Shown here: in pieces, positions 1 through 37,734 of the stretch
How the letters are laid out: each line of letters opens with the position of its first letter
Position numbering within the stretch: the first letter of the stretch is position 1
From: Thermoplasmata archaeon
GTDB taxonomy: Archaea > Thermoplasmatota > Thermoplasmata > Thermoplasmatales > Thermoplasmataceae
DNA: 37,734 nt
Reading direction: 5' to 3'
Assembly: GCA_015520045.1 (NCBI GenBank)
Contig: WAQW01000008.1
Coordinates: 1-37,734 of the forward strand
Notes under the pieces: model-generated
Seen by the model: the letters and a program-made list of their open reading frames with translations, nothing else
Databases searched by the model: none
Told to the model about the DNA's origin: nothing
Position numbers and translations under genes: made by a program

Positions 1-2
1 AC

Positions 3-284
3 TGCTCATACTCATTCGAAGCGAGACCTCCAGGATATGGTTATGGAAAGCATATTCCGGATCATGTTAAAAAGAAAACCATGAAATCCAGAGTTCTATC
101 ATCACTCAGAAAGGCGGTAAGGATGTGCCAGATATTTCTCGGATTCAAAACATCACATGAGATAGCAAGATCATCAGTTCCTGACATACCTGAATCCGTA
201 AGAATGGAATCATCAGGATACTTCTCCTATGATGCCCACCATGTCAACGTGGTCAAAAGAACTTTTTTCATGACATCTCATTAG
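3..284 (+). pseudogene. transposase-like fragment, 5' end outside the window
   Basis: An open frame enters from the window edge and stops at 284. It reads as the middle of a DDE-type transposase: a basic helix-rich stretch (RPPGYGYGKHIPDHVKKK, then SSLRKAVRMC), the string VPDIPES, and then SSGYFSYDAHHVNV, which resembles the start of the first catalytic strand (an aromatic/Asp block) in archaeal insertion-sequence transposases. The frame ends at once after this block and the downstream sequence does not continue it cleanly, so it is probably a decayed copy. The family is remembered by pattern, not searched. Confidence 0.4.
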
Positions 285-647
285 AAGAAACGGGTGATTA
301 TTTCTGATCGCATTAGACCACGGTCCCCTCTTTCGAATGCAGAGTTCCCAATCTGGCAATATGTAAGAGCACACGATACAAGGAATACGAATACCCCTGC
401 TTCAGGGAATCAGGTTGAAAATTCTATAACTATCTTGCATCTATCGGTGGACCCAGCACCGTACACATACTACAAGATATGTGAATGGAAAGTGTTATCC
501 TACGTTATAACACTTTGTGATTATCTTAAAATTACCACTAAAGACTAATCGGTGAGTATCGGTTAGTTGTAGTGGACTTCTCATTCGTAGTTCATTCGTG
601 AGGTCTTGGAAAGTAACCTAATATACGGATTTTCCATTCAAGGATGA
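285..647. other. non-coding or decayed stretch before tRNA-Leu
   Basis: No credible gene is seen. A short frame at 294-548 lacks a recognisable domain. An AT-rich box at about 618-626 (TAATATA) lies about 25 bases before the tRNA and is its likely promoter. A short imperfect tandem TTCATTCGT occurs at 580-599. Confidence 0.4.
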
Positions 648-732
648 GCGAGGGTAACAAAGCCTGGCCAACTGTGCAGGACTTAAGATCCTGTCCCGTA
701 GGGGTTCGTGGGTTCAAATCCCATCCCTCGCA
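648..732 (+). tRNA. tRNA-Leu (anticodon TAA)
   Basis: A complete class II cloverleaf. The acceptor stem GCGAGGG (648-654) pairs with CCCTCGC (725-731), with discriminator A at 732. The anticodon stem CAGGA/TCCTG encloses the loop CTTAAGA, giving anticodon TAA. A long variable arm (GTCCCGTAGGGGTTC region) fits leucine. The T arm is GTGGG-TTCAAAT-CCCAT. No intron is seen and CCA is not encoded. Confidence 0.95.
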
Positions 733-1137
733 TATTCAATTATGTGTTTACGGTTCGGCATTTTTAGCACAAAGACCTCCTTATCAGGTTTGATCTCCCA
801 TGGGCATTCTCACTCGTTTGAAGTTTTCCCTCCAGTGTCGAAAAATTCCCCCAAAATTCAGTTTCGCGACCATAACTACAGAAGCCACCTCAACGTCATC
901 TATGAGTATTTTCTGAGTGAGCCGGAGGTTCCCACAAATCACGTATACCCAAGGAATGCAACTAATTTAAAGTTAACAAATGAAATGGCATATGCCCCAA
1001 TCTAGGTGATCATATCTCGAACTGGATTCTTTAAGAAGATGTCAGCCCTTAGTATTGTTGAGAACCGGAATGTGAAAGTTTTCATAGTGATGTGAGAACG
1101 CACCGCATGACTAATTAATCAATACCGCATTAGATGT
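733..1137. other. intergenic region upstream of gad
   Basis: A frame at 742-1005 shows no recognisable domain and no promoter or SD of its own. Nothing else is supported except the gad promoter near the right end. Confidence 0.4.
1112..1119 (+). promoter_or_regulatory. TATA-like box of gad
   Basis: TAATTAAT is centred about 23 bases before the ATG at 1138, the spacing expected when transcription starts at the initiation codon (leaderless mRNA). There is no SD before the ATG. Confidence 0.5.
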
Positions 1138-2550
1138 ATGGATATAGGTGATATGATGGTTTCAAGTAAAGTAGATGTCAGGCACCTGCGCGATAGCGAA
1201 AAGAAATTTGAAAAATCCCACAACAGATTTATTGATGAAGATGTTCCAAAATATCGCTTTCCAGAGAGAAGAATGGGATCCCGTGCCGCTTATCAGCTGA
1301 TTCATAATGAACTCAACCTGGATGGCAATCCGGACCTCAATCTAGCCTCTTTTGTTACCACATGGATGGAACCAGAGGCTGACAGGCTTATAATTGAGAA
1401 TCTCCATAAGAATTTCATAGATCGTTTTGAGTACCCTCAGGTAAACAATATTGAGGAAAGGATCGTGAACATACTGGCCAACCTCTATAACGCTCCAGTT
1501 GATGGTAATTTTGTTGGTACATCCACTATTGGTTCCTCTGAGGCAATAATGCTTGGTCTGCTTGCCCATAAGTGGAACTGGCGGAAGAAAAGGAGGAGCG
1601 AGAATCTCTCAACGGAGAGGCCTAACATTGTTTTTGGTAGCGACACTCACATTTCTTGGGATAAATTTGCCAGATATTTCGACGTGGAGCCAAGAATTGT
1701 TCCTATAAGAAGGGATAGTTTTATGGTGGATGCAGATACACTCATTGATCATGTAGATCAAAACACTATCGCTGTTGGAGCTGTTCTGGGAACCACCTTT
1801 ACCGGTGCGTTTGATCCCGTGATCGAAATCAATGATCGTCTTGTGGAGCTCAAGGAAGATAGAGGGATCGACGTTCCAGTCCACGTGGACGCAGCGAGTG
1901 CCGGTTTCATAACTCCCTTTTATGAACCAGAATTTAGGTGGGATTTCAGGCTTGAACAGGTTAAATCCATAAACACCTCCGGCCACAAGTTCGGTCTCGT
2001 CTATCCTGGACTGGGGTGGCTTATATTTCGGGACGGATCTCTGCTTCCTGAGGAATTGAAATTTTATGTGAATTACCTGGGTGATGAGATGCCAACTTAC
2101 ACACTCAACTTTTCCAGAGGGAGCTCTATGATCGTAGGTCAGTATTTCAACATACTGCACCTGGGCAGAGAGGGTTACTCTCAAATTGTAAGCAAGATGA
2201 TGGACAATGCCTCTTACCTTGCTTTAAGATTGCACCAAAGTGGAGAATTTACCGTGATAAACGATGCGAAGCACATTCCTGTTGTGACTTTCAAATTTTC
2301 AGGGAAGGAGAGGTTCACGCTCTTCGACCTATCTTACAAGGTCAGGGAGAGGGGATGGATAGTCCCGGCATACAGTCTTCCGCCGGATGCGGAGAAAACG
2401 ACCATAATGAGAGTTGTTGTGAGGGAGAATTTCACAAAGGACTTGATCGACATTTTTGTTGATGACCTCATAAAGAGCAAGAGATTTCTTGAAGGTGAAA
2501 CCATTAGAATTTCCCATCGCTCTGCGAGGGAAGGTCACCCTGTGTCCTAG
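1138..2550 (+). CDS. gadB: glutamate decarboxylase (PLP-dependent, group II)
   Basis: It converts L-glutamate to GABA and CO2 and consumes a cytoplasmic proton, a known acid-resistance reaction. The 470 residues match the usual length of GadA/GadB. The match runs along the whole protein: an N-terminal segment with NLDGNPDLNLASF, the block TSTIGSSEAIMLGLLAHKW, HVDAASAGF with the cofactor-binding D251, the SGHKFG motif with the Schiff-base K284, and a C-terminal RGWIVPAY segment. A TATA box 23 bases upstream favours the ATG at 1138 (two more Met codons follow at 1153 and 1156). No glutamate/GABA antiporter is adjacent, so the export partner, if any, lies elsewhere. The neighbouring fbp gene is convergent. 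Confidence 0.93.
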   Translation: MDIGDMMVSSKVDVRHLRDSEKKFEKSHNRFIDEDVPKYRFPERRMGSRAAYQLIHNELNLDGNPDLNLASFVTTWMEPEADRLIIENLHKNFIDRFEYPQVNNIEERIVNILANLYNAPVDGNFVGTSTIGSSEAIMLGLLAHKWNWRKKRRSENLSTERPNIVFGSDTHISWDKFARYFDVEPRIVPIRRDSFMVDADTLIDHVDQNTIAVGAVLGTTFTGAFDPVIEINDRLVELKEDRGIDVPVHVDAASAGFITPFYEPEFRWDFRLEQVKSINTSGHKFGLVYPGLGWLIFRDGSLLPEELKFYVNYLGDEMPTYTLNFSRGSSMIVGQYFNILHLGREGYSQIVSKMMDNASYLALRLHQSGEFTVINDAKHIPVVTFKFSGKERFTLFDLSYKVRERGWIVPAYSLPPDAEKTTIMRVVVRENFTKDLIDIFVDDLIKSKRFLEGETIRISHRSAREGHPVS

Positions 2551-2707
2551 GCCATTTTTTCCCAGGCAGAAGAATCTGTCCAACCGTCATCTGAGGTAGT
2601 GACGGGACAACCTCAAATCATCTTTTATGGACCACACGTGAGAATTCAGTTAAACCGATTCAAAAAGAGAAATTGGAGAATAAAAAGATTATATGTACGT
2701 ATGCTAA

Positions 2708-3829
2708 TTAATTTTTATCTATATTCTTAAAGCCATTTTCAAGCTTCTTGAGGACCTTTGGAAGAGTTGTGTACTCCATATCCTCATCCGACAGCCGGTG
2801 TGGTTCGAACGGTCCCATTCTTCTGAGATAGTCGGCTATTTCTGAGGCTTTGATGCGGGGTACATCGAATGCAGGATCATCGAAGAGATCGACGGGTCCA
2901 TGGAGCTTTCCATTCTTCAGAGTATATCCGAGGGCAACAACCCGTGGAGGGCCGTCGAAACGGGTCATCTTAGAATCCTTCATTCCAACGGGCATCAGGG
3001 GACCATTGAAGGAACCCCTCATCCAACCAGAAACAAGATACGGGTGCGAAAACGCCTCAAGAGATTCTCCAGCTGCAGGCAAACCAGACTGTATTCTGAC
3101 TATGCCTGCAGGGTCATCTTTGCCAACGTACTCACCTGCAATAAATGATAGCTTATCGGTGCTGATGACAGCGACGTTTTCGTTAGGAAGTTTTGAATGT
3201 TCCTTGCGGGTATACACTCTCTTTATGACGTATCGACCCTTTGATCCGATCATTGCAAGGATATCATACATATTCTCCGGAGAATTCAGTTCGATTCTCT
3301 TTGCATTTATAATATCCCATATTTCAAATACGAAACCCTCGTGCATGTTGGAATCTATAACAAGACCGGGGGTATTGAAGGGATCTGCAAACATTTTGAA
3401 TATTGGGTAGTTAAAGGCACCCGGTTCTGTCTTATCCATCATATAAACGATAAACGGTTCCGACTCCCTAGGAGTAATCTCCATTTCGGCTATACCGGGG
3501 CCCATTCCCTTTATATTTCCTGAAAAGGCATCTTTGAGAAGATCCTGACCGGCTCCGTAGAGCCCTGCCTCCTTAGCGACCTTAGTTCCCGCCTTGAAGG
3601 CATCCCACGCAAGTTTATGTATCTCTGCATTATCGGTACCACGCTCGTGAATCATGGTAATCTGGATATCATCTCCAATATAGGTAACTCTGTAATCAGA
3701 AATGAGATCCATCCCGTGTTCCCTCACGTATGATTCAACTTCATCCTTAACGGGCCCATAAATTGTGGTGTGACCCGGCAAACTCCCAATATCGGCTTTT
3801 ATGTGCGTAATGGTTACTTTCCCGCTCAT
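2708..3829 (-). CDS. fbp: fructose-1,6-bisphosphate aldolase/phosphatase (archaeal, bifunctional)
   Basis: This single-domain enzyme condenses DHAP and glyceraldehyde-3-phosphate and then removes phosphate to give fructose-6-phosphate, the committed step of archaeal gluconeogenesis. The 373 residues cover the family from KADIGSLPGH (11-20, metal-binding Asp and His) through DKTEPGAFNYP and MFADPFNTPGLVID to FDGPPRVV and GPVDLFDDPAFD. The YVGK motif gives Y234 and K237; these correspond to the Tyr and Schiff-base Lys known in the Sulfolobus tokodaii enzyme, with the same spacing. The frame is open further upstream, but family proteins begin at the MSGKVTI region and a TATA box lies 25 bases before 3829. 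The ATG at 3835 is an alternative. Confidence 0.95.
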   Translation of the reverse strand: MSGKVTITHIKADIGSLPGHTTIYGPVKDEVESYVREHGMDLISDYRVTYIGDDIQITMIHERGTDNAEIHKLAWDAFKAGTKVAKEAGLYGAGQDLLKDAFSGNIKGMGPGIAEMEITPRESEPFIVYMMDKTEPGAFNYPIFKMFADPFNTPGLVIDSNMHEGFVFEIWDIINAKRIELNSPENMYDILAMIGSKGRYVIKRVYTRKEHSKLPNENVAVISTDKLSFIAGEYVGKDDPAGIVRIQSGLPAAGESLEAFSHPYLVSGWMRGSFNGPLMPVGMKDSKMTRFDGPPRVVALGYTLKNGKLHGPVDLFDDPAFDVPRIKASEIADYLRRMGPFEPHRLSDEDMEYTTLPKVLKKLENGFKNIDKN

Positions 3830-3850
3830 AAGCATGCTATATTTTGTTGA

Positions 3851-3857
3851 TATTAAA
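3851..3857 (-). promoter_or_regulatory. TATA-like box of fbp
   Basis: On the minus strand this reads TTTAATA, centred 25 bases before the ATG at 3829. It favours this start over the longer upstream open frame and implies a leaderless transcript. Confidence 0.5.
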
Positions 3858-4383
3858 CCTTTATTCCATCTTCCCTGAAAAAAAACCACCTTTACAGGCG
3901 TCCATAAAAGATAGAGTGAACAAAGGTATCCAATTATGTTCTCTGAAAGATAAACTGGTGGCATATATGTGAAATATCCTGTTAAAATCTTACGTGTAAT
4001 TTAAGGGGTAGATTCAAGAATTGAGATACTATCATTCCACCACATATATGTCGGTGTCAGATATCGAATGGCAGGCCACCCTACGTTTCCCAGTTGCTGT
4101 TCAGGATGAAAAAGCTGAGTTCTATGCAGAACGGAGGCATCTGACATCACCCTTTTAATCCCATACGATACAAATGATTAAAAGCTTCTCAGCAGATAGT
4201 TTGTCACGCTCAGCTGTAGTATCTTAAGGAATTAGGCATCACCATTCCAGTTAGGATAACGGTGGATACACGAATATATCATATTAACCAAACCCCTCAC
4301 ATTACGGCGTTATTCATTAAACTACACACTACGTATAATATTGAAAAATGCTCTGCTGAAGAACCCCCAATGGAAAACGCGTG
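3858..4383. other. intergenic stretch without a supported gene
   Basis: Short frames on both strands have no recognisable product. The sequence is AT-rich and holds only the fbp promoter at its left edge. Confidence 0.4.
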
Positions 4384-4749
4384 TTATCGTATAAACCGCT
4401 TCAGCTGGCTGATTTTATCCCTGATCTCATCGATCCTGTTTTCCAGATCAGCTATTATCTCATTCAAGATATCACTGAAATTCTCAGATAGTTTGTATCC
4501 GTGAACCGGTCTACCCTTTCCCTCTTTTTTAATGTTTCTTTTATTTACCCAACCACGCCGTCTTAGCCATTGCATCGATATGGAAACCTCTGGTTGTCGG
4601 AGACCAGCCTCTCTCTCAATCTGAACACTAGTGACTTCATCCTTATCCCGCATGAACGCCAGCGTGTAAGCCACACTTCTGGGGATGTCAGAAAGGATTA
4701 AGATTCGTATTAGATGCTTATCGTCATCAGTTAGTGGCATCTCTATCAT
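4384..4749 (-). CDS. predicted winged-helix transcriptional regulator
   Basis: The 121 residues form an archaeal MarR/TrmB-like winged helix. Residues about 8-80 hold the helix-turn-helix (TSVQIEREAGLRQPEVSISMQ is the turn and recognition helix) and a basic wing (WVNKRNIKKEGKGRPVHGY). Residues about 88-121 (FSDILNEIIADLENRIDEIRDKISQL) look like a coiled-coil dimerisation helix. No ligand domain is present, so the inducer cannot be read from sequence. An A/T run including ATATATAT is centred about 23 bases before the ATG. The upstream region has a GTAC-centred inverted repeat that could be its own operator. The target is unknown. Confidence 0.75.
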   Translation of the reverse strand: MIEMPLTDDDKHLIRILILSDIPRSVAYTLAFMRDKDEVTSVQIEREAGLRQPEVSISMQWLRRRGWVNKRNIKKEGKGRPVHGYKLSENFSDILNEIIADLENRIDEIRDKISQLKRFIR

Positions 4750-5301
4750 TACTGGATATTTTAAAAATATATATATTTATCTGATGATTTAAAACGACGT
4801 TAACTTTTTAGAAATATGAGAGTATGGAGGTACATTATTGTATGTCAATGTAGGGTACTTTGTACCCATTGAAGTGCCAGATAGGCATTTAACGTTTCTG
4901 CAAAACAGGGATATTGGTATATACCATCGCAGTTTTTTCATTATGGTGATGGTGGACAACATTTCTTCCTTATGACAAAAGGTCAGGGTACATAGATTGT
5001 CAGGGCTTGAAGATACTTGTTTATTGCGGATAATCAGCGTATCTTACGGATCATCTGGGATATTCTTCTCTCACCAAGGGGAAACATGAGAGCAGAGAAC
5101 ATCTAGAACACCGGAAAGTTATGATCCTGCAATTGGCAGCAAAGTTATAGCGTGAAAAAAACACGATTATACCAAACTTGTAAGGTTTGATGAATCAACA
5201 AGAATAATGAAGATTTCGGGCTTTTAATTGGGGAAACCTATACGGGAGTCAGCAATAGACAAAGAAAAGCATGGATAACCAATAAAAATGTTATACTAGA
5301 T
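4750..5301. other. intergenic stretch with GTAC-type repeats, no supported gene
   Basis: It contains the TATA-like run of the regulator gene (4767-4778) and three GG-GTAC-like motifs listed separately. Six-frame reading gives short interrupted frames only; one plus-strand stretch at about 5150-5250 reads as a few dozen uninterrupted residues of no recognisable family. Confidence 0.4.
4827..4867. promoter_or_regulatory. possible operator: GAGGTACATTA and the inverted repeat GGGTAC-TTT-GTACCC
   Basis: The perfect inverted repeat has 6-base arms at 4853-4858 and 4862-4867. GAGGTACATTA at 4827-4837 is identical to the first 11 bases of the tandem repeat before the membrane-protein gene at 7205-7765. 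A related AGGGTACATAG lies near 4985. The position 80-120 bases before the regulator gene suggests a protein-binding site, but this is inference. Confidence 0.3.
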
Positions 5302-5865
5302 CTAGAACTCCTGTTTTACTGGAAATTCTACCGGGTAATTGAACTCCTCGTTTATGTTCCCTTTAACACGTTTCCAATGTGTTGTTGATTTAATCATCCT
5401 GATTGCTCTATGATATACCCTCCTGGCAACCTCTAAGTTTTCTCTTTGATAATGTACCATAGCTGCTGCAATAAGTATCAGGCCCTGAAAAAATAGTTTC
5501 GTTTCCCCCGTGCTCGCTCTCCATAGATCCTCCAACAAGGAGTGTGCTTCCCAGTATCTTTCTTCAGAGAACAGTTTTTGAACTTTATTCATTATTTCCG
5601 ATTCTTTCCTAAGAATCTCTTCACGGAATTTGTGAGTCATTATTGGCTCTCTTTCATCAATTATTTTGCATCTGAGGACGTTGTATCTGGATTTGAAAAT
5701 GTTTTTAGTTGATTCGGTATCGGATGTGTGCAAATCAATGTCGGTGGCATAGCTCATCTTTCTTATGATAATATCTGTTAAACCGTCTATAGCGGAGATT
5801 TCTGCTTTGCTGACCGGTTGACTTACGGTAATGAGCATCCTGAACACTCTTTCCTTATGAGCCAT
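5302..5865 (-). CDS. DUF309-domain protein of unknown function
   Basis: The 187-residue protein has a C-terminal DUF309 domain (about 85-187). Its hallmark is RYWEAHSLLEDLW (103-115: W105, E106, H108, E112, W115), followed by a helix with FFQGLILIAAAMVHYQ. The family is all-alpha and widespread in archaea and bacteria, and its conserved His and Glu residues suggest a binding site of unknown use. The N-terminal about 80 residues (SKAEISAIDGLTDIIIRKM) are an extra segment without a recognisable match. The frame also opens with a GTG at 5871, but the ATG at 5865 lies 23 bases from an AATTTAGA box (about 5884-5892), so I chose the ATG. It stands alone, flanked by long non-coding stretches. Confidence 0.75.
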   Translation of the reverse strand: MAHKERVFRMLITVSQPVSKAEISAIDGLTDIIIRKMSYATDIDLHTSDTESTKNIFKSRYNVLRCKIIDEREPIMTHKFREEILRKESEIMNKVQKLFSEERYWEAHSLLEDLWRASTGETKLFFQGLILIAAAMVHYQRENLEVARRVYHRAIRMIKSTTHWKRVKGNINEEFNYPVEFPVKQEF

Positions 5866-5892
5866 CAGCACATCATGTTGTTAGTCTAAATT

Positions 5893-6186
5893 GCCTTTTC
5901 TCTGTAGAGTATTCTGCACCAAAACAACGGAATTCATCCTCTCATCGGGATTAGGATAATTGTGATAACGTGTAGCCTAACCAGGGAAAGAGATTTACCT
6001 CGGAAAACCCACGCTTGGCATTCCCCGCAGTAACATATTTATCCGAAAACAACGTTTGAAACGTGGCAAGGAAAGGGATCATTGCAATAAGAGCTACGCA
6101 GTGTATCGTGAAAAGAGATCCATTTGGAATTAATTGATCCTTGTTTTCGGTCTGCTACCTCCCGCCAGCCGTGCCGTGGAAGGAAC
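5893..6186. other. intergenic stretch, nothing recognised
   Basis: Only short frames are seen. It lies downstream of the decayed membrane-protein gene on the minus strand. Confidence 0.35.
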
Positions 6187-6710
6187 TCAGGGTGTTGAAC
6201 CATCTGAACATGTTATAAGAAGGAACTCAAGCACGCAGCTCGCTGCATATCTCAGTGCCAATATGCCAACTCCCCTAAACAACGATTCCTACAACCATCA
6301 ATGCCAGCACTGCTTCCTGTTTTGTTAAGATATATCCTGTGATTGGATCAGCGATCTTTTTATCCCGCGGATAGGTGAAAAGGAACAGGTCTGCCTTCGC
6401 GTGTAAAATATCCACATCATCGTGAAGATGTTCCTTCATAGAATAAAGTACGGTGGAGAAGCCGATTGACTGAAACGCTAAAGCTATTAAGATAGTGTTT
6501 TTCCATCGACTTTTCCTAAGTTTTCCGGAACAAGTGAACTCCTATCCTGATCGTGTAAAAAAACCGGAACAAAAATTGGAGAAATAATTCCGGGATTGTG
6601 GCTGCTCATGTTGACGCAATCATGACTGGAATTATAGATAGTACAATGTAAATTGATGTGTATAACCTGATCCCAGACCACCTCACCACTGTAATGTTAG
6701 AATCCGGCAT
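6187..6710 (-). pseudogene. decayed small membrane-protein gene
   Basis: Reading the minus strand from an ATG at 6710, the protein begins MPDSNITVVRWSGIRLY and continues into a hydrophobic helix (IYIVLSIIPVMIAS), then meets an in-frame TGA. After a frame change the sequence is open from 6541 to a TAG at 6275-6277. It includes a second helix (NTILIALAFQSIGFSTVLY), a polar loop (DILHAKADLFLFTYPRDKK) and a third helix (EAVLALMVVGIVV). One more frame change gives GVGILALRYAASCVLEFLL before a TGA at 6187. A TATA-like GAATTATC lies about 24 bases before the ATG. The consistent helix/loop pattern over three frames points to a once-functional gene of about 170 codons. The family is not recognised. 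Confidence 0.5.
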
Positions 6711-7204
6711 GATCAAATCATCGTTGAGATAATTCCTATCGGAACATTAATCAGGAATATGCGGCATCACGTTCAAATTAGAGTGTTACTTAAAGAACAT
6801 AGAATGTGTCTCCTCCCTATGTTCGCGACAATTCTCAATTTTTATAATGATTGGAAATATTTCCAGTTTAAAAAATGTGGTACTCACTATCTTGTTGTAG
6901 GCGAAAAACTGGTACTGTACGGGGATGTATTAAAGTGTGAGGACTTGAAAAACCTCCTAGAAAGAGTAGCGATGTTCGGATTGAATTAATAAAGCCCTGA
7001 ATCTCTAAACGGTTGTTAACGTAGTAAGATTTCGTGTTTTCCATGTTTTTCTCTATGGAAAAGAGAACTGTTTTTCGTAGCGATCTAGATTCATTACTTT
7101 GCAACATCACGGTTTCTGGTTATGTCGCGAATTCTGCGGCACTAGCTATGTTATCCAGACGCAGAAAAAATTGCTGAGAGAATGGCTGAATCAGATGGAT
7201 GAGG
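6711..7204. other. intergenic stretch with one doubtful short frame
   Basis: A plus-strand frame at 6759-6989 (76 codons) contains KYFQFKKCGTHYLVVGEK and ends in NLLERVAMFGLN. It looks protein-like but has no SD, no well-placed TATA box and no recognisable family, so it may be a gene remnant. Nothing else is supported. Confidence 0.3.
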
Positions 7205-7765
7205 CTATCCCGTATCGTCCACGTCAATATTTTTCCTCGGTATCTTAGCTCTCAGAAAAACCTCTATGCCCTTGTACCTATTCGTTTTAAATTCGAATCT
7301 TCTATTGTCTATATAAAATGATAGTCTCCTATAGGGGTAGAACTGTTTCCTCATGTAGGCGTTTCCACTAACGTTTACGATCCCGTATCCTATATAGACA
7401 TCTTTGAGATCACTGTAATCAAGTACGGTTACGGAACCCTTTCTGTGCCATTCTACGTGATCATCGTACAACAGTATCATACCTGTCCTTAAATATAAAA
7501 TGATTGCTATAATCAAAAGAAAGCTGGTGATAACAAAAACAAAGGAAAGCAGAAGAGATAGAACGGATATCAGACCTGCAAGATTCATTGCAACGTAAAT
7601 GCCCCCAGTGGTATAGTTACTCGAGTTAACGGGTCCGTGGAGTTTGTAGAACTCATCCCCCAGATAAATGGTGAGAAGGAGAGAGGATAATGATATGGCA
7701 GTTAATAGTAAAAGAGTTCCAGATTTAATCCCGAGTCTAAACACGGGTACTCTGTCTGAGTCCAT
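7205..7765 (-). CDS. small membrane protein with a C-terminal PH-like tail
   Basis: The 186 residues have two or three transmembrane segments (about 14-34, 52-72 and 75-95) and a polar tail of about 90 residues. The tail reads as a beta-rich module (MILLYDDHVEWHRKG, then VLDYSDLKDVYIGYGI and RRLSFYIDNRRFEFKTN) of the kind seen in bacterial-type PH domains. The call is by pattern only and no function can be given. The predicted start ATG at 7765 has a TATAA-type box only 8 bases upstream, so either the box in the tandem repeat at 7782-7819 (30 bases upstream) is used, or translation starts at the GTG at 7744. Confidence 0.6.
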   Translation of the reverse strand: MDSDRVPVFRLGIKSGTLLLLTAISLSSLLLTIYLGDEFYKLHGPVNSSNYTTGGIYVAMNLAGLISVLSLLLSFVFVITSFLLIIAIILYLRTGMILLYDDHVEWHRKGSVTVLDYSDLKDVYIGYGIVNVSGNAYMRKQFYPYRRLSFYIDNRRFEFKTNRYKGIEVFLRAKIPRKNIDVDDTG

Positions 7766-7781
7766 ATTCTTATAATCAATA

Positions 7782-7819
7782 GAGGTACATTAAATTAAGT
7801 GAGGTACATTAAATTAAGT
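7782..7819. repeat. perfect 19-bp tandem duplication in the promoter region
   Basis: The unit GAGGTACATTAAATTAAGT occurs twice in direct succession (7782-7800 and 7801-7819). On the minus strand each unit holds an ACTTAATTTAA box, so the duplication doubles a TATA-like element 25-50 bases before the gene ending at 7205. The first 11 bases recur at 4827-4837. Confidence 0.85.
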
Positions 7820-9034
7820 GATAAACTGTACCGAATGTGCGCTTTATCTGTAGGATGGCCAGTTTTCCGACTTCCCAGCACACATGCCCTAAGAATCCCT
7901 AGCGGTACACACTCCCTGAGTTTCAGGTAGCTGAAGTCTTCGACTGTAAGGTATACCATATCCACTGGGCTCTGCATGTGGGATAAGTAACTGTGCATGA
8001 ATTCAAAAAGCGTAAGGAATAACCAAGGAATAGCGGTACAGGGATAACGGTTGTAAGTTTCAGCCTATATAGTGTGGTATACCCAGGCTTGCTCTTTCCA
8101 GGTATATTCTCGCTTCTTCCGATCATTTTATGACATCACTCCAATTTTACTGACTTTTAGGTTTCAGGAATTGAGCTTAGCTGATTCTGCGACCTCATTC
8201 CTTACATCCCCTTTCTTGCCATGGATATCTTCTGTCCGGAACGGATGTACAGACCCTCTTTCTTTACTTTACAAGATAGATATCACTGTCACAACAGGCG
8301 CAATTAGAGATAAAAGTTCAAACGCAATTAATTCTCGGATCAAGTAACCTATATTTTCTGTTGTTGCCGGATTCAGAATTTTTCTGGTTAAGCTGTTGCT
8401 GCAATAGAGCTATATCAACAAGAGTAGCTAATCATCATCCCTTTGATCATTGAATATAAAAACCCGTGATTGATTCCCGTTTAGTTAAACAGTTTATATT
8501 GAGATTTCCGGCAGAGTACTGTAGTATTCACCCATCAGTGGGATGGGCTTTATAACGGATTTTTGATTTAATATACGTGGATCGATTGACCCTATGTCGA
8601 ACCCCAGGAAGACTGTCTGAATTGGAACATCTTTAGTTTATTAGGGGTACATTTGTTTGTGTATCACGTGCAAAAGAGCCTTTAGCACAGCACAAAATAT
8701 TTATTTTACTCCAACAAGTGTCTGGTCTGGTAATTTTTATCTTGGAAATGGGATTGGAAAGCTTCTCATCGAAATTAATTCTGTTAACTTATACCTTCAA
8801 CGTTAATGAGTTCTCAGATAGTTGATGCTGTCACTTAACCTGAAAGCGTCCTTTTCAATGAGCCTCTGATTCTAAAAATCCTATGATATAAGCTTTTTTT
8901 GGGATGTCCAGCAGATCAGATATGCCTTTGATTAGATGTAAATATCGACAATCTCAGGAACAACGTCTTCTGCTATGCCCGATTAACTTGCTTAATAGAA
9001 CGAAAATGCCATATTCTGTAAGTCTTAAGTAAAA
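7820..9034. other. 1.2-kb gene-poor stretch with decayed frames
   Basis: No intact gene is supported. The minus strand shows interrupted protein-like stretches: one at 8164-8387 (listed separately) and one at about 8870-8975 reading HLIKGISDLLDIPKKAYIIG followed by FLESEAH and a stop. Frames at 7795-8126 have protein-like length but no recognisable domain. This is most likely a graveyard of old genes. Confidence 0.45.
8164..8387 (-). pseudogene. decayed 3' end of a membrane-protein gene
   Basis: On the minus strand the frame runs from about 8387 to a TGA at 8164, with one internal TAA. It reads ENIGYLIRELIAFELLSLIA, then PVVTVISIL, the stop, and SKERGSVHPFRTEDIHGKKG. The FELLS-hydrophobic-charged pattern faintly resembles the last helix of NuoJ-type (complex I chain 6) proteins, but this is only a pattern impression. 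There is no start codon or promoter. Confidence 0.3.
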
Positions 9035-9106
9035 TGGACCGGCGGGGATTTGAACCCCGGACCTCTTCCATGCCAAGGAAGCGATCTACCTCTGATCTAC
9101 CGGCCC
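9035..9106 (-). tRNA. tRNA-Ala (anticodon GGC)
   Basis: On the minus strand the acceptor stem GGGCCGG pairs with CCGGTCC (one G-T), with discriminator A at 9035. The D arm is GATC-AGAGGTA-GATC, the anticodon arm CTTCC-TTGGCAT-GGAAG (anticodon GGC) and the T arm CGGGG-TTCAAAT-CCCCG. There is no intron and CCA is not encoded. A TATA-like ATTTTATA lies about 35-40 bases upstream (9141-9149). Confidence 0.95.
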
Positions 9107-9189
9107 CTCTGAGCCCCGATTGCCGTAATGCTTAATACCAGTATAAAATTTTGTCTGCAAGGTATACAGGCTGTACAATGCCGTCCCTT

Positions 9190-10071
9190 TCACTCCCTCC
9201 CTCCGTTTTTGTTTGGATACAGTATTCCATCCTCTGTGATTATGGCGGTAATGAGTCTATTTTCCACCAACTCGAAGTAAACGTTTCGGGGTTTAAGGTT
9301 TGAAATGTTTCCCGCGTCCAGTACTTCTGTTTCAGGCTGTTCTTTTATCTCGGATCTTTTGAATTTTGATCCAGTGTATTTTCTGGTTTCTGCAACAACG
9401 TAGAAAGGAATTCCCTTCTCTAACGAGGAGATTCCCAGCATCCTGCTACCAATTTTATTCAACACACCTTCATATCTGTAAATCCTGTCTGCCCCTATAA
9501 TTGCGATATCTGCCTCCGAGATAAAGAAGTCAATAGCAGCATCAACTATTAATTCAACCCTTATATTAGATTCCGAGAGGAGACGGGCCAGTATAACTCC
9601 CTCTCTTCTTGGTCTCGATTCTGCCACAATGACTTTGGTGATTTTATCTCTGTCAGCCAGAAATTTTAACACCTGGTGTACTGTCTCGCTCATGGTAAGT
9701 GTAATGAAAACTGAGGGTTTCTCCACAAGTTCATATAATCTTCTGCTGATAGAAAGAACATCATCTCTCATCATTCGATCGAAATTCTCGACTAAGCTAT
9801 ACAGGCTTTCCCTAGTAAATCCTATTGAAAGCACCATCTTAAGCTCATCCCTGAGAGAACGAATAATTTCCATATTAGGATGGCATTTAATAATTTCGTC
9901 CAGTAAATACTGGACTATCTTTCGCAGTTCTGTTACGGGAGCGGTTTTCACCACGATCTTTAATTGATCTATGGTATGTCTCACGATTTCGCGGGAACCA
10001 GAGGTTCTGTCATTGCATATATCTGAGATGATCCCGTGAATATCTGTTGCGGTGAATTTTTTCTGAGGCAT
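9190..10071 (-). CDS. eIF2B alpha/beta/delta-like protein (aIF2B family)
   Basis: The 293 residues have the two-part eIF2B/MtnA fold: a helical N-terminal domain (1-115) and a Rossmann-like C-terminal domain with KVIVAESRPRREG (146-158), the IGADRI motif with D195 (192-197), and NKIGSRMLGISSLEKGIPFYVVAETRKY. Relatives act as translation-initiation-factor-2B-like proteins or as isomerases (MtnA, ribose-1,5-bisphosphate isomerase). The catalytic Cys of the isomerases would fall near residues 123-129, where the sequence is ITLTMSE without Cys. It is therefore more likely a non-catalytic aIF2B-type protein that binds nucleotides or aIF2. It stands alone between tRNA-Ala and a divergent membrane-protein gene. 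Confidence 0.8.
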   Translation of the reverse strand: MPQKKFTATDIHGIISDICNDRTSGSREIVRHTIDQLKIVVKTAPVTELRKIVQYLLDEIIKCHPNMEIIRSLRDELKMVLSIGFTRESLYSLVENFDRMMRDDVLSISRRLYELVEKPSVFITLTMSETVHQVLKFLADRDKITKVIVAESRPRREGVILARLLSESNIRVELIVDAAIDFFISEADIAIIGADRIYRYEGVLNKIGSRMLGISSLEKGIPFYVVAETRKYTGSKFKRSEIKEQPETEVLDAGNISNLKPRNVYFELVENRLITAIITEDGILYPNKNGGRE

Positions 10072-10483
10072 AAGGAGTAAAGGTAAATAAAGTACCTATA
10101 CTCTCGCGTGGGCGATACCAGCAATTCCTTTTAACTTGCCTGATTAAACTTTTTTCGAGGTTTGTTTCAATATGCGATTGTCATATGAGTGCTATATAAT
10201 AAAAATGAAAAAAGGATCAGCTTGGAATTGCATGTTGGCCAGATCAAAGGAATGCTGACGCATTGTAGAATGCCTCTTTGGTGGTAACGACGGATTGCTT
10301 TATAAGAATTCAAACCACGTGAGGAGAGCGCTTAGGTCGATTACCTCACATAGATGAGGGGAGAGTGTAAAAAGTGTCGAATGTTTTGCAACTCAGCGAA
10401 GTCTAATAAAGATCCCGATACCAGAGAATACCCTGCATCGAAGTAACAAAGACATTCTACTATGTAGTAAAGATTACCTCATA
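10072..10483. other. divergent intergenic region with a possible mini-gene or small RNA
   Basis: A good TATA-like box CTTTATAAG at 10299-10307 faces the plus strand but no long gene follows. Downstream lie a perfect hairpin CCTCA-CATAGA-TGAGG (10344-10359), a cysteine-rich short frame (listed separately), and the 10-base direct repeat GATTACCTCA at 10339-10348 and 10472-10481. The second copy abuts the TATA box of the next gene. Confidence 0.4.
10354..10446 (+). CDS. possible 30-residue cysteine-rich mini-protein
   Basis: The short frame begins MRGECKKCRMFCNSAK and ends at a TAA at 10444-10446. It has three Cys (5, 8, 12) in a CxxCxxxC arrangement, like a metal-binding knuckle. A TATA-like box lies about 50 bases upstream, giving a predicted leader of about 25 bases, but no SD is seen close to the ATG. 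The region could instead be a small RNA. Confidence 0.25.
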   Translation: MRGECKKCRMFCNSAKSNKDPDTREYPASK

Positions 10484-10492
10484 ATATTTATA
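10484..10492 (+). promoter_or_regulatory. TATA-like box of the NnrS-like gene
   Basis: ATATTTATA is centred about 27 bases before the ATG at 10516, with no SD (leaderless arrangement). Confidence 0.5.
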
Positions 10493-10515
10493 ATTAGAAG
10501 CGTATCCCCGTTTCA

Positions 10516-11694
10516 ATGATCGGCAGGACGGAGAATGATTCATCCTCAGGAACGGGCTGGATAATCAGGGTGGGATTCATATCGGCATTGCTATCGCTGG
10601 TTCTTGGGATTCTGTTTGGATTTGCGGCGTTATCCTACCGCCTTGATTTTCCTTTCACAAATATTTTTTACACAGATGTTCAGTTTCACCCATTTCTCAT
10701 GGTGTTTGGATTTCTGGCCATTCTTTTGATAACTGAGAAAATTGAATCAATGGAAATGGTCAAGTTTGGCCCCTTCAGATTGTCAAGGCTAACAATTGGT
10801 TCTCTTGATATGGGAATAACACTATATTATCTATCTATCCCTCTTCGAAGCGAGTTTCTTATGATTGTAGGAGCTCTGCTTCTCGCTCTCTCATCCCTTC
10901 TTTTTTTGCATTTTATCGTTTCTCCAGTTACGCATGGGAATAAGTATGTAAAAACACTCTCCGGGTTGTCGATATTCTCCCTCGCATCACTTGCAGCCGT
11001 GAGCACATTGAACGGAATAATGTACAGTGTCTCAATGGCTTTGCTTGCAACAGTGTTCCCTGTTCTATATGTAATAGCTGAAAGGATTGAGCTTGGTTTT
11101 ATGAGGGGAATGTCCCAGCGCCTCATAGAAATAGAGACTGTTCTTGGAGCACTTCTCCTGGCTATGTTTTTGGATTTTTCTATCCAGCGGGGCCCCCTGT
11201 CGGTCATACCTTCTAATGCGGGTCTTTTTTTCCTCGGAGCATTTTCCGCCATAGCGGCTAGATACGATCCCGCATTCAGAAGATCAACGTGGAAGGGTCC
11301 TCTCCAGAGGTTTATGAATAGGGGTGTGGCAATCGCCTATGTATGGCTTTTCACGGGAATTCTGCTCTTTTCTTTGAGCGTCAATGGCTACAATGGTTTA
11401 CTGGATGCAGCAACCCATTCAATCATGATCGGTTTTGTTGGAACCTTCATATTTGCACATAGTCCAATAATTTTCCCTCTGTTGTTTAAAAAGGAAATGA
11501 ATCAGGATAGGGTTACTTTCGCTCCCATTTTGATTCTAACAATTTCCGTTATCATGCGGGTGGGGGGAGATTTACTCTCTATCATAAGTCCTTACGGCGG
11601 GTTCGTTTCGTATCTTTCGCCAGTTGTTCTTGTGGTGTCCGCCATTGCTTTCTTTTACAACATCAAGCTGGTAACAACACCAAAACACGTTTAA
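10516..11694 (+). CDS. polytopic membrane protein, NnrS/heme-copper-oxidase-subunit-I-like
   Basis: The 392 residues contain about 11-12 hydrophobic helices with very short loops. Conserved-looking His residues sit in helices: H58 in DVQFHPFLMVFGF, H301 in DAATHSIMIGFVG and H315 in FIFAHSPIIFP. The FHPFLMVFGF and THSIMIGFVGT blocks resemble those of NnrS proteins and of the heme-copper oxidase superfamily, where such His residues bind heme or copper. The family call is from pattern and no search was run. A role in nitric-oxide or respiratory metal handling is inference. It is a single gene with a leaderless promoter, and no oxidase subunits lie next to it. Confidence 0.5.
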   Translation: MIGRTENDSSSGTGWIIRVGFISALLSLVLGILFGFAALSYRLDFPFTNIFYTDVQFHPFLMVFGFLAILLITEKIESMEMVKFGPFRLSRLTIGSLDMGITLYYLSIPLRSEFLMIVGALLLALSSLLFLHFIVSPVTHGNKYVKTLSGLSIFSLASLAAVSTLNGIMYSVSMALLATVFPVLYVIAERIELGFMRGMSQRLIEIETVLGALLLAMFLDFSIQRGPLSVIPSNAGLFFLGAFSAIAARYDPAFRRSTWKGPLQRFMNRGVAIAYVWLFTGILLFSLSVNGYNGLLDAATHSIMIGFVGTFIFAHSPIIFPLLFKKEMNQDRVTFAPILILTISVIMRVGGDLLSIISPYGGFVSYLSPVVLVVSAIAFFYNIKLVTTPKHV

Positions 11695-12058
11695 TGTTGG
11701 AGTTATCACGGGTAGCTCTGCAAAGATGGATACCGCAATACTGTAGGAATACCATCACTACTGGTAAACAATCAGTAGAGCAGATTCAGCAGGTTGGTTC
11801 AGAAACTGGAGGGAATCATCTTCAGTATGTTTTAGTCTCAACGCAGGCGGTTAGCCTGAATAGTTTACCGTTTCCGTGATCTCTAAGTCAATACGTTTGA
11901 AAAGAAAAATTAACAATCCTAACCGCAAAAAAGTTTAAGTCCCTCAGGATAGAGTGGTTGATACTGTAACCTCATATGCTACATTGCATTTCGCATGAGC
12001 TCTAACAAAAGGGTTTTAATATTTTAATCTTTGTAGATGTAAAGAAGGTGCACGAGAA
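11695..12058. other. intergenic region upstream of tes
   Basis: A frame at 11694-11879 has no recognisable features. Near the right end a TATA-like TTTTAATATTTT (about 12014-12025) lies 35-45 bases before the tes ATG, leaving a short leader with the SD-like AAGGTG (about 12045-12050). Confidence 0.45.
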
Positions 12059-13879
12059 ATGATCGTTACTGAGAGAGAAGGTGAGTACGAAGGGATCAGA
12101 TTTTCAGCTGATTTTGAGATCAGCAAGAACTCCCCCTTCAGGAATGTTGATGAGTTTGTCAAGAATATGGGGCATCTCATAACAGATGATATGCTTATCT
12201 TGAGAGTTACAGAGAGCCTATGCCCTCTCTGCGTAGATGAGGAAAAATTTGATCAGATGAGAATTCCAGCCATAGTTTATGAAAACGCAGGAGAGGTAAA
12301 ATTAATAAAAGAATGTCCGGAGCATGGTGTAACCAGGGAAAAGTACTGGGAAGACTATGACATGTACCGGGAGGCCAAAAAATGGCAAGATAAGGGAATC
12401 AAGCTCCTTAATCCCCATGTCGCAATGCTAGAGGAGAAGATTGTATGTCCCACTCACTGCGGACTCTGTGTTAAGCATAAGTCTCACACAGGCCTGGGGA
12501 ATATAGTTGTAACAAACAGATGCGATCTATCGTGCTGGTACTGTTTCTTCTATGCAAAGGAAAATGAACCCATCTATGAGCCTTCCCAGGATCAGATACG
12601 GATGATGCTGAGAAGGATGAGGAACGAGAAACCCGTTGGCGCAAATGCAGTACAGATTACCGGAGGAGAGCCAACGCTCAGAGAGGATATAATTGATATA
12701 GTAAGGATTGCAAGAGAGGAGGGGTATGACCACGTTCAGCTAAATACAAACAGTATCAGGGCAGCCTATGATCCTGATTTCGCGAGAAAGGTTAGGGAGG
12801 CCGGTTCCAACGTCATATATACAAGCTTTGACGGTCCTACTCCACGCTCTAACCCCAAGAATTTTTGGGAAATCCCGGCTGCACTTGAGAATTACAAGAA
12901 AGCTCCTCTGGGGGTAGTTCTGGTTCCCACCGTTATTGGGGGAATAAATGATCGTTACCTCGGAGATATGATCAGGTTCGGCTTGTCAAACCTTGATGTT
13001 GTCAGATCGGTCAATTTCCAACCGGTAAGTCTCGTGGGCAGGATGCCGGACAGAATGCGGGCAAGGCAAAGGATCACCATACCGGGTGCGATAAAGAAGA
13101 TCGAGCAGCAGCTTGATGGCCTCATAGGAAGGGAGGATTTCTTTACGGTGCCCTCCACAACGAAAGTGTCCAACTTTGTCGAGGCTCTTAAAGGTAAGGA
13201 CACGTACAAGCTATCCATCCATTTCGCCTGTGGTATGGGTACATATCTCTTCAAGGATAGTAAGGGGGTTATTCCCGTTACGCGTTTCATAGATGTCAAG
13301 GGTATGTTTGAGTACATCGGTGAACTGGGAGAGGAGATAAAATACTCCAAATTCAGGGCATTCAAGAGGGCAGAAAATGTAACCCGGCTGCTTATGAAGC
13401 TGAAGAGATTCGTCGACAAGGACAGGGCTCCTGAGGGCTTTAAGCTCAAGGATATGGTATACAACGCATTTACTGAAGGTGATTATCATGGTCTGAAAGC
13501 GTTCCACTACAAATCACTCTTCATCGGGTTTATGCATTTCATGGATCCCTATACTTACGATGTCGACCGTGTAGAGCGCTGCGACATACATTACGCCATG
13601 CCTGATGGTCGTGTCGTACCGTTCTGTGCCTTCAACGTGATTCCAGAGATGTACCGGGATTCTACGCAGAGGAAGTACTCAATACCGGCCAATGTGTACG
13701 AGGAAAAAACGGGTCACAAACTGAAAAGAGATAAATACTTCAGAGACTACACCCTGCAGGAAAAACGGCAGATAATACGCTTCTATGAGAGGAGCATAGG
13801 AAGAAAGCTGACAGAAGATGAGATCGGCCAGAAGCTTGAGGATCCAGTCCCTGTGATATCCTCGGAAAGGCCGGACTGA
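12059..13879 (+). CDS. tes: radical SAM tetraether lipid synthase (Tes/GDGT-MAS family)
   Basis: Members of this family join the phytanyl tails of two archaeal diether lipids to give membrane-spanning tetraethers (GDGT), as shown for Methanocaldococcus jannaschii MJ0619. The 606 residues show all the metal sites: a rubredoxin-like part with C55/C58 (CPLC) and C86 (CPEHG), an auxiliary-cluster motif C130/C134/C137 (CPTHCGLC), the radical SAM motif C155/C159/C162 (CDLSCWYC), QITGGEPTLRED as the SAM-binding GGE block, and further Cys 391, 508 and 523. An SD-like AAGGTG about 8 bases upstream supports the ATG. Archease follows after 17 bases, so co-transcription is likely. Tetraethers suit a cell exposed to acid and heat. 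Confidence 0.9.
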   Translation: MIVTEREGEYEGIRFSADFEISKNSPFRNVDEFVKNMGHLITDDMLILRVTESLCPLCVDEEKFDQMRIPAIVYENAGEVKLIKECPEHGVTREKYWEDYDMYREAKKWQDKGIKLLNPHVAMLEEKIVCPTHCGLCVKHKSHTGLGNIVVTNRCDLSCWYCFFYAKENEPIYEPSQDQIRMMLRRMRNEKPVGANAVQITGGEPTLREDIIDIVRIAREEGYDHVQLNTNSIRAAYDPDFARKVREAGSNVIYTSFDGPTPRSNPKNFWEIPAALENYKKAPLGVVLVPTVIGGINDRYLGDMIRFGLSNLDVVRSVNFQPVSLVGRMPDRMRARQRITIPGAIKKIEQQLDGLIGREDFFTVPSTTKVSNFVEALKGKDTYKLSIHFACGMGTYLFKDSKGVIPVTRFIDVKGMFEYIGELGEEIKYSKFRAFKRAENVTRLLMKLKRFVDKDRAPEGFKLKDMVYNAFTEGDYHGLKAFHYKSLFIGFMHFMDPYTYDVDRVERCDIHYAMPDGRVVPFCAFNVIPEMYRDSTQRKYSIPANVYEEKTGHKLKRDKYFRDYTLQEKRQIIRFYERSIGRKLTEDEIGQKLEDPVPVISSERPD

Positions 13880-13896
13880 TCTTTCCCTCTCCTATT

Positions 13897-14313
13897 ATGA
13901 GTGGGAGGAAGAGATTCAGGTATCTTAGACACACGGGCGACCTTTCCGTCGAGGTTTTTGGCCGCAACCTTGTGGAACTCATATCAAATGCTGTTTACGC
14001 TACTGCCAGCGTATTGCATGGTGTCAGAGACCTGAAATGTGGAACAATCAGGAACGTTGATTACAAATTTACAGATGAAATAAATTTGATGGTGCAGATT
14101 CTCAGCGATGTCGTTTACTATCTCGAGATTGAAGACATTCTTTTTTTCAGGGTCATTTCAGCTGACATCCGGCATCATATCGGAGAGTTTACACTGTGCG
14201 GTCACAGTTTCACCAGAGAATATACAGTGCGGAACGTTATAAAGGCCGTGACCTATCACGGTATGAGCATTGACCCTTCAAAGGGCAAAGCTTCCATAAT
14301 TTTTGATATCTGA
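13897..14313 (+). CDS. archease
   Basis: The 138 residues match archease, the small partner that activates the tRNA-splicing ligase RtcB and, in some archaea, a tRNA m5C methyltransferase. Key parts are RHTGDLSVEVFGRNLVELISNA near the N terminus (the conserved H-T-x-D block), an ELIS/MVQILSDVVYYLEIEDI helix-strand core, and the C-terminal DPSKGKASIIFDI with the terminal Asp that binds metal in this family. It follows tes by 17 bases without a clear SD. RtcB is not in the window. Confidence 0.85.
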   Translation: MSGRKRFRYLRHTGDLSVEVFGRNLVELISNAVYATASVLHGVRDLKCGTIRNVDYKFTDEINLMVQILSDVVYYLEIEDILFFRVISADIRHHIGEFTLCGHSFTREYTVRNVIKAVTYHGMSIDPSKGKASIIFDI

Positions 14314-14317
14314 TAGC

Positions 14318-14325
14318 TTTAATTA
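14318..14325 (+). promoter_or_regulatory. TATA-like box of the arginine decarboxylase gene
   Basis: CTTTAATT is centred about 27 bases before the ATG at 14348 and there is no SD. The gene, and probably leuS behind it, can thus be transcribed apart from tes and archease. Confidence 0.45.
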
Positions 14326-14347
14326 AGGGTATGATATTCCTTTTCTG

Positions 14348-14896
14348 ATGGTCGAGACTTTGATACCCCGTAAAATCTTTTTCACACGAGGAGTGGGAAG
14401 AGGTGAGAGCAAACTTCAGTCCTTTGAAGAGGCACTCAGAGATTCTGGAATAGCCAGTTTTAACCTCGTGAGTGTCAGCTCGATCTTTCCACCGAACGCA
14501 GAACTGGTTTCGCGTGCTGAAGGGCTGTCGCTGTTGCATCCCGGACAGATTCTGTTTACAGTTCTGGCAAGGAATGAATCCGATGAATTGAACAGACTTG
14601 TTTCAACAGCTATAGGCTATGCCCTGCCCTCGGATAGGAGCAGATGGGGGTATCTCAGCGAGCATCATTCTTTCGGCCAGACGGAGAAAACTGCTGGTGA
14701 ATTTGCGGAGAAGCTGGCAGCGGAGATGCTTGCCAGCACGTTGGGAAAGGTTGGAAGTCTGGTCTATGACCCGAAGAAAGAGGAATACGTCCTGGAGGAC
14801 AAGATCCTCGCAACGAAACACATAAGCAAGGCGGCGGTAGTTCTCAAGGCTGGTGAGTGGACAACCACTATTTCGGCTGCTGTTCTCATAGTATAG
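14348..14896 (+). CDS. pdaD: pyruvoyl-dependent arginine decarboxylase proenzyme
   Basis: It decarboxylates arginine to agmatine, which archaea use for polyamines and for agmatidine in the wobble base of tRNA-Ile. The 182 residues fit the family. The self-cleavage site is in [10 protein letters not shown]: cutting between S44 and S45 leaves a beta chain of 44 residues and an alpha chain whose N-terminal Ser45 becomes the pyruvoyl group. Other family blocks are [20 protein letters not shown] at the N terminus and [18 protein letters not shown] in the alpha chain. leuS starts 8 bases after its stop. Confidence 0.92.
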
Positions 14897-14904
14897 GGAT
14901 TGTT

Positions 14905-17640
14905 ATGGATCCAGAAATAGAAAAAAAATGGATAAAACGGTGGCAGGAAGCGCATATATTTGAACCTTCTATTGAAACCGATAGAAAGAAATTTCTGATA
15001 ACGGTCCCATGGCCGTACACCAATGGTTCTCTCCACGTTGGGCACGGTAAATCATACACCATTGGCGACATTGTGGCGAGATACAAGCGGGCACGGAATT
15101 ACAACGTTCTTTTTCCCATGGGTTTCCATCAGAGCGGCACTCCCATTTTCGCCTACGCGGAAAGAATAGCATCCGGCGATAAGAGGGCGATAGATCAGTA
15201 CAGATCCTACATAGAGCAGTATGAGAATGCACATTCGGTGGATAAAGTACTCGCGGAGATGCGAAACCCAGACAGAATTGCAGATTACTTTTCGAATGCA
15301 ACACTGGAGGATTTCAGAGCACTCGGATATTCAATAGATTGGACAAGAAAATTCACATCGGCTGAGGCAACATTTCAGAATTTTGTTCAGTGGCAGTTTA
15401 GGAGGCTTAAAAGCAAGGGCTATATAAAGCAAGGTGAGTATCCTATTCTCTACAGTTTGAAAGATGAGAATGCTGTAGGCGAAGACGATATAGCGGATGG
15501 TGACATCAATAAGGTCAGTATTGAGGAGTTCACAGCAATAAAATTTAGATCACATGAGTACTCTCTTCTTGCAGCCAGTTTGAGGCCTGAGACAATATTC
15601 GGCGTAACGAATCTGTGGATCAACCCGAATGCAGAATATGTTCTGGTGGAATTCAGTGGAGAAAAGATCGTTATGTCTGAGATGGGTTCTGAAAAATTTA
15701 TCCGCCAGGTAGAGGGAGCTACTGTGTTGCGCAAGATATCGAAAGAGGAGATCCTCTCCAGATCATACACCGTCCCTCTCACCGGTAAAAGTGTGGGTGT
15801 CATTCCATCGCAGTTCGTAGACCCGGACAACGGAACAGGTATAGTGTATTCGGTTCCCGGGCACTCAATTTACGATTTCATCGCCCTCAGGAACTCCGGA
15901 TCAGATATAGCTCCCATCAGGATAATAGAACTTGACAGAAGATCGAGGAACATGACCGTTGAATCCATTGCTGAAAGATATAACATAAAAGATTTTACAG
16001 AGAGAAAAAAGCTGGACGAAGCCACGAAAGAGCTTTACCGCGAGGAGTTCTACTTCGGGAAAATGCTGGATAACTGTGGTGAGTTCTCAGGGAAAAGCGT
16101 CTCGGAGGCAAGGGGAGAGATAAAAAATCTGCTTTCCCGTAAAGGTAATGCCCTTGTATTCTACGAGACTTCTCGAAAGGCGCTTACACGCTCGGGATTC
16201 CCGGTTATCGTTGCAGTGTTGAATGGCCAATGGTTCATCGATTACTCTGTGAGGGAGTGGAAGGATGCGACGCACCGCCTTGTGGACAGAATGACCTTTG
16301 TTCCGGATATCCAGAGAAAAGCAATGCACGATATTATAGAATGGCTCAGAGAGAGGCCCTGTGCCAGAAGACGTGGCCTCGGCACGCCTCTGCCCTTCGA
16401 TCCAAAGTGGGTGATAGAGTCGCTCTCCGATTCTACCATATATCCTGCGGTTTACACAAACATTCTGGAACTGAGGAAGATAAGGGAAAAACTTGGAACG
16501 ATACCAGACTCTGTTTTCGATTACATTTTTCTCCATGAGGGTGTTCCAGGAAACTACGATGCGGAAACACTTGCCCTGATAGATAAGGCTAGAAATGAGG
16601 TAGACTACTGGTATGGATGCGATATGCGAATCACCGCCATACCACACATCAGCAACCATCTTGTTTTCTATCTCATGAACCACGTTGCCATATTTCCAGA
16701 ACCGATGTATCCCGGTGGAGTTGGTATTCTCGGACTGGTCATATCTGAAGGTAAAAAGATTGGTAAGAGCAAGGGGAACATAGTCAATCTGCTCTCGGTG
16801 ACGCGAAGATACTCTGCGGATATCTACAGGCTCTATGTTGCTGTGGTTGCCGATGCGTACTCTCAGCTCGACTGGAACGAGAATGATCTGGATAATCTTA
16901 TCAAAAGATACAGAAGCCTCACCGACATTCTTGATCGCTACGTCATTTCCACTGCGGAACCTGGACTGCCAGAAAAATGGTTCATCTCCAAATTTTACAG
17001 CAGGCTCCGAGATTTCATCTCTCAAATGGATGCATACTCGATCCGGCCAGCATTTGTCTCAATCTTCTATGAAGTACTCAACGATCTAAGGCGGGTTGAG
17101 AGAAGGGGGGGTGATATCAACGTCGCCCTTTCCCATATAATGAGAGACTGGCTTGTTGCTCTTAGTGCGGTAATCCCTTTCACAGCGGAGGAGTACTGGC
17201 ACAGGTACGTTAAGGATACATTTGTTTCGCTCGAAACCCTACCCACAGATTTAGAATCCAAGATTTCAGAGACCATCCTTAAGAGTGAGGAATACCTCGA
17301 TAGGGTGGTGGAGGATATCAGGAACATACTTCAGGTAACAGGCCAAAAGGCTGCGAAGATCACGATTCGTGTTTCAACCAGGGAAGAACGCGATTTCATT
17401 GAAAAGTTTGAGCGTGGAGATATAGCGAGCATTGATGAGCGCTTGAAGCCTTTGATACCAAAATACAGAAAGGCCAAACGATTCATACGTCTCTTCGAAT
17501 TCGACGAACTCTCTGTTCTGAGGGAGAACTCTGATTACATATCAAATCTATTCTCCTGTGAGGTTGAGGTTTTACCGGCAAAGTTTGCAAGTGCTGATAA
17601 GGTAGCCTGGCCGGGTAAGCCACTCATACTCATCTCATAA
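14905..17640 (+). CDS. leuS: leucyl-tRNA synthetase (archaeal type)
   Basis: A class Ia synthetase that charges tRNA-Leu. The 911 residues give the expected order: a Rossmann catalytic domain with the HIGH-type motif HVGHG (44-48), the CP1 editing domain with LRPETIFGVTN and GTGIVYSVPGHSIYDF (universal Asp present), the second catalytic half with the KMSKS-type motif KIGKS (618-622), then the anticodon-binding helical domain and a C-terminal extension. The KMSKS loop has Ile and Gly in place of Met and Ser. The frame is open to 14857, but the ATG at 14905 follows an SD-like AGGGAT and matches family starts. tRNA-Leu(TAA) lies at 648-732 in the same window. Confidence 0.95.
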   Translation: MDPEIEKKWIKRWQEAHIFEPSIETDRKKFLITVPWPYTNGSLHVGHGKSYTIGDIVARYKRARNYNVLFPMGFHQSGTPIFAYAERIASGDKRAIDQYRSYIEQYENAHSVDKVLAEMRNPDRIADYFSNATLEDFRALGYSIDWTRKFTSAEATFQNFVQWQFRRLKSKGYIKQGEYPILYSLKDENAVGEDDIADGDINKVSIEEFTAIKFRSHEYSLLAASLRPETIFGVTNLWINPNAEYVLVEFSGEKIVMSEMGSEKFIRQVEGATVLRKISKEEILSRSYTVPLTGKSVGVIPSQFVDPDNGTGIVYSVPGHSIYDFIALRNSGSDIAPIRIIELDRRSRNMTVESIAERYNIKDFTERKKLDEATKELYREEFYFGKMLDNCGEFSGKSVSEARGEIKNLLSRKGNALVFYETSRKALTRSGFPVIVAVLNGQWFIDYSVREWKDATHRLVDRMTFVPDIQRKAMHDIIEWLRERPCARRRGLGTPLPFDPKWVIESLSDSTIYPAVYTNILELRKIREKLGTIPDSVFDYIFLHEGVPGNYDAETLALIDKARNEVDYWYGCDMRITAIPHISNHLVFYLMNHVAIFPEPMYPGGVGILGLVISEGKKIGKSKGNIVNLLSVTRRYSADIYRLYVAVVADAYSQLDWNENDLDNLIKRYRSLTDILDRYVISTAEPGLPEKWFISKFYSRLRDFISQMDAYSIRPAFVSIFYEVLNDLRRVERRGGDINVALSHIMRDWLVALSAVIPFTAEEYWHRYVKDTFVSLETLPTDLESKISETILKSEEYLDRVVEDIRNILQVTGQKAAKITIRVSTREERDFIEKFERGDIASIDERLKPLIPKYRKAKRFIRLFEFDELSVLRENSDYISNLFSCEVEVLPAKFASADKVAWPGKPLILIS

Positions 17641-17730
17641 AGGGGGAACCAAGTTCCTTCAATCCGGGTATGCCTGCAAGGAAATTTTCATCACAGATCG
17701 ATTGTTAACATCATGCGTTTGCATATGTTG

Positions 17731-17738
17731 TTATATAG
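17731..17738 (+). promoter_or_regulatory. TATA-like box of the aldolase/dehydrogenase gene
   Basis: TTATATAG is centred about 22 bases before the ATG at 17756. This rules against the longer open frame starting at 17702, which would include the box itself. Confidence 0.5.
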
Positions 17739-17755
17739 ATTATCAATTGCCTGGC

Positions 17756-19720
17756 ATGGAAGATAAGTGGCAGGATATCTCATCGGATGATGAGCTTGAT
17801 CTTCTGGTTCATGTGTCTCGCTTACTGGGAAGCAATAGGAACCTCGTTCTCCACGGTGGAGGAAACACATCCCTTAAGAGAGAGGAGACAGACCATACTG
17901 GAAGAAAAGTTAGGGTTCTCAGGGTGAAAGGCAGCGGAACAGATCTCTCGGAAGTTGAAAGGAGCAGTTTCGTTGCCCTCAGGATGGGTGATCTGGATCT
18001 TGCGAAAGATAGGCGCACACTTTCTGATGCTGATCTTGTTAATTACCTCCGGAAGAGCAAGATCGATCCTGACGAACCCGAACCAAGCGTAGAAACATTC
18101 ATGCATGCATTCATACCAGAGAAGTTTGTCCTACACTCACATGCTGATGCCATACTGTCGCTTACTAACACAGATGTACCCGATTTCCGTCTACGGGAGA
18201 TACTCGGCGAGGTTGGAATAATCCCCTACACGCATCCTGGGTTTGAACTGGCTCTCTCATTTCTGAGGCTATCAGGAAGCACAGAGAACCTTGAGGGTAT
18301 CGTGATCAGAAAGCATGGGCTCTTTACCTTCTCGAACAGCGCGAAGGAGGCGTACAGAAAGCACATCAGTATAGTTGAACGTGCCGAGAAATATTTGAGC
18401 AGGCTGCTCGATGGATTTACACCTGGAATTAAGGAGAAGAGTTATGATTTTGAAACTCTTCTTCCAAAGATCAGGGGAGCGGTTTCAAAGGAGAAGAAAA
18501 AAATCGTTCTTCTCGATCGGTCAGAAAAATCGATGAGAATAGCCTGTTCCAGGGAGGCAAAGGAGTACTGCTCATATGGTCCTGCAACGCCCGATATGCT
18601 CATAAGAACGAGATATGATTTTCTGTACATCAGAAATTCTGAAGATGCTGTTGCAATGATCAGAGAATATGCTGAAAAATACCGTGCTGAGTTCAAGGAA
18701 TACGTCGATCCATCCTATCCTATGCATGATCCTTATCCTGCTGTCATGGTGCTCGAGGGAGGTGGAATCATCACACAGTCAACATCTATTGGGGAGTGCC
18801 GCACGATTTTGGAGCTTGCTCATCATTCTTTCGATGTTGCAGGGAAGTCGGCACAGGTTGGTAACCATGAGTTTCTCAGCAGAGAGGAGGCTTTTGCCGT
18901 TGAATACTGGCCTCCAGAAATGAGAAAACTCAAGAAAATGCCGGTGAGAAAACTCCAGGGTACTGTTTCGGTGGTTACAGGAGCAGCCAGTGGGATAGGG
19001 CTTGAAGCCTTTAAAACCCTATCCAGGAACGGTTCTTACGTAATCGCTTGCGACATTGACCCCGCGATCGAGTCCATAGCACGCGATGTCAGCAACTCAA
19101 CAGGCACCGAATCACTTCCTTATGTTCTGAATCTCAAAGATACGGATGGAATCAGAAAGATGTTTAATGTGATAGTGAAGACCGTGGGAGGTGTTGACTT
19201 TGTGTTCAACAATGCCGGCATACTGAAGAGTGATTACATAGAGGATGTGAAGATCGAAGATCTCGACAGCCATTACGCCGTGAACTCCAGAGGGACGTTC
19301 CTTGTATCTCAGCTGGCTTTCGGGATAATGAAGCTTCAGGGAATCGGCGGGAATTTCGTATTTAATATAACTAAAAACCTGACCCATCCAGGTCCAGGTA
19401 TGCTTTCCTACGGATCTTCCAAGGCATTCGCCGCCCAGATGTGTCACTATTTCGCCATAGAGGGCGGTAAGTACGGGATAAGGGCCAACATCATCAATCC
19501 GGACAAGATCTTTAAAGGTTCCAGGATCTGGGAGGGAGGTGTTCTGGAAAAGAGAGCCAGGGCCAAGGGCCAGACAGTTGAGGAGTACAAGAGAAACAAT
19601 CTGCTCCGGGTTGAAGTTCTCCCCTCTCACGTCGCAAATGTCATGCTAGCACTGCTGGATGATGCCACCTTTGGTGCGACAACAGATGCCATGATTCCGG
19701 TGGATGGTGGAGTGATCTGA
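17756..19720 (+). CDS. class II aldolase / short-chain dehydrogenase fusion
   Basis: The 654-residue protein joins two enzymes. Residues about 1-250 are a class II aldolase/adducin domain with the zinc ligands H127 and H129 (VLHSHAD) and H187 (RKHGLF), and with LHGGGNTSLK near the N terminus for phosphate or substrate binding. Residues about 400-654 are an NAD(P)-binding SDR domain with TGAASGIG (408-415), NNAG, and the catalytic Y552/K556 (YGSSK); the usual catalytic Ser is Thr at 539. The same architecture is known in bifunctional rhamnulose-1-phosphate aldolase/lactaldehyde dehydrogenase-type proteins, so deoxysugar or sugar-acid breakdown is likely, but the substrate cannot be read here. 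No sugar kinase or isomerase is adjacent. Confidence 0.88.
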   Translation: MEDKWQDISSDDELDLLVHVSRLLGSNRNLVLHGGGNTSLKREETDHTGRKVRVLRVKGSGTDLSEVERSSFVALRMGDLDLAKDRRTLSDADLVNYLRKSKIDPDEPEPSVETFMHAFIPEKFVLHSHADAILSLTNTDVPDFRLREILGEVGIIPYTHPGFELALSFLRLSGSTENLEGIVIRKHGLFTFSNSAKEAYRKHISIVERAEKYLSRLLDGFTPGIKEKSYDFETLLPKIRGAVSKEKKKIVLLDRSEKSMRIACSREAKEYCSYGPATPDMLIRTRYDFLYIRNSEDAVAMIREYAEKYRAEFKEYVDPSYPMHDPYPAVMVLEGGGIITQSTSIGECRTILELAHHSFDVAGKSAQVGNHEFLSREEAFAVEYWPPEMRKLKKMPVRKLQGTVSVVTGAASGIGLEAFKTLSRNGSYVIACDIDPAIESIARDVSNSTGTESLPYVLNLKDTDGIRKMFNVIVKTVGGVDFVFNNAGILKSDYIEDVKIEDLDSHYAVNSRGTFLVSQLAFGIMKLQGIGGNFVFNITKNLTHPGPGMLSYGSSKAFAAQMCHYFAIEGGKYGIRANIINPDKIFKGSRIWEGGVLEKRARAKGQTVEEYKRNNLLRVEVLPSHVANVMLALLDDATFGATTDAMIPVDGGVI

Positions 19721-19801
19721 GAATCCGAGATCGTTTCAAGATCCAATGGAATTCCGAATGCTTTTGTTGCAAACATGAATCAATGGTATGAAGTGTAAAA
19801 A

Positions 19802-20575
19802 ATGAGATACTTCATAAAATTTGGGTACTTCGGCACAGATTTCACGGGATTCCAGAAGGGGAATGGAGCCAGAAGCGTTGAAGACAGCATTCTGGCAAAG
19901 CTGCAAAGCATAGGTGTCACATCTCCCATATCATCCGCAGCAAGAACGGATAGAGAGGTCTCGGCCATTGGGAATGTTTTCTCCGTTGAGTACAACGGAA
20001 ACATCAAGAATCTGATGGCACTCCTGAACAAGGGATCTGCGAGCCTGTTCTATCTGGCATATTCGCCGGTAGAATCTTCCCTCCGGCCCAGGCACAGCAG
20101 CATGAAAGTATACAGGTACCTCTGCAGTTCGTACAGCAAGAGAATGCTGGAACCCCATCTGAGGAAATTCACCGGAACGCACGATTTCAGTCACTTTTCC
20201 CGCCGAGATGGGAGAAATCCCGTTAGGACGATAGATAGGATAGATATAGTGGACTACGGCACTTTCACCGCCATAGATTTCTGGGGTAAGAGCTTCATCT
20301 GGCAGCAGATAAGGAGAATCATGGGATTTGTATTCTCGCAGATAGAGGAGGAACGTGATGATGATCCCTTTAGCTACGCAAGAGCGGTAAAACCCGCGCC
20401 TCCTCAGCAGCTGATCCTCCTGGATGTCAGATATCCAGGAATTGTTTTCACTCCATTCAGGGAGAAGAGCTTGGAGAGATTACTGATCGAAAAAACTCGC
20501 AGGTCGTTTTATGCATTTCTCCTTTTTGAACATATCATATCCTCACTGGATAGTATATATACAGGGAAATCATAA
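19802..20575 (+). CDS. truA: tRNA pseudouridine synthase TruA
   Basis: It makes pseudouridine in the anticodon stem-loop of tRNAs (positions 38-40 in known TruA). The 257 residues begin with the family strand MRYFIKFGYFGTDFTGFQKG. The catalytic Asp is D50 in the AARTDREVSA motif. Further blocks are YRYLCSS, the FTGTHDFSHFSRRDG segment and FWGKSFIWQQIRRIMGFV, all typical of TruA. The frame starts at the ATG at 19802, which begins the family motif directly; no good TATA or SD is visible. The ligase gene follows after 6 bases. Confidence 0.92.
   Translation: MRYFIKFGYFGTDFTGFQKGNGARSVEDSILAKLQSIGVTSPISSAARTDREVSAIGNVFSVEYNGNIKNLMALLNKGSASLFYLAYSPVESSLRPRHSSMKVYRYLCSSYSKRMLEPHLRKFTGTHDFSHFSRRDGRNPVRTIDRIDIVDYGTFTAIDFWGKSFIWQQIRRIMGFVFSQIEEERDDDPFSYARAVKPAPPQQLILLDVRYPGIVFTPFREKSLERLLIEKTRRSFYAFLLFEHIISSLDSIYTGKS
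20554..20561 (+). promoter_or_regulatory. TATA box of lig, inside the 3' end of truA
   Basis: TATATATA is centred about 24 bases before the lig ATG, within the last codons of truA. There is no SD before lig, so a leaderless lig transcript starting in the gap between the genes is likely. Confidence 0.55.
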
Positions 20576-20581
20576 TAATGC

Positions 20582-22342
20582 ATGGATTTTGCCCTTCTTG
20601 TTGATACCTTCAACCGAATGGCTGAAACGAGCAGCAGACTTGAGTTGACATCTCTTCTGGCAGATCTTTTCTCCCGTGGTTCATCGGATCTTGAGATCCT
20701 GAGCTACCTCACTCTGGGAAAGCTGGCCCCCGAATTTGAGAACAAGGAGATGTATGTTGCTGACAAGATGATAATAAAGGCTCTTTCGGAAATTTCAGGC
20801 CGCAGTGCAGAGGAGATTGGCAGAATGCAGTCAAAATACGGTGATCTCGGTTCAGTTACGGAGAGTATTCTTCGGGAGAAACAGCAGAGATCTCTCTTTG
20901 CGGAAAACCTCACGGTCAGGGGAGTCTACGAGACGCTCATGAAGCTGCCTGAGTTCAGCGGGCCGGGAAGCAATCAGAGAAGGATAAAGACGATCGAGAA
21001 ACTTCTAATCAGTGCAACGCCCGTTGAGGCGAAGTACATTGTCAGGATAATCTCTGGCAAGCTCCGCCTGGGGGTTTCCGAAGCAACGGTTCTTTCTGCT
21101 CTCATACAGGCTTTCGGGATGGAGGAACACCGGCAGATTGTTGAGAATGCTTACAATTTTTATCCCGATATGGGATACATTGCGGCTCTTCTCAGATCCG
21201 GCGATCTTGAGAAGATCTCAGGGATAAGGGCAAAACCCCTGATTCCATTCAAGGTCATGCTTGCTGAACGTCTTCAGAGCATAGAAGCCATTCTGGATAA
21301 AATGGGTGGGAAAGCATCCTTCGAGTACAAGTATGATGGCCTGCGGGTTCAGCTGCACAGGTCTGGGAGAAGGGTCAAGATCTTCTCACGTGGTTCGGAG
21401 GATTTAACAGATCAGTTTCCGGATATAGTGGATAACATGCTGCGTTCCTTTGACTGCTCGTCCTGCATTCTTGATGGAGAGGCCGTTCCGGTGAATCCGG
21501 AGACAGGTGAGATGTACCCATTTCAGATGATATCTCAGAGAAGGGGTCGAAAATATGGTATGGAAAGAGCCATATCGGAAATACCGATCACGGTTTTTCT
21601 CTTCGATATAATTCACTATAACGGTGAATTCCTTGGTGATAAGCCCTATCCCCAAAGGAGATCCTACCTGAAGAGGATTCTCGGAAGCGCGAACGGCTTC
21701 TCCCTCGCTGACGCACTCGTATCTGATAGCATTGAAGAGATACAAGCCTTTTTCAACAAGAGTATTGCAGATGGTTGCGAGGGTCTGGTTGCAAAAAGTC
21801 TATCTGACGATTCCACCTACAGAGCGGGTGCCAGAGGGTGGCTCTGGATCAAGATAAAGAAAGATTATCAGGCTGAACTGGCCGATACCCTTGACCTCGT
21901 TGTGGTCGGGGCATTTCATGGAAGGGGGAGGAGAAAAGGAACATATGGTGCTCTCTTGATGGCGGTCTTCAATAATGAACTGAACCGCTTCGAAACTATA
22001 TGTAAGCTTGGAACCGGTTTCACAGATGAGATGCTGCAGGAGATACCCAGGATCCTTGAAGACTACATAAGCCCCGGGAAACCACAGAATGTGGTGAGCA
22101 ACATTGAACCCGATGAATGGTTTTACCCCTCTCTTGTCATGGAGATTTCGGGAGCTGAGATTACACTGAGTCCTATACACACATGCTCTGCGGAACATTA
22201 TAATGGAAAACAGGGTCTCTCAGTGAGATTCCCAAGATTCACAGGAATATTCAGGAGGGACAAACAACCTGAAGATGCCACCACATCCAGAGAAATTCTG
22301 GAATTATTCGAGATGCAAATTAAAAAATCAAGCAAACAATAA
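20582..22342 (+). CDS. lig: ATP-dependent DNA ligase (archaeal LigI type)
   Basis: It seals nicks in DNA during replication and repair. The 586 residues match archaeal ligases in length and order: an N-terminal helical DNA-binding domain (1-200), the adenylation domain with K250 in motif I (EYKYDGLRVQ), GEAVPVNPETG (motif III region), EGLVAKS (motif IV) and WIKIKKDY (motif V), then an OB domain ending in SVRFPRFTGIFRRDKQPEDAT (motif VI). The ATG at 20582 is supported by its own TATA box; an ATG at 20578 is out of frame. The convergent neighbour is ssb, another DNA-transaction gene. Confidence 0.95.
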   Translation: MDFALLVDTFNRMAETSSRLELTSLLADLFSRGSSDLEILSYLTLGKLAPEFENKEMYVADKMIIKALSEISGRSAEEIGRMQSKYGDLGSVTESILREKQQRSLFAENLTVRGVYETLMKLPEFSGPGSNQRRIKTIEKLLISATPVEAKYIVRIISGKLRLGVSEATVLSALIQAFGMEEHRQIVENAYNFYPDMGYIAALLRSGDLEKISGIRAKPLIPFKVMLAERLQSIEAILDKMGGKASFEYKYDGLRVQLHRSGRRVKIFSRGSEDLTDQFPDIVDNMLRSFDCSSCILDGEAVPVNPETGEMYPFQMISQRRGRKYGMERAISEIPITVFLFDIIHYNGEFLGDKPYPQRRSYLKRILGSANGFSLADALVSDSIEEIQAFFNKSIADGCEGLVAKSLSDDSTYRAGARGWLWIKIKKDYQAELADTLDLVVVGAFHGRGRRKGTYGALLMAVFNNELNRFETICKLGTGFTDEMLQEIPRILEDYISPGKPQNVVSNIEPDEWFYPSLVMEISGAEITLSPIHTCSAEHYNGKQGLSVRFPRFTGIFRRDKQPEDATTSREILELFEMQIKKSSKQ

Positions 22343-22394
22343 AATAGTGTGAAAAAAAGATTTGCTGTTTGGTGTTTTACGCCATATGAGATGA

Positions 22395-22817
22395 TTATCT
22401 TCTTCCGTAGCTACGGCCACCGGAATACCTTCCGAAGCTATCGCCATAGCTCCTGTAGCGGCGTTCGTGCTCCTGCTCACTCATATCGAGCTCTTCGTTT
22501 ATGTCGGTTATATCTTCCTGACTCTCATTTATGGAGCCGTATTTTCCCACATTAAGGTGCATATGTCCCCTAACAAGGGTGATGTAACCGTTTTCGATAT
22601 ACAGATTTTTTCCTTCTCCTACTTTTGAGAGCTGGTCACCCCAAAGTGACATTGTGACCTTTCCTGTATCGTCACCAATGACAACCTCAGTCACCTGTTT
22701 CTGCTCTCCCATCCTGGTCTGGATGTCCTTCGTCTCTCCTATTGTTAAGACCTTTCCCAAAACGTTCACGCGTCTCGAGGAAGGACTCAGGTCTTTTATT
22801 TTGGTAATTTCCTCCAT
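22395..22817 (-). CDS. ssb: single-stranded-DNA-binding protein, OB fold with Gly/Arg-rich tail
   Basis: The 140 residues resemble Sulfolobus SSB. There is one OB fold (about 1-105: KIKDLSPSSRRVNVLGKVL, then TEVVIGDDTGKVTMSLWGDQ and NGYITLVRGHMHLNVGKYG), followed by an acidic linker and a flexible tail RYRSYGDSFGRYSGGRSYGRR-like, rich in Gly, Arg, Tyr and Ser. The frame is open to an ATG at 22862, but that lies only about 7 bases after the TATA-like TTTAATA box (22865-22873). The ATG at 22817 follows an SD-like AAGGAAG and begins with MEEITKIKDL, like the family. It converges on lig. Confidence 0.88.
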   Translation of the reverse strand: MEEITKIKDLSPSSRRVNVLGKVLTIGETKDIQTRMGEQKQVTEVVIGDDTGKVTMSLWGDQLSKVGEGKNLYIENGYITLVRGHMHLNVGKYGSINESQEDITDINEELDMSEQEHERRYRSYGDSFGRYSGGRSYGRR

Positions 22818-22930
22818 TTTCTTACTTCCTTTGTCTATTAGACTAAAACGGACATTGGTCATTGGTATTAAAGGGTACGTATTTTGGAGACAGACAACGG
22901 AGATTTGACTGTCTCCTTTACAGCGTTATT

Positions 22931-24172
22931 CTATTGTGGGTGTGGTGATGTCAAGCCTTTTCCCGGCATCTTTTTTTCAGATGGAAGTATGGGTAGAAGT
23001 AGTAGCGAAACAAAACCTACAAGGACCAGAAACCACATTGAAATTCCGGGGCTCAGATGAAGGAAGTCATAGATCAAATAAAATATCACTATCCCAACTG
23101 CACTTCCCAGGGTACCTCCTATTCCCCATACCTTCCCGTTTGAGGAGGCAAGTATTTCTCCAGGGACGACCTGCGATATGTAACCCATAAGGACGGGAAA
23201 TCCACTGAACACGGCAAAAGCGAAAGTGCCAAGGAAAATTATCATCAGGTAAACCAGATGGGTCAAAAGAAAGAGAGCCATGAAGGCAACGGCAAGAAGG
23301 CTACTGATAGATACCGTGAATTTTCCACCTTTTCTTTCTGTGAGCATTCCAAATATTGGCTGGCCGAAAATGGGGGCGAGAAATGCCGCAGAAACAATGA
23401 AATTGGGGAGAGAAGAATAGGGGTTGAGATCGAATATATAGCCAATGTAGTAGGGAATGAAAATCACAACCCCTCCGGTAAAAACAGACCTCAGAAATAT
23501 CACAGATGTAAGTGCGCGCGTTATTTTGCTGTATTTTCTTGTAATCACTGTTTTAGAATCATCCGTATAATCTTTTTTTGGAGGATTTGTTTGGGTACCG
23601 CTGAACCACCGTAACCCCGCAAAAACGAGAAACGATGTGATGAATTCATAAATTGCCACATATATCAACCCGTATGATGGGCCGGAAACTGGAACGATTA
23701 AGCCAAGTACCAGAGGGATCACGGTCCTTCCGAGGCTGCCCATCGAGCCGTTCATACCAAGAGCACTCCCATATCTGCCCTTTTTGAATGCGAAGGAGAG
23801 AATAGAACCTCCCAGAGGATGGTAAAATGAGATTCCGATTCCGAAAAATACGGTACCAAGGAGAATAGACAATGATGAGAGTGCTGAGTAGAAAAACGGG
23901 ATGCTGAACAGGACGATAGAAATACCAGAAAGAAACAAACCTAATGATAGGAGTTTTGCGTGCATTCCTGTTCTGTCACTCAATTGGCCAACGAAAGGGC
24001 TAAGTAGGCCAGATATAACCTCGTATACGACTGCGCCAACAGCAAGAATACCGAAATCAATGTTTACGGTTGCGTAGTAGCGCATGAGTAGCGGAAACAG
24101 AAAGAAATTACCATCGTTGGTGAAGTGCGCAAGGGATGTGAAGACCAGCGATGATCTCTGTTTCCTTTCCAT
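22931..24172 (-). CDS. MFS transporter, fosmidomycin-resistance-like subgroup
   Basis: The 413 residues contain 12 hydrophobic helices in two halves with a polar central loop (about 190-215, TQTNPPKKDYTDDSK). The loop between helices 2 and 3 holds GQLSDRTGMHAK, the MFS motif A. The first helix pattern LAHFTNDGNFFLFPLL and GISFYHPLGGS in helix 4 recall the FSR subgroup (usual SHxxND and FHP motifs). The substrate is unknown. Two in-frame ATGs occur at 24187 and 24172; a TATAATC box at about 24192-24199 is 24 bases before the second, so I chose 24172. It is a single gene on the minus strand. Confidence 0.85.
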   Translation of the reverse strand: MERKQRSSLVFTSLAHFTNDGNFFLFPLLMRYYATVNIDFGILAVGAVVYEVISGLLSPFVGQLSDRTGMHAKLLSLGLFLSGISIVLFSIPFFYSALSSLSILLGTVFFGIGISFYHPLGGSILSFAFKKGRYGSALGMNGSMGSLGRTVIPLVLGLIVPVSGPSYGLIYVAIYEFITSFLVFAGLRWFSGTQTNPPKKDYTDDSKTVITRKYSKITRALTSVIFLRSVFTGGVVIFIPYYIGYIFDLNPYSSLPNFIVSAAFLAPIFGQPIFGMLTERKGGKFTVSISSLLAVAFMALFLLTHLVYLMIIFLGTFAFAVFSGFPVLMGYISQVVPGEILASSNGKVWGIGGTLGSAVGIVIFYLIYDFLHLSPGISMWFLVLVGFVSLLLLPILPSEKKMPGKGLTSPHPQ

Positions 24173-24191
24173 TGCAGCTGATTTCATACCC

Positions 24192-24199
24192 GATTATAA
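24192..24199 (-). promoter_or_regulatory. TATA-like box of the MFS gene
   Basis: On the minus strand CTTATAATC is centred 24 bases before the ATG at 24172 and only 9 before the ATG at 24187. It decides the start in favour of 24172 if the mRNA is leaderless. Confidence 0.5.
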
Positions 24200-24756
24200 G
24201 TTTTGATGTGATACCTATCTGTGGCATTGTGCCAATGAATATGGGAGCGTTCATGGTTTATTTTATGAGAGGGGTTATCACTATTACGTTATAATCGTGA
24301 GGAATGCATAGGTTAGACATTTCAGGATTGACGTATATGTTTCGATACATAGCAAAAATTTCCTGTGACCCTTTGACCTTCGTAAGTGGAAAGCCGCTTT
24401 CACAGAATATTCATTAATAGAAATAGAAAAGAAACGCTTGAAACGCTTGACCACGGTATTCTGATGAATGAAGATAACACCCATTATGATCTCTCGTAGA
24501 GCAAACAGAAGCTCTGCAGAGAAGTTTCTGTAAGAGGGTAGATTCGGAAAAAGGAAAGCGGATGATTCTCTGCCAGCTATTTTTATCAGAGTATTGAAAA
24601 GGGATTACAATTTATTGTTTTAGAAGTCCAGTTAATACGGTAATCATCGGATATCGAAAATTAATGCTCTCTAAAACAGATAGTCGGATTGTGCTAGCAT
24701 TCCCTAGGTATCAGAACAAAGTAGTTCTATTGGTAGGAATTAAATCAAGCAGGGTA
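24200..24756. other. intergenic stretch, no supported gene
   Basis: A 66-codon minus-strand frame (24284-24484) contains RFKRFFSISINEYSVKAAFH and might be a fragment of a mobile-element gene, but I cannot place it. The 9-base unit GAAACGCTT is directly repeated at about 24431-24448. Nothing else is seen. Confidence 0.35.
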
Positions 24757-24830
24757 TGCCCGAGCCGGGATTTGAACCCGGATCTGAGGCTCCGCAGGCC
24801 TTCAGGATATCCAAATTACCCCACTCGGGC
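24757..24830 (-). tRNA. tRNA-Arg (anticodon GCG)
   Basis: On the minus strand GCCCGAG (24830-24824) pairs with CTCGGGC, with discriminator A at 24757. The anticodon arm is AAGGC-CTGCGGA-GCCTC, giving anticodon GCG; its outermost pair is a mismatch (A-C). The T arm is CCGGG-TTCAAAT-CCCGG. No intron or encoded CCA is present. A TAATATATT box lies about 20-30 bases upstream. Confidence 0.9.
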
Positions 24831-25070
24831 ATCTCTCGGAGATATGCAATAACAATATATTATTATCTTGCAAAGGCACAGCATAATTGACGTTACACTC
24901 TGGTTTATTACCTCGCTGCTCACAGGGATGACCCCATCACAGAGGTCCACTTTACTTTAGTGGATTATGAGGTGATTCCATATATCACCAGTATCTGTAA
25001 TGGTTCATTCGTGTAACTTTATGCATCAATGTCCTGATGTGATGAGTAATTCTTGCGGGAGGATTTTTTA
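24831..25070. other. leader and promoter region of the mini-protein gene
   Basis: It holds the tRNA-Arg promoter on the left and, near the right end, the TATA-like AACTTTATG (25015-25023) and a strong SD GGGAGGAT (25057-25064). A short hairpin CCACT-TTACTTT-AGTGG lies at about 24946-24962. Confidence 0.45.
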
Positions 25071-25214
25071 ATGGTAAGGCTCATCAGGATTGCTGTGTGT
25101 GAAGACTGTGCACAAGATGATGTCAAAATGATCATCCGGCCATACTCTGAGGAAAAATGGGGATCAATGAAAGTGTCTATAGCAGCTGAAAGAATCCCTC
25201 GTTTAAAGCCTTAA
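25071..25214 (+). CDS. 47-residue CxxC mini-protein
   Basis: The frame codes for 47 residues beginning MVRLIRIAVCEDCAQDDVK and ending RIPRLKP. A C10-x-x-C13 pair suggests metal or thiol chemistry, possibly half of a zinc-binding site completed in a dimer. The function is unknown and no family is recognised. Support that it is real: a strong SD (GGGAGGAT) 6-7 bases before the ATG, a TATA-like box about 50 bases upstream, an uninterrupted protein-like composition, and a stop only 6 bases from the stop of the convergent next gene. It is easily missed because of its size. Confidence 0.6.
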   Translation: MVRLIRIAVCEDCAQDDVKMIIRPYSEEKWGSMKVSIAAERIPRLKP

Positions 25215-25220
25215 ACTTGA

Positions 25221-25901
25221 TTAAAAGACTACAGGCTCTTCGACTTTTGCCGAATTCTCTTTCGATTTCCTGATGAGCCTTATGCCGGTAATGATAATTA
25301 TGGCGGTAATAATCACAACAAGTATCCAGTATATCGCTGAATAAAGGGTTCCATTAGATGGGGATAAGAGTATCACACCATCAGCGTAGACAAGCCCTCC
25401 ATCGATAGCTGCATGTGATAGAATTGAAATGGAAAAAGCAACTCCCTTTCTTTCTTCTAAGGCTCCCCACTTGAGAATGAAAGCTGTTCCGGGATGAAAG
25501 AACAGAGACGTTATAATATTCAATATCATGAGAACTGCAAAGCTTTCTTGAAACAGTGCGTAGTTCAGATACAGACCACCTAAGAGTATAAGCGCGATAT
25601 CCACACTCGAGTAGCCCAGACCAACCAGCAGCGCATATCTTTTGTTAACGGAATCCACGGCAACGTATTTCGTTGATTCCTGCATGGTTCCCGCAAGTAA
25701 TCCTATAAAGATTGCGTATGGGATCAGAAAGGGACTCTTAGCAAGGTTTATGGTAGGAACGGCGCCAGGATTTGCACCGCCCAGGAAAAAATCAGAGAAA
25801 AGGGCGATCCCAGAGGGTATTGTTTCGAAAGCTGATTGTAGAATGAGGGCAACCATCATGAAGCCGATGCCAAGTCCAAACGCCTCAAGAGCTTTTTTCA
25901 T
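25221..25901 (-). CDS. YhfC/PrsW-like intramembrane protease-family protein
   Basis: The 226 residues form 6-7 transmembrane helices. The family plan (a Glu pair in one helix, His in two later helices) is visible as GTMQESTKYVAVDS (E75, K78), FFHPGTAFILKWGALE (H136) and ILSHAAIDGG (H163, D167), with GLGYSSVDIAL between them. The first motif has Gln-Glu instead of the usual Glu-Glu, so activity is uncertain. Family members are predicted membrane-embedded proteases of unknown substrate. An AATTTA box about 22 bases upstream suits a leaderless ATG at 25901. Confidence 0.6.
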   Translation of the reverse strand: MKKALEAFGLGIGFMMVALILQSAFETIPSGIALFSDFFLGGANPGAVPTINLAKSPFLIPYAIFIGLLAGTMQESTKYVAVDSVNKRYALLVGLGYSSVDIALILLGGLYLNYALFQESFAVLMILNIITSLFFHPGTAFILKWGALEERKGVAFSISILSHAAIDGGLVYADGVILLSPSNGTLYSAIYWILVVIITAIIIITGIRLIRKSKENSAKVEEPVVF

Positions 25902-25950
25902 AATGCTTCGGTGCCGTTAAATTTGCTCTCGGATGAATTCTGATTACCGA

Positions 25951-26319
25951 TTATGATAATGACACGCGTTCAACTTCACCACCGACATCTTCCACAATGG
26001 CAGCCGTACCGTACGCAACAATCTCAGACATTACCTGGCCGAGCTCAGACGAATCGAATCTAATTGAAATCACGGCGTTGGCACCGATTTGCCTGGCCGA
26101 ATCACGAAGATGCTCCATGGCGATATTTCTGGCCTCGGACAGCATCTGAGTATATTCCTTTATCTCTCCACCCTTAAGAGCCCTGAGACCCGCCATAAAG
26201 TTCCCTCCAACACCCCTGCTTCTTACGGTGACACCCCAGATCGTGCCGAAAATTTTTGTAATTCTCTTACCGGGTATATAATCCATGGTGGTCATAATCA
26301 CGCTTTTTTCCTCTTCCAT
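25951..26319 (-). CDS. YbjQ/UPF0145 (DUF74) family protein
   Basis: The 122 residues match the small YbjQ family, which forms homopentamers and has an unknown, sometimes heavy-metal-related, role. Signature parts are TTMDYIPGKRITKIFGTIWG at the start, the central VGGNFMAGLRALKGGEIKEY, ARNIAMEHLRDSARQIGANAV and the final strand EIVAYGTAAIVE. The ATG at 26319 has TATATTAAT-like boxes about 27 bases upstream; an internal ATG at 26295 (MTTMDYIPG) is closer to the usual family start. The downstream thiQ gene ends 94 bases away and is transcribed from the other side of the thi operon. Confidence 0.85.
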   Translation of the reverse strand: MEEEKSVIMTTMDYIPGKRITKIFGTIWGVTVRSRGVGGNFMAGLRALKGGEIKEYTQMLSEARNIAMEHLRDSARQIGANAVISIRFDSSELGQVMSEIVAYGTAAIVEDVGGEVERVSLS

Positions 26320-26413
26320 GGTAAAAAAATACTATAAATCTATATTAATCTTGCGTAAAATTTTCCATATATTTCTGATCGTTTATAGGAGATGAGCAGA
26401 TATTGTTGATCGA

Positions 26414-27382
26414 TTAAAGGTAATGCTTTCTGAGAATCTTTATAGGGAGCAAATCTCCCACTCTGATATTTTCTGAACCCATACCTCTGTTGAATTTCAG
26501 CTCAACACTTTCTCCAGTATTCGCAATTTTCAGGTGTACCCTTGTATGTTCACCCTCAAAACCTTTGGATGTCACAGCACCAGAAAAGTCCGGTTCTTCG
26601 TCGTCAATGGATATATCAAGCGGGTGAAATGCTACCGTCTCCCCTGCAATGTGCATTACGTTATAGCCGAAAAACCGGCACGTTTCAACATCTTTAGGAT
26701 TGTTGAAAAGCGTCTCGGGAAGCTCGGGCGCCTTCACCCTCCCGTTGAAAATTAGAGAAGCCCTGTCAGCCATGAAAAGTCCTTCACTGTGATCATGGGT
26801 AACGTATATCATCGTAAGCCCAATCCTGTGTGCGAATTCCTTTATGTCACTTCTGACCCTATTGCGAAGGTGTGTGTCAAGAGATGACAGAGGTTCATCC
26901 AGGAGGAGGAGAAGGGGTGCGGGCGCAACCGATCTCGCGAGAGCTACCCTCTGTTTTTCCCCTCCTGAGATTTCTCCGGGGTACCTTTCAAGAAGGTTAT
27001 GGATACCCAGCATTTTTGCGAGTTCGTATACTCTGTGTTCAATCTCACTCCGTTTGAATCCCTTTACCCTGAGCCCATACGAGATATTGTCGTAAACAGT
27101 CATGTGTGGAAAGAGGGCGAGATCCTGGAATATGATCCCCACGTTTCTCTTCCTGACCGGCATTTTTGTAATGTTTTTCCCTGAAATTATTACACTGCCG
27201 GCATCAGGAATGTCGAGGCCAGCTATGTTGCGAAGGACTGAGGTTTTTCCAGAACCACTCGGCCCCATAAGTGTGAGGGTCTCTCCCTTTTCGACGCTGA
27301 AAGAAACCTCCCTCAGCGAAAACCGTTCGGAATACTTCTTTCCCATTTTAATGATGTCAACGTACGCCAATGAACTTTTCAC
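26414..27382 (-). CDS. thiQ: thiamine ABC transporter ATPase
   Basis: It drives uptake by ATP hydrolysis at the inner face of the membrane. The 322 residues have Walker A GPSGSGKT (40-47), Q86 of the Q-loop, the signature ISGGEKQ (138-144), Walker B LLLLLDEP (157-164), the D-loop SSLD and H196 (THDHSE). A C-terminal module (about 235-322, with FHPLDISIDDEEPDF and a terminal strand VGDLLPIKI) looks like a TOBE-type regulatory domain, so the protein is longer than E. coli ThiQ and closer in shape to FbpC/PotA. It overlaps the end of thiP by 26 bases; an internal ATG at 27346 is an alternative start. The thiamine role is inferred from thiB and the TPP riboswitch. Confidence 0.88.
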   Translation of the reverse strand: MKSSLAYVDIIKMGKKYSERFSLREVSFSVEKGETLTLMGPSGSGKTSVLRNIAGLDIPDAGSVIISGKNITKMPVRKRNVGIIFQDLALFPHMTVYDNISYGLRVKGFKRSEIEHRVYELAKMLGIHNLLERYPGEISGGEKQRVALARSVAPAPLLLLLDEPLSSLDTHLRNRVRSDIKEFAHRIGLTMIYVTHDHSEGLFMADRASLIFNGRVKAPELPETLFNNPKDVETCRFFGYNVMHIAGETVAFHPLDISIDDEEPDFSGAVTSKGFEGEHTRVHLKIANTGESVELKFNRGMGSENIRVGDLLPIKILRKHYL

Positions 27383-29012
27383 CCATCCTCTGTATTAGGA
27401 CAAATACTAAAAGACTTAAAAACAGGAGCACTGTTGCAGCAGCGAATGAAGGACCAAACAATCTGCTCAATTGCAGAGAATATATCTCAACAGGCAGGGA
27501 AAAGAATTTTGGAGTGGCGAGAAAATTGGTGGCCGTAAACTCCCCGAGACTGATGGCGAAACCAAACATCAGCGAGATATAAAAAGACACCTTCGCCAGG
27601 GGGATTTCGACATCCAGGAAGGGATGCCCTCCAAGAGTAAGTGATGACTCAAGGAACTCCCTCGATATTGGGGAAAAGCCCGCGTCAATGGTGCGCATCA
27701 CAACCGGTATTGCGACAGCGATCTGTGCTGATACGATCAGGATCCACAGAAATTGCTGAGGGGTATTTATCCCATAAACAATCAGTATGGCAAATGCCAT
27801 GAGAAGGGATGATATCACCAGGGGAATGAAATGGAAGACCTCAGCGGTTCCGAGATATCTTTTATGCAGCATCTTTCTTCCTGCGATCCAGGCCATTCCA
27901 GCAGCAACCACTACAATAGATACTACAAAACCATAGAACAGGGAGTTCAGAATAGATCCAAGAGCGGAGATGCCTGTGGCGGATGTTGTCCTGTTACTGA
28001 AAAGGACCAGGAAGTTGGTGGCAGAAAAAGTCGAATTTGCTCTTAGAGCCCTCAGCACCACCGATGAAAGGAGATAGGCCTCAATGATTAGCCAAGCAAC
28101 CATATAGGCAAACGCGGGCAGAAAGAGAACACTCCTCCTGGACGGTGCAGTGTTGATTCTGCTCTCCACACTTCCTTCTCTCCTTTGAGTAGAAAGGATA
28201 CGAACGTAAATAATGGTTGGAACGATCAGTGAGATAGCCTCAAATATGGCCAGAGAAACAGAGGCGTGAAAATTACCGAGTATTCTAAACATGAAATATA
28301 TCCAGGCGTCGAGAGTATACGCTCCTGGCCCACCTATTATGAGCGGTGCCGCAAAGCCTGCGAAAGAATAAGCAAAAGCAAGTGTGGCACCTCCTAAAGC
28401 CGCTAACAGGGTATCTTTTCCGAATACTGTGAAAAAACCTCTCACATCAGAGGCTCCAAGTGACATTACGGCCTCGATCTGTGAGGATTTTTCAGTCGAT
28501 AGAGCGGACATTGTGTAGAGTGCCACGAGAGGAGCATTGAAGAACGTGTTCACGGCGATTATTCCGACAAACCCTCTGGAGAGCATTGTAAACCCGCTGA
28601 ACAGAATTGATGCGGGTGAACCTTGCCCGAAACCGGACATGAAGGCATAGACCACAACAAGGGATGGAAGAAAGAAGGGAAGTATCACGAGGGATACGAT
28701 GAGCTTTTTGAATCTGAAGTTGTTCCTGCCTAGGAATACCCCTAAAGGGTAGCCCAGCAACAGCGAGAAAACGGCACTGACACCCCCCTGAATGAGCGAG
28801 TTGTAAAGAGCTCGGCGAGATAGCATCGCAATAGGGGATGAACCTGTCATAATCTTGTAGAAGTTCAGGCTGCCAAAGGTCAGGGTAAGATCAATGAAGG
28901 GAGCGACTATAACAATAAGGATAAATATTGATGGTGTAAAACTTAGAAGTGTATACCTGATTGTCGCTCCCCTGATTCTCACTGCATTACCTGTACCCAT
29001 TCTGTCATCCAT
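27357..29012 (-). CDS. thiP: thiamine ABC transporter permease, duplicated (two membrane halves)
   Basis: The 551 residues contain about 12 transmembrane helices in two homologous halves, as in ThiP and FbpB-type permeases. Each half has an ATPase-coupling loop with a Gly-centred EAA-like motif: EAVMSLGASDVRGFFTVFGKD in the first half and LESSLTLGGHPFLDVEIPLA in the second. It forms the membrane channel for substrate handed over by ThiB. The start at 29012 overlaps the thiB stop by 34 bases (an internal ATG at 29000 by 22), and its end overlaps thiQ, so the three genes are translationally coupled. No separate promoter is seen. Confidence 0.9.
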   Translation of the reverse strand: MDDRMGTGNAVRIRGATIRYTLLSFTPSIFILIVIVAPFIDLTLTFGSLNFYKIMTGSSPIAMLSRRALYNSLIQGGVSAVFSLLLGYPLGVFLGRNNFRFKKLIVSLVILPFFLPSLVVVYAFMSGFGQGSPASILFSGFTMLSRGFVGIIAVNTFFNAPLVALYTMSALSTEKSSQIEAVMSLGASDVRGFFTVFGKDTLLAALGGATLAFAYSFAGFAAPLIIGGPGAYTLDAWIYFMFRILGNFHASVSLAIFEAISLIVPTIIYVRILSTQRREGSVESRINTAPSRRSVLFLPAFAYMVAWLIIEAYLLSSVVLRALRANSTFSATNFLVLFSNRTTSATGISALGSILNSLFYGFVVSIVVVAAGMAWIAGRKMLHKRYLGTAEVFHFIPLVISSLLMAFAILIVYGINTPQQFLWILIVSAQIAVAIPVVMRTIDAGFSPISREFLESSLTLGGHPFLDVEIPLAKVSFYISLMFGFAISLGEFTATNFLATPKFFSLPVEIYSLQLSRLFGPSFAAATVLLFLSLLVFVLIQRMGEKFIGVR

Positions 29013-30112
29013 TCACTGAGTTTTTCCTTTATTAGGGTATTGTTCATGAATGAATTAAGTGGAATGATTGTCCCTTGATCTATGACTGCTCCAAAAGAAG
29101 GCGGTAGGGGCGTGGAGCTATTTGCAGGGAACATCCACTCATTGGTGGGGATCTCATCCTGCACATTTGGACTGAGGAAGTAGTTGATAAATGCCTCATC
29201 CAGGGAAATGTGCTTTGAACCGTTTACTATACCCGCCGTGAAGATGCTCCGCCAGCCATATGCTTTCCCGTTGTGATATGTTACCTGAGACCCCGTTCCA
29301 TTCCCGTAACCAAAGTAGACGTTGTATGCAGGATCTGTGAGATAGCTCACCAGAAGATTAGTGTTTCCTCCCGTTTCGAAGGAGTTGAATGCGGATCCCC
29401 AGCTGTCAAATATGTGGCCTGCGATGTATAGTTTTATTTGCTTCCACCACCCGGTCCAGTTAAGCCCCAGTATGTATTTATAATATGAAATTTCCCATAG
29501 GAGAAATTCCTCACCGGTGCTTGATGTGGTGGGATTTTCGAGCAGCAGATTTGAAGCCAATGTGCCAGAGGTCAGGCTCTCAAAGGAGGGTCTGAAATTC
29601 TTGACGAAACTCCTGTTGTAGTCTATTCCAAGGTATGAATACTCATAGGGGGTCAGGTAGTTTGAAGCGTCTCCAAGCTGTTTCAATACTGAACTGCTTA
29701 CGTATGTATCATCTGGTGACCTGTAACTGACCAACAGTTTTTTGCTGATGGCTGTTAGTCCACTCAAGCCGGTCAGACCAACGACCACATCAAAGGAATG
29801 GTTTCCCGGTGATTCGAGCGTCTGCAAAACGCCAATCTTCGCATACACGATTTTTACGTTCACGTTGTATTTTTTTTCAAAACCGCCTATGATCTTCTGG
29901 AGTGTCGCGTTTGGATTCCTACCGTACTTCATGAATGATGAGTAGGTAAGAACGGTGATGGTTTGTTTCGTTCCTTGATTCCGGTATTCGTAGGCATAGT
30001 AGATGGAAAAACCAGCCACCACAACAACCACAACTGCAACCAACGACCACAGCTTCTTCCTTGGAGACGAATCGCCATACCTCTCTTTTGCGCTCTCTCT
30101 TGCAGGTTTCAT
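28979..30112 (-). CDS. thiB: thiamine-binding lipoprotein-like/anchored substrate-binding protein
   Basis: The 377 residues match the thiamine-binding protein TbpA/ThiB along their length: TVLTYSSFMKYG, FDVVVGLTGL, YEYSYLGIDYNRSF, ENPTTSSTGEEFLLW, DSWGSAFNSFETGGNTN, SYLTDPAY and IPTNEWMFPAN line up with known ThiB blocks. The N terminus is basic, followed by one hydrophobic helix (21-40) without a lipobox, so it is probably anchored to the outer face by an uncleaved helix. Several N-x-S/T sequons suggest glycosylation. The ATG at 30112 follows a strong SD (AGGAGGAT) in the leader downstream of the TPP riboswitch, so synthesis should fall when thiamine pyrophosphate is plentiful. Confidence 0.9.
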   Translation of the reverse strand: MKPARESAKERYGDSSPRKKLWSLVAVVVVVVAGFSIYYAYEYRNQGTKQTITVLTYSSFMKYGRNPNATLQKIIGGFEKKYNVNVKIVYAKIGVLQTLESPGNHSFDVVVGLTGLSGLTAISKKLLVSYRSPDDTYVSSSVLKQLGDASNYLTPYEYSYLGIDYNRSFVKNFRPSFESLTSGTLASNLLLENPTTSSTGEEFLLWEISYYKYILGLNWTGWWKQIKLYIAGHIFDSWGSAFNSFETGGNTNLLVSYLTDPAYNVYFGYGNGTGSQVTYHNGKAYGWRSIFTAGIVNGSKHISLDEAFINYFLSPNVQDEIPTNEWMFPANSSTPLPPSFGAVIDQGTIIPLNSFMNNTLIKEKLSEWMTEWVQVMQ

Positions 30113-30117
30113 TCATA

Positions 30118-30134
30118 TCCTCCTGCTAAGAGGG
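30118..30134 (-). promoter_or_regulatory. possible SD-sequestering hairpin before thiB
   Basis: On the minus strand CCCTC (30134-30130) can pair with GAGG(A) (30122-30118) across the loop TTAGCAG and would hide the thiB SD. The upstream AGGG of the riboswitch (about 30151) could compete for the same CCCT. This suggests translational control, as inference. Confidence 0.35.
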
Positions 30135-30144
30135 CAGAAGTGTT

Positions 30145-30230
30145 CGCTTCCCTTCGCCGGCATTACCCGGATCAGGTTCAAGGGTCGGTGACTATACAAG
30201 TCACCCTCTCAGCCACTTATGCTCCCCTAG
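30145..30230 (-). promoter_or_regulatory. TPP (THI-element) riboswitch
   Basis: The minus strand shows the conserved blocks in order: GGGGAGC (30227-30221), GGCTGAGAGG, a variable stem GGTGAC-TTGTATA-GTCACC, CCCTTGAACCTGATC, CGGGTAATGCCGG and GCGAAGGGAAGC. These are the thiamine-pyrophosphate aptamer's P2/P3 core, J3-2 (CTGAGA), and the P4/P5 arm. The closing stem P1 is short (GCT/AGC). It precedes thiB directly. TPP riboswitches are known in a few archaea, including Thermoplasma. Confidence 0.93.
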
Positions 30231-30247
30231 CCAGTGGAAATTATTAG

Positions 30248-30259
30248 CTATATAATAAA
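30248..30259 (-). promoter_or_regulatory. TATA box of the thi operon
   Basis: On the minus strand TTTATTATATAG is centred at about 30254. Transcription would start near 30228, essentially at the first base of the riboswitch, so the aptamer has almost no 5' flank. Confidence 0.55.
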
Positions 30260-30318
30260 CGTTTTGAGCGATCAATCACCCTTAATAATGTAACACCAGA
30301 TCACTGTGGAATCAAAAG

Positions 30319-31950
30319 TCAGACGTTGTAAACATAGATGAAGCCGTTGTGGTACAGAAGGGAATAAAACGAGGGGACCTCCTCATCATTAAGAGGGGAT
30401 ATCACTATTGAAACGTTATATTTCTCAATGATGGATAACGTCTTGGAGAGATTACCGTACGGATGATATACAAGCGTTCCGGCTGCATAACTTTCTATCA
30501 ATTCGAGCTTTTGAGTCAGCATATCCGGTGCCTGATTTATCAACACTGGATTACCATCATAGCCCATGACAAGGAAACCAACACTGGCATTTGCAGCCAC
30601 AACTCTGTTCTGCTGAACGTTTTCTGAAATCCATTGCACAGTTTCCATATAGCTTGGTGATTGATTGCCACCATACCCCAGAAAGTAGCTGTGTGCACTG
30701 TAATTGAATGCTATTCCCCAGGTAGAATACAGGACAATCAGAGTAACGAGAAGAACCGGCAATTTCTTCTTCGAAAATGATCGGGAGAGGATCGTTTTCT
30801 TCAGGTTTGATGTTTTAAACCCTTGAGCGATGCGACGAAGAAAATAGGAGGCGGGGAATATGTACAGAAACAGCAGAAAATAGGAGATCCTAACGAACAG
30901 TGTTGGTGATGGTAGAGTTAGGATACACAGTGGAATGCTCAGTATCAGAAACGCAATAACGGGTTCACTTAGGAGTTTTCGTTCTTTTCCGTAATAATAG
31001 AAAGTCACCAAAACCATCATGACGGGGAATACCAGGGAAAGATACCACATACTGGAAGGGATTGCGAGGGGCTGTGACAGGTTTGCGGCATCCGCAGTTA
31101 GAATGTTGATTCGAAAGTGCAGATATGCATCTGTGAGAAGGTTACCAGATGCATTATCCAGGTAGGTTATTTTGGGCACATAAAGAAGAACCATGGTGGT
31201 CGCCAGTGCAGCGAGAGAAATACACACACCAGAGATAATGCCTCTATGCGATTTTTTCTCATCGTAGGGGCGCCGTAAAACGAGAAGGGGCAGGTATAAA
31301 ACAAGCACTGCAAAGAGATAAAAGGATGTCAGGTCATGCGTGAAAGCAAGGATAGCGGAAAGAAATCCGATTACCAGCAGCCGTTTCACCGTCCTTTTTT
31401 CTCTGGAGAGTATTGTAAATTCCCAGAGTATGAGAGCCAGAATCAAAAAGGAGGTGACCTGTGGCAGCGCTCCAAAGGAAATGAGGTAAAGCATGGGAGG
31501 GTAGGTCATGTAAACAAGAGAAGCAACAATACCTCCCCTTGCATCGAAAATTCTCTTCAACATGAAAAATACGGGGACTATCCCGAGGCTCTGAAGCAAT
31601 GTCAGAAGGAAGGAAATGACGTAAAACGGTTGCCACCCGGCGAGGGAAAAAGCTGACATAAGAACAGCAAGGAAGTATGGAATTATGGGGGGATATACCC
31701 ATAGGCTACCGGGGTAGTGGAGAGTGTTCACATGAGGAAGCAAGAAATTGTTCTCAATGATCTCACGGGAAAATGTTATCCACTGTGCTGAATCTCCGGT
31801 TCCAACGAAGGATGGATATGATGAGAGGATTGCCATTCTTACAAGGAAGCTCACTGAAAATGTTATGAGCAGTGCCTTGCCCTCCCAACCCATTGAACGC
31901 GTTCTTCGGCTTTTCTCATATACGCTGGAAGGCGGTATGATAGGATTCAT
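30319..31950 (-). CDS. GT-C-type membrane glycosyltransferase-like protein
   Basis: The 543 residues have about 11-12 transmembrane helices and a C-terminal exterior domain of about 110 residues (from LGYGGNQSPSYMETVQWISE). The first exterior loop after helix 1 has FVGTGDSAQWI with an Asp, and the next has NTLHYPGSLWVYPPIIPYFL, the arrangement of PMT/STT3-like GT-C enzymes that use lipid-linked sugars. Substrate and acceptor are unknown. The start ATG lies 1 base after the stop of the DUF2079 gene, so both form one operon. Several sequons occur in the tail. Alternatively it could be a non-enzymatic relative. Confidence 0.7.
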   Translation of the reverse strand: MNPIIPPSSVYEKSRRTRSMGWEGKALLITFSVSFLVRMAILSSYPSFVGTGDSAQWITFSREIIENNFLLPHVNTLHYPGSLWVYPPIIPYFLAVLMSAFSLAGWQPFYVISFLLTLLQSLGIVPVFFMLKRIFDARGGIVASLVYMTYPPMLYLISFGALPQVTSFLILALILWEFTILSREKRTVKRLLVIGFLSAILAFTHDLTSFYLFAVLVLYLPLLVLRRPYDEKKSHRGIISGVCISLAALATTMVLLYVPKITYLDNASGNLLTDAYLHFRINILTADAANLSQPLAIPSSMWYLSLVFPVMMVLVTFYYYGKERKLLSEPVIAFLILSIPLCILTLPSPTLFVRISYFLLFLYIFPASYFLRRIAQGFKTSNLKKTILSRSFSKKKLPVLLVTLIVLYSTWGIAFNYSAHSYFLGYGGNQSPSYMETVQWISENVQQNRVVAANASVGFLVMGYDGNPVLINQAPDMLTQKLELIESYAAGTLVYHPYGNLSKTLSIIEKYNVSIVISPLNDEEVPSFYSLLYHNGFIYVYNV

Positions 31951-31951
31951 T

Positions 31952-33832
31952 TCAACTCATCCCCCTTTTCCCTGAGCTATTTGTATGGATACATGAGGGA
32001 TAATTGTGTGGTAAAGCCACCTCATTTATATGGATCAGAAGTGCTAATGGTTGAAGAGAGTTATTCAGGTAGACCCTTATGGTGAGCTTGCTAAAGAATT
32101 CATTCACATGGATGAAAATGGTACCGTTCACAGGGGTGGCCGTGTAAATGGTTTCGCCTGTAGACTTATCAGTTATGCTTATGTGGAGCAAGGAAGAATT
32201 GAAAACTCCACCCTGGAGGTCTGTCAGGCTGATTTCGTAGATGCCCGGTACCGCAAAGGGAATATTGCCAGTATACGGTGCTGATTGGTTAATTCTGAAA
32301 TTGGATCTTTTGGCACTTATTACCATTTTAAGAGGAACAAATTCTGAACCCGATATGATGGTGTTTTTGGTAATAACTGTTATGCCAGAGAGCTCTCTGG
32401 ATATATGGTAGTTCCCGGTGCCAAGAAAATAATTGGCAGAATTGACCATGGTTTCATTCACTTTATGATAGGGGGCCGAATAGCTGCTGTAGTAACTTGA
32501 GTAAGGATCAACGATGATGTAATCCGGCTCAAAACCTGGCTGCATAAAGTCTGGTAGCTGCCACGAGTACCTATATGTAAACTGGGGCATGTTGTTCTGA
32601 ATCAAAACAGAGCTCCCCACAGGTATGGAGTTCACGATCTGCCACAGATATGCATCATAGCTGGTGAATTCAGTATCCCTTACGGCATTGTACTGATAGG
32701 GATTTCCGGAGATATATTTGCCGTACGATGAGTGATAGATATTACCAGTATAGAGGTTTCCTATTGGCGTAAAGAACGAGAACAGAATGATATTCAGGAC
32801 GATAAGCGTTGTGGCAAATGAGTTGCGTATCTTTTTTTTTGAGCGGGAATTCCTCATTAAGCTTATGACTCTGCCGAGCCCCTTCACAGCGGAAACAAAC
32901 AGTATTGGGCTTATCAGCGCCGGATACTGGAAGAACATTGTGGAGATATAAGGTTGGTATGAATTAACAAAGACCAGAGCGAAGAATGGTATGCCGACAA
33001 GCACGAAATCGGCACCAGCAAGAGGAAGGAACAGGAAGGGAAGAAGCATGGCGATCAGGTAGTGAAATTTTTCAAGGAGGGTAACGTTGTAGAGTAGGCT
33101 GAAGCTTGAACCTTTCATAAAGAGGTACTGCGTATCATAGGAGGTTCCGAAGATCAGGGAAACGAGGACCAAAACTGCGAGAGAGACTGTTATCATCACA
33201 GCGCCATAGTATCTTCTGCTGGTGGAGAGCCCCTCTTTTTTTAGGAAGATGTAACCGGTCAGGAAGATGAATATCAGAGGTGCGAGATAATCTGTGATGA
33301 TGCCCATTATGCCGAAGAATATTGACGTCCCTGTCTTCCCCCGGAGAAACTCACTGTATGATAGAAGAAAGAAGGTGGGAAATATAGACATGAAATGAAA
33401 ATCGAACCAGTAGACACCACCAAGGGGGTAATAGAGTAGGTAAGAGGAGGCTATTGCGAGAGAAACCCATCCATTCGTAACATATCGTCTGGCAATACCG
33501 TAAGCGGGAAAGATACCCAGCGATAACCATGATGCCTGCAAAACAAGGAGCAAGGGTTGATAGGGAAAGAGATAATAGATGTACGCCAGGGGAATGGCAA
33601 TGAGCTTGTTCCACGGGATGGCCACAGGATCTGACTGTAACCACCAGACAGCATTATGCCCCAATCCATAAAGAAATGATGAAGCCAACCCCAGATCGAA
33701 GACATCTGCATGAAAAGAGAAGTATCGCATCAGTGAGACGTACGCCCAGATCGTCGAGAAAGAAAGGTAGATTATGACAAGATAGGGAAACTGATAGCTT
33801 TTTTTGCGGATTGGAACAGACCCTCTGAGCAC
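31952..33832 (-). CDS. DUF2079 membrane protein with a glycosylation-rich exterior tail
   Basis: The 626 residues start with a DUF2079 region: after helix 1 the exterior loop FHADVFDLGLASSFLYG (Asp pair typical of GT-C loop 1), then NKLIAIPLAYIYYLFPYQPLLLVLQ, followed by about 8 more helices to about residue 350. The last about 250 residues form an exterior beta-rich domain with N-x-S/T sequons (NETM, NQSA, NSSL, NGTI, NNSL, NSSG). The start is a GTG at 33832 with a TATA-like GATTTAAGT 27 bases upstream, that is, a leaderless GTG start. It is the first gene of a two-gene operon with the GT-C-like protein. Its exact reaction is unknown. Confidence 0.75.
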   Translation of the reverse strand: MLRGSVPIRKKSYQFPYLVIIYLSFSTIWAYVSLMRYFSFHADVFDLGLASSFLYGLGHNAVWWLQSDPVAIPWNKLIAIPLAYIYYLFPYQPLLLVLQASWLSLGIFPAYGIARRYVTNGWVSLAIASSYLLYYPLGGVYWFDFHFMSIFPTFFLLSYSEFLRGKTGTSIFFGIMGIITDYLAPLIFIFLTGYIFLKKEGLSTSRRYYGAVMITVSLAVLVLVSLIFGTSYDTQYLFMKGSSFSLLYNVTLLEKFHYLIAMLLPFLFLPLAGADFVLVGIPFFALVFVNSYQPYISTMFFQYPALISPILFVSAVKGLGRVISLMRNSRSKKKIRNSFATTLIVLNIILFSFFTPIGNLYTGNIYHSSYGKYISGNPYQYNAVRDTEFTSYDAYLWQIVNSIPVGSSVLIQNNMPQFTYRYSWQLPDFMQPGFEPDYIIVDPYSSYYSSYSAPYHKVNETMVNSANYFLGTGNYHISRELSGITVITKNTIISGSEFVPLKMVISAKRSNFRINQSAPYTGNIPFAVPGIYEISLTDLQGGVFNSSLLHISITDKSTGETIYTATPVNGTIFIHVNEFFSKLTIRVYLNNSLQPLALLIHINEVALPHNYPSCIHTNSSGKRGMS

Positions 33833-33854
33833 GGGATGTTAACAAAACCATACA

Positions 33855-33863
33855 ACTTAAATC
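33855..33863 (-). promoter_or_regulatory. TATA-like box of the DUF2079 operon
   Basis: On the minus strand GATTTAAGT is centred 27 bases before the GTG at 33832. The short divergent space (77 bases) to the plus-strand gene at 33910 must hold both promoters. Confidence 0.45.
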
Positions 33864-33909
33864 TTTCATCGGTGAAGAAACTATTAGAACCAGGGTATGA
33901 TGGTGTGCC

Positions 33910-34386
33910 ATGTCGGAGAAAATTTCCAGAAGACTCAATCACGCCCTTCTGCGCATCATCGGAATGGATGCGGAGAGGAGAAAAAACGAGGCCCTGCCTC
34001 TGGTCACCTGTGATGATGAAGGTTTCCCCCATGCAGCTCTTTTGTCTCCATATCAGGTCGTAGCCAGTGATGAATCAACGGTCGCCACCAGTGTTCTCAA
34101 GGGCACGAGAACACACAGAAACCTCAGCCTGAGAAAGAGAGCGACTCTTATAATTCCCACGCCTCCATCTGTTTATTATATCAAGCTTAACCTGAGGAGC
34201 TCTTCGAAGATTGATATACTTGATGGGCACGATAGAACCATCTTTCTCTGGGAGATACGTGAAATCCTTATGGATCACTCTCCCGATGCTCATATTCTCT
34301 CCGGAATAGTCTTCGATGATTCTGCCGTGCGGGAATCATACAGCCTCGAGTTTTCCGCTGTGAGTTCGTTTCTGGGATCACTGTAG
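33910..34386 (+). CDS. pyridoxamine-5'-phosphate-oxidase-like split-barrel protein
   Basis: The 158 residues look like an FMN-binding split beta-barrel: EALPLVTCDDEGFPHAALLSPYQVV forms the first strands, VATSVLKGTRTHRNLSLRKRATLII is the usual strand and flavin-phosphate-binding helix segment (T-R-T-x-R-N-L), and VYYIKLNLRS continues the barrel. Such proteins bind FMN, F420 or heme; the cofactor here is not certain. It starts at the ATG at 33910 with an ACTATTA box about 25 bases upstream. Its last 9 bases overlap the convergent end of ubiX, the enzyme that makes prenylated FMN. Confidence 0.65.
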   Translation: MSEKISRRLNHALLRIIGMDAERRKNEALPLVTCDDEGFPHAALLSPYQVVASDESTVATSVLKGTRTHRNLSLRKRATLIIPTPPSVYYIKLNLRSSSKIDILDGHDRTIFLWEIREILMDHSPDAHILSGIVFDDSAVRESYSLEFSAVSSFLGSL

Positions 34387-34953
34387 ATCATTATCTCCCC
34401 ACTGTTTCAACAGATCTGATCTTAAACCTAGCAGGGACAGTATCCTCCCAACGGTCAGATCCACAAGCTCATCCATTGTTTTTTTTCCGAAGTACAGGGG
34501 AGGTAGGGGGGGCATTACTATCCCGCCAGCCAGTGTCACGCTCTCCATGTTTCTTATGTGAATGAGGTTAAGTGGTGTCTCCCTCGTGAGAAGGATGAGT
34601 CTCCTTCGCTCCTTTAGCGTTACGGATGCAGCCCGAACGATAACATTATCCTCATAACCGTTTGCAATGGATGAAAGTGTTCTCATCGAGCACGGAGCTA
34701 TGACCATTCCCGATGTGATGAATGAACCACTGCTGATTGGAGAATAAAAATCGCTCTCGTCATAAAACCGATGGGATAACTTTTTTAAATCATCCACAGA
34801 TAGTGAGAGTTCGTTCTTAAGAATATGCTCCGCCTGTTCTGAAATCACGAGATGTATCTCAACCTTTTCCATCTGCTGAAGTGCGCGGAGCAATCTGTAT
34901 CCATAGATAGCACCGGTAGCTCCTGTTATGGCAACGACAATTCTTTCTACCAT
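34378..34953 (-). CDS. ubiX: flavin prenyltransferase UbiX
   Basis: It attaches a dimethylallyl group to FMN to make prenyl-FMN, the cofactor of UbiD decarboxylases. The 191 residues match the family: VAITGATGAIYGYRLLRAL (flavin-binding first loop), the SSGSFITSGMVIAPCSMRTL block, VTLKERRRLILLTRETPLN (Arg and Glu of the prenyl-phosphate site) and MPPLPPLYFGKKTMDELVD. A TATA box 26 bases before the ATG suggests a leaderless transcript. No ubiD gene is in the window; in archaea the pair serves menaquinone or mevalonate-pathway decarboxylations. Its 3' end overlaps the split-barrel flavoprotein gene by 9 bases. Confidence 0.93.
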   Translation of the reverse strand: MVERIVVAITGATGAIYGYRLLRALQQMEKVEIHLVISEQAEHILKNELSLSVDDLKKLSHRFYDESDFYSPISSGSFITSGMVIAPCSMRTLSSIANGYEDNVIVRAASVTLKERRRLILLTRETPLNLIHIRNMESVTLAGGIVMPPLPPLYFGKKTMDELVDLTVGRILSLLGLRSDLLKQWGDNDLQ

Positions 34954-34973
34954 CTCTAATCGTATGCGGAAAG

Positions 34974-34983
34974 ATTATAATAA
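34974..34983 (-). promoter_or_regulatory. TATA box of ubiX
   Basis: On the minus strand CTTATTATAATC is centred 26 bases before the ATG at 34953; no SD is present. Confidence 0.5.
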
Positions 34984-35255
34984 GATTGATCAGTTAATCT
35001 GAGAGCCATACAGTTTTTATATTCTCCTGCATCCATAAAAGAGATATCCGCGGTCAAAAATTATTAGTGGGTTCAGGTTTTTCTGGCCATTTTACCAGTA
35101 CCTCCGATCCAGTAAACCGAATATACACTCACACTATCAAATCCCCCTTCAGTCAAATGAGGATGGTTAAGCAGAAAGATATAGGAGTAGCGATATCCTT
35201 ATTATTATTCTGCCGATCTGCTTAAATGTGAGGGACCATCGGAGGAAACGGAGAG

Positions 35256-37670
35256 ATGAGTAACGTTGATCCTGGCAGGGGTTCAAAATTCAGGATCGTT
35301 AAATTATGGTATTTCGTTTATGGCATAATACTCCTTAATTTCTCCTGGTTTATGTGGCTGATAGGCGGTTATCTCGATATAGGTGTTGTGGTCGTTATCT
35401 GGGCACTGATAGTTATAGCATTCTTTTTGATTATCTACTCCATCCACGATACTGGAAGCATCAGATTTTTTAGGGCAGTACCCTTCATCTCATTTCTACT
35501 GTCACTTTATGTCGTTATGAGTTTGCTGTCGAGAACCATATCCACATACGGTACTGATGAGATAGCCCTCAGCAGTTATGCTGCTTATTTAACTCTGCAT
35601 GGATTCAACCCATATCTGGACAGCAACATGGCAAACGTTTTTGTCTACACAGGTTTGCCTCAAAACCTGATAACGCCTCTCGCAACCGGAGGGGCGGTTC
35701 ATTATTTCATATATCCTGCCCTGTCAATCATATTGTTCATACCCTCGATTCTTCTCCATTTCCCACCATATGTGATCCCTCTGGCCTTCAACATTCTACT
35801 GTTCCTGGTGATATATTTTTACTTCAAGGGGAGGGAGATGGAAAACACAACTCCTCTTCTTGTGGTCGCCGGAGCCCTCGATGTTCAATACTCTATATCA
35901 TCCATAACGGGTGTTCCTGATGTTATGTGGGTTTTCTTTCTTGTCCTCTCCATTGTCTATGTTAACCGAGAGAGTCTTTCTGGATTATTCTTCGGGTTAT
36001 CACTTGCAGTCAAGCAGATGCCTGCTCTCATCCTTCCCTTCTATATCTACTATCTGTACCGAGAGGAAGGTTACTCATTGAAGAGGATACTTAAATTTCT
36101 TGGTTTTCTCAGCCTTTCCTTTATGATCCCAAATATTCCATTCATCATCGCCGGGCCTGGACTGTGGTTCTCCCACATGCTTCTAGCTGTAAACCAGCCC
36201 ATTCTGGGCGCCGGATTTGGCCTCTCGATCTTGTCGTTCACGGGATTAGTGTGGTTGCCCACTCCTGTCTATACGGTGTTGTTCATATCTGCATTTTTCA
36301 TTTTCATATATATTTACATTGTAAAATTTCAGAAACTCAGGTATGGTTTTTTTATCTTCCCTGTTATAATATTCATGTTCAATTACCGAACTCTCTTTAA
36401 CTATATCATATATTGGCCGTTCTTTATTCTCATCCTGATTCCCAAAATTATGAGTGGAAGGCCCACCCACTCCACCAAGGTCCGAGAAAATAGGAGGATC
36501 TCCTACAGGACGTATATGAACGCCCTCCGAGAAATTTACAGAAGAAGGAAGACATTCATCAATTTCTTCGTTCTTTCAATTTTGATCTCGGGAGCTTCTG
36601 CATCTGCTGGATATGTTTATGTCAACCATTCCAACGAGAACTCCCCTTTTGTGCTTGAAAATGTTACTGGATTTGGCGATCCCTACAGCATTCCCAATGC
36701 AATAACGTCACTAAACCTGGAGGTCAATTACACTCCACCTTACGGAGGGCCGGTTAACCTTATGGTTCATTACCGGATATTCATAAATGGCAGAATAAAC
36801 AGCATAAACGCACTCTTATGGTCCTCAGGCGAGTACCTCAGTCCCGGTGTTAATAATGTAACCATATATCCAAACACATACGCAGATTTTTTGCCCTATA
36901 AAACATCATTCGTTGTAGAGGCGTACTATGGTGATTTTGTATCGTTTGTCCGTATGCAGGCGATTTCTCCTGCCATAAGAGTGATGTTTGCTAATCCTGA
37001 AATGGCATATCCCACGAACAGCATCGTACATCCCTATCCCGGTTGGAGTTTGCAGTTTTTCCACTCTCCGGCCAGTTATAATTTATCCTATTCGCAGGGT
37101 GGACTTAACCTGCTATTGCCAAAGACGCAGGGAACTCCGGTGCAGAAGGTTAGTCTAAGTGCACCATTTAATTTCAGCTATCTTTCAAGGAGTAATCTCT
37201 CTCTAAGTTACAGCATTAAAGATAATATTAACTCCCCCCTTAATGTAAGTGGAGGTTCTCTTAAAAGTTTTAAAGGCATCATGCTAAGTTTTGATGGCGG
37301 TAACGAAAAACTCTATATCACAAGGGAAAAGATTATCGGCAACAGGATGATCTTCCTGAACAGAGCTGCAATTATTCTGATTCAGGCTAGAAGCACCATT
37401 AACTTCTCTCTGGTCAGAGAGATAGGGAAAGAGTATCACTGGGGCATGTCTGATGCTCTTTTCTCCTATCTCGTTGTTTATAATAGCTCTGCCGATTACC
37501 TGTCTGTTATGTTCGGTAACGTAACACTTTCGACAGACATGGGTATTCAAAGTGTTTTCGGCGGCCAACTCCTACACGCCTTTGAAGCTGTTATTCATGA
37601 TGGTCAATCCAGTGCAGAGTTTCTGCGCTTCAAGCTGAATTTATTCTTGCCTGGGATGAGTCGATGGTAG
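35256..37670 (+). CDS. large GT-C-like membrane protein with an exterior sequon-rich domain
   Basis: The 804 residues have two parts. Residues about 1-400 hold 10-11 transmembrane helices with an exterior loop 1 YGTDEIALSSYAAYLTLHGF (Asp-Glu), then NPYLDSN and a later HYFIYPALSI segment, as in GT-C polyprenyl-phosphate-sugar transferases (GT87-like). A basic cytoplasmic linker (about 405-430) and another helix (about 433-452) lead to about 350 exterior residues that are beta-rich and carry eleven N-x-S/T sequons. An SD GGAGG lies about 10 bases before the ATG. Its stop overlaps the start of the next gene, a GT2 glycosyltransferase, so the two are likely made together. The exact sugar and acceptor are unknown. 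Confidence 0.65.
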   Translation: MSNVDPGRGSKFRIVKLWYFVYGIILLNFSWFMWLIGGYLDIGVVVVIWALIVIAFFLIIYSIHDTGSIRFFRAVPFISFLLSLYVVMSLLSRTISTYGTDEIALSSYAAYLTLHGFNPYLDSNMANVFVYTGLPQNLITPLATGGAVHYFIYPALSIILFIPSILLHFPPYVIPLAFNILLFLVIYFYFKGREMENTTPLLVVAGALDVQYSISSITGVPDVMWVFFLVLSIVYVNRESLSGLFFGLSLAVKQMPALILPFYIYYLYREEGYSLKRILKFLGFLSLSFMIPNIPFIIAGPGLWFSHMLLAVNQPILGAGFGLSILSFTGLVWLPTPVYTVLFISAFFIFIYIYIVKFQKLRYGFFIFPVIIFMFNYRTLFNYIIYWPFFILILIPKIMSGRPTHSTKVRENRRISYRTYMNALREIYRRRKTFINFFVLSILISGASASAGYVYVNHSNENSPFVLENVTGFGDPYSIPNAITSLNLEVNYTPPYGGPVNLMVHYRIFINGRINSINALLWSSGEYLSPGVNNVTIYPNTYADFLPYKTSFVVEAYYGDFVSFVRMQAISPAIRVMFANPEMAYPTNSIVHPYPGWSLQFFHSPASYNLSYSQGGLNLLLPKTQGTPVQKVSLSAPFNFSYLSRSNLSLSYSIKDNINSPLNVSGGSLKSFKGIMLSFDGGNEKLYITREKIIGNRMIFLNRAAIILIQARSTINFSLVREIGKEYHWGMSDALFSYLVVYNSSADYLSVMFGNVTLSTDMGIQSVFGGQLLHAFEAVIHDGQSSAEFLRFKLNLFLPGMSRW

Positions 37671-37734
37671 AGCTTTCTGTAGAAATTCCAACCTACAACG
37701 AGGCCAACAACATTGGTAGGCTCATCGAGAACCT
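37664..37734 (+). CDS. family 2 glycosyltransferase, N-terminal fragment cut by the window end
   Basis: The visible 23 residues, MVELSVEIPTYNEANNIGRL and a little more, are the first strand and helix of a GT-A fold enzyme like dolichol-phosphate mannose/glucose synthase (hVhPxYNExxNI). Such enzymes load a sugar from a nucleotide onto a polyprenyl phosphate, the donor that GT-C proteins use. The ATG overlaps the stop of the GT-C-like gene by 7 bases (translational coupling). Confidence 0.8.
   Translation, partial: MVELSVEIPTYNEANNIGRLIEN

Follow-up and report, generated by a model that had tools for sequence, protein, structure and literature searches.

A TPP riboswitch, predicted to occupy the extreme 5' end of its mRNA, probably turns off translation of the thiB-like, permease and ATPase genes when TPP is plentiful, by means of two helices, termed W and Y, in the 37,734-nucleotide stretch of DNA analysed here (the window). 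In the absence of TPP, the 5' end of the mRNA, GCUAGGGGAGC, would pair with the 11 nt immediately 5' of the Shine-Dalgarno (SD) sequence to form helix W. This helix would dissolve P1 and P2 of the aptamer, block closing of the sequestor and leave AGGAGG free, and the transporter would be made. In the presence of TPP, the aptamer would retain the 5' strand in P1/P2 and thereby prevent helix W; the pre-SD stretch and part of the SD would then pair with codons 3-6, forming the extended helix Y, and the SD would be hidden. It is most likely that TPP prevents W, permits Y and halts translation, and we infer this order of the ON and OFF states in the cell.

The aptamer and the genes that follow it are located on the reverse strand of the window:
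30132..30238, (-) strand: TPP aptamer (RF00059 match), scoring 64.8 bits where the gathering cut-off is 54.3, with an E-value of 1.1e-10
30231-30146, (-) strand: functional core of the aptamer, closed by a 3-bp P1
28979..30112, (-) strand: thiB-like substrate-binding protein, 377 aa; TIGR01254 at 115 bits (cut-off 93.4); PF01547
27357..29012, (-) strand: thiP-like two-domain ABC permease, 551 aa, overlapping thiB; PF00528 in two stretches
26414..27382, (-) strand: ABC ATPase in the thiQ position, 322 aa, overlapping the permease gene; PF00005 at 119.5 bits

The aptamer is an ordinary member of RF00059, a known riboswitch class; the match spans the full model (positions 1-105 of 105), and no second TPP match occurs in the assembly, which measures 1.14 Mb at 76% completeness. 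The aptamer presumably binds TPP. The earlier note had read this region as a TPP riboswitch on an archaeal thiamine-transporter mRNA, with GGGG at 30227 and a P1 of about 3 base pairs, and the analysis confirms each of these points. GGGG does start at 30227, and P1 consists of the three pairs of GCU/AGC, in which 30231-30229 are paired with 30148-30146. The 3' end of the aptamer reads GAAGGGA, and the thiB start codon lies 36 nt beyond the aptamer.

The genes that stand 3' of the aptamer point to thiamine transport. The thiB-like protein clears the curated cut-off of the thiamine ABC transporter substrate-binding subfamily TIGR01254 and falls below that of the ThiB equivalog (TIGR01276, 67.5 vs 317 bits); judged by these scores, it is a distant relative and not the equivalog of bacterial ThiB. 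Three contigs on which relatives of this protein are encoded are Thermoplasmata MAGs, and the archaeal host is likewise supported. ThiP models match the permease along its whole length with scores below the cut-off, and NCBIfam does not resolve the substrate class of the ATPase. Two large membrane-protein genes lie upstream on the same strand. The first, 30319-31950 (-), ends ~60 bp 5' of the riboswitch TATA box and is matched by neither Pfam nor NCBIfam; the second, 31952-33832 (-), encodes a DUF2079 protein.

The earlier note had also regarded riboswitches as rare in archaea. For TPP riboswitches this does not hold in the class Thermoplasmata: a TPP match at E <= 0.001 is present in 192 of 400 genomes, and in 167 it exceeds the Rfam cut-off. 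The set of aptamers analysed comprises 119 distinct sequences, almost all of them from the order of the window. Eighteen of the 119 have a platform of the window type, in which the aptamer mostly ends in GAAGG(G/A)A and the SD is situated in a separate platform, and another order of the class contributes five more (L127, L128, L139, L142 and L144). The window-type leaders that were checked all precede thiB-like genes, identified with TIGR01254 for the window and L029, by tblastn for L031-L033 and from the readable N-terminal part for L015.

ThiC was absent from all seven genomes checked that carry the window-type platform, five of which are > 95% complete, and the control search detected ThiC in 13 of 14 well-known genomes. 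All seven have thiL, which scores above its cut-off in six of them. TPP is therefore likely to derive from salvage of thiamine or its phosphates, as would fit an importer under feedback control. Hits to PF01946 (Thi4) were not counted, as they lie within other ORFs and cover only ~35-60 positions, at the N-terminal nucleotide-binding motif.

The 5' end of the transcript was placed with the help of the relatives, and two features result:
30249..30266, (-) strand: promoter, with an A-rich BRE (30266-30260) and a TATA-like TTTATTATATA (30259-30249), from the sequence and the A+T profile of relatives
30231, (-) strand: predicted transcription start, the G of GCUAGGGG, from the TATA distance and a sharp onset of conservation

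An unsupervised motif search upstream of the aptamers yielded no usable TATA motif, with a score barely above shuffled sequence, and an A+T profile anchored on the GGGG of the aptamer was therefore taken instead. Over 93 non-redundant upstream regions of relatives, A+T amounts to 84-92% at -32..-26 from GGGG, and the sequence is A-rich at -38..-35; the TATA-like TTTATTATATA of the window sits 32 to 22 nt 5' of GGGG. The archaeal TATA box is centred ~27 nt and the BRE ~33 nt before start sites (PMC5316973), so the start is expected ~2 nt before GGGG, +/-3. The alignment further reveals that conservation starts sharply at G30231. GCTA at -4..-1 is identical in all 18 window-type leaders and the sequence is variable from -5 onwards; no such invariant block occurs in 100 other aptamers with sufficient upstream sequence. 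The TATA distance together with the onset of conservation in the 18 leaders suggests that transcription starts at G30231, approximately the first base of the aptamer. The earlier proposal that the aptamer opens the mRNA, which had been made from the TATA box, thus gains support from the relatives, as a prediction.

The SD and the two strands of helix Y surround the start codon:
30119..30124, (-) strand: Shine-Dalgarno AGGAGG, complementary to the CCUCCU of the host's 16S rRNA 3' end
30122..30126, (-) strand: helix Y 5' strand GCAGG, overlapping the SD; extension CUCUU at 30132-30128
30102..30106, (-) strand: helix Y 3' strand CCUGC, within thiB codons 3-4; extended by AAGAG at 30101-30097

AGGAGG lies 6 nt 5' of the thiB start codon (thiB starts at 30112). 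Since GGATCACCTCCT stands at the 3' end of the 16S rRNA of this organism, AGGAGG is a full match to the host anti-SD; translation of thiB presumably depends on this SD. Across leaders, the SD region GYRGGA pairs with UCCURC in codons 2-4, and 99.0% of the helix Y cells are paired, compared with 32-48% when the strands are slid. A double change from C-G to U-A is observed in five sequences, and none of 500 shuffles reached the covariation score; the support for Y comes mainly from one covarying pair, and the codons concerned may also be conserved for the protein. The pairing GCAGG:CCUGC is also present in the best structure of the window with the aptamer forced.

A different sequestor was envisaged in the earlier note, namely a hairpin of CCUC with GAGG (loop UUAGCAG) that would hide the SD when TPP is bound, with no coding region involved. 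All four pairs of this hairpin can be drawn in the window and also in five relatives. The other twelve leaders, however, offer only 2-3 of the 4 pairs, and the hairpin is missing from the best aptamer-forced structure of the window, where GCAGG pairs with CCUGC. The conserved sequestor is instead GCAGG(A) with CCUGC of codons 3-4, and we consider it improbable that the CCUC:GAGG hairpin hides the SD.

Helix W, the anti-sequestor in the preferred reading, joins the two ends of the leader:
30221..30231, (-) strand: helix W 5' strand GCUAGGGGAGC, which is the 5' strand of aptamer P1/P2; invariant in 18 of 18 plus 5 leaders
30125..30135, (-) strand: helix W 3' strand GCCCUCUUAGC, immediately 5' of the SD; 10 of 11 pairs, no bulge

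The 5' strand is identical in all 18 window-type leaders and in 5 of 5 from the other order. The window forms 10 of the 11 pairs and the other leaders 9-11 (mean 10.56 over the 18 leaders), compared with a mean of 2.6-6.8 in 23 other registers; all 18 leaders peak at the register that adjoins the SD. Among the 16 distinct sequences, 95.5% of the helix W cells are paired, and 40-62% when the strands are slid. The changes are one-sided only, and the lack of double covariation is attributed to the aptamer, which fixes the 5' strand of the helix. The two bases 30126-30125 belong to both helices, and W also takes the 5' strand of P1 and P2. W therefore excludes the aptamer and a complete Y, while the aptamer and Y are compatible with each other. 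Helix W was also considered as a rule for all Thermoplasmata TPP leaders; this is unsupported beyond the platform of the window, and the picture is mixed in other families.

The two purine-rich strands of the aptamer are alike, so that the pre-SD stretch could pair with either. If the leader worked like that of E. coli thiM, AGGGAAGC on the 3' side of the aptamer would pair locally with CUUC...CCCU when TPP is absent, which resembles the idea of the earlier note that the aptamer's AGGG competes for CCCU. AGGRAAGC can pair with GCUUYUCU in many relatives, the 3'-strand pairing reaches p <= 0.01 in 9 of 23 leaders, and it forms in the computed free structure of L020. Nevertheless, the 5' strand forms the stronger duplex in all leaders of this platform, at -11 to -18 vs -2 to -11 kcal/mol (-13.8 vs -5.6 kcal/mol in the window), and the pairing in the window stands out from shuffles for the 5' strand (p 0.013) and is no better than shuffles for the 3' strand (p 0.19). 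The thiM assignment of the anti-anti-SD to the 3' side of the aptamer is thus not what these leaders prefer. The six pairs of Y would remain possible beside the 3'-strand helix, which would therefore not alone free the SD. Alignment columns 19-20 (U and G just 5' of the SD, with A at 20 in the window) are conserved or change along with W, and neither Y nor the 3'-strand helix offers them a partner. AGGRAAGC:GCUUYUCU, being weaker and less conserved than the 5'-strand pairing, was set aside, and a mechanism of the thiM kind appears unlikely here. The complementarity of AGGG and CCCU can be drawn as had been noted, but the chief competitor would be the 11-nt helix of GCUAGGGGAGC with the 11 nt before the SD.

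The effect of the aptamer on the SD was calculated as the cost of keeping the SD unpaired with vs without enforced aptamer pairs (ViennaRNA, 37 C), in a folding model that contains no Mg2+, tertiary contacts, ligand or co-transcriptional order. This SD-opening cost rises in the window from 1.9 kcal/mol in the free RNA to 7.6 kcal/mol with the aptamer forced. It rises by 2.7-7.7 kcal/mol in 17 of the 18 window-type leaders and by 2.8-9.2 kcal/mol in all five from the other order, hence by 2.7-9.2 kcal/mol in 22 of 23 leaders, which are related by descent and are not 23 independent cases. The exception is L120, with a change of 0.3 kcal/mol and no computed switch. When the linker and the start of the coding region were shuffled (100 times per leader), the mean change was -0.3 to +0.4 kcal/mol, and the observed rise was reached by at most 4% of the 100 platform shuffles in those 17 leaders. 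Results at 55 C are similar to those at 37 C. The computed energies in the window are -49.0 for the W state, -49.7 for the whole free ensemble and -47.0 for the aptamer state; the gap of 2.0 between the W and aptamer states could plausibly be closed by ligand binding.

In these computations the SD is less accessible when the aptamer is formed, as is characteristic of a translational riboswitch that sequesters its SD. The translational switch foreseen in the earlier note is thus supported as to its kind, given the computed SD-opening cost and the conserved helices, and its pairing partners are mostly wrong. Control at the level of transcription, in which TPP binding leads to early termination in the leader, is generally known to be common among the TPP riboswitches of Bacillota. 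In the window, however, there is no run of at least 4 U between the aptamer and the start codon, and no terminator-like site in the leader; the single site found lies inside the gene and is at about the shuffle level. The conserved elements, moreover, centre on the SD. Termination is accordingly very improbable in our judgement, and sequestration of the SD through helices W and Y is the reading retained.

The other 101 of the 119 aptamers belong to another platform, and the downstream genes tested encode MFS transporters or, in another family, thiB-like proteins. GGAGG in the 3' strand of P4 is the SD itself in 99 of the 101 (e.g. L005, L026, L035, L037, L045 and L068). In 50 aptamers the main start codon follows this aptamer-borne GGAGG after 3-7 nt, so TPP binding would hide the SD directly. 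Such direct occlusion through an SD within the aptamer, the prevailing arrangement among the TPP riboswitches of the order, might be supposed for the window too. The anatomy of the window contradicts it. Instead of GGAGG in the P4 3' strand with a start codon within ~3-12 nt, the aptamer has its GAAGGGA end, a start codon far beyond it and a separate AGGAGG close to that start, which leaves direct occlusion scarcely credible for thiB.

Further arrangements are also observed. In 47 of the 101 aptamers a short ORF (mostly 12-42 aa) follows the aptamer-borne SD, and its stop codon overlaps or nears the start of the transporter gene. In many of them the overlap measures 1 nt (e.g. L010, L013, L019, L039, L048 and L090), 4 nt (e.g. 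L007, L025, L050, L094 and L095) or 7 nt (e.g. L004, L021, L047 and L063). These overlaps suggest that the riboswitch may act through a translationally coupled leader peptide. In other families of the class, a G+C-rich hairpin that includes an SD-like strand abuts the start codon (L130, L134, L141, L143, L146, L147, L150 and L151); this sequestor is unlike that of the window. A further leader type (L131, L132, L135, L140 and L149) carries a conserved TTTTCAGCC...CCCTGAGGA(G/A)TC block between the aptamer and the start codon.

We lean, with some reserve, toward the broader view that the TPP aptamer of Thermoplasmata is coupled to translation in several distinct ways. In the thiB version, at the extreme mRNA 5' end, part of the aptamer would serve as anti-sequestor and the first codons as sequestor; in the sister type the aptamer itself contains the SD, which often serves a short leader ORF, apparently coupled to the transporter. 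If this is true, the promoter position, the aptamer and the coding sequence of the thiB leader evolve as a single device. Many archaeal riboswitches have been predicted and almost none has a tested mechanism. The thiB leader offers a conserved two-state model with exact partners, 23 natural variants and a shuffle control, and can therefore be tested by a few point mutations. The same alignment presents one aptamer wired to translation differently within a single archaeal class.

The window shares with the RF00059 THI element an aptamer sequence and fold above the curated cut-off and a thiamine transporter downstream; it differs in having a minimal P1 of 3 bp where the mRNA presumably starts, an archaeal promoter and a platform that lies outside the Rfam model. 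THI elements were reportedly described in Thermoplasma by Rodionov et al. in 2002, and these have in common with the window the order and a TPP aptamer 5' of transporter genes. Unlike the window, the examples L005, L037, L045 and L068 precede MFS transporters, have the SD inside the aptamer and possess no W or Y helix. A literature search that reached few subscription papers returned no published description of the W/Y platform, which looks like a new, well-conserved archaeal translation platform on a known riboswitch class. In the free state of E. coli thiM, P2 and P3 are kept, P1 is mispaired and the SD is unpaired (PMC3280964). Common to both systems is an SD that is hidden when TPP is bound and a free state that opens the SD and misfolds P1; in the window, by contrast, it is the 5' strand of P1/P2, and not the 3' side, that the free state would use, and coding sequence forms part of the sequestor. 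As of 2014, no direct support was seen for riboswitch regulation in archaea in vivo (PMC4247193), and in 2021 the fluoride riboswitch of Thermococcus kodakarensis was named as the only experimentally determined natural archaeal one (PMC8241225). The latter is likewise archaeal and presumed to act on translation, and differs from the thiB leader in its unrelated aptamer and ligand.
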